DNA of 64,000 bases, taken from the NCBI RefSeq assembly GCF_018474015.1, contig NZ_JAHCSG010000001.1:1178001-1242000 (forward strand), read 5' to 3'. Source of the DNA: Williamsia sp. CHRR-6 (GTDB lineage: Bacteria > Actinomycetota > Actinomycetes > Mycobacteriales > Mycobacteriaceae). Of the stretch, positions 1-64,000 are shown piece by piece. The translations under genes were made by a program, and so were the position numbers. The first letter of the stretch is position 1; every line of letters begins with the position of its first letter. The notes beneath the pieces were generated by a model. That model was not told the DNA's origin and did not search any database. It saw nothing but the letters and a program-made list of their open reading frames with translations.

Positions 1-1482
1 GGGCTGCCGATCACCACGCTGGACCCCGACCTGGTCCTCTACGTCATCCTGCCGCCGCTGCTCTACTCCGCCGCCCAAGACAGCTCCTATCTCGCGCTGC
101 GCCGCAACATCCGGGCGGTGTCACTGCTGGCCGTGGCGTTGCCGCTGATCAGTACCCTCGCGGTGGGGCTGGTGGCCTACTGGTGTCTGCCGCAGTTGCC
201 GTTGGCGGCGGCGATGGCCCTCGGGGCCATCGTGGCCCCGCCGGACGCGGTCTCGGCCACGGCCATCGGCCGCCGCCTCGGCCTACCCCGCCGGATGACC
301 ACGCTGCTGGGCGGGGAGAGTCTGCTCAACGACGCCACCGCGCTGACTGCCTATCGACTGGCGTTGGGTGCGGTCATCGGCGCCACCACCACCGTGTGGG
401 GCGGGTTGTGGCTGTTCGCGGTGGCCGCGATCGGCGGGGCCCTGGTGGGTTTGGTGACCGCCGCGGTGGTGGCCAAGATCCGCGCCTGGCTCGACGATCC
501 ACCGATGGAGACGGCGGTGGGCATCGTCATCCCGTTCGTCACCTACGTTCTCGCCGAGGAGTTCCATGCCTCCGGGGTGATCGCGGTCGTGGTGGTCGGA
601 TTGGTGTTGGGGCAGAAGTCCACGCGGCAGGGCTACGCCACCCGACTGCAGGACAACGCGGTGTGGCGCTCGATCGACGTCCTGCTCGAGTCGTTCGTGT
701 TCCTGTTGATCGGGCTGCAGCTGCCGACCGTGTTGGACGGACTGCACGGACGCCCGGTCGCGACGATGGTGTGGACTACCGCGGCCGTGCTCGCGACGGT
801 GATCGTGGTGCGCATCGTGTGGATGTACCCGGCCACGTATCTGCCGCGGATGATCTCCCGTCGCATCCGTGACCGAGAACCCGCTCCCCGACCGGCCGCA
901 GTGTTCATCGTGGCGTGGTCGGGAATGCGGGGCGTGGTGAGTCTGGCTGCGGCCTTTGCCATTCCACTGACCACCGACGGCGGCGCCCCCTTCCCGGCCC
1001 GTGACGAGATCATCTTCCTCACCTTCGCTGTGGTGGTGGGCACCCTGCTGATCCAGGGCACCAGCCTGCCGTGGCTCATCAGGCGGCTCGGGGTGCGCGG
1101 CGACGAGCGCCGCGGCGATCTGGTGGGCCTGGCCGCGGCGCAGGACAAGGCCGGACGTGCTGCGCTGCAACGCCTCGACGAGATGGCGCAAACACTGCCC
1201 CCCGGCGATGCGATGGGTGAACAGGTCGCGGCCCTGGCCCGTTGGATCCGGTCACGGCAGAACCTGGCGTGGGAGAAGCTCGGTCGAAGCGAAGACGAAG
1301 TGGGCGAAAGCCCCACCGCGGCCTACACCCGGATGCGTACCGAGCTGCTCCGCGTGCAGCGCGAGGTGTTCATCACCGAACGCGACGCCGGGCGTATCGA
1401 CGACGAGGTGTTACGCCGGGTGCTGCGACAACTCGACCTGGCCGAAGGGCTCTACGACCGCTCCAGCCGCTTGGGCACCTGA
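1..1482 (+). CDS. Na+/H+ antiporter, CPA1/NhaP family (5' truncated by window edge)
   Basis: The frame is open from the first base, so the start lies outside the window and about 493 residues are visible. The visible part has many hydrophobic segments followed by a roughly 130-residue charged cytoplasmic tail. The stretch APPDAVSATAIGRRLGLP followed by GGESLLNDATAL carries the paired Asn-Asp expected in the ion-binding core of CPA1 exchangers, and a later SGMRGVVSLAAA segment is also typical of the family. By family knowledge it exchanges Na+ or K+ for H+ across the plasma membrane for pH and salt homeostasis; the specific ion cannot be read from sequence. It ends 4 bases before the convergent condensation-domain gene, with no clear terminator between them. 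Confidence 0.9.
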   Translation, partial: GLPITTLDPDLVLYVILPPLLYSAAQDSSYLALRRNIRAVSLLAVALPLISTLAVGLVAYWCLPQLPLAAAMALGAIVAPPDAVSATAIGRRLGLPRRMTTLLGGESLLNDATALTAYRLALGAVIGATTTVWGGLWLFAVAAIGGALVGLVTAAVVAKIRAWLDDPPMETAVGIVIPFVTYVLAEEFHASGVIAVVVVGLVLGQKSTRQGYATRLQDNAVWRSIDVLLESFVFLLIGLQLPTVLDGLHGRPVATMVWTTAAVLATVIVVRIVWMYPATYLPRMISRRIRDREPAPRPAAVFIVAWSGMRGVVSLAAAFAIPLTTDGGAPFPARDEIIFLTFAVVVGTLLIQGTSLPWLIRRLGVRGDERRGDLVGLAAAQDKAGRAALQRLDEMAQTLPPGDAMGEQVAALARWIRSRQNLAWEKLGRSEDEVGESPTAAYTRMRTELLRVQREVFITERDAGRIDDEVLRRVLRQLDLAEGLYDRSSRLGT

Positions 1483-1486
1483 TCGC

Positions 1487-2998
1487 TCAGCCCGTCACCG
1501 CAACGGCGTCGCGCGCGAACAGGCCTGCACCCGAACCGATCTCGTAGTCACCCTGTTCGGCGATGCGGGCGAAGACATGGCGCAGATGCTGGTGGTAGCG
1601 GGTCAACACCTCTTGCGCGTACGGGGTGTCGGGGGTCTGGGTACCCACGTACATGGCGCGGGCGTCGCGGTTGATCCACATCGATGCGTTGGAGGTGAAC
1701 CCGTCACCGGAGAACTGGAAAGAGTTGTCGAACTCTTCGCGACCCGCGCCGGGAAACCGGCGAAAGTCGATGTAGGACAACACATGCGGCACCTTGATCA
1801 TGCCCTGGTATTCACCGGTCGACTCGATCACCGCCTGCGCGATCGCGTTCACCGGGGCCCGCGAGATGGTGCGGCCACGGGCGTAGGCCGCGTGCGCACG
1901 CTTGGCCAGCTCGGTGAAGGTGGCGGTGCCGGCCACCTCGAACGCCACCGGCGCGAACCGACAGAACCAACCCTGCGACAGTCCCTGTCGTCGTAGGTTT
2001 CTGGCGTTGAGCATGGTGAGCCCGAAGTACTTCTCCACGCCCTCGAACTCGTAGTCGGTGATGGCCACCGCCGCGAACAGGCCACCGACGATCCCGCCGG
2101 TGGGCGTGGTGATCTCCTCGAACCGATCGGCGGCGTCAGCGTCGAGCAGATAGAACGCATGCCCCTTCATCGGCGCCTGCTCGCCGTCGGCGAGCCCCAG
2201 ATCGATGGGACACGTGGGCATCGCGTTGCCGTTGTCACGGAAGATCTCCAACGCGTCCTGGATCTCGGGAGAGTCCCTGGTGAACTCGGCCCCCTCGGCG
2301 CGATCTTGAGCCGCGAAATCCAGGAAGCTGCCGAACTTCATCCGGTTCACCCGGTGCAACTCTTCGCCGAGGACCTGTTCGCGGTAGTAGTCCATGATCT
2401 CCGAGATCGCGAAGCCCTGGGAGATGCCGTCGTTGACGCTGTGGTCGGTGGCGGTGAACAGCGCGAAACCCCGGGGCCGTCGCACCACCCCGAAGACCAC
2501 CCCGGGTGACCCGAGGGCCAGCGCCTCGACGCTGAACAGGTTGCGGGCGTAGTCGTACATCTCGCCCGACCAGCGGCCGCGATCGTCGCTCCCGTTGAGC
2601 TGCACCTGGACCTCGGGCAGCACGTCGCCGACGACCACCGGCTCGAAGGCCACGTCCTCGGGTGCCACCACGTGGGTACGGATCTGTCCGTCGACCATCT
2701 CGAACCAGGCGCGCAGGGCCTCGTGACGACGAACGAAACGTTCGTAAGACCGGGCCAACGCATCCACGTCGTCGAGGTTGATCGTCTCCACCTCGGCGTA
2801 GCTGCCGCAGTACGACTGGTGCTGCAAGCCGGCCGCGGCCGCCATCGTCACCCCATGGAAATGCGTCTCCTGCAGGAACGACACCGGCCCCTCGCGCAGC
2901 GGGGCGGCTGCGATGGCGGCCAGATAGCTTGCGGTGGGCCGAAACTCGATGAGTTCACCTGGCTGCGGGCGGAAACAAGCCTGCTCGACGATCATCAT
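1487..2998 (-). CDS. condensation-domain acyltransferase-like protein (PapA/NRPS C-domain fold)
   Basis: 503 residues. The active-site motif HxxxDG of condensation domains is intact as HSVNDG near residue 180, inside FTATDHSVNDGISQGFAI. There is no adenylation, carrier or membrane domain, so it is a stand-alone enzyme like the PapA acyltransferases that esterify cell-wall lipids or trehalose in mycolata. Its ATG overlaps the stop of the upstream gene by 4 bases (ATGA) and has a strong Shine-Dalgarno (AAGGAGGTG), so the two are translationally coupled. A second ATG directly follows the first. Substrate is unknown; acyl transfer to a sugar or alcohol is an inference from the fold. Confidence 0.8.
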   Translation of the reverse strand: MMIVEQACFRPQPGELIEFRPTASYLAAIAAAPLREGPVSFLQETHFHGVTMAAAAGLQHQSYCGSYAEVETINLDDVDALARSYERFVRRHEALRAWFEMVDGQIRTHVVAPEDVAFEPVVVGDVLPEVQVQLNGSDDRGRWSGEMYDYARNLFSVEALALGSPGVVFGVVRRPRGFALFTATDHSVNDGISQGFAISEIMDYYREQVLGEELHRVNRMKFGSFLDFAAQDRAEGAEFTRDSPEIQDALEIFRDNGNAMPTCPIDLGLADGEQAPMKGHAFYLLDADAADRFEEITTPTGGIVGGLFAAVAITDYEFEGVEKYFGLTMLNARNLRRQGLSQGWFCRFAPVAFEVAGTATFTELAKRAHAAYARGRTISRAPVNAIAQAVIESTGEYQGMIKVPHVLSYIDFRRFPGAGREEFDNSFQFSGDGFTSNASMWINRDARAMYVGTQTPDTPYAQEVLTRYHQHLRHVFARIAEQGDYEIGSGAGLFARDAVAVTG

Positions 2999-4512
2999 CG
3001 GCGTGCACCTCCTTCGGCCAGGGCACCGACGCGATCGCGCACCACGGCCGACCGCACCGCCCCAGCTTGCCTGTCACCGGCTGCGCGGGCAATGTGCGCA
3101 GCGGTGGCGCGCGGGCCGACGGCCGGAGCGAGATCGACCGCGTCCAGTGTGGCCAGGGCGGTCAGGATCCGGTTGAAGGTGGACAAGAACAACTCCACGG
3201 CCGCCGCGCGCGCGGGATGCGCAGGGTATCGAGCCGACACCGACAGGCCGTGCGGGGTGCGCCCGAACCACAGGTACACCTCGTCAGCCGAGGTGGCGGC
3301 ACCGCGCAGCAGTCGCGCGTTCCAGTCGGGCCACTGCGTGGACTCCTCGATGTGGCGACCCTCCAGGAACGACACCGCAAATCGCGGTGCGGGCGCGCCG
3401 TCGAGGTAGCGGGCCACGCAGGGGAACGGCTGGTTGGCGATGCTCTTGCCGTTGAGGCATGCGGTGGCCGCCGCTGTGAGCACCTGGGCCACTGAATCCG
3501 AGCGTGAGGTGTCGATCGACACCGGCGCGATCCCCACGAACCAGCCCACCGAGTTCGCATATTGCAGCTCGTGGCGGGTGTGCATGGGCATGACGAACCG
3601 GAAGGCGGGGTCGCCGGTGAGGTAGCGCGAGGTGAGCGCAAGCGCCCCGATGATCGCGGTCTGCAGCCCGCGGCCCGAGGCCGTACGAGCGAAGTCGGAG
3701 ATGGTGGTGCACTCGTCGCGGCTGAGCAACCAGTACGCCTGACCGGTCTGGCCGATCCCCGCATCAGGCAGCGCGGCCTCATGCGACCACATCGGGAACG
3801 CCGGCATGGTTCCGCCGGAGTCCGCGATGAACTCGCGCCACATGGCCACCGTCACGTCGTCGGCGACGATCGCATCGCCCAGCGCCCGCTCGTGGGTACT
3901 GAACTCCACGTGACTACCGGTTGGCGCCAAACCTGTTGGCTCACCGGTCATCTGCTCCCGATAAAAGTGCTCGATCTCGCCGATCGACAGGGCCATGGAG
4001 TACGCGTCCATCACCGAGTGATCGGCCCCGAACACCACGGTGAAGCGCTCGGCACCTGCTGCGGGCTCGATGGTGGCGATCAGGCAGTGCGGCCAGTGCT
4101 GTGGCGTGAGCGCGGTCTCGAACAGAGTCGACAGGTAGCTCTGGGCCGCCGGACCGGTGTCGACGTGATCGACGACCGATGGCACACAGGTGAACGGGGC
4201 GACCAGCGACCGTCGGCTGAACTCCACCGTGCCATCGGCGCCGGGGCGCGCGGCGACCGTGCAGCGCAACACCTCGTGACGCTGAATCCAGGCGGTCAGG
4301 GCCCGGTTGAGAGCCACCGGGTCGAAGCAGAAGGGCACCTCGAACGCGGCGCCGAGCCAGGACCCGTTGGAGTGGCTGTACTGCTCGTGCAGGTGGGTCA
4401 GCGGGCGGTCGTCGTCACGCCATGCCGCGCCGGAGCCCACCTCGGCGGTGGGCGTCCAGACGGTCAGTTCACCGTCGGGCAGGCGGTGTTGCGACAGTTC
4501 GGTGAAAATCAT
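2995..4512 (-). CDS. condensation-domain acyltransferase-like protein, paralogue of downstream gene
   Basis: 505 residues. The ATG at 4512 was chosen because GGAGGGG lies just upstream; the frame stays open further 5' but without a ribosome site. It matches the next gene in fold and length. The catalytic motif reads HSVMDA, so the usual final Gly of HxxxDG is Ala while the catalytic His and the Asp are kept, as seen in some PapA-like enzymes. It is the first gene of a two-gene operon reading leftward, preceded by a 247-bp non-coding stretch with an inverted repeat. It probably acts with its neighbour in making an acylated lipid, but no polyketide synthase, transporter or acyl-CoA ligase lies beside them. 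Confidence 0.78.
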   Translation of the reverse strand: MIFTELSQHRLPDGELTVWTPTAEVGSGAAWRDDDRPLTHLHEQYSHSNGSWLGAAFEVPFCFDPVALNRALTAWIQRHEVLRCTVAARPGADGTVEFSRRSLVAPFTCVPSVVDHVDTGPAAQSYLSTLFETALTPQHWPHCLIATIEPAAGAERFTVVFGADHSVMDAYSMALSIGEIEHFYREQMTGEPTGLAPTGSHVEFSTHERALGDAIVADDVTVAMWREFIADSGGTMPAFPMWSHEAALPDAGIGQTGQAYWLLSRDECTTISDFARTASGRGLQTAIIGALALTSRYLTGDPAFRFVMPMHTRHELQYANSVGWFVGIAPVSIDTSRSDSVAQVLTAAATACLNGKSIANQPFPCVARYLDGAPAPRFAVSFLEGRHIEESTQWPDWNARLLRGAATSADEVYLWFGRTPHGLSVSARYPAHPARAAAVELFLSTFNRILTALATLDAVDLAPAVGPRATAAHIARAAGDRQAGAVRSAVVRDRVGALAEGGARR

Positions 4513-4759
4513 GCGGACCCCTCCAAATCCGACACGCTTGGTCCCCGTACTACGAAGACGGCAAGCACGTCTGCACGTGTGCTCTTCTGGCGGCACCACA
4601 GCACCGCTGGCCGAACCGGAAGTCCCCCGCGAACCTCGAGCCCCGACGTGCATTCAGTGGTGGAGATCTCGTCTTCACCACGACTCCATAACCTGAGTTA
4701 TGAAAGTAACAAATACACCGAAGCTCCTGTAGTTATACCAAGCGAGCCGTGACATCTCC
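4513..4759. promoter_or_regulatory. intergenic promoter region of the condensation-domain operon
   Basis: This 247-bp gap lies between the cyclase stop and the first condensation-domain start and becomes AT-rich between about 4680 and 4745, unusual for this genome. It holds the inverted repeat CATAAC-N4-GTTATG at 4687-4702. Position, composition and symmetry suggest the leftward promoter and an operator; no confident -10/-35 pair could be fixed. Confidence 0.45.
4687..4702. promoter_or_regulatory. inverted repeat CATAAC-N4-GTTATG, candidate operator
   Basis: Perfect 6-bp arms with a 4-base spacer, in the AT-rich part of the gap about 175 bp upstream of the condensation-domain operon. The regulator is unknown and no regulator gene lies next to it. 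Confidence 0.35.
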
Positions 4760-6313
4760 TCACGTAGTGACGATGTTCACCGCAAAGATGTTCGTCTCCT
4801 GGGTACGCCCGCGGAGCAGCAGTGCGCCGTCGGGCGTCCAGTTCGCCCGCTCCGAGCGCGCCGCGGTGATGGCCGCGCCGGAGGCCAGCGGACGTCGCGG
4901 ATCACGCTTGGCCACCTCGCTGAGGCGAGCCGACTCGTTGACCGCATCGCCGATGACGGTGTACTCGAAACGCTCGATGGCTCCCACGTATCCGGCCACC
5001 ACCCGCCCGAAACTCACCCCGATCCCGGCGCTGAGCTCGGGGACCTCGGCGGTGAGCCGGGTCGAGGTGGTACGGGCGGCCGCCAGTGCGGCCCCGGCCG
5101 GATCGTCGATCTCGGTGGGCGCACCGAACACCGCCAGCACTGCATCACCCTCGAACTTGTTGACCAGACCGCGGTTTCGTTCCACCTCGCCGACGATCAC
5201 CGCGAAGAACCGGTTGAGGATGCCCACCACCTCCGACGGCGAGCGCGTGGCGGCCAGGGTGGTCGATCCGATGACGTCGACGAACATCACCGCCACCGTG
5301 CGCTCGGCGCCGCCGAGTTCGGGGTCAGCGTCCTCGGCTGCCTCGGCGACCTCGCGGCCCACATGACGTCCGAACAGGTCGCGCAACCGTTCCCGCTCCT
5401 GCAGGCCGGCAACCATCGCATTGAACCCGGCTTGCAGCTCCCCGAGTTCGGTGTCGTCGTAGATCACCAACGCCACATCGTCGAGCCGGCCTTCGCGAAC
5501 CTGCGCCATGCCCGAACGGACCGCACGGATGGGGTGCAGCAGATGGCTGGTGTTGAGCACCGTCAGCAGCAACCCGGTCAGCAGCGAGATCCCCACCAGC
5601 ACGGTCACCCCGATGAACACGTCGGTCTTGGTGGTCTGCGACCGGGCCAACGAGAAGATGACCACCAGGAAGATCCCGACCACCGGGATGCCCGAGCCCA
5701 CCATCCACGACACCAACGCCCGCGTACGCAGCGCACTGCGGCGCCGACGTCGCGTCATCGTGGCGTTGATGACCTGGGCTGCGATGGGCCGCAACGCGAA
5801 CTCCACCAGCAGATAGGAGGTGGCACACACCACGGTGCCGCTGAACATCACCACGAAGAAGATCTTCGGGATCAGCTCCGGGTCGGTCACCCCATAGCTG
5901 GTGGTGAACAACGCAACGCCACCGATCCAGAACATCGCCTGCAGCGCAGTGAATTTCAGCGGCATCCAGCGGATACTGCGCGCCTGCTTGGCGGTGGGCT
6001 CGCGCCGCGCGATGGCCCACCTCAGCTGTCGCAGCCCCAACGAGGTCCCGATCACCACCCCGATCAGCAGTGACGCCCCGATGTAGACGGGGACGGCGAC
6101 GTAGTTGATCCACCAGAACTCTCGGCCGAACACACTCGGCTGCGGGATGCCCACGGTGGTCAACACCACCGAGACGATCGCGCCGATGGCATTGGGCACC
6201 ACGATCGATGCGGTCAACAGGATCTGCACCCGGATGCGGGTGACGCGGGGGCTGTCGGTGACCGATCCGAGCAGCACCGATCCGAAGTCGGCACTGCGGC
6301 GTAGCAGACCCAT
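4760..6313 (-). CDS. membrane adenylate cyclase (class III) with HAMP domain
   Basis: 517 residues from the ATG at 6313; a longer frame would run into purA, whose stop is at 6352. The N-terminal half has about six hydrophobic segments, then a HAMP-like linker (HPIRAVRSGMAQVREGRLDD), then a class III cyclase domain. The catalytic set is complete: metal Asp in FVDVIGST and FEGDAVLAVFG, Lys in NKFEGD and Asp in TVIGDAVNE as adenine-selecting residues, and Asn/Arg of NESAR for the transition state. It should therefore make cAMP from ATP. The architecture matches the mycobacterial Rv1318c-Rv1320c and Rv3645 group. It is co-directional with purA, with 38 bp between them, so it may be co-transcribed; the signal sensed by the membrane part is unknown. 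Confidence 0.9.
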   Translation of the reverse strand: MGLLRRSADFGSVLLGSVTDSPRVTRIRVQILLTASIVVPNAIGAIVSVVLTTVGIPQPSVFGREFWWINYVAVPVYIGASLLIGVVIGTSLGLRQLRWAIARREPTAKQARSIRWMPLKFTALQAMFWIGGVALFTTSYGVTDPELIPKIFFVVMFSGTVVCATSYLLVEFALRPIAAQVINATMTRRRRRSALRTRALVSWMVGSGIPVVGIFLVVIFSLARSQTTKTDVFIGVTVLVGISLLTGLLLTVLNTSHLLHPIRAVRSGMAQVREGRLDDVALVIYDDTELGELQAGFNAMVAGLQERERLRDLFGRHVGREVAEAAEDADPELGGAERTVAVMFVDVIGSTTLAATRSPSEVVGILNRFFAVIVGEVERNRGLVNKFEGDAVLAVFGAPTEIDDPAGAALAAARTTSTRLTAEVPELSAGIGVSFGRVVAGYVGAIERFEYTVIGDAVNESARLSEVAKRDPRRPLASGAAITAARSERANWTPDGALLLRGRTQETNIFAVNIVTT

Positions 6314-6351
6314 CGCGACCCTGTCGTGGCGGCGTCGTCCCGATCCCGGCG

Positions 6352-7638
6352 TCAGAGGATCGGGTGGCGGACGATGGTCTGATCGCGTCCGGGACCCACC
6401 CCGACACACGAGATACGGGCTCCGGCAAGCTCTTCTAGGCGTAGCACGTAATCCTGCGCGGTGGCCGGCAGTTCGGCGAAGGTACGGGCACCAGAGATGT
6501 CCTCCCACCAGCCGGGCATCTCTTCGTAGATGGGCTTGGCGTGGTGGAACCCGGTCTGCGTCATAGGCATGTCGTCGACCCGCTCACCGTCGACCTCGTA
6601 GGCCACACAGATGGGCACGGTGTCCAAGCTGGACAGCACGTCGAGTTTGGTCAGGAAGTAGTCGGTGATTCCGTTGACACGCGTCGCGTATCGGGCGATG
6701 ACTGCGTCGAACCAGCCGCAACGCCGAGCCCGACCGGTGGTCACACCCACCTCCCCACCGGTCTTGGCCAGGTAGGCGCCCCATTCGTCGAACAGCTCGG
6801 TCGGGAACGGTCCCGACCCCACCCGCGTGGTGTAGCACTTGAGGATGCCGAGCACCGTGGTGATGCGCGTCGGCCCGATCCCCGAGCCGACCGCCGCCCC
6901 TCCGGCAGTCGGATTCGACGACGTCACATAGGGATACGTGCCGTGGTCGACGTCGAGCAGAGTGCCCTGGGACCCTTCGAGCAGTACCGTCTCGTCACGT
7001 TCGAGAGCCTGGTTGAGCAGCAGTCGCGTGTCGGCGATGCGGTGGGTGAAACCCTCGGCCTGCGCGAGCACCTCCTCGACCACCTGCTGGGGGTCAAGCG
7101 CGCGACGGTTGTAGATCTTGGTCAGCACCTGGTTTTTGATCTCCAGGGCCGCCTCGACCTTCTGGGTGAGGATCTTCTCGTCCAGCACGTCGGCCACCCG
7201 TACGCCCACGCGCGCGATCTTGTCCTGGTAGCAGGGGCCGATACCGCGGCCGGTGGTGCCGATCTTGTTGTTGCCCAAGAAGCGCTCGGTCACCTTGTCG
7301 ATGGCCACGTGGTACGGCATCAACAGGTGCGCGTCGGCGGAGATCATCAGGCGGCTGGTGTCCACACCACGCTCCTCGAGCCCCCCGAGCTCGGCGAGCA
7401 TCACGCCCGGATCGACCACCACGCCGTTTCCGATGACGTTGTTGACCCCCGGGGTGAGAATCCCCGAGGGGATGAGGTGCAGGGCGAACGTGTCGCCGTT
7501 GGGGAGCACGACGGTGTGCCCGGCGTTGTTGCCGCCCTGGTAGCGCACCACCCACTGCAGCTTCTCGCCGAGCAGGTCGGTGGCCTTCCCTTTACCTTCG
7601 TCGCCCCACTGGGCACCGATCAGTACGATCGCAGGCAT
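6352..7638 (-). CDS. purA: adenylosuccinate synthetase
   Basis: 428 residues, normal for the family. It ligates IMP and aspartate with GTP hydrolysis, the first committed step to AMP. The P-loop-like [11 protein letters not shown] is at the N-terminus, followed by GGNNAGHT, the [11 protein letters not shown] signature at about residue 130 and [11 protein letters not shown] near residue 300. The ATG at 7638 follows AAGGAG; the 10-codon upstream extension of the frame lacks homology. The divergent neighbour is Rv0358-like, as next to purA (Rv0357c) in M. tuberculosis. Confidence 0.98.
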
Positions 7639-7775
7639 CTGGCACGCGCTCCTTCCGGCCGGGAACACCCGAACCGTGGGACAACCCTACTGGCTCAACC
7701 CGTCAGATACCCCCAGGCGCCGAGAAGCGGCGCGAACTGGGGCCGTGCGGCCACCGGAAGACGATCGAGGCGAAC

Positions 7776-8447
7776 ATGACGGTGAGTGTGATCTGTTCGA
7801 CCGATGTGGATCTGCCCGCGGAGTTCTCCGACCGGGCGGTCACGCGCGCGGCGAACACACGCGACTCCATGCGCGCGGCCGTGGCCAAAGCAGTCGCGGG
7901 TTCTGACGTGACGCGACTGGTGGTGCTGGCGCCTGCCGAGGGCTCCGATGCGTTCTGCGCCGCCGTGGCGAGTCGGCTGCTGGTGGCCGAGCGCCTCGAT
8001 GTCGAACTCGCCTATGTGGCGCCGAAGGCCACGGCAGGCACCGCCGTGTGGGGACTCCCGCACGGCCACGACGCGATCACGTTGGCCGGCAACGGAACCG
8101 CGCAGGAACTGCCGTTGATCCGCGACGATGCCGCGGTGGTCATCATCGGCAGCGCTCGCCATAGCGGAGTCGACGGCGAACTGACCGGGGAATCGATCGT
8201 CGACAACGAGCGACTGTTCCTGGGTACCTCTCGCCGCGACGTGCTGATCCGGCCCACCCGACACCAGCCGGGGGTGCAGGGCGCCCTGGCGCGCCGTTGG
8301 CGTTCGCCCCGATGGGTGTCGGGGCGGGCGGTGCAGACCGGGGGTGTCGACATCGTCGTCGAACGCGACGGTGTCCGCGCGCCCCGGCCGGTGAAGCGAT
8401 CGACCATCTACTGCCACCACGAACCCTGGAAGCTGGTCTGCCCATGA
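7776..8447 (+). CDS. conserved hypothetical protein (Rv0358-like position)
   Basis: 223 residues, starting MTVSVICSTDVDLP. No signal peptide or membrane segment and no recognised catalytic motif. It lies between divergent purA and the M50 protease gene, whose ATG overlaps its stop codon (ATGA), implying coupled translation. The same three-gene order is found in mycobacteria (Rv0357c-Rv0358-Rv0359). Function unknown; the tight coupling suggests it works with the membrane protease. Confidence 0.8.
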   Translation: MTVSVICSTDVDLPAEFSDRAVTRAANTRDSMRAAVAKAVAGSDVTRLVVLAPAEGSDAFCAAVASRLLVAERLDVELAYVAPKATAGTAVWGLPHGHDAITLAGNGTAQELPLIRDDAAVVIIGSARHSGVDGELTGESIVDNERLFLGTSRRDVLIRPTRHQPGVQGALARRWRSPRWVSGRAVQTGGVDIVVERDGVRAPRPVKRSTIYCHHEPWKLVCP

Positions 8448-9217
8448 GCACCACCACCGAGATCATCCGTGCGGTTCGACCCGGCCCGGTGTTCCTCGGT
8501 CTGGTGGCCGGTGCCACCCTCGGCGGTTTCCTGCTCTACGACTCGACCCCCGGGCGCAGCCTGGTGTCGATCAGCGGCACTCTGTTGTTGGTGGTGGGCG
8601 GCTGGATGATCTCGTTGGCGCTGCACGAGTTCGGGCACGCGGTCACCGCGTTCTCGTTCGGCGACAAGAACGTCGAGTTGCGCGGCTACCTCACCCTCAA
8701 CCCGCTGCGCTACACCCATCCGGGGCTGTCGATCGCGCTGCCGGTGGTGATGATCCTGTTGGGCGGCATCGGGTTTCCCGGTGGGGCGGTCTATGTCAAC
8801 CAGCACGGGTTCACCCGCGCGCAGCGCACCATCGTGTCGTTGGCCGGTCCGCTGGCCAACATCGCCATCGGTGCGGCCATCCTCGCGTTCATCCCCACCA
8901 GCTACACCCCGACCAACCTCAACCTGTACTCGGCGCTGGGAATGCTTGCGCTGCTACAGATCACGGCGGCGTTGCTCAACCTGCTCCCGATCCCCGGCTT
9001 CGACGGCTACCACGCCATCGAGCCGTACCTGTCCGACCAGACCCGCCGGAACCTGGCGCCGATCGGGCAGTACGGCTACCTGATCGTGTTCGTGATCCTG
9101 CTGGTACCGGGGCTCAACCGCATCTTCTTCGACGCGGTCTACTGGCTGTTCGAGCTCAGCGGCGTCGACTCGATCATCGCCTCCTACGGCTACGACCTGC
9201 TGGTCTTCTGGCGCTGA
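8444..9217 (+). CDS. site-2-protease-like M50 family membrane peptidase (Rv0359-like)
   Basis: 257 residues from the ATG at 8444 that overlaps the previous stop. The zinc motif HExxH is present as LHEFGHAV near residue 61, and the third-ligand region reads LPIPGFDGYHA near residue 186, both expected for M50 metalloproteases. There are about six hydrophobic segments and no PDZ domain, so it is a small Rv0359 or SpoIVFB-like type. It should cut substrates within the membrane; the substrate is unknown. It ends 6 bases before the convergent flavin-binding gene. Confidence 0.88.
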   Translation: MSTTTEIIRAVRPGPVFLGLVAGATLGGFLLYDSTPGRSLVSISGTLLLVVGGWMISLALHEFGHAVTAFSFGDKNVELRGYLTLNPLRYTHPGLSIALPVVMILLGGIGFPGGAVYVNQHGFTRAQRTIVSLAGPLANIAIGAAILAFIPTSYTPTNLNLYSALGMLALLQITAALLNLLPIPGFDGYHAIEPYLSDQTRRNLAPIGQYGYLIVFVILLVPGLNRIFFDAVYWLFELSGVDSIIASYGYDLLVFWR

Positions 9218-9223
9218 GGGCTG

Positions 9224-9838
9224 CTATCCGCGCAGTCGGCGCACCGACTCGGGGATCTCGGTGCCGGTGGCGGTTATCGGATCGTCGTAAACCATCCGGG
9301 TGGGTACCACGCCGGTCCACATCGGCGCGTCGGGGACACCCGGATCTCCGCTGCGCGCCTTGACAATCCAGTTGTCGTCGGTGATGTCGAGGGCCAACGT
9401 GACGATGGCGGCGAGATCCTTCGCCGAGTGCGGCGGCATCTCCGCGCTGCGCCCGGGCACCAGCCGGTCGGACAGGATGGTGAGCAGTTCGGCGGCGTCG
9501 GTGGTCACCTCGGTCAGCGTGCCGCGCACGGTGGCCGAGCGATAGTTCGCCGAATGGTTGAACAGGGTGTCCGCCAACACCAGACCGTCGAGGATGAAGG
9601 CGGACAACACCACCGGGGCTCCGGCGGCCACGTGGCGCAGCGCTCCGGCGCCGGTGGACCCGTGCAGCAGAATGCGGTCGTCGACGCGAGCGAACAGTTG
9701 CGGCACCGCCCAGGGCTGCCCGTCGAGCACCGTCGAGAGGGTGGCCACCAGCGCGGTGTCGAGCACCTCGTCCAGCAGCGTGCGGTCACCCTGGCGGTCG
9801 CGTTTGCGGGTCAGTTCGGTCAGCGCGGTCGAATCCAT
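9224..9838 (-). CDS. pyridoxamine 5'-phosphate oxidase-like, flavin/F420-binding split-barrel protein
   Basis: About 204 residues from the ATG at 9838; two further in-frame ATGs lie at 9847 and 9850, so the start is uncertain by four codons. The order LVATLSTVLDGQPWAVPQLFARVDDRILLHGSTGAG is typical of the Pyridox_ox_2 split barrel that binds FMN, F420 or heme. It is not the PdxH vitamin B6 enzyme, whose C-terminal signature is absent. Many such small proteins in mycolata reduce unknown substrates. It is downstream of and co-directional with the cation exporter, 70 bp apart. Confidence 0.8.
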   Translation of the reverse strand: MDSTALTELTRKRDRQGDRTLLDEVLDTALVATLSTVLDGQPWAVPQLFARVDDRILLHGSTGAGALRHVAAGAPVVLSAFILDGLVLADTLFNHSANYRSATVRGTLTEVTTDAAELLTILSDRLVPGRSAEMPPHSAKDLAAIVTLALDITDDNWIVKARSGDPGVPDAPMWTGVVPTRMVYDDPITATGTEIPESVRRLRG

Positions 9839-9908
9839 GCCGGTCATCATGGCCGGTCGCCGCGGGCGGCCGCCAGCCGATTGTCTCGCCCGCCCTCGAG
9901 GGGTGGTG

Positions 9909-10823
9909 TCACCAGGTCAGTTCTCGTTGGCACCGCTGGTGTGCGCCGACCGACTCCACCTGCACCGTGGCGTGGGACAGCCCGTGGGCGTCGAGAACCG
10001 AACGCGCCGCGGCCAATACGTCGTCGTTGGGATGATCGCTGCCCAGATGCACTGTGGCCACGTCCATTCCGGTGGTCAGGGTCCACACGTGCAGATCATG
10101 CACGTCGTGCACCTGCGGCAGCGCGGCCAACTCGGCGCGCACCACCTCGACGTCGACGTGGGCCGGCGCCCGCTGGGCCAGGATGCGCAGCGCGTCCAGC
10201 GCGAGTCGCACCGCCCGCGGCACCACCCACACCGCGATGAGCACCGCCACCACGATGTCGGCGTACCCCCACCCGGTGGTCATCGCGATGACACCGGCGA
10301 CGAGGACGCCGACGCTGCTCACCGAGTCGGCCACCACCTCCATGTAGGCCCCGCGCACCGCGATGCTGCCGTGGGCGTCGCCCCGCAGCAGCAGCATCAC
10401 CGCGATGTTGGCCAGTAACCCCAGCGATGCCACCACGATCAAGGTGAGTCCGGGCACCTGCGGATCGGTGCCGATCCGCGCGATCGCCTCCACCACGATG
10501 TATGTCGCGACACCCAGCAGCAGCACCGCGTTGGCCACGGCGGTGAACACCTCGGCGCGATGCCAGCCGAACGTCTTGCCGCCGTCGGTACCACCGTGGC
10601 GGGCCAACAGCAGGGCGCCGAGTCCCATCCCCATGGCGATGACGTCGGTGAGCATGTGGCCGGCATCGGCGATGAGCGCCAGCGAGTCGACGACTATGCC
10701 CGCGATCAGCTCCACCACGAAGAACCCGCCGATGATGGCCATCCCGATCGCCATCCGCCGCAACCGGCCGGTGGTCACCGGGCCCGCGGCCGGACCGTGC
10801 GCGTGGCCATGTGAATGTCCCAT
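9909..10823 (-). CDS. cation diffusion facilitator (CDF) family metal exporter
   Basis: 304 residues starting MGHSHGHAHGPA, a His-rich metal-binding N-terminus. Six membrane segments are visible. The transport-site motif in TM2 reads SLALIADAGHMLTD (HxxxD with preceding Asp) and TM5 has YMEVVADSVSSV, the usual pair of metal-binding Asp/His/Asp positions, with Asp in place of His in TM5. A cytosolic C-terminal domain follows (VHDVHDLHVWTLT). By family it exports Zn2+, Co2+, Cd2+ or similar in exchange for H+. The start at 10823 fits family alignments and a leaderless transcript: a -10-like TATCTT ends 6 bases upstream and no Shine-Dalgarno is seen. A palindrome lies in the promoter. Confidence 0.92.
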   Translation of the reverse strand: MGHSHGHAHGPAAGPVTTGRLRRMAIGMAIIGGFFVVELIAGIVVDSLALIADAGHMLTDVIAMGMGLGALLLARHGGTDGGKTFGWHRAEVFTAVANAVLLLGVATYIVVEAIARIGTDPQVPGLTLIVVASLGLLANIAVMLLLRGDAHGSIAVRGAYMEVVADSVSSVGVLVAGVIAMTTGWGYADIVVAVLIAVWVVPRAVRLALDALRILAQRAPAHVDVEVVRAELAALPQVHDVHDLHVWTLTTGMDVATVHLGSDHPNDDVLAAARSVLDAHGLSHATVQVESVGAHQRCQRELTW

Positions 10824-10829
10824 CCCGAC

Positions 10830-10859
10830 AAGATATGCGTGGATATGCATATATGACAA
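10830..10859 (-). promoter_or_regulatory. putative leaderless promoter of the CDF gene with overlapping palindromic operator
   Basis: On the minus strand, TTGTCA (10854-10859) and TATCTT (10830-10835) are spaced by 18 bases, which would start transcription at or next to the ATG at 10823. Between them lies the perfect palindrome ATATGCATAT (10843-10852), with a further partial copy ATATGC at 10833-10838. This is the position where metal-sensing repressors such as the ArsR/SmtB family bind; which regulator acts is unknown and none is encoded nearby. Confidence 0.5.
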
Positions 10860-10884
10860 GTGATCGGTCCGGACACCACGCCGC

Positions 10885-12021
10885 TCAGCGCAGGGTGGCC
10901 ACCGCCGACTCACGCTTGAGCCCGGCCACCATCAGCAGGTCCACCAGCATCGAGCGCAACTGGGCAAGGATCACCGTCTCGGAGAGTTCGCCGCCCGCGG
11001 CCAGGTGCGGACCGGCCCGACGGGCGATGGTTCGCAACGCGCGCGCAGCATCGGCCTCGTCGGGCTTCTCACCGGGGTCGGCCAGCAGCATGTTCTGCAA
11101 CACCTCCAACACGCTCACCAGATCGGCGACCACGTCGACGATCTCGGGTCGAACGGGTTCGTCGTTGGCGATGGCCGCCCGCGCCCGGCGCGCCAGGACC
11201 CGCAGGTTGCGCACCGCGTTGTCGATCGGATCGGCGGTGGCCTCCAACCGCGACAACCGGTGCCGAGAGTTCCAGTACAGCGGTGAGATGTGGCTGATCT
11301 CCCGGCCGCCCAACATGTCTGCGCGCATCATGTCGATGGCGCCCTGGGTGCCGCGGGCGCGTTGCAACGCCTGCTCCACCTCCGCCACGTCCCGCGTGCG
11401 CAAGCCGTGCACCACCGCAGCCACCACCCCGGCCATGGTGGCCATCACCGCAGCGGCATCGCGACGGGCCCGCAGCACCGGGTGGGTGGGGATCACCGCG
11501 ACGATGAGGATGCCGATCACGCCGCCGGTCAACGCATCCACGGCACGGTCGACACCCCCAGATCCGCCGGGCGGCAACAGCGTTGCCACCAGCACGGCCG
11601 AGCTGGCCGCCTGCATCGGGACCAGTGGGCCACCATCGACGGTGACCGCCACGGTCATGGCCAGCGCCACCACCAGGACGATTTGCCATGCCCCGGAACC
11701 TATCTGGCTGATCAGCAGGTCACCGACGATGATCCCCAGCGTCACGCCCAACACCAGTTCGAGTGCGCGCCTTGTCCGTTGACCCAGCGACAGCCCGAGG
11801 GAGAGGACAGCAGCCACCGGGGCGAAGAAGGGACGCTGGTGGCCGATCACGTGCAGGGCGACCGCCCACGCGACCCCGGCCGCGATGGAGCACTGAGCGA
11901 TGGGCAACGCCGACAACCACACTCGGCGCACCCGTTCACGCACCGGCGCGGGCCACCGGCGGTAGCGCACCCGCGCAGCCGTGTCGATCCGATCGACGAG
12001 GCCGCGCAGCGAGCCGGTCAC
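10885..12021 (-). CDS. FUSC-family membrane protein (aromatic acid exporter-like)
   Basis: 378 residues from a GTG at 12021, 20 bp after the DUF3151 gene stop. The first about 180 residues hold roughly six hydrophobic segments with the PFFAPVAAVLSLG motif typical of FUSC/ArAE proteins; the rest is a helical cytoplasmic domain. Related proteins export aromatic acids or other small organic anions, but the substrate here cannot be inferred. It is co-directional with the upstream DUF3151 gene, probably one transcript. The GTG start is the best candidate because the upstream frame is covered by the DUF3151 gene. Confidence 0.78.
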   Translation of the reverse strand: MTGSLRGLVDRIDTAARVRYRRWPAPVRERVRRVWLSALPIAQCSIAAGVAWAVALHVIGHQRPFFAPVAAVLSLGLSLGQRTRRALELVLGVTLGIIVGDLLISQIGSGAWQIVLVVALAMTVAVTVDGGPLVPMQAASSAVLVATLLPPGGSGGVDRAVDALTGGVIGILIVAVIPTHPVLRARRDAAAVMATMAGVVAAVVHGLRTRDVAEVEQALQRARGTQGAIDMMRADMLGGREISHISPLYWNSRHRLSRLEATADPIDNAVRNLRVLARRARAAIANDEPVRPEIVDVVADLVSVLEVLQNMLLADPGEKPDEADAARALRTIARRAGPHLAAGGELSETVILAQLRSMLVDLLMVAGLKRESAVATLR

Positions 12022-12041
12022 CTTGCCACCGGCTGTTCTGA

Positions 12042-12458
12042 TCAGGCCAGGCCGAGCTCGGCGGCCGCGGCGGGGTCGCTGTCGTTGAGCAGGTCGAGGC
12101 AGCGCACGTACTCGTCGTTCTCGCCGATGGTCTGCGCGGCGCGTGCCAGCACGGCCACACACCGCAGGAAGCCGCGGTTGGGCTCATGGCTCCAGGGCAC
12201 CGCCCCGAATCCCTTCCACCCGTGTCGACGCAGCTGGTCGAGGCCGCGGTGGTAGCCGGTGCGGGCGTAGGCGTATGCGGTGATGGTGGCGCCCGATTCG
12301 AGCGCGTCCTGCGCGAGGTGCGCCCACGCGATGGAGGCGGTGGGGTGCGCAGCGGCCACCGCGGCCGGGTCGGCCCCGTTGAGCAGTTCTGATTCGGCGT
12401 CGTCGTCGCCGGTCAGCAGGGTGGGCGGGGGGCCGAGAAGATCTCCGAAGGACGTCAC
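12042..12458 (-). CDS. DUF3151 protein (Rv0360c homologue)
   Basis: 138 residues from a GTG at 12458 (MTSFGDLLGPPPTLL). The start is set by family resemblance; the Shine-Dalgarno is weak, and a longer frame exists upstream. The conserved block TAYAYARTGYHRGLDQLRR followed by GWKGFGAVPWSH and PNRGFLRC is characteristic of this actinobacterial family. Soluble, no catalytic motif, function unknown. In M. tuberculosis the homologue lies between the M50 protease gene and the Rv0361 gene, as here apart from three inserted genes. Confidence 0.88.
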   Translation of the reverse strand: MTSFGDLLGPPPTLLTGDDDAESELLNGADPAAVAAAHPTASIAWAHLAQDALESGATITAYAYARTGYHRGLDQLRRHGWKGFGAVPWSHEPNRGFLRCVAVLARAAQTIGENDEYVRCLDLLNDSDPAAAAELGLA

Positions 12459-12664
12459 CTGCTTGATTGTGCCCTCGTGGACCCACAGAATCGACCTCCG
12501 GGTGGGGGTTGTGGGACCGCCCGTCATGGTCGGCGATCGTTCTCGCGTCCGATTCGCTAGGCTGACCCCGCGCCGTGGTGTCGCCTCGGGGCGACGGCCA
12601 GACGGCCCCCATGCGTGGTCACCCCCGATGACACCCTGGACGACGAAGGCGAGGTGTGCGATCC

Positions 12665-14176
12665 ATGTCGCATCCGGACGACACCGGAAATTCTGCAGCA
12701 GCCAAAGCGATCTCGGCGCTACGGAAGCTGCGCACACGTGGCCGGCAACCAGCCGCGACTTTTCCGCCTGCGACGTCACCGCGCGTCACCGATGTGACAC
12801 CAGCGCCGCCTGCGACAGATGAGACCGACACTTCTGAGACCGACACATCGCAGCCTGCCGACGCAGTGGCCGAGGCGCAGACGGAGTCCGGGATCGAACC
12901 GACCGCAGCCACCGACTCGCCAGAGTCCGAGCCCGCCGAGAACCCCGAGCCCGAAACCGAGGTTGGCGCCGAGGTCACCGAGGATGCCGGCGTTGTCGCC
13001 GAAACCGAGGATGCCGCCGAGGTCACCGAGGATGCCGGCGTTGTCGCCGAAGCCGAGGATGCCGCCGAGGTCACCGAGGATGCCGGCGTTGTCGCCGAAG
13101 CCGAGGATGCCGCCGAGGTCACCGAGGATGCCGGCGTTGTCGCCGAAGCCGAGGTCGCAGAAGCCGAGGTCGCCGAAGCCGACGAAACCCCCGAGCCGGA
13201 CGTGACAGCGGGGCCCGACCTGCCCGAGGACCCCCCACCGCCGGTACCCGAGGCGATCGAACCTGCACCCGCCATCGAGGCGATCGAACCTGAACTCTCG
13301 GCCGATGAGCCCTCTGCAGCCGACGAGCCCCCGGTCGACGAGGCCCCGGTCGGCGAGGCCCCGGTCGGCGAGGCCCCGGTCGAGAACCCCCCGGTAGACG
13401 AGGCTCCAGCCGAGGACGATCCCCAACCTGCACCGACCGCCGAGCCCGAACCCGCGCTGAGCAAGAAGGCTCTCGCTGCGCAGGCTGCGTTGGCGGCGGC
13501 CAACGCCAAGACCGCTGCAGCCACCGCCTCCGCTGAGGCCACGACCACTGGTGCGGCCACCCCTGTTCTCTCCGCGGCCGAGGTCGCGGCTGCCGAGGCA
13601 CCCACACAGACCATCCCGGCACAGCCGTCCGCACCCACCGACAGCCGTGACGCACGTGCTGCGGGCGCCGACTGGCGGTCGGATTCACCTGCGCCGCAGT
13701 ACATCCCACCCACCCAGGACCCCGTTGTCGCGCCCCGATCGTCGAAGAAGGTGGCGGTGTGGATCGCCTCGCTGGCGGTGATCGTGGTGGCGGTGGCCGC
13801 GGTGATCGGGGCGGTGCTGCTCACCCGCGACGACCCGGCGAAACCGGAGGCCGACGTGGCTGCGGAGACAGCCACCAAGTACACCTCGGCGCTGGCGGCG
13901 GGTGATCTGACCACCCTGCGCGCGATCAGCTGCGGTGAGCGAAAGCAGTTCTACGACAGGGTCGATCCGGCAGCATTCAAGCAGCAGTTCGAGACGCAGA
14001 AGGCCAACAACGAGTTGGTGGCGGTGCGCGATGTGCGGGCCGCCAAGGTGGTCGATCCAGAGAACGCGGTGGTGGAGGTGCTCGCCTTCGTCACCAAGAC
14101 CCCGGAGAAGACGGTGCCCGTGGTGCTCAAGCTGCGCAAGGAGAGCAGCGGGTGGAAGGTTTGCAGCGCCGGATGA
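12665..14176 (+). CDS. membrane-anchored protein with long acidic repeat region (Rv0361-like)
   Basis: 503 residues. The first about 360 residues are low-complexity, rich in Glu, Ala, Pro and Val, with two tandem repeat tracts (16-residue and 5-residue units, listed separately). One membrane segment follows near residue 365 (VAVWIASLAVIVVAVAAVIG), then an outside domain of about 120 residues resembling DUF4878/NTF2-like folds (TKYTSALAAGDLTTLRAISC). The likely topology is a disordered cytoplasmic N-terminus and an extracellular C-terminal domain. Position beside DUF3151 and upstream of fba matches Rv0361. The acidic tract is far longer than expected for that family, so it has probably expanded by repeat slippage. 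Function unknown. Confidence 0.8.
   Translation: MSHPDDTGNSAAAKAISALRKLRTRGRQPAATFPPATSPRVTDVTPAPPATDETDTSETDTSQPADAVAEAQTESGIEPTAATDSPESEPAENPEPETEVGAEVTEDAGVVAETEDAAEVTEDAGVVAEAEDAAEVTEDAGVVAEAEDAAEVTEDAGVVAEAEVAEAEVAEADETPEPDVTAGPDLPEDPPPPVPEAIEPAPAIEAIEPELSADEPSAADEPPVDEAPVGEAPVGEAPVENPPVDEAPAEDDPQPAPTAEPEPALSKKALAAQAALAAANAKTAAATASAEATTTGAATPVLSAAEVAAAEAPTQTIPAQPSAPTDSRDARAAGADWRSDSPAPQYIPPTQDPVVAPRSSKKVAVWIASLAVIVVAVAAVIGAVLLTRDDPAKPEADVAAETATKYTSALAAGDLTTLRAISCGERKQFYDRVDPAAFKQQFETQKANNELVAVRDVRAAKVVDPENAVVEVLAFVTKTPEKTVPVVLKLRKESSGWKVCSAG
12971..13155 (+). repeat. 48-bp in-frame tandem repeat, about 3.8 copies
   Basis: Units start at 12971, 13019, 13067 and 13115 and encode EVTEDAGVVAEAEDAA with almost no base changes; the fourth unit diverges after about 39 bases. 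The near-identity at DNA level points to recent duplication and likely length variation between strains. Confidence 0.93.
13333..13407 (+). repeat. 15-bp in-frame tandem repeat encoding EAPV(G/D/E)
   Basis: About five units based on GTCGGCGAGGCCCCG, the central ones identical and the outer ones degenerate, in the same acidic N-terminal region as the 48-bp repeat. Confidence 0.85.
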
Positions 14177-14201
14177 GGCTCTGACCGGCTACGATTTCGT
14201 C

Positions 14202-14612
14202 GTGACAAGCCATTCGGGCGACCCGGTCGGGGGTCTGCACGCCGATGATGAGCGTGGTCGTGCGCTGCCGCTGTCGGAGCCCGTCACCCGTCGGATGGCC
14301 GCACAGCGCAGGCGCCCGGTGGCACCGCAGCACCCCGACAGCATCGTCACCGATCGGCATCGGGTGGCCAGTCCAGCGCGGTCGGTGGCATCGCCGGAGC
14401 CGTCCACCTGGCAACGCGTCGCGCCGACGGCGCCGCGCCGACCCACATCACGCCCCGCCCCCCTCCCCGTCGACGACGACGACATCGCGTTCAATCTGGT
14501 GGTGCCGCCAGATCTGGTGAAGCGACGCCGCGTCGATCTGTCGGTGATCATCGCCGGAATCGTGATGATGCTGCTCGGACTCGGCGTGGTCGTCGGCCTG
14601 CTCATGCTCTGA
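14202..14612 (+). CDS. small hypothetical protein with C-terminal membrane anchor
   Basis: 136 residues from a GTG at 14202 (VTSHSGDPVGG), 25 bp after the Rv0361-like gene. The N-terminal about 105 residues are hydrophilic and Pro/Arg-rich; a single hydrophobic segment (VIIAGIVMMLLGLGVVVGLL) ends the protein, so it is probably tail-anchored. No known domain. Co-directional and close to the preceding gene, thus likely in its operon. The GTG was chosen because codons upstream overlap the previous gene in another frame. Confidence 0.65.
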   Translation: MTSHSGDPVGGLHADDERGRALPLSEPVTRRMAAQRRRPVAPQHPDSIVTDRHRVASPARSVASPEPSTWQRVAPTAPRRPTSRPAPLPVDDDDIAFNLVVPPDLVKRRRVDLSVIIAGIVMMLLGLGVVVGLLML

Positions 14613-14615
14613 CCC

Positions 14616-14699
14616 GTCGGTTGGGCGGTAGTTCCCGTCGGTTGGGCAGAAACTCCCGTCGGTTGGGCAGAAACTCCCGTCGATTGGGCGGTAGTTCCC
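14616..14699 (-). repeat. intergenic 21-bp tandem repeat array (4 units)
   Basis: Four consecutive 21-bp units at 14616, 14637, 14658 and 14679, read on the plus strand as GTCGGTTGGGCGGTAGTTCCC-like copies with a few base changes. The reverse complement core, CGCCCAACCGAC, is the core of two other arrays in this window (18403-18467 and 34197-34314). It begins 3 bases after the small membrane gene and ends just before the fba terminator. Confidence 0.9.
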
Positions 14700-14715
14700 G
14701 CAGAAGACCGACGAA

Positions 14716-14742
14716 CCCCGCTCCGAGATTCTCGGAACGGGG
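14716..14742 (-). terminator. hairpin terminator of fba
   Basis: CCCCG and TCCGAGA pair with TCTCGGA and CGGGG, with one internal mismatch and a tight loop, 30 bp beyond the fba stop. A GC-rich hairpin without a clear T tract, common in actinobacteria. Confidence 0.75.
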
Positions 14743-14771
14743 CCCGTGTGCACATCAGGGTCGCGAAAAGC

Positions 14772-15809
14772 TCAGGCGCTAATCGACTTTCCGGCGGACT
14801 TCAGGTCGTTGCAGGCCTCCACCACGCGCTCGGCCATACCGGCCTCGGCCTTCTTCAGGTAGCTGCGGGGGTCATAGACCTTCTTGTTGCCCACCTCGCC
14901 ATCGACCTTCAACACGCCGTCATAGTTGGCGAACATGTGGCCAGCGATGGGGCGGGTGAACGCGTACTGGGTGTCGGTGTCGACGTTCATCTTGATGACG
15001 CCGTAGCTCAGCGACTCTTCGATCTCACTCTTCAGCGAGCCCGAACCGCCGTGGAAGACGAAGTCGAACGGCTTGTCGCCGGCGCCCGCGCCCAGAGCCT
15101 TGACGGCTACTTCCTGGCCCACCTTGAGCACCTCGGGCTTGAGCTTCACGTTGCCCGGCTTGTACACGCCGTGCACGTTGCCAAAGGTGGCGGCCAGCAG
15201 GTAGCGGCTGCCCGAGTCGCTGGCGCCCAGCGCGGCCACGGTCTTCTCGAAATCCTCGGCGCTGGTGAACAGCTTGTCGTTGATCTCGTTCTCCACGCCG
15301 TCCTCTTCACCGCCGACCACGCCGATCTCGATCTCGAGAATGATCTTGGCCGCGGCGGCCTTGGCCAGCAGCTCCTTGGCGATCTCGAGGTTCTCCTCGA
15401 GCGGGACCGCGCTGCCGTCCCACATGTGTGACTGGAACAGCGGGTCGCGGCCGGCGTCCACCCGCTCCTGGCTGATGGCGATCAGCGGGCGGACGTAGGT
15501 GTCGAGCTTGTCCTTGGGGCAATGATCGGTGTGCAAAGCCACGGTGACGCCGTACTTGGCGGCCGCCACGTGGGCGAACTCGGCCAACGCCACCGCCCCG
15601 GTCACCATGTCCTTGACACCGAGGCCTGACCCGAATTCGGCACCGCCAGTGGAGAACTGGATGATGCCATCGCTGCCGGCATCAGCGAATCCCTTGAGGG
15701 CGGCGTTGATGGTCTCCGACGACGTGCAGTTGATGGCGGGGAATGCGTACCCGCCCTTCTTGGCGGCGTCGAGCATCTTCGCGTACTGCTCGGGCGTGGC
15801 GATGGGCAT
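14772..15809 (-). CDS. fba: fructose-bisphosphate aldolase, class II
   Basis: 345 residues, the usual length for actinobacterial class IIA aldolases. It cleaves fructose 1,6-bisphosphate to dihydroxyacetone phosphate and glyceraldehyde 3-phosphate. Zinc ligands and active-site segments are visible: ALHTDHCPKDKLD (His, Asp), ILEIEIGVVGGEEDG (Glu), FGNVHGVYKPGNVKL (His) and FVFHGGSGS (His and phosphate site). The start at MPIATPEQYAKML was chosen by family alignment; five more codons lie upstream in frame. It corresponds to Rv0363c and closes the syntenic block. Confidence 0.98.
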   Translation of the reverse strand: MPIATPEQYAKMLDAAKKGGYAFPAINCTSSETINAALKGFADAGSDGIIQFSTGGAEFGSGLGVKDMVTGAVALAEFAHVAAAKYGVTVALHTDHCPKDKLDTYVRPLIAISQERVDAGRDPLFQSHMWDGSAVPLEENLEIAKELLAKAAAAKIILEIEIGVVGGEEDGVENEINDKLFTSAEDFEKTVAALGASDSGSRYLLAATFGNVHGVYKPGNVKLKPEVLKVGQEVAVKALGAGAGDKPFDFVFHGGSGSLKSEIEESLSYGVIKMNVDTDTQYAFTRPIAGHMFANYDGVLKVDGEVGNKKVYDPRSYLKKAEAGMAERVVEACNDLKSAGKSISA

Positions 15810-15997
15810 GGGTCGGTCCTCCAACCGGTCGGCGTTTGCGTGGTCTCAGTATGTCAAGTGCGCTGCGGGCCGGGGACAGCAGTCGCAAAGCGGCCGGCGT
15901 TGGCGTGATTCCCGCTGAGATCGTCCGACGTCGGGGCCTGCGTGGACATGATGACCACAGAGACCTTCCAGTCGGACGATTTCAGCAGCACCCGGTT
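15810..15997. other. non-coding spacer upstream of fba
   Basis: Holds the fba promoter region; no gene or clear motif is seen. It borders the IS481 remnant and is the left edge of a decayed segment. Confidence 0.4.
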
Positions 15998-16210
15998 CTA
16001 GGCGCACCAACCACCGAGCTCGGCGCAGGCGTCGCGCCAGGTGTGTGATCTGTAGGCCGAGCCGTTGTCGGAAAGGACGCGATCGATGGTGACCCGATCG
16101 ACGTAGCTCAACCGGTTGATCCGGCAGCGGGTGCGTACCGCGTGCACCGTGGAGGCCGACTGCCCGGTCTGTCCTGCGAGCTTCATGAGGCGATGGAACC
16201 GATCTGCCAT
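15998..16210 (-). pseudogene. IS481-family transposase remnant, internally deleted
   Basis: About 70 residues survive. The N-terminal part SASTVHAVRTRCRINRLSYV followed by DRVT matches the start of IS481 DDE transposases. It is joined in frame to RVLSDNGSAYRSHTWRDAC, the segment carrying the second catalytic Asp. The first Asp region, normally between these blocks, and the C-terminal Glu region are missing. It ends ELGGWCA where family members continue ELGI and HKRTRPYRPQTNGK-like sequence. No terminal repeats were identified. It marks a past insertion beside fba. Confidence 0.8.
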
Positions 16211-16275
16211 CGCTGACGTCTGAGAAGTAATGCGTTGGTAATCTTCGCGGCTATTTGTCTGGATCAAAGGGGGTC

Positions 16276-16548
16276 ATGTCTGATTTCAAGGTCGATCTCG
16301 ACATGTTGCACAGCATGGGCAAGCGGTACAGCCAGACCGCCGAGTCGCTCGCGGCCATCGCCGACGCCGGCACCCGGTTCGGTGAGATGGCGCAGGCCTG
16401 TCGGATGGCGGCACTGTTCTACGACGTCACCGAACAGGCCACCGTCGACTCGTTGACGGCGGATGGCGGAACCGACACGTCGAGGCGGTCTGCCCGTCCT
16501 GCCACGACATCCTGCATCTGCCCATCGCGCCCACCATTGATGAATTGA
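16276..16548 (+). CDS. small EspC/DUF2580-like protein, C-terminus probably frameshifted
   Basis: 90 residues (MSDFKVDLDMLHSMGKRYSQ...), with an AAGGGGG ribosome site. The first about 60 residues form a helical, WXG100/EspC-like pattern as in small type VII secretion substrates; this is resemblance only. The last about 30 residues read out of frame through a zinc-ribbon fragment that is coded in another frame, so the tail is likely not native and the gene may be the truncated front half of a longer one. No ESX secretion genes lie in the window. Confidence 0.4.
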   Translation: MSDFKVDLDMLHSMGKRYSQTAESLAAIADAGTRFGEMAQACRMAALFYDVTEQATVDSLTADGGTDTSRRSARPATTSCICPSRPPLMN

Positions 16549-16727
16549 TGTTCTCCGGACGTCCCGCCTGTCCCGAATGCGAATCACAACAGACGCACGT
16601 CCTGCTGCGCGGGTTCCCTCCCGGCCCGCCGCCACCAGGCACCACGTTGCGCGGTTGCACCATCATCATCGTCGACGGCTCGGCGCTCACCCAGTGGGAA
16701 TGCGGTGTCTGCGGATCAGAATGGTGA
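16455..16727 (+). pseudogene. zinc-ribbon protein fragment, broken copy of the 17631 gene's C-terminal part
   Basis: The frame reads EAVCPSCHDILHLPIAPTID, then ELMFSGRPACPECES and ends WECGVCGSEW. This closely parallels AVCPSCHEILHQPIAPSVNE, PECPQCG and FVCRHCHHQW of the intact gene at 17631-18383. The matching N-terminal about 170 residues are absent and no good start codon precedes it; the ATG at 16545 is internal to the domain. It overlaps the EspC-like ORF in a different frame, consistent with a deletion that joined two genes. Confidence 0.65.
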
Positions 16728-16907
16728 CCAGACAACGGGCACTCGTCGTGGGAGCATGCTCGCTCTAAACGGACAATTCGAGCAGTCGATTATTATCGAA
16801 AAAAGACGACCTATCCGAAGTAATCTCGTTCATGGCCGCCTTCACCAGCGTCATGATCGCTCTCAGGGCAAGTCCGGGAGCCCAAGCAGGACCCGGTGGA
16901 CCCGCCG

Positions 16908-17300
16908 TCATGAGATTCGACATGACCTCTCCCGAGGTTGTCGAGATCAATGAACTCGCCGTATCCGTCGAGGCTCCAACCATGCCCGAGGCGACGGTGG
17001 CGTTCCAGGTGATCGCACCCGACCATCCGCAGTCCGATCGACAGTGCAGGTCAGTCGCTTGCAGGGGCCGTTGGAGCCGCTCCTACCGGGTTCTTCGACG
17101 TGGTGCGATGCACAGCCGCGATCGCTAAGTTCATCCTGTCCGACTCGGCGCTACCGGGCCGGCTCGCCAAGGCCGGCGGAATTGCAAAAGTCGCCAAGCG
17201 ACTGGTCAGTGCAGGCATTGCATCGGAGGTTCGCAAGATTCTGATCGAGATCTTCAGAATTGCGACCGGCATCAACAATGTAATTGAATCCTGCTCGTAG
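16908..17300 (+). pseudogene. possible degenerate small gene ending at a strong terminator
   Basis: Two consecutive frames look protein-like. The first (from ATG 16911, MRFDMTSPEVVEINELAVSV) runs to about 17030. The second, open from 17013 to the stop at 17300, includes GQSLAGAVGAAPTGFFDVV and GGIAKVAKRLVSAGIASEV and ends GINNVIESCS. A frameshift near 17010-17040 would join them into one about 130-residue protein. The hairpin at 17316-17341 just after the stop supports a once-transcribed gene. The product is not recognised, and chance open frames cannot be excluded. Confidence 0.35.
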
Positions 17301-17315
17301 ATTATCCCGCCACCG

Positions 17316-17341
17316 CGGCCGCCCACCAAAGTGGGCGGCCG
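17316..17341 (+). terminator. strong rho-independent-type hairpin
   Basis: An 11-bp perfect stem CGGCCGCCCAC / GTGGGCGGCCG around a CAAA loop, 16 bp after the stop at 17300. No T tract. Confidence 0.8.
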
Positions 17342-17630
17342 TGCTGGCAATTCAGGTGAACATGACCATTCCGCGAGTGGACAATAATCCGAGGTCAATA
17401 CTCAGAGAAGTGCGATGACCTCACAAGTATCGGGGCCGTGCATAGCCCTCACCTGATCGTGTGAGCACACGCCAACCGTGAGATCTCGGCCCGATGGTGC
17501 CCGGCGCTGAATCGCCTCGCCCAAAGCCACGACACGTGGAAACGCGAAGGATCGGCAACTGTCCGATACGAGTGGTTCACTTGATGGATGAACGTTCAGT
17601 ATCGGATGCACGGCGCACAAGGACAATGAC
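17342..17630. other. intergenic region upstream of the zinc-ribbon gene
   Basis: About 290 bp with no convincing gene. A leftward open frame across it overlaps the start of the next gene and has no support. It probably carries the promoter of the 17631 gene. Confidence 0.4.
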
Positions 17631-18383
17631 ATGACAAGCCCCGCGCCCGCATGGGAACATGCCACTCACGTGCTGGTCCGCGAACTGCACGGCGAGGACT
17701 ACGAGCTGCCGCCTCGCGTGCAGGTAGGTCACACCGTGATCGGGATGCTGGCCACGTCGACCTGGGCCATCGAAGGCGTGTACCTCGCGACGGCCGGGCT
17801 CAACGGTGTCGATCTCACGCTCACCGAACCCCTCGTCCCGCACTGCGGCGTCTCGGTGCCGGCGCTGGAGCTGCGGATGCGCGAACCCGTACCTCGCGTC
17901 GCCAACACGCCACACCCACAGTGGGCCAACCGGATGCTCGCGGCCATCGCTGCCGAGGTCATCTCCCCCACACCGTGGTATCGCCTAGACCATTCCTGCG
18001 CCGGACATCACCTCGGCGAGTACGACCTGCTGACTGCACGCACCTGGGGCTGCAACACGTGCGGGCGCGACCCAGCCACCGAGTACGCGCCGCGATTCGA
18101 GGCCCACGCCACCGGGATGCGGCTGGACCCCAGCATCGACCTCGACATCACGATCGCGGTCTGTCCGTCGTGCCACGAGATCTTGCATCAACCGATCGCG
18201 CCGTCGGTGAACGAACTCATGTACGGCCTTCGCCCCGAATGCCCACAATGCGGCGACCGGCAGGCCGACGTCGTCACCCTCAACACCGCCCTACCAGCGC
18301 CGGTGGGCGTCATCGCGCTGGCCGAGCTCAACCCTGCCGAAGCGCCCGACTTCGTGTGTCGACATTGCCACCATCAGTGGTGA
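17631..18383 (+). CDS. zinc-ribbon hypothetical protein
   Basis: 250 residues, ATG with AAGGA seven bases upstream. The N-terminal half has no recognised fold. The C-terminal half holds three or four CxxC pairs (CNTCGRD, CPSCHEIL, CPQCGDR, CRHCHHQW), which suggest two zinc ribbons. A decayed copy of the C-terminal part lies 0.9 kb upstream. Function is unknown; zinc ribbons suggest nucleic acid or protein binding. It is followed by a 21-bp repeat array and then a methyltransferase gene in the same direction. Confidence 0.65.
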   Translation: MTSPAPAWEHATHVLVRELHGEDYELPPRVQVGHTVIGMLATSTWAIEGVYLATAGLNGVDLTLTEPLVPHCGVSVPALELRMREPVPRVANTPHPQWANRMLAAIAAEVISPTPWYRLDHSCAGHHLGEYDLLTARTWGCNTCGRDPATEYAPRFEAHATGMRLDPSIDLDITIAVCPSCHEILHQPIAPSVNELMYGLRPECPQCGDRQADVVTLNTALPAPVGVIALAELNPAEAPDFVCRHCHHQW

Positions 18384-18402
18384 GCGATCACCTCCACCTC
18401 GC

Positions 18403-18467
18403 CGCCCAGTGGACGCCGAGTTTCCGCCCAGCGGACGGGATTTTCCGCCCAGTCGACGCGGGATCGG
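18403..18467 (+). repeat. intergenic 21/22-bp tandem repeat array (3 units)
   Basis: Units start at 18403, 18425 and 18446, each beginning CGCCCAGYSGACG (Y = T/C, S = G/C) with a T-rich end TTTC or TTTTC in the first two. They match the arrays at 14.6 and 34.2 kb. The array starts 19 bp after the zinc-ribbon gene stop. Confidence 0.8.
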
Positions 18468-18504
18468 CTTGCCAAGTGGCGGAGTGTCCGGGTGGACTGA
18501 ACGG

Positions 18505-19191
18505 ATGAGCGCCGATACTGAAACCAACACTCCCGCCTCGCCCGCCGACCATTGGGAGGCCCGGTACGCACAGAGCACCCGCGTGTGGTCGGGCCGGGTG
18601 AACGCCACCATGGCCGCAGTGGTAGCTCCATTACCCAAGGGCACCAACGGAACTGCCTTGGACTTGGGCTGCGGCGAGGGTGGCGATGCGGTGTGGTTGG
18701 CCGAACACGGCTGGCAGGTGACAGCGGTCGACATCTCCCCGACCGCTGTCGCTCGGGGTGCGCAGGGGGCAGCTCAGCGCGGTGTCGCTGAGCGCATCAC
18801 CTGGATCGCGCATGACCTGTCCACGTGGACCACTGAGCAGACCTTCGACCTGATCACTGCATCCTTCTTCCATTCGACCGTCGAGTTCCCACGCACCGAG
18901 ATCCTCAGACGAGTTGTTGCACAGGTGAACCCGGGTGGTCACCTGGTACTCGTCACCCACGTCTTCGAGTCCGAGGCCGACATCCCGCCGTGGGCGTCGC
19001 GTCGTGATGATGGCACCCCCCACATGCCACACATGCCCGGCCCCGACCACGACGTCAACGAACTGGCTCTCGATCCCCGCCACTGGCAGATCGTCACCAG
19101 CGAGATCCGCACCCGCGAGGCCACCGGACCCGATGGCGTTCAGACAGCGACATTGAAGGACGGAGTTGTCGTCGCCACACGCCTCAATTGA
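18505..19191 (+). CDS. class I SAM-dependent methyltransferase
   Basis: 228 residues from the ATG at 18505; a longer frame runs back into the repeat array. The SAM-binding motif I reads ALDLGCGEGGDAVWLAEHGW near residue 49, with motif II Asp in VTAVDIS. It resembles the TehB/UbiE-like Methyltransf_25 group. Substrate unknown. Co-directional with the zinc-ribbon gene before it and the DUF4429-like gene after it (64-bp gap). Confidence 0.85.
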   Translation: MSADTETNTPASPADHWEARYAQSTRVWSGRVNATMAAVVAPLPKGTNGTALDLGCGEGGDAVWLAEHGWQVTAVDISPTAVARGAQGAAQRGVAERITWIAHDLSTWTTEQTFDLITASFFHSTVEFPRTEILRRVVAQVNPGGHLVLVTHVFESEADIPPWASRRDDGTPHMPHMPGPDHDVNELALDPRHWQIVTSEIRTREATGPDGVQTATLKDGVVVATRLN

Positions 19192-19255
19192 TTCGTCGCA
19201 GCGCCGCATCTCGTAGAGTCGCCTCGACACTGTTCGCCTGCCTAACAAGGAACCC

Positions 19256-20944
19256 GTGCCCGAACTCGCCGTCGACGACATTCGCCTCAGCTGGGACACC
19301 ACCGGCATCACCGTGCACCGTCCCCCGCGAACCGGGTCCGGCCACAAGGCGACGTTCAGCGTGGTGTTTGCCCAACTCAGTGGCGTCTCGTTCCGTCGGG
19401 CCGGCGTGGTAAAGCCTGGCTGGATCGAGTTCGTGCCATACGGCACCCAACCTGCCACCAGATGGTGGGACGCAGTCGATCGCAACCACTGTGTCAGCCT
19501 CGTGAATACTCACAACGCCGCAGTCGAGGAAGTAATGCCGTTGTGGCAGAACCTGATCGCCTCCGCGAACCAGGCTCCTGCACAGGAGCGCTCGATCACC
19601 TGCATGGCAGCACAGTCGAGCTCGCTGGAATTGGGCACCGGCCATGTGACCGTGCAACTCGAGTCGAAGGGCGCTCCGTCAGCCGTTGTCGCATTGAGCG
19701 ACGTCACTGCGTTCGACGTGGACCCTGCGGGCCGTCGAGTCGACCTCGCATGGAGACGCCGAAACCCGGACGGCTCAGTCACGACCGAGGCAGCCGGCTT
19801 CACCAAATGTCAGGATCCTGGTTTCACCGAGATCGTCGGCGCGGCACAGCGTCGACTGCCATCGCACACGTTGAGCAACCCGGTCTATCGGGGCCTCGAT
19901 CTCTGGGTTGCGTTGCACGACAACCAGATCACCGTCACCGAGGGTAGGGGTTCCAAACGCCGTAGCCGAACGATCGAATGCGACGCTGTGACGTCGGTCG
20001 ACTACTCCTTCCGACGCCACGACTACACCGTCCGCCTGCAGCTCACCGACGACCGGCGCGAGAAGCTGACCTTCTCCCACCCCCGGGATGCCGCAGCCTT
20101 CGCAACCGCTGTGGGTGGTGTCAGTGACGACATCGATCGCCGGAAACCCGCACCTGCACAGCCTTTGGCCGCGCAACCCGAAGTCGACCTCACCACTGTC
20201 GGACCCTCCGACCTGAGTCCACGCGCCTATCGGCTTGGGCGTGCGGGTCACACCGTGACCGCCGTGCCGTTTCTCAGCACATCAGACACCGGGATCAATC
20301 TGACCGGTGCCGGACCTGATGGTCAGCGGTGGCTGAGGGCCCATCGCGACGCATCTCCTACACCCCCGTCGCCGCGACGCGGGGCGTGCTCAGTGACCAC
20401 CACTGATGGTCGCCGCCTGCTCGAGATCGGGAAACGCCCTGCGTGGAGACCATGGACCGCCCGACCCATTCACTGTGGACCACACCGCACTCCGCTCACC
20501 GTGCAAGTGCGGGCGGCGACGGTGTGGTTCCACACCTCCTGGCGCACTGCGTATTCCGACAACAGCACTATGATCACGATGTCAGAACCGCTGCGCGACG
20601 CGTTCCTGCGGCGAGTGCTTCGGGTGCCGGCGCGTGGCTTCACCAACACAAGTGGCGGGGGTGGCGGAAGTCTTGCCGACGTCGTGCTCTCCACGCTGCT
20701 GTTGATCGCAACGGTTGCGGTCGGTGCCGCATTTCTGTATCCGTTATCGCTGCTCAAGCGCAATTTTCGATTCATCATCCGCGACGCCGATGGACGACGC
20801 ATCGGGGTGGCTGAACACCGCACGTGGTCGCCACGACCGTCTGACGCCACCACCGTGTGGCTGGACGTGGACGCGCTACGTCGTTACGACGCAAACGAAC
20901 TCCTCGCCGCCACCTACACCCCCATCGTGTCGATCTGGGCGTGA
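19256..20944 (+). CDS. DUF4429-like protein with C-terminal membrane segment (paralogue 1)
   Basis: 562 residues, GTG start at 19256 with AAGGA six bases upstream. Residues 1 to about 300 contain repeated beta-rich blocks of the DUF4429 type (a PH-like fold), for example LDLWVALHDNQITVTEGRGS. The C-terminal 250 residues hold VPFLSTSDTGINLTGAGPDG, a hydrophobic stretch (LSTLLLIATVAVGAAFLYPL) and FRFIIRDADGRRIGVAEH, all of which recur in the next gene. No catalytic motif is evident. It is probably membrane-associated with most of the protein in the cytoplasm. Function unknown. Confidence 0.7.
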   Translation: MPELAVDDIRLSWDTTGITVHRPPRTGSGHKATFSVVFAQLSGVSFRRAGVVKPGWIEFVPYGTQPATRWWDAVDRNHCVSLVNTHNAAVEEVMPLWQNLIASANQAPAQERSITCMAAQSSSLELGTGHVTVQLESKGAPSAVVALSDVTAFDVDPAGRRVDLAWRRRNPDGSVTTEAAGFTKCQDPGFTEIVGAAQRRLPSHTLSNPVYRGLDLWVALHDNQITVTEGRGSKRRSRTIECDAVTSVDYSFRRHDYTVRLQLTDDRREKLTFSHPRDAAAFATAVGGVSDDIDRRKPAPAQPLAAQPEVDLTTVGPSDLSPRAYRLGRAGHTVTAVPFLSTSDTGINLTGAGPDGQRWLRAHRDASPTPPSPRRGACSVTTTDGRRLLEIGKRPAWRPWTARPIHCGPHRTPLTVQVRAATVWFHTSWRTAYSDNSTMITMSEPLRDAFLRRVLRVPARGFTNTSGGGGGSLADVVLSTLLLIATVAVGAAFLYPLSLLKRNFRFIIRDADGRRIGVAEHRTWSPRPSDATTVWLDVDALRRYDANELLAATYTPIVSIWA

Positions 20945-20988
20945 CAGCACCCCGGAACCCATAGGCACCGATCATGTCGAGGGATCAC

Positions 20989-22365
20989 ATGCTCACATCG
21001 CAAGAACCGCAGCTCATCACCTGCCAGTCGTCAGGGGGTGCAGCGGTCACCGTCTCCGCTACCGATGTCATCGTCACCGTCCCACGAGGGATCATCGGTA
21101 CCTATCCCGTCACTCTTGCGCCGCACGAACTCACCGCCTTCGTTGTCGACGAGTCGACGCGATCGCTGATCGTCGGCTGGCAGACCATTGCGCACACCGG
21201 CGAGATCTACCACGACGTCCTACTGATCAGTGACTGCGAGGACCCGGGGTGGTCGCTGCTCCTCACGGCGGGACTACCGCGACTGCCTGCTGAGCCACAG
21301 CGGGCCAGGACTTTTCGAACCCGTAACGGCGCGGTGCTGCTGCTGGACGACCGACTGGTTGTGGACACCGGTTCGTGGCGGCCCAGACACCGATCGGTGA
21401 CCATCCCCCTGCACCTCATCACCGCGGTTGATCACGATCTGCGACCAGACTCCACCACGCGGGAAGTAGGACTGAGGTGGCATCCAGGCCGCGGCAAGCG
21501 GACACTGTCGTTTCCCGACCACGCGCAGGCGCGCCGGTTTTTCATCGCGTTGGATCCGCCTCGATACACGATCAAGCCGCAATGGCGCGACGTGAAGCGT
21601 GAGCAGCTGGTCGACACCGGAGCCGACCGCATCCACGCCGAGGTCCGACAGCATTGGACCACAACGATCTTCGATCGGATCGCCCATCCCGATCCCCGAC
21701 CTCGACAGCGCCGACTAGGCCGGATGGGACGACGCGCCACCGTGGTGCCGTTCCTGTCCACGGGTCCTGGCGGTCTGATGGTGGGTGTCGGCCCGGACGG
21801 GCAGCGCTGGCTGGAAGCCGACAGGACGTGGGGCGAGGACAGCGAAAGGGCTTCCCTCACCGCGCGCGACGGCAGCGTCATCACCGAGATCGAGGCACCT
21901 ACGTGGAGTCTGACGCGGACGGTGCGGCTGGGGACCCACCACGGTGCCGATCTGACCGCCAGGGTCAACGCGATGGTGTTCTTCTACACGCGCTGGAACG
22001 TGCGCGACCACATGAGAAATCGGTTCATCACCGTCACCGAGCCGATCCGCGATGCCGCACTGCGTCGTGTGACGCGCGGTCTGATCGGGGTCTTCGGCCT
22101 TCTCGGCAGCGACATCGGCGGCATCGTGATCATGCTGCTGGTGTATTCGCTGGTATGGCCGCTGTCGGTGGTGAAGCCCAAGTTTCGCTACATCATTCGC
22201 GATTCCACCGGCCGCCGGATCGGTGTCGCCGAGTCACCGGTCCGCTCGTTCGATGCCGCCGCGGCGATGACGGTCTGGATGGATGTCGATGCGATCGCTG
22301 CTGTTTCGCCCCAGCGGCTTCTCGGGGCAATCCATGTGCCCGTCACCACCATCACGCTGTGGTGA
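20989..22365 (+). CDS. DUF4429-like protein with C-terminal membrane segment (paralogue 2)
   Basis: 458 residues from the ATG at 20989, which has GAGGG five bases upstream; an in-frame ATG at 20974 has a poorer ribosome site. It repeats the design of the preceding gene: PH-like/DUF4429 blocks, then VPFLSTGPGGLMVGVGPDG, a hydrophobic stretch (IGGIVIMLLVYSLVWPLSV), FRYIIRDSTGRRIGVAES and MTVWMDVDAIA. The pair arose by tandem duplication and has diverged. It ends 5 bp before the convergent DUF4132 gene. Confidence 0.7.
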   Translation: MLTSQEPQLITCQSSGGAAVTVSATDVIVTVPRGIIGTYPVTLAPHELTAFVVDESTRSLIVGWQTIAHTGEIYHDVLLISDCEDPGWSLLLTAGLPRLPAEPQRARTFRTRNGAVLLLDDRLVVDTGSWRPRHRSVTIPLHLITAVDHDLRPDSTTREVGLRWHPGRGKRTLSFPDHAQARRFFIALDPPRYTIKPQWRDVKREQLVDTGADRIHAEVRQHWTTTIFDRIAHPDPRPRQRRLGRMGRRATVVPFLSTGPGGLMVGVGPDGQRWLEADRTWGEDSERASLTARDGSVITEIEAPTWSLTRTVRLGTHHGADLTARVNAMVFFYTRWNVRDHMRNRFITVTEPIRDAALRRVTRGLIGVFGLLGSDIGGIVIMLLVYSLVWPLSVVKPKFRYIIRDSTGRRIGVAESPVRSFDAAAAMTVWMDVDAIAAVSPQRLLGAIHVPVTTITLW

Positions 22366-22370
22366 TCGTT

Positions 22371-25300
22371 TCAGGATGCTCGGCCCACCAGCTGTTCCAG
22401 GATGGTCGGATCGGTGATCTTCGAGTCCCGGGCCAGCAGAACGACTTTCGAGATGATCTCGGCAGTGCGTGGATCGTCGTCGGCGAACGGCAAGAAGACG
22501 CGCCCCCGATGTTGGGCTGACACTGCGATGATGCACACCGCGTTGCCGGGCAACAGGTGCACCTGACCGGAACCGAGATGGATCGAATAGCGCCCCAACG
22601 AGCCCTCGATCAGCACGTGGTGGGCCCCGACATCCACGTTGTCCAGCGACAACATCTCGGCGGTCTCGGCCACCAGTCGCGCCCGCACCTCGATCGAGGA
22701 CTCCGAGGTCTGTGGGTCAACCCCGCCGGCGTGCGCCACCGAGACCACCAGGTCCAGGTCCCGCATCACTTCCGAGAACACCCGCGGCGCAACATCATCC
22801 AACACGACCGGATGGTTTGTGCCGGAGGGGACGAAGTACAGGTTGCCCAGCGTGGGCAGTTCCACGTCGCCGGGAGTGCCCCACGCCGAATCGAGCATCA
22901 CCCACGCGGTGAGCTTCTCGGCATGGAAGGTGCGCGAATATCCGCTCCCCTGGTCAGCCACCCAGCCACGTTCGGTGAACAGCGCTCGCGCTTGGGCCGG
23001 TTGGACCTGATGGCCCGCGTAGCGCCGTGAGCGGATGCCTGCCTCGTCACGCTCGTTTGCGTTGAGTGTGTACAGCTCTCGGAACAGCTGCTTGAACGGC
23101 TGGGTGCGGCGCTGTGCCATCACCGCATGCTGAAGCGCGGGCCATTCACCCGAGGCCAGCAGATCAATCGGGTGGGCCACCCGCACCGCCCCCATCGCAC
23201 GCTGCGCCTGGCCATCACCGTCCATCAGGGTCACCGATGTGGTGCCATCACTGCCGCCGAAAAACCCGACGAAACCCTCGGAATCGACCATCACCAGATC
23301 GGCCAGCATGGGCGCGATGATCGGGTGCTCTGCCAGCGCCGCGATCTCGCCCGGCTCGCACGGATCGCCCAGCACAGCAGCATCTTCCAGCGACCGACGC
23401 ATTCGCTTACGCTGCGACCGCAGCTCGGCGGCCCGCTGCCGCAACGCAGCGATCTCAGGGACCTTCGCCGACTTCGTCGGCACCGCCGCCAGGGTCTTGG
23501 CACCACGACGCACCTGCAGCTCGGGGTTGCCCTCGGCGTCCACCGACAGACTCACTTCAAGGTCACCGTCGGTTGCGCTGATGGGCCCAGCCATCAGGTC
23601 TTTCACCGCCGCAGTCTCCATCGCCCACCGAAGTCGTTGCGGATCACGATATCCCGCAGTACGGGCCAGGTTGTCCAGCCCGATCAGCATGGCCGTACGT
23701 TCGGAGGCGCGTCGCTGCGAACCCGAGGTGCGGTCCGAGCGCACGAAGTCTGAGATCAGCTCGTAGCGGGCCAGCAGGTCGCTCTCACCCGCCAAGGGCA
23801 CCAAGCCCAGCGCCCGGACCGAATCCTGGTGTCGCTTGGTTGAGATCCGCTGCTGCAGTTCATCAGTGGTCACCGAGGCCAACAAAGCGGTGGCGAACAG
23901 TTCAGCGCGCTTGTGACCGCCGGCCGAGGACGCGTACTTCCCCGCCGCCAGTATCCGCCGGAACTCTTTCTCCCCCAGAGTATCCAGCATCTCGGTGAAC
24001 CACGCGACGTCGGTGGCCCCATTCACCAGGTCATCGGCGGCCAGCGGCGTACGTTGGCTCACCTCACTGGTCCATTCGCTGCGGGTGTCGGCGTCGACCG
24101 ACCACGACGAGTCCTTGGTGTGCGCGTGGATCCACCACACCGCCGATTCCAGACCGGCCAGTCCCAGGTGCTGCTCGATCAGCGCTGCCCACTGGGGCGC
24201 ATACACCGCCACCTCGACCTGCCTGCCCACACTCACCCCCGCCGCCGCGAGTTCGGCGCCCAGGGTGGCTGCGGTGTCCTCCGCATCCGGCCAGGTACCC
24301 CGAACCAGTTGCGAGAGAATCGATTCCCTGGTGGTCGTCCACACGTAACCGCGCACAAACGGGCGCTTACCCAGCGCCGCCACCGCACGCACCAGATTGG
24401 CGGCGCCGTACACGGTGCGGATCCGGTCAGCCAGGTAGGTGACCGGGGTGGGCAGGTCTCCGCGCTCGAACTCGATGTCGAGCACCACCGAGCGCACCTC
24501 GTCGACCACCTCCTGCAGCCGGGGGGCGGTGGCCCACGGATCGGGTCGCCGCCGGGTCACGCTGTGCAACATGATCGAATGGCGACCGCCGAACTCATCG
24601 GGTCGGACAAGGGCTTCGAGCAGATCGTCGCGGGTGGCCAGGCCGCGGGTGAAGACATCTGCGACGAGACGTTGGGACGCCGGTACGCGAAATGGCCGGT
24701 CGGGCGCGGTCTCGCCGGAATCGGAGTCTGGGACCGGCACGCGTGGGCCATTCCATTCGTCGTATGCGCCTTCAGGCTCGTCCACGAAACGCGCGCTTGC
24801 CCACAGCCGTTGACGCTGGGCGTCGGAAAGACCCTCCGGCATGTCACACAGCGGCTCCAACAGATTGCGCAGCGCGCTGCGCGGTTCGGGTACGGCCACC
24901 GATCCCCAGCTGTGGCGCTTCAGCTCGATCCCCCGGTGCGCGAGGAACGCATCCGATCCGTGACACGTCCCGACATCCAGCGCCGCCGCCATCGTCTCCA
25001 GGTGATCGAGCATCACCGGCACCCAACCACGGTGCCGCAGCGAATCGCTGAGGTCGTAGATGAAGCTTCGTCCGATCCGCGGTAGCTCCCACCATGCCTC
25101 GACTGCCGCCGAACCGACAACGATCTCCGACACCCGGTGCGTCCACAGGTCGGGATGTCTCATCGCCGCAAGCAGTTCCAGTTCCACTCCCCCCTCGGTG
25201 AGAGTGGGTTGCACGCGTTCCCACCACGGCCCGAACACCTCGGCCAATGGAACTTGTCCGGCTGGGACCGACGGGATCCACCGCAGGTTGACCAGCAATT

Positions 25301-27122
25301 CCGGGTCGCTGAACACCTTCACCTCGGTTTCGGCGTGCTCTGCGAAAAAGGCTTTCAACGATGTGATCAGGCTCAGGCAGCGGTCATGAAACCCCGCCCA
25401 CACAGCTGGATCCGGCGGCGTGGGACGCACCGCCGGAGTACGCAATTCGACGTTGGGTGTCAACACGGCAGGGAAGGTGGCTTCGGTCTCTGCCTGGGCG
25501 CTTTCGCGCAACTCCTGCGCCGCGCGCTTCTGTTCGGCAGTACCGGATTCCAGCCGGGCGATGCTGGCCGCCACTGCGTCGGGTTCCTGAGACTGCAGAC
25601 GCCGCAACACGATGGTGCGCACGTCAGCGGACTTACGGGTCAGGTACTTCTCGATCTGGCGAGCCTCGTCGTCGGTGATCGACGCAAACGCCTCGATCGA
25701 CCCGCCCACCACCTTGCGCACGTCAGCGCTCTTGTCAGCGAGCATCGCGAACAACTCGCTCCGATAGGTCGCGGGCTTGAGGCAGAACCGGAGCGCCATC
25801 TTGCGTCGGCCCACCGGGCTGGCCAGGTCGATGATGTCCCAGCGTGATTCCAGACCTGTCCCGTGGGTCACCAGCACATCGGCCGCAGCCGATTGCGAGA
25901 TCTCGATGGTGTTCTCACCGATGATGGCCACGTCGATCTTGGTGGGCTTGCCCAGCGTCGGTAGGCGCTTGTCCAGTGCCGCAATCCCTTCTGGCGGAAG
26001 CGGGTGGTCGGTCCAGCCATTCCACAGCCCCAGTGCCACGGCGAACACAGCGGGATCAGGGTCGCCCAGGGCGGCCGACAACGCCGCAGCCGCTGTGGGG
26101 GTGTTGATGTCGCGCAGCATCCGAGCAGCCGCGAGTCGCTGCCCGGGATCACCGTGAGCCAGGATCTGCGCAGCCACATCGATGGTCGGCACGATGTCGT
26201 GCAGCGCGCAGGCCCACAGCCCGACGAACACGTCGAGCGCGGGCTCGGCGAGCAGTCGATGCGCGAGATCATCGGTGCTGGAATCGTATTCGTCCAGCCA
26301 TCGGATCATCGCCGCGACCAGGCCGGCCACCTCGCGCTCTTTGGCCACGGTCAACTCCTCGCCCACCCACACCCCCACCGCACGAACGGTGGCGGCGAAG
26401 CGGATCAGCCCATGGTCGGCCACGGCCTGCAACAGGGTGCGCAGGCCACCGGGATGCGCCAGGTCCGCCGACTCCAGGATGACCTGTCGCAGGCCCTCGG
26501 AGCGTTGCGCGGCCACCAGGTTCTCGGCCACCAGCTGCCAATACCGAGGCTCGGGAACAGCAAGCAACGCCGAGTAGGCGACTCGAGATGGACCACAGAT
26601 CTCATGTTCACCGCGCAGCTGTGACGCCAGCTCCTCGGCGATCGCGCTGTGGCCGTTGATGATCGCAGTGGCGAACACTGCGGCCATCGAAAAGCCGTAC
26701 GGGTAGGCGTGCTGATGCCATCGCACGTGCCAACTCAGCGGCTGCGCAAACTCCGCCACGTCATAGAGCGTCGAACGAACCATGTGCCAGCGCGCCTGCG
26801 CGGAGTCGGCGGGGTTGCTCGAACGGTATCCCCGACGCATCCATCCCTGCTGATACGGCGCGTCCACACCCCACGTCCACGTCGCGGCGAGTTCGCGTGA
26901 CATCTCCGGGACCATCGCGGCGAAGACTGCCGCTCGCTTGCGGTCGTCGAGCTCGTCGAGCCGGGCACACAGGTCGGTGGTGGGCAGTCGCGAATCATTC
27001 ATCGCCGCCGCCACATTGCGCGCCAACGCTGATGCCCGCGGTTTCGCACGAATGGTGCGAAAGGTTTCATCGGTGGTCCGGTACTGCGCGAGTTGTTCGC
27101 GTGCTTGCTCATTCGAGAGCAT
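22371..27122 (-). CDS. giant HEAT-repeat / DUF4132 protein (MolR/YehI-like)
   Basis: 1583 residues, soluble, no signal peptide or membrane segment. Residues 1 to about 560 are helical with HEAT-like repeats (DPGQRLAAARMLRDINTPTA, then ALGDPDPAVFAVALGLW). A long helical middle leads to a DUF4132 core around 1240-1400, recognised by QPFKQLFRELYTLN, RYAGHQV and LFTERGWV. The C-terminal about 110 residues (RDLDLVVSVAHAGGVDPQTS, then HVLIEGSLGRYSIHLGSG) match the domain that usually ends DUF4132 proteins (DUF7737). E. coli YehI and MolR are relatives, but the WGR domain seen in some is absent. Biochemical role unknown. It starts 2 bp after a ubiquitin-like gene, so both are surely co-translated. 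Confidence 0.8.
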   Translation of the reverse strand: MLSNEQAREQLAQYRTTDETFRTIRAKPRASALARNVAAAMNDSRLPTTDLCARLDELDDRKRAAVFAAMVPEMSRELAATWTWGVDAPYQQGWMRRGYRSSNPADSAQARWHMVRSTLYDVAEFAQPLSWHVRWHQHAYPYGFSMAAVFATAIINGHSAIAEELASQLRGEHEICGPSRVAYSALLAVPEPRYWQLVAENLVAAQRSEGLRQVILESADLAHPGGLRTLLQAVADHGLIRFAATVRAVGVWVGEELTVAKEREVAGLVAAMIRWLDEYDSSTDDLAHRLLAEPALDVFVGLWACALHDIVPTIDVAAQILAHGDPGQRLAAARMLRDINTPTAAAALSAALGDPDPAVFAVALGLWNGWTDHPLPPEGIAALDKRLPTLGKPTKIDVAIIGENTIEISQSAAADVLVTHGTGLESRWDIIDLASPVGRRKMALRFCLKPATYRSELFAMLADKSADVRKVVGGSIEAFASITDDEARQIEKYLTRKSADVRTIVLRRLQSQEPDAVAASIARLESGTAEQKRAAQELRESAQAETEATFPAVLTPNVELRTPAVRPTPPDPAVWAGFHDRCLSLITSLKAFFAEHAETEVKVFSDPELLVNLRWIPSVPAGQVPLAEVFGPWWERVQPTLTEGGVELELLAAMRHPDLWTHRVSEIVVGSAAVEAWWELPRIGRSFIYDLSDSLRHRGWVPVMLDHLETMAAALDVGTCHGSDAFLAHRGIELKRHSWGSVAVPEPRSALRNLLEPLCDMPEGLSDAQRQRLWASARFVDEPEGAYDEWNGPRVPVPDSDSGETAPDRPFRVPASQRLVADVFTRGLATRDDLLEALVRPDEFGGRHSIMLHSVTRRRPDPWATAPRLQEVVDEVRSVVLDIEFERGDLPTPVTYLADRIRTVYGAANLVRAVAALGKRPFVRGYVWTTTRESILSQLVRGTWPDAEDTAATLGAELAAAGVSVGRQVEVAVYAPQWAALIEQHLGLAGLESAVWWIHAHTKDSSWSVDADTRSEWTSEVSQRTPLAADDLVNGATDVAWFTEMLDTLGEKEFRRILAAGKYASSAGGHKRAELFATALLASVTTDELQQRISTKRHQDSVRALGLVPLAGESDLLARYELISDFVRSDRTSGSQRRASERTAMLIGLDNLARTAGYRDPQRLRWAMETAAVKDLMAGPISATDGDLEVSLSVDAEGNPELQVRRGAKTLAAVPTKSAKVPEIAALRQRAAELRSQRKRMRRSLEDAAVLGDPCEPGEIAALAEHPIIAPMLADLVMVDSEGFVGFFGGSDGTTSVTLMDGDGQAQRAMGAVRVAHPIDLLASGEWPALQHAVMAQRRTQPFKQLFRELYTLNANERDEAGIRSRRYAGHQVQPAQARALFTERGWVADQGSGYSRTFHAEKLTAWVMLDSAWGTPGDVELPTLGNLYFVPSGTNHPVVLDDVAPRVFSEVMRDLDLVVSVAHAGGVDPQTSESSIEVRARLVAETAEMLSLDNVDVGAHHVLIEGSLGRYSIHLGSGQVHLLPGNAVCIIAVSAQHRGRVFLPFADDDPRTAEIISKVVLLARDSKITDPTILEQLVGRAS

Positions 27123-27124
27123 GC

Positions 27125-27526
27125 TCAGCCTCCGACCAGCGCGACCAGACGCACCAACCGCAGGGTGCTGGCGGTACCTAGTGGCACGGGCGCATCCAGG
27201 TCCTCGATCTGGGTGCCGTCGACGAAGACGAAGAACAGCCCATCGCCGAACGCCTCGATCGCGCGCTCGATGGCCGTGTCGAGCGGTGGTGGGGCGGGCA
27301 GCGTGCGCTGCTCGCGACCGTAGGACCCCGACTCCACGCCGCGCGCGAGATCGGCGGGGGTGAGCACCCGCAATGTTCGACTTTGCTCGCGGTGACGTTC
27401 GTAGTCGGCGATCTCTTGGCGCACAAGGTGTGTCAACACCTCTCGCAGCGTGGACACCTCCGGCCCGATCTCGACATCGCGTACCTCAGCGGGCCCGGCC
27501 CCGACCACCCGTGTCTCTACGATCAC
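27125..27526 (-). CDS. ubiquitin-like beta-grasp protein ending in Gly-Gly (MoaD/ThiS-like), DUF4132 partner
   Basis: 133 residues from a GTG at 27526. The predicted order is strand (1-8), strand (14-20), helix (25-50), an about 40-residue insertion, helix (83-93), then strands ending FVFVDGTQIEDLDAPVPLG, TLRLVRLVALVGG. This is the beta-grasp order of MoaD, ThiS and ubiquitin, with an insertion after the first helix. The free C-terminal Gly-Gly is the hallmark of family members that are adenylated by an E1-like enzyme. No ThiF/MoeB-type E1, E2 or JAB peptidase is in the window. The sequence is not a standard MoaD or ThiS. It sits 41 bp after the histidine kinase and 2 bp before the DUF4132 gene. 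The fold is inferred by eye. Confidence 0.6.
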   Translation of the reverse strand: MIVETRVVGAGPAEVRDVEIGPEVSTLREVLTHLVRQEIADYERHREQSRTLRVLTPADLARGVESGSYGREQRTLPAPPPLDTAIERAIEAFGDGLFFVFVDGTQIEDLDAPVPLGTASTLRLVRLVALVGG

Positions 27527-27567
27527 GCCGCCACTATGGCAGGTCGCGACGAACTACACGAGAGGAA

Positions 27568-29181
27568 CTAACGAGAACATTCGGTCACCGACGTGGTGCC
27601 GCCGGGCAGCACCACGGTGAACACCGCGCCACCACCGTCGGCGTTGTCGACGGTGATCTCACCGCCCATGGCGGCGACCAGCCCGGAGGACAACATCAGC
27701 CCCAACCCGTAGCCGTCGACGTCGGATGCGGTCTCGGCGCGCGCGAACGGGGTGAACATCTGCGGCAGCTGCTCTGCGGCGATGCCGGGGCCGTCGTCGG
27801 TGACGGTGATGCGCACTGTGTGCGCCGACCGGTCGGCCCGGATCTGCACCAGGCCGGCACGGCGGCCATGCCGAATCGCGTTGCCCACGATGTTGAGCAG
27901 CACCTGTCGAAGTCGCCCGCGGTCGCAAAGCACGGTCACCGTCGCCTCGATGTGCGAGTCGATGGTCACTCGCCGAGCGGTGGCCTCTGCCGCCAGCAGG
28001 TCGACGACCGAACCCGCGACCTCGGCCACGTTCACCGGCTCACGACCCACCGTCAGGACACCCGCTTCGGCCCGGCTCACGTCGAGGACGTCGGTGACGA
28101 CGCTGAGCAGATGATCAGCGGCGACGTTGATCCGGGCGAGTGCCTCGCGCCGTTGATCACCACTGAGGTCCAGGGTGGACAGCAGCTCGGAGAACCCTTT
28201 GATGGCCTGCAGCGGGGTGCGTACCTCGTGGCTCACCGCCGAGAGCAGCGCTGATTTTGCTCGGCTGTGCTCCTCGGCGATCCGGCGCGCCAGGTCGGCC
28301 TGGTCGCGAGCGGCGCGGGCGGCCTGCGCGGCCCGCTGCGCGGTCAAGTCCACCACGTCGAGGGCGACATGGGCGGGCAGGTTGTCGCGCCCGCGCACCA
28401 GCGAGAAGGTGACCTCCACCGGGCGCCTCGTCCCGTCGGCGGCGTGAACGGTCAACAGCTCGGTGATCACCGCTTCGTGAGACCCGTTGAGCACGTTCCG
28501 GATTCGCTTCTCAACCGGCGCCGCCACCGGCAAGACCGTGTGCAGCGGTGCACCGACCATGGTCGCAGCGGGACACCCGCTCATCCGGGCGAACGCAGAG
28601 TTCACCCGCTCAAATCGGATGTCGAGCCCCAGCAGCGCCGCCCCAGCGGGGTTGTCGTCGAAGAAGCGCCGGAACAGTTCGGCCGTCTCGGTCAGCTCAC
28701 CCATCAGGCGACCGTGTTCGAGGGCCACCGACGCCAATGCCGTGACCCGCTCCACCAGACGCCGCTCACGCGCCGTGGGATGGTGCGGCACATCGTGATA
28801 CACCGCGAACGTGCCGATTGTGTCCTCTCGGGGGTCAAGGATCGGTGACGACCAGCAGGCCACCAACCCCGAGGCCATCGCGACGTCGCGAAACGGCGTC
28901 CACCGGTCGTCGTCGCGGACATCGCTGACGATCACCGGCTCACCCAGAAATGCTGCGGTGCCGCATGATCCGGCCTTCGGCCCTATCCTGATCCCATCGA
29001 TGGCCCGCAGGTAGGTGGCGGGCAGGCTCGGTGCGGCGCCGTGGGTCAACGCCTGACCGGAGGCGTCGACGACGAGGATCGAACAGCGGGCGCCCGGCAT
29101 CAGAGCTTCGAGCGCGCTGATGATCTCGTCCAACACCTCTTCCAGCCGCGCCGCCCGCGCCACCAGCTCGAGCACCCGCAT
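27568..29181 (-). CDS. cytosolic sensor histidine kinase (GAF-PAS-HisKA-HATPase)
   Basis: 537 residues. A TAG stands directly before the ATG, so the N-terminus is fixed. Residues about 10-160 form a GAF domain (GPKAGSCGTAAFLGEPVIV). About 165-290 form a PAS domain. The phospho-acceptor His lies in SAVSHEVRTPLQAIKGF, and the ATPase N, G1 and G2 boxes are LLNIVGNAIRHG, DDGPGIA and GYGLGLM. There is no membrane segment, so it senses an internal signal. It is 74 bp downstream of the response regulator gene, its presumed partner. Confidence 0.92.
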   Translation of the reverse strand: MRVLELVARAARLEEVLDEIISALEALMPGARCSILVVDASGQALTHGAAPSLPATYLRAIDGIRIGPKAGSCGTAAFLGEPVIVSDVRDDDRWTPFRDVAMASGLVACWSSPILDPREDTIGTFAVYHDVPHHPTARERRLVERVTALASVALEHGRLMGELTETAELFRRFFDDNPAGAALLGLDIRFERVNSAFARMSGCPAATMVGAPLHTVLPVAAPVEKRIRNVLNGSHEAVITELLTVHAADGTRRPVEVTFSLVRGRDNLPAHVALDVVDLTAQRAAQAARAARDQADLARRIAEEHSRAKSALLSAVSHEVRTPLQAIKGFSELLSTLDLSGDQRREALARINVAADHLLSVVTDVLDVSRAEAGVLTVGREPVNVAEVAGSVVDLLAAEATARRVTIDSHIEATVTVLCDRGRLRQVLLNIVGNAIRHGRRAGLVQIRADRSAHTVRITVTDDGPGIAAEQLPQMFTPFARAETASDVDGYGLGLMLSSGLVAAMGGEITVDNADGGGAVFTVVLPGGTTSVTECSR

Positions 29182-29255
29182 CTACCGGCCCAACAGCACC
29201 GCGACATCGCCTGGGTGTAGTTCGTCGACCGATGCCGGTGGGGCGAGGCGCGCGG

Positions 29256-30011
29256 TCACCCAGCCCCTCCACAGTCCGGGTCGAAACGGTAGCCGACCCC
29301 GCGAATCGTCCGAATACAACTGCTGCCGTGCGCTTTTCCGATCTTCGTGCGCAGCCGATGGATGTGTTCGGTCACCGTCGCCTCACCCAGCCACTGCGCC
29401 GAGTGCCACACCGTGTCCAACAGTTGATGGCGGGTGAACACCTGACGTGGATGGCTGGCCAAGAACAGGAGCAGGTCGAACTCCTTTGCTGTGGCGTCGA
29501 TGTCACGACCATCGACACTCACCTCGCGGCTAATCGAGTCGATGCGCAGGGGCCCGGAGGCCAGCACCGACGTGGTGGCCGGCCGGCCCGCTCGACGTAG
29601 CAGTGAGCGCACCCGGGCTGCCAACTCGCCCGGCGAAAACGGCTTGATCAGGTAGTCGTCGGCCCCGCTGTCCAGCCCTGCGATCCGATCGCACTCACCG
29701 CTGCGGCCAGACAGGATGATCACCGGTACGTCGACCGGAACCCCGGCCCGTCCCGACCTGATCGCACGGATCAGGTCCATGCCGCCGACCACCGGAAGCG
29801 TGAGGTCCACGACGATCAGCCGCGGCACCTCGCGGGAGAGAATCTGCAACGCCACGGCACCGTCGTCGGCCTCGACCACGTCGAACCCACACTCGTCGAG
29901 CTGCCAGTGCACGACGGTGCGGATGCTGGAGTCGTCCTCGACCACCAGGATTCGTGGCCGCACAGCGCGGACGGCCGGAGTGGCTGCACCGTCGGGCTCC
30001 ACCGGCGACAT
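29256..30011 (-). CDS. response regulator, OmpR/PhoB family
   Basis: 251 residues from the ATG at 30011, which has AGAGG six bases upstream; a GTG at 30029 is an alternative. The receiver domain (about 15-130) has acidic residues in ILVVEDDSS, the phospho-acceptor Asp in LIVVDLTLPVVGG and Lys in YLIKPFSPGEL. The winged-helix DNA-binding domain follows (ATAKEFDLLLFLASHP, IRTIRGVGYRFDP). It is upstream of the kinase on the same strand. Confidence 0.94.
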   Translation of the reverse strand: MSPVEPDGAATPAVRAVRPRILVVEDDSSIRTVVHWQLDECGFDVVEADDGAVALQILSREVPRLIVVDLTLPVVGGMDLIRAIRSGRAGVPVDVPVIILSGRSGECDRIAGLDSGADDYLIKPFSPGELAARVRSLLRRAGRPATTSVLASGPLRIDSISREVSVDGRDIDATAKEFDLLLFLASHPRQVFTRHQLLDTVWHSAQWLGEATVTEHIHRLRTKIGKAHGSSCIRTIRGVGYRFDPDCGGAG

Positions 30012-30070
30012 CGCAGACCTCTGTGTCACACGTCACACTGTACCGGCGATCGGCGGCGGTGCGGCCAGGG

Positions 30071-31060
30071 TCAGGCGGCGTTCACGTTCGGCATGATCTC
30101 TTCGTTGATGCGCTTGAGATCGTCGAGGGTCTTCGAGGTGGGCACATCGCGGAACGGCGGCCAGAGCAGCGGCATCGTCATACCCGCCTCCTTGTACTCC
30201 TTGAGTCGGTCCTCGATCTGCTGTGCCGTCCCGGCCAGCAGGTTGGTGGCCTTACCCGCGTCGGACATGTCGGTCGGCTCGTCGGTGATGACAAACCAGA
30301 TCATCGAGCACATGTCGAAGTTCTCCGGGAAGTCACGACCGAGTTCATTGAGCTCGCGCTGCATCTCGCCCTTCCACCGGGCGATGTCGGCAGGCGAATC
30401 CTGGATGCCGATCCAACCCTGCAGCCCGTACTTGGCGATGCGCTTGGCCGAACGTTTGGGATCCTTGAGTCCCGAGAAGTAGATCGGCGGGCCGGGCTTC
30501 TGCACCGGCTGGTGTCCGAAGCCGGCGGGCTCGAAGTCGGCGAATTCACCGTGGTATTCGAACAGTTCGTTGGACCAGATGCCCTGCATGATCTCGATCG
30601 ACTCACGCACGTGGCCGTGTCGGCGCGGAAAGAGTTGCGGGACACTGGCCGCGGCGAACTCCTCGGGCATCCAGCCCGAGCCGATACCGACATTGAGGCG
30701 ACCGTTGGACAGGTGGTCGATGGTGGCGAACTCTGCGGCCATCACCCCCGGCGATCGGAACGGGGTGTTGGTGATGGACATGCCGATGCGCACCTTGGAG
30801 GTCTTGGCGGCCAACCAGGGGATCAGTGGCATGCCCTGGAACCACTTGCCTTTCGCCACCACCGGCATCTGCAGCGGGAAGTCGGTCATCATGCCGAACG
30901 GATACTGCATCTGTTCGCGGTCCGACGCCTCGGGCACGATGATCCGATCCAGCGTCCACACCGAGTCGAACTCCAACTCCTCGGCCAGCGCCGTGAGGTC
31001 TTCGAGTTCCTGAACGGTCACGTGGTCACGAAAATTGGGAAGGTAGAGAGCGAGTTTCAT
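30071..31060 (-). CDS. LLM-class F420-dependent oxidoreductase
   Basis: 329 residues from MKLALYLPNFRD, with AGGAG eight bases upstream; the frame extends 24 codons further without support. The luciferase-like TIM-barrel pattern is clear: SVWTLDRIIVPE, VRIGMSITNTPFRSPGVMAA, NGRLNVGIGSGWMPEEF. Such proteins in actinobacteria use coenzyme F420 or FMN for hydride transfer. Substrate unknown. It is the first gene of a leftward run into the two-component genes (59 bp to the regulator) and is divergent from the acetoacetyl-CoA synthetase. Confidence 0.88.
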   Translation of the reverse strand: MKLALYLPNFRDHVTVQELEDLTALAEELEFDSVWTLDRIIVPEASDREQMQYPFGMMTDFPLQMPVVAKGKWFQGMPLIPWLAAKTSKVRIGMSITNTPFRSPGVMAAEFATIDHLSNGRLNVGIGSGWMPEEFAAASVPQLFPRRHGHVRESIEIMQGIWSNELFEYHGEFADFEPAGFGHQPVQKPGPPIYFSGLKDPKRSAKRIAKYGLQGWIGIQDSPADIARWKGEMQRELNELGRDFPENFDMCSMIWFVITDEPTDMSDAGKATNLLAGTAQQIEDRLKEYKEAGMTMPLLWPPFRDVPTSKTLDDLKRINEEIMPNVNAA

Positions 31061-31206
31061 CGGTTGGTCTCCTGTTCGTGAGTGCGACGGATCGGCTACC
31101 GCTGGCCACAGACCATACGAAGCAACCATCACCGGCGGCTCAGGCGAAGATCAACGCATCATCAACTCGCCGACGCCAACAGCCCGATGGCCGTGATGAT
31201 GACCCC

Positions 31207-33192
31207 ATGGCGGGTGAGCACCCACAACCGCCGGAGGTGCTGTGGGCACCTTCGGACGAGCGGATCGCGGCCTCGGCGTTGCGCGAGTACCTGGACTGGC
31301 TGGAGGATCGCGAGGGACGCGAGTTTCGGGATCATGATGCGCTGTGGGCCTGGTCGGTGGCCGACCTGGACCGATCCTGGACCTCGATCGTCGACTACTA
31401 CGAGATCGGGCTGTCGCGACCGTGGGCGCAGGTGCGCACCACCGAGGCGATGCCGCGCACCCGGTGGTTCCCTGGTGCGCAACTGAACTGGGCTCGGGAG
31501 GCACTCCGGCACGGCCGCGACGACCAGCAGGCGCTGGTGTGCGTGCGCGAGGGCGACGGACCCACCCGCCACGTCACATACACCGAACTTCGCCGGTCGG
31601 TGGGGGCGTTGGCCGGGTGGCTGCGTCGCGCCGGGGTTCGACCGGGCGACCGCGTGGCCGCTTATCTGCCCAACACCGAGCACGCGGTGATCGGCGTGCT
31701 CGCCACCGCGGCGGTGGGGGCCGTATGGGTTTGTTGTGCACCTGATTTCGGCCCGGACGGCACCGTCAGCCGACTGTCCCAGCTGACGCCGAGAGTGTTG
31801 ATCGCAACCGACGGCTACCACTGGAACGGCAGGACCGTCGACCGCAGCGATGTGGTGGAGTCGTTGCGGGAGAACCTGACCGGGCTCACCCACGTGGTGA
31901 GTGTCCCTTACGCATTCGGTCGCCCCGTCCCGCCGGACACAGTGTCGTGGGACGAAGCGATTGCCACCGATGCCGCCCTGGACTTCGAGCCGGTCGAGTT
32001 CTCCCATCCCCTGTGGGTGCTGTTCACCTCGGGAACCACCGGGCGGCCCAAAGGGCTGGTGCACGGGCACGGCGGGATCACGCTGGAAGGCTCGAAATGG
32101 GCGGGACTGTATTGCGGATTGCGGAATGGAGAGCGGATTTTCGCCTGCACCACCACCGGCTGGGCGTTGTGGAACATGCAACTGGGCGCACTGCTGCGCG
32201 GTGCGAGCATGGTGTTGTACGAGGGCAGCCCCGGCCATCCGGCGGGTGCGGTGTGGGCTGCGGCTGCCGACACCTCGACCGAGGTGATGCTGCTGGGCGC
32301 TGCGGTGGTCACCGCCACCGCCAAGACCGGCGTCTCGCCACGGGCCACCCACGATCTGTCGCGGCTACGACACCTCATGGTCAGCGGTTCGGCGCTGCCA
32401 CCAGCGGGCTATCACAGGGTGTACCAGCATGTCTCGCCCGATCTCCGTATCGACTCCACCAGCGGCGGCACCGACATCTCCGGGTCGTTCGTGGGCAGCA
32501 ACGAGTATGCGGTGGTGCGGGCCGGACGCATCGGTGGGCCACTGGCCGGGGTGGACTGCGCCGCCTGGGACCCCGACGGATCCCCGGTGATCGACGAGGT
32601 GGGTGAGCTGGTGGTCACCGCACCGATGCCGTCGATGCCGGTGATGCTGTGGGACGACCCTGATCACACCCGTTACATCGGCGCCTACTTCGACTGCTGG
32701 CCCGGGGTGTGGCGTCACGGGGACTGGACCACCATGCACTCCGACGGCTCGGTCACCATCCACGGCCGCTCCGACTCCACCCTCAACAGGCAGGGAGTTC
32801 GACTGGGCAGCAGCGACTTCTATGATCTGCTCGACACGATGCCTGAGATCGCCGAAGCGCTGGTGGTCGGGGTGGATCGTCCAGAAAGCGACTACTGGCT
32901 GGGATTGTTCGTGGTCACCACCCCTGGGCACACCCTCGATGAAGCCCTGCGTGAACGCATCGTGTGTGCTCTTCGCACCCGACTGACCCCGCGCCATGTG
33001 CCCGATGACATCGTCGCCGCACCCGCGGTCCCTCACACCCTCAACGGTAAGAAGTTGGAGGTGCCGATCAAGAACATGCTGTCGGGAATGCCACTGGCCC
33101 AGGCGGTTACGATGGCCTCGGTCGATGACCCCGACGCGGTCGCCTGGTACGCCGAGTTCGCGGCGCACCGATTCGGAGCACACCCACGCTGA
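31207..33192 (+). CDS. acetoacetyl-CoA synthetase (acetoacetate-CoA ligase)
   Basis: 661 residues, matching AacS length. The N-terminal VLWAPSDERIAASAL is typical of the family. The ATP-binding P-loop reads LFTSGTTGRPKGLVHGHGG, followed by TTGWALWNMQ and STSGGTDISGSF. The C-terminal catalytic Lys is probably in TLNGKKLEVPIK. It activates acetoacetate with ATP and CoA so ketone-body carbon can enter lipid synthesis or the acetyl-CoA pool. The ATG at 31207 was chosen by family start; the 43 upstream codons lack resemblance. The ribosome site is weak. Confidence 0.9.
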   Translation: MAGEHPQPPEVLWAPSDERIAASALREYLDWLEDREGREFRDHDALWAWSVADLDRSWTSIVDYYEIGLSRPWAQVRTTEAMPRTRWFPGAQLNWAREALRHGRDDQQALVCVREGDGPTRHVTYTELRRSVGALAGWLRRAGVRPGDRVAAYLPNTEHAVIGVLATAAVGAVWVCCAPDFGPDGTVSRLSQLTPRVLIATDGYHWNGRTVDRSDVVESLRENLTGLTHVVSVPYAFGRPVPPDTVSWDEAIATDAALDFEPVEFSHPLWVLFTSGTTGRPKGLVHGHGGITLEGSKWAGLYCGLRNGERIFACTTTGWALWNMQLGALLRGASMVLYEGSPGHPAGAVWAAAADTSTEVMLLGAAVVTATAKTGVSPRATHDLSRLRHLMVSGSALPPAGYHRVYQHVSPDLRIDSTSGGTDISGSFVGSNEYAVVRAGRIGGPLAGVDCAAWDPDGSPVIDEVGELVVTAPMPSMPVMLWDDPDHTRYIGAYFDCWPGVWRHGDWTTMHSDGSVTIHGRSDSTLNRQGVRLGSSDFYDLLDTMPEIAEALVVGVDRPESDYWLGLFVVTTPGHTLDEALRERIVCALRTRLTPRHVPDDIVAAPAVPHTLNGKKLEVPIKNMLSGMPLAQAVTMASVDDPDAVAWYAEFAAHRFGAHPR

Positions 33193-33355
33193 TCTGACCG
33201 CCGATTCACTCATCGATGGGCGGCGGCGGGTCATCAGAGATCGCCCGCGCGATTGCCGGCGACGCGAGTCGCCCACGGTTTCGGCCTGCTCCACGCTGGT
33301 GTGGGCCGAGTAGGACCGGCACCAAGACCCGCGAAGACGGCTACGCTCCTGGGCC

Positions 33356-34192
33356 ATGGCGACACGTAACCAGACGTTCGACACCCCCGACCCGGACGAT
33401 CCGCTGGACATCCACACGCGCGACTCCAACAACCACACACCGCTGCTGGCGGCCGCCTACCGCCTCGATGTGGCTGCGACTCGAGCGCAAATCGTCGCCG
33501 GTGCCGATGTGCACGCCGTCGAGGACCCGTCGGATGACGACAGCTACAACGCCATCGATCTCGTTCTCTCCGTCACCCGCAACGCCTACATTCCACAGAC
33601 CGCCCAGATCTGTCGGATGTTGCTCGACGCCGGTGTGCCGGCCACCGAGCGAATGCGAACTGCGGTGCGCGGCATCGGAACGGAGTTCGAGTTCGGACGT
33701 TCCGGCTTCAATCCGGACTACGTCGCGCAGGTGGATGCAGGCCTGGCCGAGCTGTATGCGATGTTCGACGTCACCCCGGCCCCGGCGCATCAGACTCACG
33801 ACGGTGTAAGCCCGATCAGCGTGGTCGCCACCACCTGGACGGAGCAGTTCAACGAGCTGTGGGACCTACTGGTGCCACCGTCGGGGGCGGCGCTGTCCGC
33901 TCAAGGTGAGGTGATTCGCATCTGCGGGCGCATCAACCGCGAACTACTGGGAACCGGTGGGGCCAACTGGGACCGGCAGTTTCGCGCCATGGTCGATACG
34001 GCAGTGGAGATTGTCAGCGGCGGGACCACGCTGCCTGCGGCGGACTTCAAGGACTACCGCGCTGCGGCCAAGAAGGTCCGCAAAGGCCGCATCGACGAGG
34101 AGGCCATCATGCGCATGATCGAACTCTCCGTCTCGTGGGTGCTGGCAAATCCCACCCCGCAACCCTTCTCGACCACCCGCTATACGCGCTGA
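33356..34192 (+). CDS. ankyrin-repeat protein
   Basis: 278 residues. The first about 110 show two or three degenerate ankyrin repeats (NNHTPLLAAAYRLDVAATRA, then IVAGADVHAVEDPSDDD and ICRMLLDAGVPATERM). The last about 160 residues are helical and unrecognised, with no signal or membrane segment. It is probably an intracellular protein-binding module. It lies alone between acetoacetyl-CoA synthetase and the convergent pepN, and its stop is followed within 5 bases by a 21-bp repeat array. Confidence 0.72.
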   Translation: MATRNQTFDTPDPDDPLDIHTRDSNNHTPLLAAAYRLDVAATRAQIVAGADVHAVEDPSDDDSYNAIDLVLSVTRNAYIPQTAQICRMLLDAGVPATERMRTAVRGIGTEFEFGRSGFNPDYVAQVDAGLAELYAMFDVTPAPAHQTHDGVSPISVVATTWTEQFNELWDLLVPPSGAALSAQGEVIRICGRINRELLGTGGANWDRQFRAMVDTAVEIVSGGTTLPAADFKDYRAAAKKVRKGRIDEEAIMRMIELSVSWVLANPTPQPFSTTRYTR

Positions 34193-34196
34193 TCGG

Positions 34197-34314
34197 CGCC
34201 CACTGGACGAGATTTAGCGCCCAGTGGACGGGGACTTCCGCCCAACCGACGCCGGTTTCCGCCCAACCGACGCCGGTTTCCGCCCAACCGACGCCGGTTT
34301 CCGCCCAACCGACG
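34197..34314 (+). repeat. intergenic 21-bp tandem repeat array (about 5.6 units)
   Basis: Units start at 34197, 34218, 34239, 34260, 34281 and 34302. The middle three are identical, with core CGCCCAACCGACG and end TTTC; the first two are divergent (CGCCCASTGGACG, S = C/G). It fills the whole gap between the convergent ankyrin and pepN stops and belongs to the same family as the 14.6 and 18.4 kb arrays. Confidence 0.93.
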
Positions 34315-36840
34315 TCAGGCGGCTCGCGCGGCCAGCGCTCGGGCCAGGTCGTCGCGGCCTTCGCTGACGTAGCGTCGGGTGGTGGCGTCGATGTCGGCTG
34401 ATGCCAGCCAGGCATCCACCCTGGCCAGGGTGTCGGAGCTGGGATTGGCCAGCGGGAACAACGACTGCAGCGCAATCTGGCCGATCCACACACCCAGCTT
34501 GGGTACCACGGTCGCGGCCATCTCGAGATAGGTGTCGACGAACGGCGCCAACACCTCCGCCTGCCCGGCCACCTGGAACCCACCGGCATACGAGCGTCGA
34601 GTCTCGTTGGGGGTGGCCGGATCGATGGCCTTGTCCCACGCCAACTGCTTGGCCTCGGTGGTCGGGCGCATCGCGCTGACACGTGCTCCGCGCTCGGCAC
34701 CGGAGTTGGTCGGGTCGTTCTTCAGCTCTGTCGCCAACTCGTCATCACTCAGGTCACCCAGGCGCGCCAGCCCGCCCACCAGCACCCAACGCAGATCAGG
34801 ATCGATGGCCAGGCCGTCCAGCGAGCCACCCAGCAACTCCCGCAGCGGCGCGGGATCGGTTGCAGCGTCGGCGAATCCGCGTGCCAGCGCCAACTGGTGA
34901 TCGCTGCCGGCCTCGGCGGCGCTGAGCAACGCATACACACCGTCAGACCAGCGGGTGCGCAATGCCGCGACAGCCGACTCCGGGGTGAACAGGTTGACTG
35001 CCGAATGCCCCTGGCGCAGCAGCGAAGCCACCGCGGTCAAGTCCGTTTCCGAGGCCACTCCGGCCAACACCAGATCGACGAACCGGGCGCCGGGCAGTTG
35101 CGCATCACGGGTCATGTCCCACGCCGCACCCCAGCACAGGGCCCGCGGCAACGAGTCGGCGAAGTGCGGGATGTGTTCGAGCAGAGTGCCCAGCGACCGC
35201 TCGTCCAGCCGGATCTTGGCGTAGGTGAGGTCATCGTCGTTGAGCAACACCAGATCTGGCTGCGGCAGCCCTTCGAGCTCGGGTACCGACGTCTGCGCAC
35301 CCACCACATCGGTCTCGACGCGATGGGTACGCACCAGCGCGCCGTCGACAAGGTCGTAGAAGCCGATCGCGATGCGATGCCGTCGCAGCGTCGGATGATC
35401 GGGGTGGGCCGACTGTTCGACGACGAACGAGGTGAACGCACCGGAGTCGTCTACGTCGAACCGAGCCTGCAGCGTGTTGACCCCGGTGGTCTGCAGCCAT
35501 TCCGCCGCCCAGCTATCCAGCTCGCGACCGGAGGCAGACTCCAACTCGCGCAACAGATCTGACAGTTCGGTGTTGCCGTAGGCGTGCTTGGTGAAGTAGG
35601 CCCGCAACCCGGCGGTGAAGTCCTCGAGACCCACCCACGCCACCAACTGCTTCAAGGCCGACGCGCCCTTGGCGTAGGTGATGCCGTCGAAGTTGGCCTC
35701 CACCGCGTGCAGGTCGTAGTTGTCGGCGGCGATCGGGTGGGTGGAGGGCAACTGATCCTGTCGATAAGCCCAGTTCTTGCGCTGGTTGGTGAAGCCGGTC
35801 CACGCGTCGGTGAACCGGGTGGCCTGCGCGGAGGCGTGGTGGGCCGCCCATTCGGCGAACGACTCGTTGAGCCACAGGTCATCCCACCACTTCATGGTCA
35901 CCAGGTCTCCGAACCACATGTGCGCCATCTCGTGCAGGATGGTGTTGGCGCGTTGCTCGTAGGCGGCCTGGGTTTGGCGGCTGCGGTAGATCATCTCGTC
36001 GCGGAAGGTGACGCACCCGGCGTTTTCCATTGCGCCCATGTTGTATTCGGGCACGAACAGCTGGTCGTACTTGCCGAACGGGTAGCCCATGTCAAAGGTG
36101 CCCTCGAAAAACTCGAAGCCCTGCTTGGTGATCAGCAAGATGTCGTCGGCGTCGAGGTACTGCGCCAAGGACTGTCGACAGAACACACCCAGCGGAATCT
36201 CGCCGAACTTGCCGCTATAAGAGTCGCGCACCACGTGGTACTCACCGGCGACCAACGCGGTGATGTATGTGGACATGGTCTTGGTGGGCGCGAACTTCCA
36301 CAGCGCGCGCCCCGAACCGAGATCGTCGGGCTCGGGGGTGGGCGAGTTGCTGACCACCTGCCAATGCGAGGGCGCGGTGATGTGGAAGGTGAACTGCGCC
36401 TTGAGATCAGGCTGCTCGAAGGTGGCGAACACGCGGCGCGCGTCGGGCACCTCGAACTGGGTGTAGAGGTACACGCGGTCATCGGTGGGATCGACAAAGC
36501 GATGCAGACCCTCACCGGAATGCGAATATGCACAGCGGGCTTTCACCACCAGCTCGTTGTCGGCGGCCAAGTCGGTCAGCGCGATCCGGCTGTCTGCGTA
36601 GGCATCAGTCCCGAGTTCGCGACCGTTGAGGACCACCGAGTCGAGTTCGGCGTCGACGAGGTCGACGAACGTCGAGGCCCCCGGGGTGGCCGAGAACGTC
36701 AGGGTGGTGATCGACCCGAACCGGTGGGTGCCCGATTCGGGGGCGTCGAGGGTGAGGTCGAGTGCGACCGCATACGTCGGGGTGCTGACGGTGGCGGCGC
36801 GCTGCTGAGCTTCTTCACGGGTGAGGTTGGTCCCTGGCAT
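34315..36840 (-). CDS. pepN: aminopeptidase N (M1 family zinc metallopeptidase)
   Basis: 841 residues. The exopeptidase motif GAMEN (GAMENAGCVTF) and the zinc site HExxH-18-E (ILHEMAHMWFGDL ... WLNESFAEW) are intact. An N-terminal beta domain and a C-terminal helical ERAP1-like domain complete the usual layout. It removes N-terminal residues from peptides in the cytosol. The ATG at 36840 was chosen because GGAGGG lies just upstream and family members start near MPGTNLTREEA; the frame runs 30 codons further. Confidence 0.96.
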   Translation of the reverse strand: MPGTNLTREEAQQRAATVSTPTYAVALDLTLDAPESGTHRFGSITTLTFSATPGASTFVDLVDAELDSVVLNGRELGTDAYADSRIALTDLAADNELVVKARCAYSHSGEGLHRFVDPTDDRVYLYTQFEVPDARRVFATFEQPDLKAQFTFHITAPSHWQVVSNSPTPEPDDLGSGRALWKFAPTKTMSTYITALVAGEYHVVRDSYSGKFGEIPLGVFCRQSLAQYLDADDILLITKQGFEFFEGTFDMGYPFGKYDQLFVPEYNMGAMENAGCVTFRDEMIYRSRQTQAAYEQRANTILHEMAHMWFGDLVTMKWWDDLWLNESFAEWAAHHASAQATRFTDAWTGFTNQRKNWAYRQDQLPSTHPIAADNYDLHAVEANFDGITYAKGASALKQLVAWVGLEDFTAGLRAYFTKHAYGNTELSDLLRELESASGRELDSWAAEWLQTTGVNTLQARFDVDDSGAFTSFVVEQSAHPDHPTLRRHRIAIGFYDLVDGALVRTHRVETDVVGAQTSVPELEGLPQPDLVLLNDDDLTYAKIRLDERSLGTLLEHIPHFADSLPRALCWGAAWDMTRDAQLPGARFVDLVLAGVASETDLTAVASLLRQGHSAVNLFTPESAVAALRTRWSDGVYALLSAAEAGSDHQLALARGFADAATDPAPLRELLGGSLDGLAIDPDLRWVLVGGLARLGDLSDDELATELKNDPTNSGAERGARVSAMRPTTEAKQLAWDKAIDPATPNETRRSYAGGFQVAGQAEVLAPFVDTYLEMAATVVPKLGVWIGQIALQSLFPLANPSSDTLARVDAWLASADIDATTRRYVSEGRDDLARALAARAA

Positions 36841-36984
36841 GCCCTCCACTCTGGCATAGCCACGCCCGATCAGACCGCTGACCTGCATCGGTAATGAATC
36901 CTTGACCCGTGGCGATACAGCCACTACCAATCACTAATGGTCCTCGTGCGTACCAGTCGCGGGGGCACGACTGAGGAGAGTCAC

Positions 36985-37482
36985 ATGAATCGCACGATCA
37001 CCCGTCTGAGCAGCACCGCTGTTGCCGTCGCCGCCACCGTCGGCGCCGTGTTGGCCGCAGCACCCACCGCCACCGCGGCACCTGTCCCAGTGCGCGTCGA
37101 CCAGATCCCGGCCACGTCTCTCACGTTGAACGGCCTGGTGGTCCCCAGCCTGTGGCTGGTGTCGATCAAGGTCACTTCGCCGGCACGGGGGGTGATCGAG
37201 ATGTCGGTGCCCACCGGTCCCGAGCGGTGCGCCACCACGGCAGCACGCACGTCGATCCGACTGGACTATCTCAACACCGGTAACGGTCGCTTCGGGTCGA
37301 TCGAGGTCAAGCCCTGCGACAACCGATTCATCAAGGCACCTCAAGTCGCCCGCGTGGCCATTGGGAGTGGCCGAGTCGTGGGCACCATCAATGTGCTGCC
37401 AACCGAACGAATCCAGGACGAACCCTTCTTCGGCCCCGGCCAGCCGTCGGGCCCGGGCTACGCCACCTTCGTGGTCCCCTGA
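36985..37482 (+). CDS. small secreted hypothetical protein
   Basis: 165 residues, ATG with GAGGAGAG seven bases upstream. A clear Sec signal peptide is present (basic MNRTITRLSS, hydrophobic AVAVAATVGAVLAAAP, cleavage near TATAAP). The mature about 130 residues are beta-rich with two Cys (ERCATT, KPCDNR) that could form a disulfide. No known domain. Divergent from pepN. Confidence 0.75.
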   Translation: MNRTITRLSSTAVAVAATVGAVLAAAPTATAAPVPVRVDQIPATSLTLNGLVVPSLWLVSIKVTSPARGVIEMSVPTGPERCATTAARTSIRLDYLNTGNGRFGSIEVKPCDNRFIKAPQVARVAIGSGRVVGTINVLPTERIQDEPFFGPGQPSGPGYATFVVP

Positions 37483-37534
37483 TCGCGCCGCGCTCACAGG
37501 TTCCCCACAGTCGGCGCGGGCTATCCTCATCTGC

Positions 37535-38242
37535 GTGAATACCGCCCTGGCCGACACCGCCGCCTCGACGACCACCCAGCTGGCCCTGCTGCCCGGCTTC
37601 CTCGACCCGATCACCCTGCTGGGGTACTTCGGGACGTGGGCGCTGGTGGGCCTGCTGGTGGTGATCCTCGTCGAGTCCGGCGTGCTGTTCCCGGTGCTAC
37701 CCGGTGACTCGCTGCTGTTCGTGGCCGGCCTGGTGGTGGCGGGCAACTCTGACAAGGTCGAGAAGTTCGCGTCGCTGTGGCAGCTGCTGCTGTTCATCCC
37801 CATCGCTGCGATCATCGGTGGCCAGATCGGATATTGGATCGGCCGCTATGCGGGCACCACGATGTTCGGCGAGAACAAGCGCTTCCTCAAGAAGCGCTAT
37901 CTCGATGAGGCGCACGAGTTCTTCGAGAAGCGCGGACCCATCACCATTTTCCTCGCGCGTTTCGTCCCGATCGTGCGCACGTTGGCCCCGATCGTGGCCG
38001 GCGCCGCCCGCATGAACGCAGCCCTGTTCACCGCCTACAACGTCGTCGGCGCCATCGTCTGGGGCTGCGGCATCACGCTGCTGGGGTATTGGCTGGGCCA
38101 GTTCTCGATCATCCAGAAGCTGATCGAGCCGATCTTCATCCTCATCGTGGTGGTGTCGATCCTGCCGATCGTCTGGGAGTACTACCAGCGGCGCAAGGCC
38201 GGTGGCGCCGACCCCGAGTCGTCCGAGCCTGCCGCCTCCTGA
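37535..38242 (+). CDS. DedA-family membrane protein
   Basis: 235 residues from a GTG at 37535. The DedA/VTT signature is clear: ESGVLFPVLPGDSLLFVAG, then IGYWIGRYAG and FLARFVPIVRTLAPIVAGAA, with four or five membrane segments. Family members are linked to undecaprenyl-phosphate or phospholipid flipping and membrane homeostasis. Followed at once by a Nudix gene with 1 bp between stop and start. Confidence 0.9.
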   Translation: MNTALADTAASTTTQLALLPGFLDPITLLGYFGTWALVGLLVVILVESGVLFPVLPGDSLLFVAGLVVAGNSDKVEKFASLWQLLLFIPIAAIIGGQIGYWIGRYAGTTMFGENKRFLKKRYLDEAHEFFEKRGPITIFLARFVPIVRTLAPIVAGAARMNAALFTAYNVVGAIVWGCGITLLGYWLGQFSIIQKLIEPIFILIVVVSILPIVWEYYQRRKAGGADPESSEPAAS

Positions 38243-38243
38243 G

Positions 38244-38744
38244 GTGACCGAACGGCTGCGAGAAGCCGTGCGGGCGTTGGTGATCGACGCCGATGACAAC
38301 GTGCTGCTGGTCCGGCTCATCTTCGATCGCGCCAGCCTGCCCGAGGGTTTCTGGGTGTGTCCCGGCGGCGGGGTGGAACCGGGCGAGACGCATGCGCAGG
38401 CGCTGCGCCGTGAGCTGGCCGAAGAAGTGGGGGTCGAGCTGGAGTCCCTGGGTCCGCTGCTGTGGCGCAAACGCACCATCTTCGACATCGGCGACTACGA
38501 CGGGCAGCTCGACCACGTGTATCTGCAGCGGTTCACCGGAGCGCACACCCGCGGTTCCGCCGGACGACCGACGCTGGCGTCCTCGGCGCGCGCCGCCGAG
38601 GGACTGGTCGAGGTGCGCTGGTTCTCACCGGACGAATTGTCCTGCAGCACCGACGTTTTTGCACCCCGTACCCTGCCGCAGCTGATGCGCCACGTGGTCG
38701 AGCACGGCCCACCCGAGCAGCCCTGGGAACTCACCGGCTTCTGA
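38244..38744 (+). CDS. Nudix hydrolase
   Basis: 166 residues from a GTG at 38244, one base after the DedA stop, suggesting coupled translation; an in-frame ATG at 38202 inside dedA is an alternative. The Nudix box is complete: GGGVEPGETHAQALRRELAE followed by EVG, with the REx2EE core. It hydrolyses a nucleoside diphosphate linked to another group; the substrate cannot be told. Confidence 0.9.
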   Translation: MTERLREAVRALVIDADDNVLLVRLIFDRASLPEGFWVCPGGGVEPGETHAQALRRELAEEVGVELESLGPLLWRKRTIFDIGDYDGQLDHVYLQRFTGAHTRGSAGRPTLASSARAAEGLVEVRWFSPDELSCSTDVFAPRTLPQLMRHVVEHGPPEQPWELTGF

Positions 38745-38749
38745 GCCGA

Positions 38750-38783
38750 CCGAACCCCGGCACGCGAACGCACCGGGGTTCGG
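38750..38783. terminator. bidirectional hairpin between convergent genes
   Basis: An 11-bp perfect stem CCGAACCCCGG / CCGGGGTTCGG with a 12-base loop, between the Nudix and hydrolase stops. Confidence 0.8.
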
Positions 38784-38806
38784 CTTGGGCCGGTGAACCG
38801 GGTCGA

Positions 38807-40714
38807 TCAGTGCTCGGCCACCGCCTTACGACCCAGATCCACACCGGCACTTCCGTAGTACTGCCGGAGGAACGGTGCGAAATCGTGCTCGAACCCACCG
38901 AGCGCCAACAGATCCGAGGTCGCCTCGGTGGCAGCACGTGCCGCCGCGCTGGGCTGCAGGACGGCGGGCCGTTCACGACCGTTGGGCCCCAGGGTCCCCC
39001 ACATCTCAAAGGTCTCGGTCTCCTTCGGCAGCGGCTTGGCCGAGCAGATCGTCACCTTCTTCGACGGGCCTTTGCCGGTCAGGAAGTAGTCGATGATCGG
39101 CCGGTCGACACACTCGGTGCTGTAGGGAAACGCCCCGTGGGAGCTCTCGTTGTCCGTGGCGATGAAGCGCGCACCCGGCAGCCTGGTTCCGGTCACCGAT
39201 CCCGCCTCGTATGCCGTCGCACCGTCGAGTTCATCCTGCAGGACGATCACCTTCGGGAAGGTCGCAGCGTTGACCGTCGGGTTGGTGTTGGGGCTACGCC
39301 AGAAAGCGCAGGCGGGTGGGGCGACGAAGCTGCCCAGCGATGCGGCGAACGGTTCCTCCTTTGTCTTGCGGGCGTTGAGGTCGTTCCAGTACTGCAGACC
39401 TTGCGTCCACTGCCCGTCGTTGCAGGCCACGAAGTCGAACACCGACTCGTACTTCACGTTGTCGGGGTCCACCGCCGAGCGGGAGACCTGCGACAGGTCA
39501 GTCAGAGGGGCCACCAGGGCGCTCAATCGCTGCGCCGAACGCTTCTGCGCTTGGGTGGACGTCGAATCGGCGACGATCTTCGACATCGTCGCGCGCACCT
39601 CGCCGGCCGGATCCGCTGGCTGGATCTCGGCGGTCGAACTCGTCATCGGATCCGATGACGACGGCGGGCTCGACGGGGTGGTGCCCGCCTTCTCGCCGGC
39701 GTTGATCAGATCGACCACCACATCGGCGGCATCGGTGATCGCAGAAGACTTGTAGAACAGGTTGCTGGCACCACTGAAGATCCAGGTGATCTTCACCGTG
39801 CTCGCCGACAGCTTCGACGTGGCGGCAAAGTAGCGCTTGTAGAGCGCATTTCGGTCGGTACCGAGCTTGTAGAGGTCGTTGTGCCGGGTGATGTAGGGCA
39901 GCAGTTCCTCGGTGAAGATGCGCTCTCGAGCGGTTGTCTGGAAGCCGAAGGTGCGCTGCATCGTCGGCTCGGTCACGTCCAGAGCCGAATCGAGCAGCAC
40001 CTTGTCGGTATGTGCGGCAAAGGTGTTGGCATACCGGGTGCCCAGCCAGGTGCCGTAGGAGTACCCGACGTAGCTGATCTTGCGTTCGCCGAGCAGCACC
40101 CTGATGAAATCCATGTCGTAGGTGGTCTGTTCGGTGTTGACCAGCTTCACATCCGGTGTCTCAGAACACAGCTTCGACTGGTCCTGCAGGCGCTTGATCG
40201 CGTCGCTGAGCACCTGGGAGATCTCGCAGCCCGCGTGGGTCGACTGCCCCACGCCGCGCGGATCGAAACCGACATAGTTGTAGTACGGCTGCAGGTCGGG
40301 CGTGCGAATCTGCATGCCCGCGGCCCACGGCAGGCCATCACCGCCGGGACCACCCGGGTTGACGAAGATCGTCCCCTTGTGGCGGGAGTCGGTGAGTGCG
40401 CTGTTGAACGCTTGCGACACCCGGATGTTCCAGGTCTTGCCGTCGCGCGGATTGTGCCAATCGCGCGGGACCTTCACGGTCGTGCAATTGACGTTGGGTT
40501 GCGCGAATTTGGCATTGGTGTCGGGATCACCGTAGTCGCAGGCTCCCCAGGTCAGTTTTTGCTTGGTCAGGGAACCCGCCAATGCGGCCGTGTCCGGGGT
40601 GGCCGGCACGGATGCAGTGGGGGCCGCGGTAGCCGCCGCGTAGGTGGAAACGCAGGTCAGGGCAGTCGCAGTCACCACAGTGAGGGCACGACTCAGCCCG
40701 CGAGCAGTAATCAT
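38807..40714 (-). CDS. secreted alpha/beta hydrolase, TAP/tripeptidyl aminopeptidase family
   Basis: 635 residues, longer than the usual about 500 because of a Ser/Pro-rich insertion (TTPSSPPSSSDPMTSS) and a long cap. A signal peptide is clear (LTVVTATALTCVSTYAAATA). The oxyanion region FVNPGGPGGDG, the nucleophile GYSYGTWLG, the acid in VLQDELDGATAYEAG and the His in DNESSHGAFP match the Abhydrolase_1 plus TAP C-terminal design. It probably cleaves peptides or esters outside the membrane. A 193-bp gap upstream holds its promoter. Confidence 0.88.
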   Translation of the reverse strand: MITARGLSRALTVVTATALTCVSTYAAATAAPTASVPATPDTAALAGSLTKQKLTWGACDYGDPDTNAKFAQPNVNCTTVKVPRDWHNPRDGKTWNIRVSQAFNSALTDSRHKGTIFVNPGGPGGDGLPWAAGMQIRTPDLQPYYNYVGFDPRGVGQSTHAGCEISQVLSDAIKRLQDQSKLCSETPDVKLVNTEQTTYDMDFIRVLLGERKISYVGYSYGTWLGTRYANTFAAHTDKVLLDSALDVTEPTMQRTFGFQTTARERIFTEELLPYITRHNDLYKLGTDRNALYKRYFAATSKLSASTVKITWIFSGASNLFYKSSAITDAADVVVDLINAGEKAGTTPSSPPSSSDPMTSSTAEIQPADPAGEVRATMSKIVADSTSTQAQKRSAQRLSALVAPLTDLSQVSRSAVDPDNVKYESVFDFVACNDGQWTQGLQYWNDLNARKTKEEPFAASLGSFVAPPACAFWRSPNTNPTVNAATFPKVIVLQDELDGATAYEAGSVTGTRLPGARFIATDNESSHGAFPYSTECVDRPIIDYFLTGKGPSKKVTICSAKPLPKETETFEMWGTLGPNGRERPAVLQPSAAARAATEATSDLLALGGFEHDFAPFLRQYYGSAGVDLGRKAVAEH

Positions 40715-40907
40715 GGATGAGTACTTTCTCTACGCTGTGCGGCGTTACCCGGGTGGCCACACGAAGGTGTCGAGCTCGTGAATCAACGGAATTGTCGAGA
40801 CGGAAGAACGTTAACTCCGGAGCGGGAGGTGATCGTGACGAAAACCGTATTGTCCTGTTGATTCATAACATCTGATTCGCGCGAAACGTCGGTGATGTCG
40901 GATTGCC

Positions 40908-41585
40908 TCACCACGCGGTCGAGGGGTCAGCGTGCTGACGGATCCAGGCGTGCATGGCGATCCCGGCCGCCACTCCGGCGTTGATCGATCGGGTGGACCC
41001 GAACTGCGCGATCGACACCGTCAGATCGGCGCGCGACACCGCATCGGGACTCACCCCAGGGCCTTCCTGCCCGAACAGCAACACACATTCCCGCGGCAGC
41101 TCTGCGGTCTCCAACGGCACCGAGCCCGGCGTGTTGTCCACCGCCACCACCGAAAGATGTTGTTGAGCTGCCCATTCCATCAACGAATGCACATCGGGAT
41201 GGTGGTGGAGATGTTGGTATCGGTCGGTCACCATGGCGCCGCGCCGATTCCAGCGACGGCGACCCACGATGTGCACGGCGGATGCGGCGAAGGCATTCGC
41301 GGTGCGCACCACCGTGCCGATGTTGGCGTCGTGCGCGAAATTCTCGATGGCAACGTGGAATTGGTGTCGGCGGGTGTCGAGGTCGGCGACAATCGCCTCC
41401 CGCGTCCAGTAGCGGTAGGCGTCGACGACGTTGCGGCGGTCGCCTTCGACGAGCAGCTGCGGGTCATACCGGGGATCCTCGGGCGGTGGAGTACCGCGTT
41501 CGAGGAGCCATGGCCCCACCCCGACGAGATCATCTGCGGGCGTGGTCCATTCGGTGGGACCCGGCTCAGCCGAGTCCGATGTCAT
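40908..41585 (-). CDS. SpoU/TrmH-family RNA 2'-O-methyltransferase (Rv0380c-like)
   Basis: 225 residues from an ATG at 41585 that overlaps the pyrE end by 20 bases. SPOUT motifs are visible: IENFAHDANIGTVVRTANAF (motif 1), VLLFGQEGPGVSPDAV (motif 2) and IAQFGSTRSINAGVAAGIAM (motif 3, SAM-binding knot). It methylates a ribose in tRNA or rRNA; the exact site is unknown. The overlap and order with pyrE and the Rv0383c-like gene mirror M. tuberculosis. Confidence 0.9.
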   Translation of the reverse strand: MTSDSAEPGPTEWTTPADDLVGVGPWLLERGTPPPEDPRYDPQLLVEGDRRNVVDAYRYWTREAIVADLDTRRHQFHVAIENFAHDANIGTVVRTANAFAASAVHIVGRRRWNRRGAMVTDRYQHLHHHPDVHSLMEWAAQQHLSVVAVDNTPGSVPLETAELPRECVLLFGQEGPGVSPDAVSRADLTVSIAQFGSTRSINAGVAAGIAMHAWIRQHADPSTAW

Positions 41586-42096
41586 CCAACCCCAGCAAGT
41601 ATCGGTAGGGCACGCCTTCGGCCTCGATGACCGCCTGGGCACCGGTGGCCCGATCGACCACCGTGGCCACCCCGACCACCTCGGCACCGATCTCGCGGGC
41701 CGCGCGTACTGCGGTGAGCGGGGAGTTGCCGGTGGTGGTGGTGTCCTCCACCACCAGAACCCTCTTGCCGACGATGTCGGGACCCTCGATGAGCCGTTGC
41801 ATACCATGGGTTTTCGCGGACTTACGGACCACGAAGGAGTCGATGGGGCGGCCAGGCGCATGCATGATCGCGGTGGCCACCGGGTCGGCACCCAACGTCA
41901 GACCGCCGACGGCGGCGTAGTCCCAGTCGGCGGTCAACTCTCGCAGCAGGGAGCCGATCAGCGGCGACGCCTCGTGATGCAGAGTGGCCCGGCGCAGGTC
42001 CACGTAGTAGTCGGCCTGGGCACCCGAGGACAGGGTCACCGCCCCGTGCACCACGGCCAGTTCGGCCACCAGCTCGGCCAGGCGTTGCTTGCTCAC
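41566..42096 (-). CDS. pyrE: orotate phosphoribosyltransferase
   Basis: 176 residues, GTG start. It makes orotidine 5'-monophosphate from orotate and PRPP in pyrimidine synthesis. The PRPP-binding motif reads VLVVEDTTTTGNSPLTAV; the catalytic loop region VVRKSAKTHGM is also present. It is 12 bp downstream of the Rv0383c-like gene and overlaps trmH, forming a three-gene operon. Confidence 0.96.
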   Translation of the reverse strand: MSKQRLAELVAELAVVHGAVTLSSGAQADYYVDLRRATLHHEASPLIGSLLRELTADWDYAAVGGLTLGADPVATAIMHAPGRPIDSFVVRKSAKTHGMQRLIEGPDIVGKRVLVVEDTTTTGNSPLTAVRAAREIGAEVVGVATVVDRATGAQAVIEAEGVPYRYLLGLDDIGLG

Positions 42097-42108
42097 GCGT
42101 TCACGCTC

Positions 42109-42981
42109 TCAGTCCTCGGTCGGGCCACGGTCGGGGCGGCGGCGTACCGGCATCGGTTGCATCCGGCGACCCGAGTCCGGTGCCGCAGGCGGTACCGGCG
42201 GCCGCGTCGTGCGCATGGACCGCTCACCGGTCGCGGCAGGCTCCCGGATCTTCTCGCGCCCGATGGACTCGGTCTTCTGTTCCACCAGTCCACGACGAGC
42301 CCGACCGGTGGGACTGGACGGATCACGAGGATCGGGGCGCGGAGCCGGATCGACGGTGGGTGGCAGCACCCGCAACAGATCTGTGAAGCGACGCACCGTC
42401 TCCAACGCGGTGTCCAGGCGTACCGGGTCGTTGGTCAACGCCATCGACGCCACCGACCAGTGGCCTTCGTTCCAGAGGATCTCGATGAAATCCGGTGCGT
42501 TGGTGGCCAATGCGACCATGCGGCGATCGCAGACGCGGCGAGCGATGTCGAGGTGGGTGGAGAACATGACCCGGCGACCCATCGCACCGAGCAGTTCGAG
42601 GTCGTCGTCGGTGGGGGCCAGCACCTTCTCCTGGCGCACGTCGATGACCACCGGCGAGGCGATGGATCGGCGGATGGCCACGATGGTCGCGGTCTCCGCG
42701 AGATCGAAGGCGACGGCCTGATCGCCGTAGTGGCGACCGAACACGATGTCGCAGATCTCGACGTGATCACCGATGTCCATCGTGGCGCGGGTCAGCTCGC
42801 GGCGCAGCGCAGGCACACCGTCGGCCGACGAGTCCTCGGCCGCGACATAGGTGAACCCGTGGCCGTCACCCCACACCGCGCGTTCCTTGCGTACCCCGGC
42901 CACCCGCCGACGGTCCAGCCACAAAAGAGCGACCGCACCGGCCAGGGCCACGGCGGCGATCACGAAATAGACGGCGGTCAT
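42109..42981 (-). CDS. membrane-anchored conserved protein (Rv0383c-like)
   Basis: 290 residues. One N-terminal membrane segment (VYFVIAAVALAGAVALLWLD), a central about 170-residue domain (HGFTYVAAEDSSADGVPALR ...) and a Pro/Arg-rich tail. No enzyme motif. In M. tuberculosis this gene lies between pyrE and clpB; here it keeps pyrE but clpB is 17 kb away. Function unknown. Confidence 0.85.
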   Translation of the reverse strand: MTAVYFVIAAVALAGAVALLWLDRRRVAGVRKERAVWGDGHGFTYVAAEDSSADGVPALRRELTRATMDIGDHVEICDIVFGRHYGDQAVAFDLAETATIVAIRRSIASPVVIDVRQEKVLAPTDDDLELLGAMGRRVMFSTHLDIARRVCDRRMVALATNAPDFIEILWNEGHWSVASMALTNDPVRLDTALETVRRFTDLLRVLPPTVDPAPRPDPRDPSSPTGRARRGLVEQKTESIGREKIREPAATGERSMRTTRPPVPPAAPDSGRRMQPMPVRRRPDRGPTED

Positions 42982-43063
42982 CGCGTGCCAGCCTAGTCAG
43001 TTCGGCGCCGAGGAGAACGCCCAGGCGGACATGTGTGTCGCAGTCATCTCGTCCACTGCGTCC

Positions 43064-43600
43064 TCAGGGGTGGGATCCGGACTTGACCGGCGGCGCCGGG
43101 GTGGTCACCCGACCGTCGACGACGAGGTCGGCGGTCATGGTGTCCCCCGCGACCAGCACATGCACCACCACCAGATCACCGACGGCCGGAGCCGGCTTGG
43201 TCTGCTTGTCTGCAGACTCGTAGTGGGTATCGCCGTTGAGCACGATCCGGTGGCGTCTGCCGTCGCTGACGTGCAACACCAGAGAGGTGGGCGTGAGGGT
43301 CTCGACGGTGCCCAGGATCATCTTCGAGCGAGACACCACGCTGGGCGCCAGCGGGGCGGTGCTGGGCAGCTGCGCACCGATGGGCAGTGGGGTGCCGTCC
43401 GGGCTGGGGGCGAGCATCTTCATCTGGGCGGCGGAGGTGGCGTCGGAGTCGTCGCCGCGATCGGCACCCACGTGCACGCTGTAGGCCAGTCCGATCCCCG
43501 CGATCAGCAAGCCCAGCAGCGACAGCATCGTGGTGGTCGACGCCCAGCGACGCCGACCGTCGGGGTCACCGGCGCGTGACCGCTTCCACAGCAGACGCAT
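43064..43600 (-). CDS. hypothetical membrane-anchored protein
   Basis: 178 residues from the ATG at 43600, with a strong GGAGGAGGTG. One N-terminal membrane segment (TMLSLLGLLIAGIGLAYSVH) precedes an exported region of beta-rich sequence (SKMILGTVETLTPTSLVLHV, HRIVLNGDTHYE), resembling DUF5666-type OB-like modules. Function unknown. It follows the divergent-cluster dehydrogenase on the same strand. Confidence 0.7.
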   Translation of the reverse strand: MRLLWKRSRAGDPDGRRRWASTTTMLSLLGLLIAGIGLAYSVHVGADRGDDSDATSAAQMKMLAPSPDGTPLPIGAQLPSTAPLAPSVVSRSKMILGTVETLTPTSLVLHVSDGRRHRIVLNGDTHYESADKQTKPAPAVGDLVVVHVLVAGDTMTADLVVDGRVTTPAPPVKSGSHP

Positions 43601-43686
43601 CGGTGCCACCTCCTCCATCCATCGGTTTCGCGACCGAGGCTAGGAGCACACCCTGAGATGCGGCTGTGAGTGATAACGATTCGGTC

Positions 43687-44664
43687 TCAGCGCACGTAGC
43701 CGACGCTGGTGTCCACCGCCCCCACAAGCGGCTCACCTGCAGCGTAGGTGCGCAGCCGACGCAGGAACTGATCTGCCAACGCCTCGCGCCACCCGGTCAC
43801 GTCCCCACTCATGTGCGCCGACAATGACACCTGCGGCAGCGTCCACAGCGGTGAGTCCGCGGGCAAGGGCTCCACCTCGGCGACGTCCAACGACGCCGCG
43901 GCGATGGTGCCGGCCTGCAGCGCGGCCACCAGATCGGTCTCCACCACCAGGTGTCCGCGACCCACGTTGATCAGGTGCGCAGAGGGTTTCATGGCGGCCA
44001 GCACGTGGCCGTCGACCAGACCGCGGGTCTGGTCGGTCAGCGGCGCTATGAGCACCAGGTTGTCCACGTCGCCGACGTGATCTGCGAGATCGGCAGTGGC
44101 GATCACCGCGCCGAAGTCAGGATCATCGGATCGGGGCACCCGCCCAGCACCGCGCACATGCAGACCCGCGGCGCTGAGCAGCCGGGCGATCTCGCGACCG
44201 ATTGCCCCGGTTCCCACCACCAGCGCGCTCGACCCGGTCGTACGCCGCGTCTCACGCCACTGCCAGCGTCGTTGTCGCTGCAGGTCGCGAGACTCCAACA
44301 GCCGTTTGTCCCAGGCCATGATCGAGGCCAGCACGAACTCCGCGATCGGCCGGTCATAGACACCGCGCGAGTTGGTGACCACCACCGGCGAGGCTCGCAG
44401 CTCATCGAACATCAGCTTGTCGACACCCGCGGCGCTGACGTGCAACCACCTCAGATCCACTGCGGCGCTCCAGTTCTCGCGGATCGCCACCGGGTCGTTC
44501 TCCCACAGGAACAGGGCATCGGCACCGGGCAGCGCCGTACCCAGATCGGCCGCGGTGGCCACGGTGACCGAGGCCAGCGCCTCGATCTCGGCCATGTTGT
44601 AGGGCAGTGGTTCGCCCGGGCGCGTCAACATCACCAGACCGACTGGGCGCGTAGGAGTGCTCAC
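43687..44664 (-). CDS. D-2-hydroxyacid dehydrogenase (NAD(P)-dependent)
   Basis: 325 residues from a GTG at 44664 (VSTPTRPVGLVM); the frame stays open far upstream over the divergent gene, which is an artefact. The Rossmann motif reads LVVGTGAIGREIARLL. Catalytic residues are the Arg in NVGRGHLVV, Glu in LDVAEVEPLPAD and His in SLSAHMSG. It interconverts a 2-keto acid and a D-2-hydroxy acid. Divergent from the aminotransferase gene, sharing a 69-bp gap that holds a GntR-type site, so it is probably co-regulated with the cluster. Confidence 0.88.
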   Translation of the reverse strand: MSTPTRPVGLVMLTRPGEPLPYNMAEIEALASVTVATAADLGTALPGADALFLWENDPVAIRENWSAAVDLRWLHVSAAGVDKLMFDELRASPVVVTNSRGVYDRPIAEFVLASIMAWDKRLLESRDLQRQRRWQWRETRRTTGSSALVVGTGAIGREIARLLSAAGLHVRGAGRVPRSDDPDFGAVIATADLADHVGDVDNLVLIAPLTDQTRGLVDGHVLAAMKPSAHLINVGRGHLVVETDLVAALQAGTIAAASLDVAEVEPLPADSPLWTLPQVSLSAHMSGDVTGWREALADQFLRRLRTYAAGEPLVGAVDTSVGYVR

Positions 44665-44691
44665 CGCCGCCACCCTACTTCGCACAAATGT

Positions 44692-44707
44692 AGATTGTTG
44701 ACAATCT
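44692..44707. promoter_or_regulatory. GntR/FadR-type operator in the divergent promoter
   Basis: AGATTGTTGACAATCT: 6-bp arms AGATTG/CAATCT with a 4-base centre, resembling the TNGT-N-ACNA pattern of FadR-subfamily GntR sites. A -35-like TTGACA (44698-44703) lies within it. A FadR-type GntR gene lies at 52400-53068, the far end of the cluster. Confidence 0.65.
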
Positions 44708-44733
44708 GACCCTCGGACCGGCACGGTGGTGCC

Positions 44734-46044
44734 ATGACATCCACGCTGTCCCCGGCCACCACCGCGCGCCCGCGCGCCACCTTGAGCCCGGCCCTCAAGC
44801 AGGCCACCCCGGTGGTGGTCGACTCCGCGGCCGGATCGTGGATCCACGGCACCGACGGCCGCGACTACCTCGACTTCACCACCGGCATCGGGGTCACCAG
44901 CACCGGGCACTGTCACCCCCGGGTGGTGGCCGCAGCCCAGGAACAGTGCGCCCGCGTCATCCACGCCCAGTACACGACCGTGCTGCACACTCCCCTGCTG
45001 GAACTGACCGACAAACTCGGCGAGGTGCTGCCCACCGGGCTGGACTCGGTGTTCTACGCCAACTCCGGGTCCGAGGCGGTCGAGGCGTCGATCCGGTTGG
45101 CGCGCATGGCCACCGGGCGACCCAACATCGTCGTGTTCCAGGGCGGATTCCACGGTCGGACGGTGGCCGCAGCCAGCCTCACCACCGCAGGCACCCGGTT
45201 CTCGGCCGGCTTCTCCCCGCTGATGGCCGGGGTGCACATGGCTCCGTTCCCCTACGCCTTCCGTTATGGCATGGACCAGCAGGCCGCCGTCGATTTCGCC
45301 CTACGCGAACTGGACTACCTGTTCGCCAGCCGAGTAGCCCCCGCAGACACCGCCGCCCTGCTCATCGAGCCGGTGCTCGGCGACGGGGGCTACCTGCCGG
45401 CACCACCGGCGTTCCTGCACGGCCTGCGTGAACGGGCCGACCGACACGGCATCGTCCTCATCGTCGACGAGGTGCAGTCCGGGGTGGGCCGCACCGGACG
45501 ATTCTGGGGCCACCAGTTCACCGACGGCCTCATCCCCGACATCCTCATCACCGCCAAAGGCATCGCCTCGGGGTTCCCCATCTCCGCCATCGCTGCCCCC
45601 ACACCGCTGATGGCCCGCGCCTGGCCGGGTTCACAGGGCGGCACCTACGGCGGCAACGCCGTGGCCGCCGCCGCCGGGGTGGCCACGCTGGCGGTGATCG
45701 CCGAGGAGAACCTGGTCGACAACGCCGCCCAGCGCGGCGATCAGATGCTGGCCGGCCTGCGCGCGCTGGCCGCCCGCGTACCCGCCATCGGTGATGTCCG
45801 CGGGCTGGGCCTCATGGGCGGCATCGAGTTCGTCGATCCACACGTCGGCGGTTCGGTGCCCACCGCCGACGCCGGGACCGCCGCCGCGGTCCAGAAAGCC
45901 TGCATCGACCAGGGCTTGCTCACACTCACCTGCGGTCCGTTGGGCAACGTCATCCGGTTGATCCCACCGCTGACCGTCACCGACGATGAGATGTCCACCG
46001 GACTGTCCCGCTTCGCCGCCGCCGTCGACGCGGTCGTGGGCTGA
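44734..46044 (+). CDS. class III aminotransferase (4-aminobutyrate aminotransferase-like)
   Basis: 436 residues. Fold type I PLP enzyme: ANSGSEAVEASIRLAR and FQGGFHGRTVAAASLT bind the cofactor phosphate, VDEVQSGVGRTGRFW carries the pyridine-binding Asp, and the Schiff-base Lys is in ITAKGIASGFP. The sequence fits GabT and related omega-amino acid:2-oxoglutarate aminotransferases. With the aldehyde dehydrogenase downstream it would convert an omega-amino acid such as GABA to a semialdehyde and then to a dicarboxylic acid. The exact substrate is inferred from context. Confidence 0.9.
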   Translation: MTSTLSPATTARPRATLSPALKQATPVVVDSAAGSWIHGTDGRDYLDFTTGIGVTSTGHCHPRVVAAAQEQCARVIHAQYTTVLHTPLLELTDKLGEVLPTGLDSVFYANSGSEAVEASIRLARMATGRPNIVVFQGGFHGRTVAAASLTTAGTRFSAGFSPLMAGVHMAPFPYAFRYGMDQQAAVDFALRELDYLFASRVAPADTAALLIEPVLGDGGYLPAPPAFLHGLRERADRHGIVLIVDEVQSGVGRTGRFWGHQFTDGLIPDILITAKGIASGFPISAIAAPTPLMARAWPGSQGGTYGGNAVAAAAGVATLAVIAEENLVDNAAQRGDQMLAGLRALAARVPAIGDVRGLGLMGGIEFVDPHVGGSVPTADAGTAAAVQKACIDQGLLTLTCGPLGNVIRLIPPLTVTDDEMSTGLSRFAAAVDAVVG

Positions 46045-46055
46045 TACTGGACCTC

Positions 46056-49007
46056 ATGACCATCTCAGCCGAGCTCGACCCCAGCCGGTCGGCGTCGGCG
46101 CTGCAGGCCCTGGGTCTGCAGGTCGACGCGTCCTCGCGCCGCCGCGCCGAGTACTCCTACGATGCGTCGAACTACCGTCTGTCGCCGCTGTGCGTGGTGT
46201 TCCCGCGTACCGACGCCGAGGTGGCCACCGCGGTCAGCTGGTGTCACCGCAACCGGGTCCCGATCATCGCCCGTGGCGGCGGAACGGGTATGGGCGGCAA
46301 CAGCATCGGCGAGGGTGTGGTGCTCGACCTCTCGCGCCATCTCAACGCCGTACTCGAGGTGGACGCCGAGGGCGGCACCGCACTGGCCCAGGCGGGGGTG
46401 GTGCTCACCGAATTGGCGCGTCAGATCCGCGAATCCAGCGGCGGCACACTCACCTTCGCCCCCGACCCATCGAGCCAGTCCCGCGCGTGCCTGGGCGGTG
46501 CGATCGGCAACGATGCCTGCGGCAACCATTCGGTCCGGTACGGTCGCACCACCGATCACGTGCTGGAGATCAACGTGGTGACCGCGCAGGGACATCGGCT
46601 GACCGCCGACCGCACCGGGGTGCGCGCCACCGACCCCGCTGATCACCTCGCGCGCCGGCGAGCCGAGGACATCAGCGACGAACTGCGGGCACTGGTGGCC
46701 GACAACCTGGCCGCATTCCGTACCGAACTCGGTCGCATCCCCCGCCAGGTGTCGGGGTATCACCTGCGGCATCTGTTGCCGGAGAACGGTTTCGATGTGG
46801 CGCGGGCCCTGGTGGGCACCGAGGGCACCTGCGCGGTCATCGTCTCCGCCCGCGTCGCCCTGGTGCCGGTGGCCCACCATCCGCGGCTGCTGTGCGTCGG
46901 CTACGACACCGTCGTCGACGCCGCCCGCGACGTGCCCACCATGCTCGAGTTCTCCCCGTCGGCCATCGAAGGCATCGACGAGGCGATCGTGGCGACGATG
47001 CGGGCTCGGCGCGGACGCTCGGCGGTGGACGGTCTGCCGCAGGGGCGCGCCTGGATATACGTCGAACTCGACGAGCACAGTTGCAGCGACGTCGAGCAGT
47101 CGCTGCGCGACCTGCAGGACAAACTGCGGGCCGCCGGACGGATGATCGACTCCACCATCGAGACCGACCCGACCCGACGCGCCATGCTGTGGCGGGTACG
47201 CGAGGACGGGGCCGGACTGTCGTCGCGGCTGGTCGACCTCGACGACCCGGACGCCGGCCACGGTTACGAATCCTGGCCGGGCTGGGAGGATTCCGCGGTG
47301 GCACCGGAGAATCTGCCCGAGTACCTCGAAGGGTTCACCGCCCTGCTGCAGCGCCACGGACTGACCGGGGTGATGTACGGCCACTTCGGGGCCGGATGCA
47401 TGCATGTACGCATCACCTTCGATCAGCGCACCGCGGCCGGTCGCGCGGTGATGCAGGCCTTCGTCCGCGACGCCGCCGAACTGGTCGTCGCCCACGGCGG
47501 CTCACTCTCGGGTGAGCACGGGGACGGCCGAGCGCGATCAGAGTTGCTGCCGATCATGTACTCGCCCAGCATGATCGCGGCGTTCGCCCGGTTCAAACAG
47601 ATCTGGGACCCCGAGAACCTGCTCAACCCGGGCAGCATCGTCGACCCCGACGCCATCGGCGACCACCTGGCCCTCGACGGCGTGCCCGACCGCACGTGGG
47701 CGACCACGTTCGACCTGGGTATGCCGATGCAGAACACCGACGGCAGCACGCTCGATCCGTTCGTCCACGCCACCCAGGCGTGCATCGGGGTGGGTCGTTG
47801 CCGCACCCACACCGGCGGGGTGATGTGTCCCAGCTACCGGGCCACCCGCGACGAGAAGGACTCGACCCGCGCCCGCGCCCGGGTGCTGCAGGAGATGCTG
47901 CGCACCGCACCCGACGTCGAATCAGGTTGGCGCTCAACCGACGTCCGCGAATCGATGGACCTGTGCCTGTCGTGCAAGGCGTGTAGTACCGACTGCCCCA
48001 CCGGGGTGGACATGGCCACCTACCGGTCGGAGTTCTTCCACCACTTCTACCGTGGTCGATTGCGGCCGAGGTCGCATTACGCACTGGGCTGGATGCCTGC
48101 GTGGCTGCGTCCGGCCACCGCGATGGCCCCGCTGATCAACGCGGTACTGGGCTCGCCGCTGGCGCGCCCGGCGGCCCGGGTCGCCGGACTCGATGCCCGC
48201 CGCGCGATGCCACGCTTTGCGCGCCGGAAAACTGTTCGTGCCCAGCTCGGTTCATTGCAGCGGCACGACACCGCCGACGTGGTGTTGTTCCTCGACTCCT
48301 TCACTCGCGCCTTCCGACCCCACGTCGGGGCCGCGGCCGCGCGTGTCCTGGAGTCCGCGCAGACCACCGTCAGCTGCGAACAGGAGAACTGTTGCGGGCT
48401 CACCTGGATCTCCACCGGACAACTCGATCGCGCGCGAAAAGTGCTCACACGCACCGTGACCGCGCTCGATGACGGCACCACGCGCCCGATCGTGGTCCCC
48501 GAACCGAGCTGTGCGGCCGCCCTGGCCACGGACCTGCCCGAGCTGGTGCACACCGACGCCGCCCGGCGGGTGGCCGCGCGAGTGCGCAGCTTCGCCACCC
48601 ACGTCGGGGTGATGCTCGACGAGGGGTGGACGCCACCGGCGATGCCCGAAGCGGTGACCGTGCAGACCCACTGCCACGAGTACGCCGCGTTCGGGCCGCA
48701 GACACAGGCCGCCGTCCTGCGGCGCCTGGGGGTGACCCAGGTGCGAAGTGCCGACGGATGCTGCGGTGTGGCAGGAAATTTCGGCTTCGAGCGGGGCCAC
48801 TACGAGGTGAGCATGGCCGTCGGCGAGCAGGCGCTGGCCCCGGCGCTACGGTCTCGAGACCCTCGGCATCCGGTGCTCACCGACGGTTTCAGTTGCGCCA
48901 TGGCCGTCGACCAGTTCGCCGCCACCGACCCGACGGTGGGGTCCGCGGCCGGCCGCCACCTCGCCGAGCTCCTCGACCCCGACCCCAGCCCAGAAAGGCA
49001 CCCATGA
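46056..49007 (+). CDS. fused FAD-linked oxidase / Fe-S / CCG-domain 2-hydroxyacid dehydrogenase (YdiJ-like)
   Basis: 983 residues. Residues about 40-530 are a GlcD-type FAD domain: PIIARGGGTGMGGNSIGEG, then GGAIGNDACGNHSVRYGRTT and GEHGDGRARSELLP. Two Fe-S cysteine clusters follow (CIGVGRCRTHTGGVMCPSYR and CLSCKACSTDCPTGVDM). Two CCG domains then give electron-transfer ligands (CCGLTWIS, CCGVAGNFGFE). The layout matches E. coli YdiJ, reported as a D-2-hydroxyglutarate dehydrogenase, and D-lactate dehydrogenases. It probably feeds electrons from a D-2-hydroxy acid into the respiratory chain. It starts 11 bp after the aminotransferase and overlaps the next gene by 4 bp. Confidence 0.9.
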   Translation: MTISAELDPSRSASALQALGLQVDASSRRRAEYSYDASNYRLSPLCVVFPRTDAEVATAVSWCHRNRVPIIARGGGTGMGGNSIGEGVVLDLSRHLNAVLEVDAEGGTALAQAGVVLTELARQIRESSGGTLTFAPDPSSQSRACLGGAIGNDACGNHSVRYGRTTDHVLEINVVTAQGHRLTADRTGVRATDPADHLARRRAEDISDELRALVADNLAAFRTELGRIPRQVSGYHLRHLLPENGFDVARALVGTEGTCAVIVSARVALVPVAHHPRLLCVGYDTVVDAARDVPTMLEFSPSAIEGIDEAIVATMRARRGRSAVDGLPQGRAWIYVELDEHSCSDVEQSLRDLQDKLRAAGRMIDSTIETDPTRRAMLWRVREDGAGLSSRLVDLDDPDAGHGYESWPGWEDSAVAPENLPEYLEGFTALLQRHGLTGVMYGHFGAGCMHVRITFDQRTAAGRAVMQAFVRDAAELVVAHGGSLSGEHGDGRARSELLPIMYSPSMIAAFARFKQIWDPENLLNPGSIVDPDAIGDHLALDGVPDRTWATTFDLGMPMQNTDGSTLDPFVHATQACIGVGRCRTHTGGVMCPSYRATRDEKDSTRARARVLQEMLRTAPDVESGWRSTDVRESMDLCLSCKACSTDCPTGVDMATYRSEFFHHFYRGRLRPRSHYALGWMPAWLRPATAMAPLINAVLGSPLARPAARVAGLDARRAMPRFARRKTVRAQLGSLQRHDTADVVLFLDSFTRAFRPHVGAAAARVLESAQTTVSCEQENCCGLTWISTGQLDRARKVLTRTVTALDDGTTRPIVVPEPSCAAALATDLPELVHTDAARRVAARVRSFATHVGVMLDEGWTPPAMPEAVTVQTHCHEYAAFGPQTQAAVLRRLGVTQVRSADGCCGVAGNFGFERGHYEVSMAVGEQALAPALRSRDPRHPVLTDGFSCAMAVDQFAATDPTVGSAAGRHLAELLDPDPSPERHP

Positions 49008-50440
49008 CCACGTTGCACACCGACCTCTTCATCGACGGCACCTGGAGCCCGGCCGCCTCGGGTGCTCGGTTCGCGGTGGAGAACCCGGCCACCGGTGTGC
49101 AGATCGCAACCGTGGCCAACGGTGACGCCCACGACGCGCAACGAGCCATCGACACCGCGGCGGCCACGCAGCCGAGCTGGGCAGCGACCGCACCGCGCTT
49201 CCGCAGCGAGATCCTCTACCGCGCACATCGACTCATCCTCGACCGCGCCGACGACCTGGCTCGGATCATGACCACCGAGATGGGCAAACCACTCGCCGAG
49301 GCCGCGGGCGAGGTGGCCTATGCCGCCGAGTTCTTCCGCTGGTTCGCCGAGGAGGCGGTTCGGATCGGTGGCGATCACACCACCACCGGCGACGGCGCCA
49401 GCCGCATCCTGGTGACCAAGGAGCCGGTTGGCCCGTGCGTGTTGATCACCCCGTGGAACTTCCCGCTGGCCATGGGAACTCGCAAGATCGGTCCGGCCGT
49501 GGCCGCCGGCTGCACCATGGTGTTCAAACCCGCCGAACTGACCCCGCTGACGGCGTTGGCCCTGGCCGACATCCTCGCCGAAGCAGGCCTGCCCCCCGGT
49601 GTGCTCAACATCGTCACCACCGACACCCCCGGCCCGGTGGTGAGCACCTGGATGGACAGTGGCCTGGCCCGCAAGATCAGCTTCACCGGGTCGACCGAGG
49701 TGGGCAAACTGCTGCTGCGGCAGGCCGCAGAGAACGTGATGCGCAGCTCGATGGAGTTGGGCGGCAACGCGCCGTTCATCGTGTGCGCCGACGCCGACAT
49801 CACCGGCGCCGTGGACGGTCTGATGGTGGCGAAGATGCGCAACATGGGTGAGGCGTGCACGGCAGCGAACCGAGTGTTCGTGCACCGCAGCGTGATCGAT
49901 GAGTTCGGGGCGGCGCTGACCGAGCGCATGTCGGCGCTGGTCGTGGGTGACGGATCGACCCAGGGCACCCAGGTGGGCCCGCTGGTGGAGGCCAAGGCCC
50001 GCGACAAGGTGCAGCAGTTGGTCACCGACGCCGTCGCCGGCGGAGCCACCGTTTTGTGCGGCGGTGCGACACCGGACGGTCCGGGCTATTTCTACCCGCC
50101 CACCGTGCTGACCGGGGTACGCCCCGACGCGGCCCTGATGCACACCGAGATCTTCGGACCGGTGGCGCCGCTGATCCCGTTCGACGACGAGGACGAGATG
50201 GTGACGCTGGCCAACGACACCCCCTGGGGTCTGGTCGGTTACCTCTACACCCGCGACATCGATCGCGCGCTGCGGCTGTCGGCGGCCATCGAGGTGGGCA
50301 TGGTCGGTCTCAACACCGGTTTGGTGTCCAACCCGGCCGCACCGTTCGGCGGGGTGAAGCAGTCGGGGCTGGGCCGGGAAGGTGGCCGCGTGGGCATCGA
50401 GGAGTTCCTGGAGACCAAATACCTCTCCATCCCCCGGTGA
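49004..50440 (+). CDS. aldehyde dehydrogenase, succinate-semialdehyde type
   Basis: 478 residues, ATG overlapping the previous stop (ATGA). ALDH motifs are intact: VLITPWNFPLAMGTRKIGPA, ISFTGSTEVGK, the general base in MELGGNAPFIV and the nucleophile Cys in MGEACTAANRV. The closest pattern is NAD(P)+-dependent succinate-semialdehyde dehydrogenase (GabD). It would oxidise the aminotransferase product to succinate or a homologous acid. Context with GabT-like and 2-hydroxyglutarate-type enzymes favours GABA or a related omega-amino acid. Confidence 0.92.
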   Translation: MTTLHTDLFIDGTWSPAASGARFAVENPATGVQIATVANGDAHDAQRAIDTAAATQPSWAATAPRFRSEILYRAHRLILDRADDLARIMTTEMGKPLAEAAGEVAYAAEFFRWFAEEAVRIGGDHTTTGDGASRILVTKEPVGPCVLITPWNFPLAMGTRKIGPAVAAGCTMVFKPAELTPLTALALADILAEAGLPPGVLNIVTTDTPGPVVSTWMDSGLARKISFTGSTEVGKLLLRQAAENVMRSSMELGGNAPFIVCADADITGAVDGLMVAKMRNMGEACTAANRVFVHRSVIDEFGAALTERMSALVVGDGSTQGTQVGPLVEAKARDKVQQLVTDAVAGGATVLCGGATPDGPGYFYPPTVLTGVRPDAALMHTEIFGPVAPLIPFDDEDEMVTLANDTPWGLVGYLYTRDIDRALRLSAAIEVGMVGLNTGLVSNPAAPFGGVKQSGLGREGGRVGIEEFLETKYLSIPR

Positions 50441-50462
50441 GGATGAGTGCGAAGATGGGGGC

Positions 50463-51668
50463 GTGAGCCACCCGACCTCCGCCGAACAGCGGGTCCTCGA
50501 ACGCATCGACGAGCAGCTGATCATCGATCTGACATGCGCATTGGTGCAGGCGCCCAGCGTGAATCCCGGTGGCACCGAGGCTGATGCGGTGGCCGTGCTC
50601 GCCGACGCCGCGCGCGGTGTCGGTCTCGAGGTGGACGTCTACGACGTGTCACCGCAGCGCCCCAACCTCATCGCCACCTACCGGGGTGGACCTGAGCCGA
50701 GATCCATCGGGCCCGGTCTGATGTTCCTCGGGCACTCCGACGTGGTGCCCACCGGCCCCGGGTGGACCGGCGACCCATTCGTCGCGCGACAGCTCGAGCA
50801 GCGGATCATTGGTCGCGGCGCAGCCGACATGAAGGGCGGATTGGCGGCCATCATCGCCGCGCAGGCCGCGCTGATCGGTGAGAACCTTAGCGGTCCAGTG
50901 CAATTGGTGTGCACGGTCGATGAGGAGGAACGCGGCACCGGGGTGCGCGAGTTGGTACGTCGAGGCGGCACCGGCGGTGGCTTCCTGGGGTGCGTGGTGG
51001 CCGAGCCAACCCAGTTGCAGACCGTGATCGCCTGCCGCGGAGCGTCATACATCGAGGTTGAGGTGACCGGTCGGGCCGCGCACTCGGGCCGCCCGGCCGA
51101 CGGTCGCAGCGCCATCGACGCGGCCGCCCGCATCATCGAGATCATCCGCACCGACCACGACACGATGCAGCAGCACCTGGACCCGTGGTTGGGGGCAGGA
51201 ACCTGGAACGTCGGGACCATCGTTGGTGGACAGGGCATCTCGGCGGTGGCCCCCAGCTGCTCCCTGGGGATCGATCGGCGGCTGATGCCCGACGAGGACG
51301 CCGAGGCGATCGCGGCCTGGCTACGCACGCAGGTGCAGGCGGCGGGTATCGACACCGACGGGATCGCGGTGGATGTGGCGATGACCATGCAGATGCCGGG
51401 GTTTCGCACCGACCGCGATCACCCGTTGGTGACCGCGTCGATGCAGGCCGTGTCCGCAGTGGGCGTCACACCGTCGGTCGGCGGGTGGACTGCGGCGTGT
51501 GACGGCGGATTCGTCAGTCGAGACCTGGGTATCGACTGCATCGTGCTGGGCCCCGGCGACATCAACACCCAGGCCCACCAACCCGACGAGTCGGTGGCGA
51601 TCACCGAGCTGGTGGCCGCCGCGCAAATCTATGCGTTGCTGGCGCTGCGGCTGCTCGGACGCGGCTGA
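50463..51668 (+). CDS. M20-family metallohydrolase (ArgE/DapE-like)
   Basis: 401 residues, GTG start 22 bp after the aldehyde dehydrogenase. Metal and catalytic motifs are GLMFLGHSDVVP, GRGAADMKGGLA and CTVDEEERGTG, with a bacterial dimerisation domain in the middle (RGASYIEVEVTGRAAHSGRP). It cleaves an amide bond, for example an N-acyl amino acid or a lactam-derived amide, and may release the amino acid used by the cluster. Substrate unknown. Confidence 0.9.
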   Translation: MSHPTSAEQRVLERIDEQLIIDLTCALVQAPSVNPGGTEADAVAVLADAARGVGLEVDVYDVSPQRPNLIATYRGGPEPRSIGPGLMFLGHSDVVPTGPGWTGDPFVARQLEQRIIGRGAADMKGGLAAIIAAQAALIGENLSGPVQLVCTVDEEERGTGVRELVRRGGTGGGFLGCVVAEPTQLQTVIACRGASYIEVEVTGRAAHSGRPADGRSAIDAAARIIEIIRTDHDTMQQHLDPWLGAGTWNVGTIVGGQGISAVAPSCSLGIDRRLMPDEDAEAIAAWLRTQVQAAGIDTDGIAVDVAMTMQMPGFRTDRDHPLVTASMQAVSAVGVTPSVGGWTAACDGGFVSRDLGIDCIVLGPGDINTQAHQPDESVAITELVAAAQIYALLALRLLGRG

Positions 51669-51783
51669 CGCGGTGACGCGGTGACGCGTCGGCGGGTCAC
51701 CTTCTCGCCAGACCAGCACATCGCGCGCTCGCGAGCGCGGTACGCGAGCACGGCCTGGCCGTGCGCTGCGGCACACTGGAACC

Positions 51784-52383
51784 GTGAACATCGAACGCAT
51801 CGTCCGCGATTCATCCAACACCGATCCGGGACAGTTCTACCTGCTGCTGACCGCCTCAATCGTGCCGCGGCCCATCGCCTGGGTGTCCTCGCGCAGCGCT
51901 GCCGGAGTGGACAACGTGGCCCCCTACAGCTTTTTCTCGGTGGCCTCCACCGCACCCCCCATCATCTCGTTCACCTCGGTCGGCGGCGCCAAGAACAGTG
52001 CGGCCAACGCCATCGAGACCGGCGAGTTCGTGGTGAACGTCGTCACCGAGTCACTGACCCGCAAAGCCAATGCCAGTTCAGCCGGATTCGACTCCGACAG
52101 AGATGAATTCGTCGAGGCGGACATCGCCTCGGTACCCGCCGAGACAGTGAACTGTCTACGCGTGCGCGACTCCCCCGTCGCACTGGAGTGCCGCCTGCAC
52201 CGCCACCTCGAGGTGGGCAACTGCGTGGTGGTGATGGGCGAGGTGGTCGCGGTGACGCTGGATGCCTCGGTGGTGGCCGAGGACGGTCTGCCCGACTTCG
52301 CCCGACTGGCACCGATGAGCCGCCTCGGCCGCCAGGAATGGGGTTTGCCCAGTCGCACGATCGAGATCGACCGCCCCACCTAG
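51784..52383 (+). CDS. flavin reductase-like FMN-binding protein
   Basis: 199 residues, GTG start. The Flavin_Reduct split-barrel pattern is clear: LLTASIVPRPIAWVSSRSAA, VAPYSFFSVASTAPPIISFT and ANAIETGEFVVNVV. It may supply reduced flavin or act as an FMN oxidoreductase. It is 115 bp downstream of the M20 gene, so may have its own promoter, and is convergent with GntR (16 bp). Confidence 0.88.
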   Translation: MNIERIVRDSSNTDPGQFYLLLTASIVPRPIAWVSSRSAAGVDNVAPYSFFSVASTAPPIISFTSVGGAKNSAANAIETGEFVVNVVTESLTRKANASSAGFDSDRDEFVEADIASVPAETVNCLRVRDSPVALECRLHRHLEVGNCVVVMGEVVAVTLDASVVAEDGLPDFARLAPMSRLGRQEWGLPSRTIEIDRPT

Positions 52384-52399
52384 GAGTGGGGCTACGGAT

Positions 52400-53068
52400 T
52401 CAGCTGCGGCGCAGTCGCGCTCGGCCATCGTGCATGTGCGCCAGCAACAGCGCGTCGGCTCGTGCCAGATCGCCGGCGGCCACCGCATCGACGATGGCGG
52501 CGTGTTCATCCACCCGTTCGGCGGCGGATGTGTAGCTGCTGCCCATGGCGCGCAGGCACATCCGGGTCTCCACGATGATCGTTTCGTGAAACCGCGACAG
52601 CCGGGGACTACCGGCACATTCGACCAGCCGCTCATGAAAACCCATGTCGGCGTTGCCGATCGCCGTGCCGTCGGGTTCGTCGACGAACACGGCCATTTGC
52701 GCCACCGCATCCCGTAGCGCCGCTACGTCGGCCGGATCGGCACGCCGGACCACCGCCGCCAGCGCCGCACGTTCCACCGCGGTACGTGCCACGTACATGT
52801 CGTCGATGTCGGCATCGTCCATCGCGGTGACGAAGATCCCGCGGTTGCGGTAGCTGACCAGCAGTCCTTCCTGGGTGAGGCGCTGCATCGCCTCACGCAA
52901 CGGACCGCGACTGACTCCCAGGTCGGCGGCCAGCCCGGTCTCGGTGAGTTGCGCGCCCGGCGCCAGATCTCCGTCGGCGATGGCCGTGCGCAACTTGCGC
53001 GCGATGATCGACGGCGTCGACTCGACCACCACGGGTTCGAGAACGCGTTTGCGCGTCGCCTCACCCAT
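52400..53068 (-). CDS. GntR-family transcriptional regulator (FadR/FCD subfamily)
   Basis: 222 residues, ATG with GGGGAG just upstream. An N-terminal winged helix is visible (LAPGAQLTETGLAADLGVSR, GPLREAMQRL), then an all-helical FCD ligand domain whose metal-binding Asp and His residues fit MGFHERLVECAG and DEHAAIVDAV. It likely represses the 44.7-52.4 kb catabolic genes, using an acid intermediate as effector, given the fitting site at 44692-44707. It is downstream of the PAS-GGDEF gene (21 bp), probably on its transcript. Confidence 0.9.
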   Translation of the reverse strand: MGEATRKRVLEPVVVESTPSIIARKLRTAIADGDLAPGAQLTETGLAADLGVSRGPLREAMQRLTQEGLLVSYRNRGIFVTAMDDADIDDMYVARTAVERAALAAVVRRADPADVAALRDAVAQMAVFVDEPDGTAIGNADMGFHERLVECAGSPRLSRFHETIIVETRMCLRAMGSSYTSAAERVDEHAAIVDAVAAGDLARADALLLAHMHDGRARLRRS

Positions 53069-53089
53069 GGACTCCCCCAGAGCTGTCCA

Positions 53090-54421
53090 TCACTCGCCGA
53101 GAACACGCTCGCGCAGCTGTGGGGTGAACGGCTGGGTGCGGTTGCCACCGGCCGCCTTGGCCTGATACATCGCCAGGTCTGCGTCGCGCAGCAGGTCGTT
53201 GATGGTGCGGCGATCGTCTCGGGGGACCACCAGTGAGCCGATGCTGGCGCTGACGGTGACCACACGTCCGTCGATGTCGATGGGTTGCGCCAGCGCCTCG
53301 TGCACCGCCGCCGAGGTCCGCTCCACATCCAACGCATCCGCCACCACGGCGACGAACTCGTCGCCGCCCACCCGGCCGACCAGACTGTTCTCGTCGACCA
53401 CGGACCGCAGTCGGCACGCCACCATGCGCAGGACGTCGTCGCCGAAGCTGTGGCCGCGCGAGTCGTTGACCGACTTGAGATTGTCCAGATCGAGGAAGAG
53501 CACCGCGAAATCGCAGTCCCGCTCTGGCTTCTCGATGATCGCGCGGATGGCGTTGACCACGTGTAGCCGGTTGGGCAGGCCGGTCAGCGAGTCGTGGGTG
53601 GCCTGATACTCCAAGCGCACGCTGGCTTCTCGTGCGGCGGTCACATCGTTGAGGGACAGCACGAACGGCGAGTTGTCCGAGTCGTCGAGGAACCGACAGC
53701 GACCCGCCAGCCACTTGTGCTCGCCGTTGGGACTGGTCACGCCGATGGTGAATGACACTGGGGCACCCGAGGTTCGAGCGCGAACATGCGGCAGCTCGTC
53801 GTAGTCCAGCACGCGCCCGTCGATGTCGCGGACCTGTAGGCGACGCGCCAGCTGCGGCAGGGTGATGGTGCTCATCTCGGCTTCGCTGACCCCGGTCACC
53901 GTGGCCGCAGCGGGATTCCACGATTGCACGGTGCCGTCCCGCGAGGTAATGATGACGCCTTCGACCAGACCGGTGACCACGCTGGTGAACAACCGTTCGG
54001 CGCGGCGGGTGGCCGCCTCGGCCTCCTTCTGAGCGGTCAGGTCGCGCAGGATCACCTGATAGGCCTCGCTGCCCTCCCACATCGTCAGCACCGACACCGC
54101 CTGCACCGGGACCTCCACCCCGTCGAGCCGGATGATCGTCAACTCCGTGGGCTCCGAGGTGGCGCCGAGATGATCCAGGCGCCGAATCCGCGAGATCAGC
54201 CCGCGCACGTGATCGGGATGGACGAAATCGGCTAGCGACTTTCCGATCACGGAGTCGGCGGTGTCGGCACCCACCAGCCGGACCCCGGCCGGGTTCACAT
54301 AGACCAGATCGGCGCCGCCGTGCACACAGATCGCGTCAGGGCAGTAGTCGACGAGGGCTCGATAGCGCTCGTCGAGGTCGCTGACGGCCACCGACGTCGC
54401 GAAGGGGGACTGCTCGCGCAC
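53090..54421 (-). CDS. PAS-PAS-GGDEF protein (diguanylate cyclase)
   Basis: 443 residues, GTG start with a GGTGAGGG site. Two PAS domains (about 15-135 and 145-265) precede a GGDEF domain with an intact active site, GRVGGDEFVAVV, and the expected DSLTGLPNR entry motif. It should make cyclic di-GMP, controlled by an unknown cytosolic signal; no membrane segment is present. No EAL domain follows. It heads a transcript that also carries the GntR gene. Confidence 0.9.
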   Translation of the reverse strand: MREQSPFATSVAVSDLDERYRALVDYCPDAICVHGGADLVYVNPAGVRLVGADTADSVIGKSLADFVHPDHVRGLISRIRRLDHLGATSEPTELTIIRLDGVEVPVQAVSVLTMWEGSEAYQVILRDLTAQKEAEAATRRAERLFTSVVTGLVEGVIITSRDGTVQSWNPAAATVTGVSEAEMSTITLPQLARRLQVRDIDGRVLDYDELPHVRARTSGAPVSFTIGVTSPNGEHKWLAGRCRFLDDSDNSPFVLSLNDVTAAREASVRLEYQATHDSLTGLPNRLHVVNAIRAIIEKPERDCDFAVLFLDLDNLKSVNDSRGHSFGDDVLRMVACRLRSVVDENSLVGRVGGDEFVAVVADALDVERTSAAVHEALAQPIDIDGRVVTVSASIGSLVVPRDDRRTINDLLRDADLAMYQAKAAGGNRTQPFTPQLRERVLGE

Positions 54422-54653
54422 GCCCTCACCACCCTTCGTCTCAGACCACCAAACCTCATTGAACCACCTGCTGAGGACACGTTCCGGCGTGGTGGGACCA
54501 GGTCGGACAAATCGCCGCTACCGAATAGGCGGTTCACCAACGACGTCCCGATGGTCAACGACCGCGAAACCGGGGTTAATCGATGTCGGAGGGTGTCGCG
54601 CGCCGCGCACCCCCGCACCGCCAGGTGCCCGACACATGAGGAGAAACACAGTG
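54422..54653. promoter_or_regulatory. divergent promoter region (GGDEF and ketosynthase genes)
   Basis: A 232-bp gap between divergent starts that must carry both promoters. The AGGAGA site of the ketosynthase lies at 54639-54644. No operator-like symmetry was found. Confidence 0.45.
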
Positions 54654-55835
54654 ATGACCAGAGGTTCGACGACGAGCAGACGCACACCGCAGATCATCGG
54701 GATCGGCGCGGCCACCGGCTACGGGTGGGGTCGCGACGCCCTGTGGAACGGTGTGAGCAGCGGAAAGCCGGCCGGAGTGTTGTACGGCGGATACGGCCGC
54801 AACCAGGATGAGGAGGTGTGGCTGGCGCGGGTCACCGAGGGCGGTGATCCAGCCGACAGTCCCAGTCGGTTCTCGCGCGCCATGCGTGGGGCCGCTCGGG
54901 AGGCCATCGCCGACGCCCACGACCGTGGCTGGACACCCGGGCGCCGGGTGGGATTGCTGCACGCGGTGGTCCTCGGCGACGTGGAGGACTGGCGCACCTT
55001 CTACCTCGACGACGGCGGCCAACGGCGCATCCGGGACTACATGCGGCTGCTGCCGTCCACCCCGATCTCCACGCTGATGCAGGAGTTCGGGTTCCACGGG
55101 CCGGCGATGAACGTCTCGGCCACCTGCAGTTCGGGCAACGTGGGGTTGCTGACGGCCAAGATGTGGCTCGATGCCGGACTCGCCGACGACGTCGTCTGCA
55201 TCACCACCGATCTGTCGCTCACCCCCGAGAACGTCGAACACTTCGTGCGGCTGGGAGCCGGCGTGGTCGATGTCGAGCCGCTGGAGGCCTGCCGCCCGTT
55301 CCAGGAAGGCAGCCGCGGCTTCGCGATGGGAGAGGCCTCGGTGGGTATGGTGGTCACGAAATCGCCTGCGCGAGGCTATCTCTCGATCGAAGGTGGTTCC
55401 ATGACCCACGACGCCTATCACGTGGCGTCGGTCGATCCGGCGCACACCGAGATCATGCGGTGTGTGCACGAGGCCCTCGACGATGCCGGGGTGTCGGCCC
55501 GCGACGTGCGTTATCTCAACGCTCACGGCCCGGGCACCGCACAGTGCGACGCCGCCGAGCGCGCCATCCTGGCAACGGTGCTGGCCCCGGGTGCCCCGTC
55601 GGTGTACTCGATCAAGCCGCTCACCGGCCACTGCCAGGGGGCGGCGGCCGCCGTTGAGATCGCTGCGGCCGCGCTCGGTGCCGAGCACGGCGTGGTGCCC
55701 GCCCCACCGCAGGTGGCGCCCGCCCATCCGCAGTTGCTCAACGGGGCCACCCCGATGGTCGACGGCCTGATCGTCAAGCCGTCGTTGGGCATGGGTGGGC
55801 ACAACTCGGTGGTCGTGTTGGCACCCGTCGGCTGA
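54654..55835 (+). CDS. stand-alone beta-ketoacyl synthase-like protein
   Basis: 393 residues. The AGGAGA site fits either ATG 54654 or the GTG one codon earlier. Thiolase-fold ketosynthase: nucleophile Cys in MNVSATCSSGNVGLL, His in LNAHGPGTAQCDAAE and second His in IKPLTGHCQGAAAAVE, so the Cys-His-His triad is complete. It is somewhat shorter than FabF and KasA (about 415). No acyl carrier protein, acyltransferase or reductase is adjacent, so the pathway is unknown; a fatty acid or polyketide-like condensation is the family role. Confidence 0.85.
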   Translation: MTRGSTTSRRTPQIIGIGAATGYGWGRDALWNGVSSGKPAGVLYGGYGRNQDEEVWLARVTEGGDPADSPSRFSRAMRGAAREAIADAHDRGWTPGRRVGLLHAVVLGDVEDWRTFYLDDGGQRRIRDYMRLLPSTPISTLMQEFGFHGPAMNVSATCSSGNVGLLTAKMWLDAGLADDVVCITTDLSLTPENVEHFVRLGAGVVDVEPLEACRPFQEGSRGFAMGEASVGMVVTKSPARGYLSIEGGSMTHDAYHVASVDPAHTEIMRCVHEALDDAGVSARDVRYLNAHGPGTAQCDAAERAILATVLAPGAPSVYSIKPLTGHCQGAAAAVEIAAAALGAEHGVVPAPPQVAPAHPQLLNGATPMVDGLIVKPSLGMGGHNSVVVLAPVG

Positions 55836-55849
55836 TCGATGCCGCCACG

Positions 55850-55904
55850 CCAGGGTGGGTCATCGGCCACTCCCGGTCGCCGAAGTCCGGTGGCCCACCC
55901 TTGG
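55850..55904 (+). terminator. hairpin after the ketosynthase gene
   Basis: CCAGGGTGGG pairs with CCCACCCTTGG (one bulged base) across a 34-base loop, 15 bp past the stop. Confidence 0.45.
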
Positions 55905-55925
55905 TCGGGCGCTAGTGTTCCTCGG

Positions 55926-57353
55926 GTGACCGACACCCGACGCCTGCATGCCTTCACCGACGATGCCCTGGGCACCCTCGATGCGACCGGCGTGGCCGAG
56001 GCCGTCGCCGCCGGGGCCATCTCGTGTGAGGAAGCGGTGAGCGCCGCGATCGACCGCGCCGAGGCCGTCGAGGCGTTGGGTGCGGTGGCGTTCTCCGACT
56101 ACGAGCGGGCCCGAGGTTTGGCTCGCAGCGCCGGAGTCGGGGTGTTCGCGGGTGTGCCCACCTTCATCAAGGACAACACCGACTACGCCGGATTGCCCTG
56201 TCGCAACGGCTCGTTGGCGGTGCCGGATCGGATCGTGGAGCGCAACGCCGCGTTCACCGACCAGTTCTTGTCCACCGGGCTGATCTGCCTGGGCAAGTCG
56301 GCGATGCCCGAGTTCGGGTTCAACGCGTCCACCGAGTTCGCCGACGACCGCCCACCCACCCGCAACCCCTGGGACATCAACCGCTCGTCTGGTGCATCGT
56401 CGGGCGGATCGGCGGCACTGGTGGCCGCCGGGGTGGTTCCCATCGCCCACGCCAACGACGGCGGCGGGTCGATCCGCATCCCCGCGGCGGCGTGTGGGCT
56501 GGTGGGCCTGAAGCTGACCCGCAACCGCGAGGTGCTCGACGCGCACGCCGCGCAGATGCCGGTCAACATCGTCTCCAACGGCGCGCTGACCCGAACAGTC
56601 AGGGACACAGCCGCTTTCGTCGCACAGCTGGAGCGCTACCGACCGGCACCGAAGTTGCGACCGGTGGGATCGGTGACCGGTCCCAGCGCGCGTCGGCTGC
56701 GGGTGGGGGTGATGTATCAGGCACTTCCCGGCGCCCAGGTGGACGTGCCCACCACCGACGCCGTCAGCGACACCGCGCACCTGTTGAGCGAGCTGGGCCA
56801 TCACGTCACCGACATCGGGTTGCCGCTGCCTGCCGCCGAACTCGAACGGTTCGCCGACGACTTCGCCCACTACTGGAAGCTGCTGGGGTTCTCCCTTCAG
56901 CATTTCGGTTCGGCGACCATGGCCAAGGGATTCGACGGATCCAAGACCGAGTCGCTGACCAGGGGGCTGGCGGCCAGCTTTGCCCGCAGCTTCTGGCGCA
57001 CCCCGAAAGCCGTTCTGGGCCTGCGTCGTACGCAGGCGCGCTACCACGACATCTTCGCCGACATCGACGTGCTGGTGTCGCCGGTCTTGGCCCACATCAC
57101 CCCGGAGTTGGGTCACCTGTCGCCGACGAACCCGTTCGACGTGCTGTTCCCGCGGCTGCTGGCCTACGTGGCGTTCACCCCGTTGAACAACGCCAGCGGC
57201 GGCCCGGCCATCTCACTACCGTTGGGCCGAAGCGACTCCGGGCTACCCATCGGTGTTCAGGTGGCCGCCGATCACGGTGACGAACGCACCCTGTTGGAAC
57301 TGGCCTACGAGCTCGAGGCCGCACGCCCGTTCGCCCGGATCACCGACGCCTGA
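55926..57353 (+). CDS. amidase (amidase signature family)
   Basis: 475 residues from a GTG at 55926 (VTDTRRLHAFTDDALG). The Ser-cisSer-Lys triad is present: Lys in TFIKDNTDYAG, and the serines in NRSSGASSGGSAALVAAG. The glycine-rich signature continues to NDGGGSIRIPAAACGLVGLK. It hydrolyses carboxylic amides; substrate unknown. Convergent with the SCO6745-like gene, one base between stops. Confidence 0.92.
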   Translation: MTDTRRLHAFTDDALGTLDATGVAEAVAAGAISCEEAVSAAIDRAEAVEALGAVAFSDYERARGLARSAGVGVFAGVPTFIKDNTDYAGLPCRNGSLAVPDRIVERNAAFTDQFLSTGLICLGKSAMPEFGFNASTEFADDRPPTRNPWDINRSSGASSGGSAALVAAGVVPIAHANDGGGSIRIPAAACGLVGLKLTRNREVLDAHAAQMPVNIVSNGALTRTVRDTAAFVAQLERYRPAPKLRPVGSVTGPSARRLRVGVMYQALPGAQVDVPTTDAVSDTAHLLSELGHHVTDIGLPLPAAELERFADDFAHYWKLLGFSLQHFGSATMAKGFDGSKTESLTRGLAASFARSFWRTPKAVLGLRRTQARYHDIFADIDVLVSPVLAHITPELGHLSPTNPFDVLFPRLLAYVAFTPLNNASGGPAISLPLGRSDSGLPIGVQVAADHGDERTLLELAYELEAARPFARITDA

Positions 57354-57354
57354 G

Positions 57355-58239
57355 TCACTTCTTGCGGGTGCCGGGCAGCATCCCGGAGTCGATGACCCCC
57401 TTGACGAACGGGCGCACCGTGGCGATCAGGTGATCGAAACCGTCGAACGTCGCCCAGGGCGCGGCGGCCGCATCGTCGGTGATCATCTCGAGCTCGTCGT
57501 AGAGCAGACCACCCGCAGCGGTCAGCTGGTCGGTGTCCTCGGTGACGACCAGCAGTCCACGCTGCACCAACGCCGACTGCGCTGTCTCCCAGTCCGAGTC
57601 GGACCAGCCACGGGAGAACTGCGAGATCCGCCGCCCCAGCCCGCGTTTGCGTAGATCTGGGTTCGGGTGGGTGGCTTCATGGAACACCAGGGCCTCCACC
57701 CGACCCAGCCCGGCGGCGGTCAGGGCAGCAACGTGCCCGTCGCCGCGCCATTCTCGAACGATGGCCAGCGCGTGCCACAGCTGCAGGTGCAGCCCGTCGG
57801 GGCGCGGCGAGTGCGCCCACGCCGCGGCCAGCGGACGACCGGGCATCGGTAGGTCGGCGGCGATCGCGTACACCGTCTGCACCAGTTCGGGCAGTTGCGG
57901 CGACTCGATGCGCTCCCCCAACGCCACCCGGAGCATCTCGTCGAGCATCTGGAAGCGGCGATCTGAGACCTTGTGCAGACCAACGGCTTTCGCCCGATCC
58001 CAGGCCGGGTGCACCACGTCGGGGTTGAAGTTGAAGAACGTCGAGGACACCACGGGGCCGGTGCAGTCACCCAGCGGGGCGCCGCGTGCACCCACGTACC
58101 AGGCGTAGCCGTCGAGGCCGGTGTCGGCCATCGCGGCGTCGAGTCCGGAGTTGAAGTAGGCGAGAACGTGCAGGGGTTCGGTGGTCTCGTAGAAGGTGCG
58201 GGCTCGGGCCCGCGCGGCGTCGTCGAACCTCAGCGTCAT
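57355..58239 (-). CDS. SCO6745-family protein (SalK-like, MarR-type helical fold)
   Basis: 294 residues. Family features are LRFDDAARARARTFYETTEP at the start, then FFNFNPDVVHPAWDRA and a C-terminal helical region (FDGFDHLIATVRPFVKG). Actinobacterial family with winged-helix-like segments but no demonstrated DNA binding; function unknown. Divergent from the DUF998 gene by 46 bp. Confidence 0.78.
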   Translation of the reverse strand: MTLRFDDAARARARTFYETTEPLHVLAYFNSGLDAAMADTGLDGYAWYVGARGAPLGDCTGPVVSSTFFNFNPDVVHPAWDRAKAVGLHKVSDRRFQMLDEMLRVALGERIESPQLPELVQTVYAIAADLPMPGRPLAAAWAHSPRPDGLHLQLWHALAIVREWRGDGHVAALTAAGLGRVEALVFHEATHPNPDLRKRGLGRRISQFSRGWSDSDWETAQSALVQRGLLVVTEDTDQLTAAGGLLYDELEMITDDAAAAPWATFDGFDHLIATVRPFVKGVIDSGMLPGTRKK

Positions 58240-58285
58240 GTCACCACTTTCTGCTCAGCCGTCTCGGCCGCTTCACACTACTGCG

Positions 58286-58897
58286 ATGAGAATGGGCGAC
58301 GTGGGAACCCGGAGAATCGTGGCAGGACTGGCCTGGCTGCTGGGTGCAGGGACGTTTGTGATCTGTGAGGCGGTGACCGCGGCCGCCACACCGGGATACA
58401 GCTATCTCGGCGACGTCATCAGCGACCTCGGCGCCCACGGCCCACTACGGTCGCTGATGAACGTCGCGTTCGTGGTGCACGGCGCGGCGCTGCTGGTGGG
58501 TGCGCTGGGTGTCCGCGCGGCCCGCCGACCCGTGTTCGTCGCCGCCGCGACCATCAACATGATCGGCAACGTGGCTCTGGCACTGGTGCATTCGAACTCG
58601 CACCTGTCGCAGATCCATGTGGCCGGGGCCGCTGCAGCCATTGTCGGCGGCAATGTCGCCGTGATCGTCGGGGCGGGTGTGGTGGGCATGCCGAGGTGGT
58701 GGCCTGCGGTCAGCATCGCATTCGGCGCGTTCGGTTTGGGGTGCGCGGTGGCGTTGACGACCGGCGGTTGGGGCGTGGCGACCGGGGCGGTCGAACGCGG
58801 TTCGGTCTATCCGATCGTGGCGTGGGAGGTGCTCGCTGGAGCGCTGCTCGTCGTCACCGCCCGGGCTCATCGCGCGGGCTCGGGCACTATGGAGTGA
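58286..58897 (+). CDS. DUF998 membrane protein
   Basis: 203 residues with six hydrophobic segments and the DUF998 entry pattern YSYLGDVISDLGAHGPLRSL. An in-frame ATG at 58292 is an alternative start. Its stop overlaps the ATG of the SDR gene by one base, so the two are coupled. Function unknown. Confidence 0.82.
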   Translation: MRMGDVGTRRIVAGLAWLLGAGTFVICEAVTAAATPGYSYLGDVISDLGAHGPLRSLMNVAFVVHGAALLVGALGVRAARRPVFVAAATINMIGNVALALVHSNSHLSQIHVAGAAAAIVGGNVAVIVGAGVVGMPRWWPAVSIAFGAFGLGCAVALTTGGWGVATGAVERGSVYPIVAWEVLAGALLVVTARAHRAGSGTME

Positions 58898-59577
58898 TGA
58901 CTGATCTCAACGGCAAGGTTTTCGTGGTCGTCGGCGCCACCGGCGCTCTGGGTTCCCGGATCGCCGGGCTGCTGGCCCAGCGGGGCGCGGCGCTGACGGT
59001 GACCGGGACATCGGCGCAGTCGTTGGCGTCGGTGTCGATCCCCGGCGCGCACACCGTGGTCACCGATCTGCGGCTGCCCGACGACCCGCGATCGCTGATC
59101 GCCGCGGCCAAGGCGCAGCACGGACGGATCGACGGAGTGATCAACGCCGCCGGGGTGGTGGCGTTCGGGCCGCTGGCCGAGATCGACGACGACACCGTCG
59201 ACGACCTGGTGCTCATCGACTTTCTCGGTCCACTGCGGTTGCTGCGCGCAGCATTGGGCGAGGTGGAGCAGGGCGGTGTGATCGCCGGCATCTCCGCGGT
59301 ACTGGCCGAATCGCCGATGGGTGGGATGGCCACCTACTCGGCGGTCAAGTCGGCCACCGCCGCATTGTTCGCCGCCGCAGCAAAAGAGGCGCGCCGCAAC
59401 AAGATCCGCGTCCTGGACATCCGACCCCCACACACCGAGACCGGCTTGGCCGAGCGTGCCATCGCCGGCACCGCTCCCAAGATGCCCACCGGCCTGGACC
59501 CCGACGCGGTGGCTCAGCGCGTGGTCGATGCGGTCACCGGTGACGAACGAGACGTTCCCAGTAGCGCGTTCGCCTGA
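58897..59577 (+). CDS. short-chain dehydrogenase/reductase (SDR)
   Basis: 226 residues. The cofactor motif VVVGATGALGSRIAGLL is at the N-terminus, INAAGVVAFGPL is the NNAG-like motif, and the catalytic Ser, Tyr and Lys fit GISAVLAES and YSAVKSA. NAD(P)-dependent oxidoreductase; substrate unknown. Confidence 0.92.
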   Translation: MTDLNGKVFVVVGATGALGSRIAGLLAQRGAALTVTGTSAQSLASVSIPGAHTVVTDLRLPDDPRSLIAAAKAQHGRIDGVINAAGVVAFGPLAEIDDDTVDDLVLIDFLGPLRLLRAALGEVEQGGVIAGISAVLAESPMGGMATYSAVKSATAALFAAAAKEARRNKIRVLDIRPPHTETGLAERAIAGTAPKMPTGLDPDAVAQRVVDAVTGDERDVPSSAFA

Positions 59578-59599
59578 GCAGAGCCCGGCGAGTGCGGAC

Positions 59600-60061
59600 A
59601 TGAGTGCGTGGTTCGAGTTCGACGCCCCCCTGGAACTGTTGCCGTGGAAGGCGCACACCTATCCGATCTTGCGACTGCCCGGCGATCTGGTGGCGGCGGC
59701 GAAAGTGGAGAAGACCCGGCGGATCGAAGGCACCATCGACGGCGTCGAGGTGAACCTCGGCATCAACCGAACCGACGTGACGCCCGACTCGTTCATCTAC
59801 CTCGGCCGTGGTCAGCAGCGACGCCTGCAGGTGGAGGTCGGCGAGCTGCTGTCGTGTCGGCTGCGCCCGGTCGACCCCGACATCGTGCCGGTCCCCCAGG
59901 ATGTCGCCGACGCCTTGGCCACCGCCGGGCGTACGGCGGCGTTCGAGCGCATCCGGCCGGCTCAACGGCGGCGGATGATCAAACCGATCATCGATGCCGT
60001 CCGCGACGACACCCGTGCCACACGCATCAGCGCGCTCATCGCTGCACTCGATGACCGATGA
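59600..60061 (+). CDS. YdeI/OmpD-associated, DUF1905-type small protein
   Basis: 153 residues. An N-terminal DUF1905-like beta barrel (FDAPLELLPWKAHTYPILRL ...) is followed by the helical YdeI tail (ATAGRTAAFERIRPAQRRRM). Family members are soluble and of unclear role. It is 22 bp after the SDR gene and ends at a large hairpin. Confidence 0.75.
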   Translation: MSAWFEFDAPLELLPWKAHTYPILRLPGDLVAAAKVEKTRRIEGTIDGVEVNLGINRTDVTPDSFIYLGRGQQRRLQVEVGELLSCRLRPVDPDIVPVPQDVADALATAGRTAAFERIRPAQRRRMIKPIIDAVRDDTRATRISALIAALDDR

Positions 60062-60069
60062 CCGTCGAC

Positions 60070-60150
60070 CCCTGCTGAAAACGTCCCCGTGGTGGGGGGC
60101 CGAGGGCACATTCCCCTCCACCCGGTGCCACGGGGACGTTCTCAGCAGGG
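60070..60150. terminator. large bidirectional hairpin, possible palindromic repeat element
   Basis: Two 23-bp arms (60070-60092 and 60128-60150; inner ends ACGTCCCCGTGG / CCACGGGGACGT) are complementary with one mismatch. The 35-base centre also has G-rich and C-rich halves that can pair. It sits between the convergent YdeI-like and clpB stops. It could serve as a terminator for both; its size is also like a non-autonomous palindromic repeat. Confidence 0.75.
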
Positions 60151-60159
60151 TCACGCGTG

Positions 60160-62724
60160 TCAGCCCAGAACCAGGCTCTCGCCGTCGGCTGCGACGTTGA
60201 CCGGCACCACGTCGCCGTCGGTCACCAGACCAGCCAACAGTTGTTTGGCCAGCTGGTCGCCGATCGCCTGCTGCACCAGCCGCCGCAGCGGCCGCGCCCC
60301 GTAGAGCGGGTCGAATCCCCGTGCCGCCAACCATCTTTTGGCGTTGTCGGAAACCTGCAGGGTCAGTCGGCGCTGCGCCAACCGGGTCTGCAACGACCCC
60401 AGCTGGATGTCGACGATGCGAGTCAGTTCCTCCGGGTTGAGCCCGTCGAAGATCAGCACGTCGTCGAGCCGGTTGATGAACTCCGGTTTGAACGCCGCGC
60501 GCACCGCGTTCATCACCATCTCCTCGCTGCCCCCGGCGCCCAGGTTGGACGTGAGGATGAGGATGGTGTTGCGGAAATCGACCGTCCGACCTTGCCCGTC
60601 GGTCAGCCGGCCCTCGTCGAGCACCTGCAACAGCACGTCGAACACGTCCGGGTGGGCCTTCTCGATCTCATCGAACAGCACCACCGTGTAGGGACGCCGA
60701 CGCACTGCCTCGGTGAGCTGACCACCGGCCTCGTATCCGACGTACCCCGGAGGGGCGCCGACCAGCCTTGCGACGGAATGCTTTTCGCCGTACTCACTCA
60801 TGTCGATGCGCACCATGGCCCGCTCGTCGTCGAAGAGGAACTCCGCCAACGCCTTCGCCAGCTCGGTCTTACCGACACCGGTGGGTCCAAGGAACATGAA
60901 CGACCCCAGCGGCCGATTCGGGTCGGCAACGCCTGCGCGAGAACGACGCACCGCATCTGAGACCGCCTCGATCGGCTTGCGCTGACCGATGACCCGTTGC
61001 CCCAGTTCGTCTTCCATCCGCAGCAGCTTGGCGGTCTCACCTTCGAGCATGCGTCCGGCCGGCACGCCGGTCCACGCCGAGACCACCTCGGCGACGTCGT
61101 CGGGGCCCACCTCCTCCTTGAGCATCACCTTCTCCCCCGCCGGCGCGCCCTTGGCCTCGGCGGTGGCGAGTTCCTTTTCCAGAGAGGGGATCTGGCCGTA
61201 GCGCAGTTCCGCCGCACGCCCCAGGTCGCCGTCACGCTCGGCGCGTTCGGATTCACCGCGCAGTGATTCCAACTTCTCCTTGAGCACCCGTACCGAGTCG
61301 ATGGCCGATTTCTCACCCTGCCACCGCGCCGAGAGCTCGTTGAGCTTCTCCTGCTGATCGGCCAATTCGCTGCGCAGCTTTTCCAGACGCTGTTTGGACG
61401 CCTCGTCGGTCTCCTTGGCCAGCGCCATCTCCTCGATCTCCAGGCGCCGCACCGACCGCTCCACTTCGTCGATCTCCACCGGGCGCGAGTCGATCTCCAT
61501 CCGCAGCCGGGATGCAGCCTCGTCGACGAGGTCGATTGCCTTGTCCGGCAGGAACCGTGAGGTGATGTAGCGGTCACTGAGCGTGGCCGCCGCGACCAGC
61601 GCGGAGTCGGTGATACGCACACCGTGGTGCACCTCGTAGCGCTCCTTGAGTCCACGCAGGATGCCGACGGTGTCTTCCACCGAGGGCTCACCGACATAGA
61701 CCTGTTGGAAACGACGTTCCAGGGCAGCATCCTTCTCGATGTACTTGCGGTATTCCTCCAGGGTGGTGGCCCCGACCAGTCGCAGCTCACCGCGGGCCAA
61801 CATCGGCTTGATCATGTTGCCCGCATCCATCGCCGAGTCGCCGGTGGCACCGGCCCCGACGATGGTGTGCAGCTCGTCGATGAAGGTGATGACCTGCCCG
61901 GCGGCCGAGGTGATCTCCTCCAGCACGGCCTTGAGTCGCTCCTCGAACTCGCCGCGATACTTGGCGCCGGCCACCATCGAGGAAAGATCCAGGCTGACAA
62001 CGGTTTTGCCGCGCAGGGACTCGGGTACGTCGCCGGCGACGATGCGCTGTGCCAGCCCTTCGACGATGGCGGTCTTGCCGACACCGGGTTCGCCGATGAG
62101 CACCGGGTTGTTCTTGGTGCGCCGCGAGAGCACCTGCACCACCCGGCGGATCTCGGTATCGCGGCCGATGACCGGGTCGAGCTTGCCCTCACGCGCCCGG
62201 GCGGTGAGGTCGGTGGAGTACTTCTCCAACGCTTGATACGTCGACTCGGGATCAGGCGAGGTGACGCGCGCGCTGCCGCGGACGGCGACGAACGCATCGC
62301 GCAGCGCCTGCGGGGTGGCGCCGAGGTCATGCAGCAGCGTGGCCACATCGGAGTCGCCGGTGGCCAGACCCACCATGAGATGTTCGGTGGAGACGTAGTC
62401 GTCGCCGAGTTCACCAGCGAGTTCCTGGGCGGCGGTGACCGCGCGGATGGAATCGCGGGTGAGTTGCGGCGCGGAGTTGGCGCCCGAGGCCTGCGGCATG
62501 CGAGCCACCAGGTTGGCCGCCGATGACCGTACGGCCGCTGGATCGACTCCGACTGCGGTGAGCAGTGGTGCTGCGATCCCGTCGGGCTGTTCGAGCAGTG
62601 CAACCAGGATGTGCGCCGGGCGAACATCCGGGTTGCCTGCGGTGGTGGCAGCCTGCAGCGCAGCCGACAGTGCAGCCTGCGCCTTGGTGGTCGGGTTGAA
62701 GCCACCCGGGTTGGGAACAGACAT
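60160..62724 (-). CDS. clpB: chaperone ClpB (Hsp100 disaggregase)
   Basis: 854 residues. The N domain is followed by AAA1 (Walker [14 protein letters not shown], Walker [15 protein letters not shown]), the ClpB coiled-coil middle domain (about 410-530) and AAA2 ([29 protein letters not shown], sensor 2 GARPLRRLV). It works with DnaK to dissolve protein aggregates. The ATG at 62724 lies about 110 bp from an HspR-type repeat, so heat-shock control is likely. It follows Rv0383c in M. tuberculosis but is separated from it here. Confidence 0.98.
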
Positions 62725-62791
62725 GTGACACCTTCCTCACGCCGGCCAGGCGGGGAGACTCCAGAAAACCTGAGCCGGATACGCTTAAGTT

Positions 62792-62804
62792 ACTCGGACC
62801 GAGT
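62792..62804. promoter_or_regulatory. short palindrome ACTCGG-A-CCGAGT upstream of clpB
   Basis: A perfect 6-bp inverted repeat with one central base, 68 bp upstream of the clpB start and downstream of the HAIR site. Role unknown. Confidence 0.3.
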
Positions 62805-62833
62805 GGTCCGTCGCAAGAGTCAACCGTCTATTT

Positions 62834-62854
62834 CTTGAGTCTATTCCGCTCAAG
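62834..62854 (-). promoter_or_regulatory. HAIR element (HspR binding site) of clpB
   Basis: CTTGAGT-N7-GCTCAAG, one base off the consensus CTTGAGT-N7-ACTCAAG bound by the heat-shock repressor HspR in actinobacteria. It lies 110 bp upstream of clpB. Confidence 0.85.
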
Positions 62855-62971
62855 TGTGGTCGCTGCGGTGTCTCGACAGCTCAGCTGCCAGGTCCATCGA
62901 GGGTGGTCGCTTGCAGCCTCTCTGGGTGGGTCGACGGCATCCTCTGCTCTCGACGACATGCGCAACGAGAC

Positions 62972-63116
62972 GTGGTCTACCTCGACACCTCAGCGCTGGT
63001 GAAACTGTTGTTCACCGAGAACGAAACCCGATCGGGTAATGGTGGCCACCTACGATCACCGGTTGCGCGCAGCCTGCGACGCAACGGGCCTGTCGACGGT
63101 GGCACCTGGAACGTGA
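62972..63116 (+). pseudogene. vapC (PIN-domain toxin) remnant, internally deleted
   Basis: The 5' part reads VVYLDTSALVKLLFTENET, the standard PIN-domain N-terminus with its first catalytic Asp. After a frame change near 63035 the second part reads MVATYDHRLRAACDATGLST followed by VAPGT and a stop, the standard VapC C-terminus. About 80 central residues with the other acidic sites are missing, so it cannot be active. No intact antitoxin gene lies upstream. Confidence 0.75.
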
Positions 63117-63117
63117 A

Positions 63118-64000
63118 TCATCCTCTGCCGCAGCCGATCAGCCACGCCGCGACCTGCCCGGCGGTGCCCGGCGATGCGGGGACGGCGGTGTGCGCGGCGG
63201 GATGCACGGCCATGGCCACCCGGTTGCCGCGTGCCCGGTAACGACGAACGAGGGCGTCGAGAAACGGCAGTGGGGCCACCGCATCGAAGGCACCAGCATC
63301 CACCCGGATGGGTATCGACGTCGGGATATTGAGGTGGGCAACGTCGTTGGCGTCGACGATGCGGGTCAGCCGGGTCAACGCGGTCGCGCCGCGGGGACCC
63401 AGCAACTCACTGGGGGCCAACGCCCCGAACACCCTCGGTGATCCCAGCTCGCCGAAACACCGGGTGTCCACCGCCGGCAGCAGCCGCGTGGCTCGGGCAC
63501 TCAGTCCGCCGCCGGTGACCAGCGCGGCGAAGGCGGGATCGACCGTGGCCGCGCCGGTGACGATGAGCGCCGCCAGACCCACCAGATCGCCGGTGGCCGC
63601 GCCGGCGCGCACCCCCACGGTGCTGACGGCCCGCACGATGGCCGCCATCTCGGTAGGCGGGGTGATGGCCGCCACCCCGCGAACCCGCATCCCCCGCCAC
63701 TGTTCCACCGGCGCTGCCGCAGCGAACAGCGCAGCGACCGCACCCTCGGAGTGCCCGGCCAGCACCACATCTCGCCCAATCCGCCGATCGGCCCCGCGCA
63801 CCGCGACCGCCATGTCGATGACCGAGCGGGCCAGCGACCGGCCGATCAGGTAGGGATGCCGACCCGGACCACCGATGCCCTCGAAATCGGGCCGGGCAAC
63901 AGCGAATCCGGCAGCCAGCAGGCGCGCGACGATCGGGTCGCCGGTGGTCATCCGAACCAGTTCGGGGTCGCCGACACGCGCGGTGGACGGCGCACACCGA
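63118..64000 (-). CDS. secretory lipase-family alpha/beta hydrolase (5' part beyond window)
   Basis: The frame continues past the right edge; an internal ATG at 63951 is not the true start, since CAPSTARVGDPELV upstream of it also fits the family. About 294 residues are visible. The nucleophile elbow is LAGHSEGAVAALFA, with the acid likely in IPIRVDAGAFDAVAPL and the His in AVHPAAHTAV. It resembles LIP-family (PF03583) exported lipases of mycolata. The vapC remnant ends 1 base before its stop codon on the opposite strand. Confidence 0.8.
   Translation of the reverse strand, partial: RCAPSTARVGDPELVRMTTGDPIVARLLAAGFAVARPDFEGIGGPGRHPYLIGRSLARSVIDMAVAVRGADRRIGRDVVLAGHSEGAVAALFAAAAPVEQWRGMRVRGVAAITPPTEMAAIVRAVSTVGVRAGAATGDLVGLAALIVTGAATVDPAFAALVTGGGLSARATRLLPAVDTRCFGELGSPRVFGALAPSELLGPRGATALTRLTRIVDANDVAHLNIPTSIPIRVDAGAFDAVAPLPFLDALVRRYRARGNRVAMAVHPAAHTAVPASPGTAGQVAAWLIGCGRG

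Follow-up and report, generated by a model that had tools for sequence, protein, structure and literature searches.

In Deinococcus radiodurans, the product of DR_A0165, also named SEP068184, was studied in 2022: knocking out the gene acted positively on antioxidant capacity, on catalase activity, and on the expression of katA, the protein bound the thioredoxin Trx1 in pull-downs, its C-terminally tagged versions still bound many proteins, and its predicted structure resembled MOCS2A and SAMP1, with a MoaD-like fold (PMC9650054). As far as the accessible text of that study goes, the protein was said to occur only in Deinococcus and to lack a DdrO motif, and it was read as an antioxidant regulator, with no discussion of its terminal Gly-Gly or of a DUF4132/DUF7737 pairing. 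In the accessible portions of another study, DRA0165 is listed as putatively in operon with drA0166 behind a DdrO site at -83, depletion of DdrO strongly raises expression of the drA0165–drA0166 operon, and mitomycin C increases the level of tagged DRA0166 in the wild type, an increase absent from an irrE mutant (PMC8533742). DUF4132 itself is mentioned in PMC8533742 and PMC9334617. Among the papers listed by our literature search, which covered few subscription papers or preprints, no title or opening of an abstract joined the small protein to DUF4132 or DUF7737, and the search gave nothing on DUF5724 and nothing relevant on MolR or MoxR/WGR with ubiquitin-like proteins. The predicted fold in Deinococcus and the stress regulation are thus already known, and what is new, as far as we have seen, is the spread of the family, its conserved tail, and its dedicated partner domain.

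The DR_A0165–DRA0166 pair is a member of the family described below and a pair of the same kind as the one that we analyzed in Williamsia. Indeed, one of our Deinococcus loci (L008) carries the published DdrO site letter for letter (8919-8938), starting 82 nt before the small gene, and the identity of this site and of its distance identifies the locus as drA0165–drA0166 of D. radiodurans. In each of the three remaining Deinococcus loci, a similar palindrome is found before the small gene, deviating from our search pattern at 0, 0, and 2 positions. Both earlier statements, namely that the protein is restricted to Deinococcus and that it lacks a DdrO motif, are therefore contradicted, by the spread of the family and by the L008 site, respectively.

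The gene pair and its recurrence across phyla

In the window, by which we mean the whole stretch of 64,000 nucleotides of Williamsia sp. CHRR-6 that was analyzed, the pair lies on the minus strand. The small ubiquitin-like protein gene (27125..27526, minus; 133 aa, GTG start) ends in LVALVGG, with its terminal Gly-Gly codons and stop (GGA GGC TGA) at 27125..27133 (minus), and its final VALVGG-TGA is separated by only 2 nt (GC) from the ATG of the giant partner at 27122. The giant gene (22371..27122, minus; 1583 aa) has the architecture DUF5724–DUF4132–DUF7737, with Pfam matches of 5e-160, 4e-35, and 1e-34, respectively; its DUF4132 domain spans 22962..23498 (minus, residues 1209-1387) and its DUF7737 domain, the one that co-occurs with the small protein, spans 22389..22694 (minus, residues 1477-1578) and includes the codon of Cys1530 (22533..22535, minus). 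The first-pass annotation, which had noted a 133-residue protein with a terminal Gly-Gly encoded 2 nt before a 1583-residue DUF4132 gene, is confirmed by the sequence in this respect; its description of the giant as a DUF4132/HEAT protein stands for DUF4132, when HEAT was recovered only as a HEAT_2 match below the Pfam cut-off. This giant is the sole DUF4132 gene detected in the Williamsia genome. A GAF/PAS histidine kinase gene (27568..29181, minus) is located 41 nt upstream of the small gene, and it is possible that the two are locally co-transcribed, with the kinase lying outside the conserved module; a gene that looks by eye like a response regulator is also found upstream on the same strand, kinase and regulator together covering 27568-30029 (minus). 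On the other side, two adjacent plus-strand genes (19256-20944 and 20974-22365), alike by eye and without a Pfam match, converge with the giant. The window also holds arrays of 21-bp tandem units, alike by eye, at 14613-14689, 18402-18459, 34236-34314, and 55692-55733, which possibly form a dispersed repeat family.

The small-protein family comprises 30 distinct genes, the window's included, in five phyla, as assigned by record titles and by the groups searched (31 rows were collected, of which L044 and L100 are one gene), and the members compared in a 22-row alignment are 27 to 64% identical to the window protein. Among 60 relatives, a single genome (G048) carries a homologue, which is 64% identical, ends in Gly-Gly, and has a partner of the same kind; in this set of genomes and counting Williamsia's own, the gene is found in one of eight genomes of the genus and one of 37 of the family, hence a patchy distribution. 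A tblastn search of plasmid records gave four Deinococcus loci, in each of which the small frame ends 2 nt before a DUF4132 gene, and a profile search of the GTDB contig collection gave 11 loci, from Pseudonocardiales (G048 again), Nocardioides, Chloroflexota, Armatimonadota, and cyanobacteria. Ten matches emerged from 396 actinobacterial genomes, nine of them judged true and Williamsia's among these, and the gene was present in 5 of the 292 genomes of a cyanobacterial sample. One match (G233, E 8e-4) was judged false, as it falls inside a 520-residue frame not ending in GG. The profile search also has false negatives, since the small gene of G316 was missed genome-wide and found on inspecting its DUF4132 region; genomes positive for DUF4132 or DUF7737 were in this regard inspected more closely than others. 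One Armatimonadota genome (G454; L100, L101, L013) encodes four proteins of the DUF4132/DUF7737 type, with two of the genes arranged in tandem, together with two of the small ubiquitin-like proteins.

A partner-type gene is located directly downstream on the same strand in 28 of the 30 cases. The two exceptions are L017, whose contig stops soon after the small gene, and L090, which shows no partner before its contig ends and whose genome encodes DUF7737 on a different contig; in L010 and L014, the contig covers no more of the partner than its N-terminal part, and the partner frame is broken or cut in L018, L019, L083, L105, and L111. Partners come in two architectures, one of ~1600 residues that matches the N-terminal 1170 residues of the window protein and one of 744-1004 aa without a match to that part, and the complete partners of both end in DUF7737. 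In the 396 actinobacterial genomes, DUF4132 was found in 19 (18 above the cut-off, G179 below Pfam's) and DUF7737 in ten, and the small protein was found in the same ten (nine by profile, G316 by inspection), when neither DUF7737 nor the small protein was found by the same searches in the remaining nine DUF4132 genomes (Fisher's P = 1.7e-17 for co-occurrence on profile hits alone, with genomes taken as independent). In the cyanobacterial sample, DUF7737 occurs in six genomes and the small protein in five of these (P = 3.5e-10), and among 14 named control genomes, DUF7737 matched in none and DUF4132 in one, E. coli. Pairwise distances between small proteins moreover correlate with those between their partners (r = 0.87 over 22 pairs, reached by none of 5,000 permutations). 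Against a strict pairing, DUF7737 genes without an adjacent small gene are found in G186 (one) and G454 (two), both of which carry a small gene elsewhere in the genome, and G504 has a cysteine-less DUF7737 gene with no small gene detected; in G540, a DUF7737 gene has only ~234 nt of upstream DNA. The linkage to DUF4132 genes anticipated at first pass thus recurs in five phyla, yet it holds for the DUF4132 proteins that bear DUF7737 and not for DUF4132 as such (the presence of DUF4132 in 20 of 20 genomes or records concerns a set picked for holding the small gene). On the whole, we give a probability of about 85% to the reading that the small gene and the giant form a dedicated module of a ubiquitin-like protein and its partner.

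As for its regulation, we also looked upstream of the small gene for the palindrome GAAC-N4-GTTC, which we take to be LexA-box-like. Upstream DNA was readable for 29 of the 30 genes: the palindrome is perfect in two genes of Chloroflexota (L012 and L014, 76 and 57 nt upstream) and has one mismatch in three more (L007, L017, and the window). Such boxes, perfect or with one mismatch in 5 of 29 genes, do not establish SOS control outside Deinococcus. In an actinobacterial locus (L087), two close palindromes TTGAAC-N2-GTTCAA lie upstream of the small gene.

The Gly-Gly tail, the predicted fold, and the activating enzymes

All 30 distinct family genes end in an exact Gly-Gly at the stop, so that the tail remarked on in the window is a conserved property of its homologues. 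By comparison, the fetched DNA has 285 stop-bounded frames of 400+ aa, and five of them end in GG, including a long one (L085) that holds a family member; as these frames were not curated, the background is a rough one. The search profiles include the tail, but the four Deinococcus genes came from matches that do not reach it. Because the two glycine codons in the window spell GGAGGC, placing the end of a Shine–Dalgarno-like GGAGG 6 nt ahead of the giant's ATG, the tail could conceivably be a by-product of the ribosome-binding sequence of the downstream gene, and GGA-GGN is indeed found in 10 of the 30 genes. However, 20 of the 30 do not follow GGA-GGN, 11 combinations of glycine codons are used, and L089 keeps its GG although its partner starts 36 nt later; the varied codons and the case of L089 lead us to reject this origin as a general cause, and we consider it hardly credible.

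An AlphaFold2 model of the small protein displays a beta-grasp element order (mean pLDDT 76.5), and its structural matches in the PDB are mostly MoaD, MOCS2A, Urm1, SAMP1, and ubiquitin-like chains, which bears out in prediction the beta-grasp fold first assigned by eye. The insertion of about 40 residues reported along with it is real and amounts to ~46 residues in the model, between the first long helix (27-51) and the strand 98-102. By sequence, the small protein matches no Pfam or NCBIfam family significantly, no ThiS/MoaD Pfam match was obtained up to E 1 in any of 22 family members, and a PDB sequence search with the small-protein profile gave one chance match only (E 1.9). Aligned by hhalign with the MoaD, CysO, and ThiS of the Williamsia genome and with E. 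coli MoaD, 36 C-terminal columns were matched, with GG on GG, at a probability of 16%. On the basis of the modeled fold and the free GG, the small protein is predicted to fit the superfamily of beta-grasp carriers and modifiers. In one Deinococcus locus (L005, 9001-9405), the deposited gene model begins at 9103, leaving out the first ~100 nt of the conserved frame, and the annotated protein consequently lacks the N-terminal strands.

The Williamsia genome has two ThiF-type E1 matches, one of them strong, both outside the window, and candidates, assigned from sequence and context, for CysO with a JAB peptidase and CysM, for ThiS, and for MoaD are also found outside the window; the three ThiS-family matches of the genome are all elsewhere than the small gene. 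The first-pass observation that neither an E1 nor a JAB gene is nearby is accordingly correct, these matches being far from the window. A ThiF-type E1 was detected in each of the 24 other genomes tested (a set that does not include the four Deinococcus plasmid records), and for 19 of the 24 the open frame with the best match is 393-443 aa long, as would suit an E1 of the MoeB/MoeZ type carrying a rhodanese domain. A ThiF family match was nonetheless also obtained in 12 of 14 control genomes, so the presence of an E1 permits the trans-activated system that had been proposed and argues no further for it.

Candidate mechanisms and rival readings

A dedicated module of this kind would consist of a ubiquitin-fold protein, its Gly-Gly tail ready for use, and a large partner whose C-terminal DUF4132–DUF7737 part may be the acceptor or effector. 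The tail would be adenylated in trans by a housekeeping MoeB/MoeZ-type E1, which we infer from the lack of a linked E1 in the Williamsia genome, when every genome tested nonetheless has one; the activated tail would then be received or guided by the partner, possibly via the DUF7737 cysteine, and the product might act in a genotoxic or oxidative stress response. We regard the odds that tail-dependent chemistry is the mechanism of the module as even, with conjugation of the small protein to other proteins slightly more likely than sulfur delivery. The giant may, as suggested at first pass, be a scaffold, a ligase, or a target. In a sulfur-carrier scheme, a MoeZ-type E1 would thiocarboxylate the GG and the giant would be the sulfur acceptor or a part of a synthase, much as MoaD works with MoaE. 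This scheme draws on the closest solved folds, which include MoaD and MOCS2A, on the MoeB/MoeZ-like length of the best ThiF frames in 19 of 24 genomes, and on the published Trx1 pull-down (PMC9650054), but none of the 22 members has a ThiS/MoaD Pfam match and the giant matches DUF and HEAT families only; although linked pathway genes may exist at other loci, we hold the scheme to be rather unlikely. The near-constant pairing, the joint inheritance, the lack of a linked E1, and the many proteins still bound by C-terminally tagged versions (PMC9650054) would suit a non-catalytic subunit that docks on the HEAT-like giant with its tail in a pocket and without covalent chemistry; a free GG kept in 30 of 30 genes at identities down to 27% exceeds, however, what docking usually needs, which makes this reading unlikely as well. 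The patchy spread, in one of eight genomes of the genus and one of 37 of the family, could finally evoke an anti-phage or other conflict system, against which stand the lack of any PADLOC or PHROG match and the membership in a DNA-damage regulon in Deinococcus, and we see very little chance of it.

A bolder version of the conjugation reading would make DUF7737 a highly divergent E2-like transfer domain, whose cysteine would take the tail as a thioester from a housekeeping E1 while the HEAT/DUF4132 body selects targets. The cysteine (Cys1530 in the window) is present in 33 of the 34 genes with a readable column (36 rows correspond to 35 DUF7737 genes, as L111 is divided between two frames, and L041 is truncated at the end of its contig), and the sole cysteine-less DUF7737-like protein comes from a genome without a detected small protein. 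The DUF7737 model runs through a helix, four strands, the cysteine, and two helices, and a structural search with it gave one weak E2 match, when another chain fits the same part slightly better. The sequence comparisons do not show the expected likeness around the catalytic cysteine. In a Pfam scan of 23 DUF7737 members up to E 10, every member matched DUF7737, and the three further families that came up, each in a single member (E 0.08-0.23), include no E2; a PDB profile search with DUF7737 returned no E2 and two NDH-subunit sequences (E 1.2 and 1.6); and hhalign against yeast Ubc4 scored 15.8, a value attained by protein chunks in 7 of 220 cases and by shuffles in 6 of 60, without placing cysteine on cysteine. 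A Foldseek search with a 414-residue model gave nothing at or below 0.001, a result in which the absence of a family excludes nothing. E2 likeness by sequence is thus not supported, and the E2-like reading as a whole, attractive as it is, appears improbable; if true, it would provide a minimal two-gene bacterial ubiquitination-like system in the DNA-damage response.

Whichever the mechanism, a protein of predicted ubiquitin-like fold with a free Gly-Gly is almost always coupled to one kind of large partner in at least five phyla, belongs to the radiation response regulon in D. radiodurans, and matches no Pfam or NCBIfam family. Should its tail serve a chemical role, D. radiodurans, a well-studied stress-tolerant laboratory bacterium, would harbor a new protein-modification or sulfur-transfer system. 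DUF7737, and through it a branch of DUF4132, would in this way gain a testable biochemical role.

Comparison with described systems

With MoaD/MOCS2A, ThiS, CysO, Urm1, and SAMP1, the small protein has in common the predicted beta-grasp fold and a free C-terminal GG; unlike them, it has no family-level sequence match, bears an inserted helical segment, and comes with a giant dedicated partner and, in the Williamsia genome, no linked E1. It also differs from the bacterial ubiquitin-like conjugation operons with linked E1, E2, and JAB genes, as the Williamsia pair has neither a linked E1 nor a linked JAB. On the side of the giant, the DUF4132 domain is common to MolR/YehI of the E. coli yehF-yehH-yehI-yehK-yehL-yehM-yehP-yehQ genes, but YehI ends at DUF4132 and is devoid of DUF7737, which in the window giant comes after DUF4132. 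The yehI locus has MoxR and VWA genes and no annotated small ubiquitin-like gene. The nearest neighbors of the pair in the window, as scanned with Pfam, are not of the MoxR or VWA kind, and the giant is preceded by the gene of a small protein ending in Gly-Gly.
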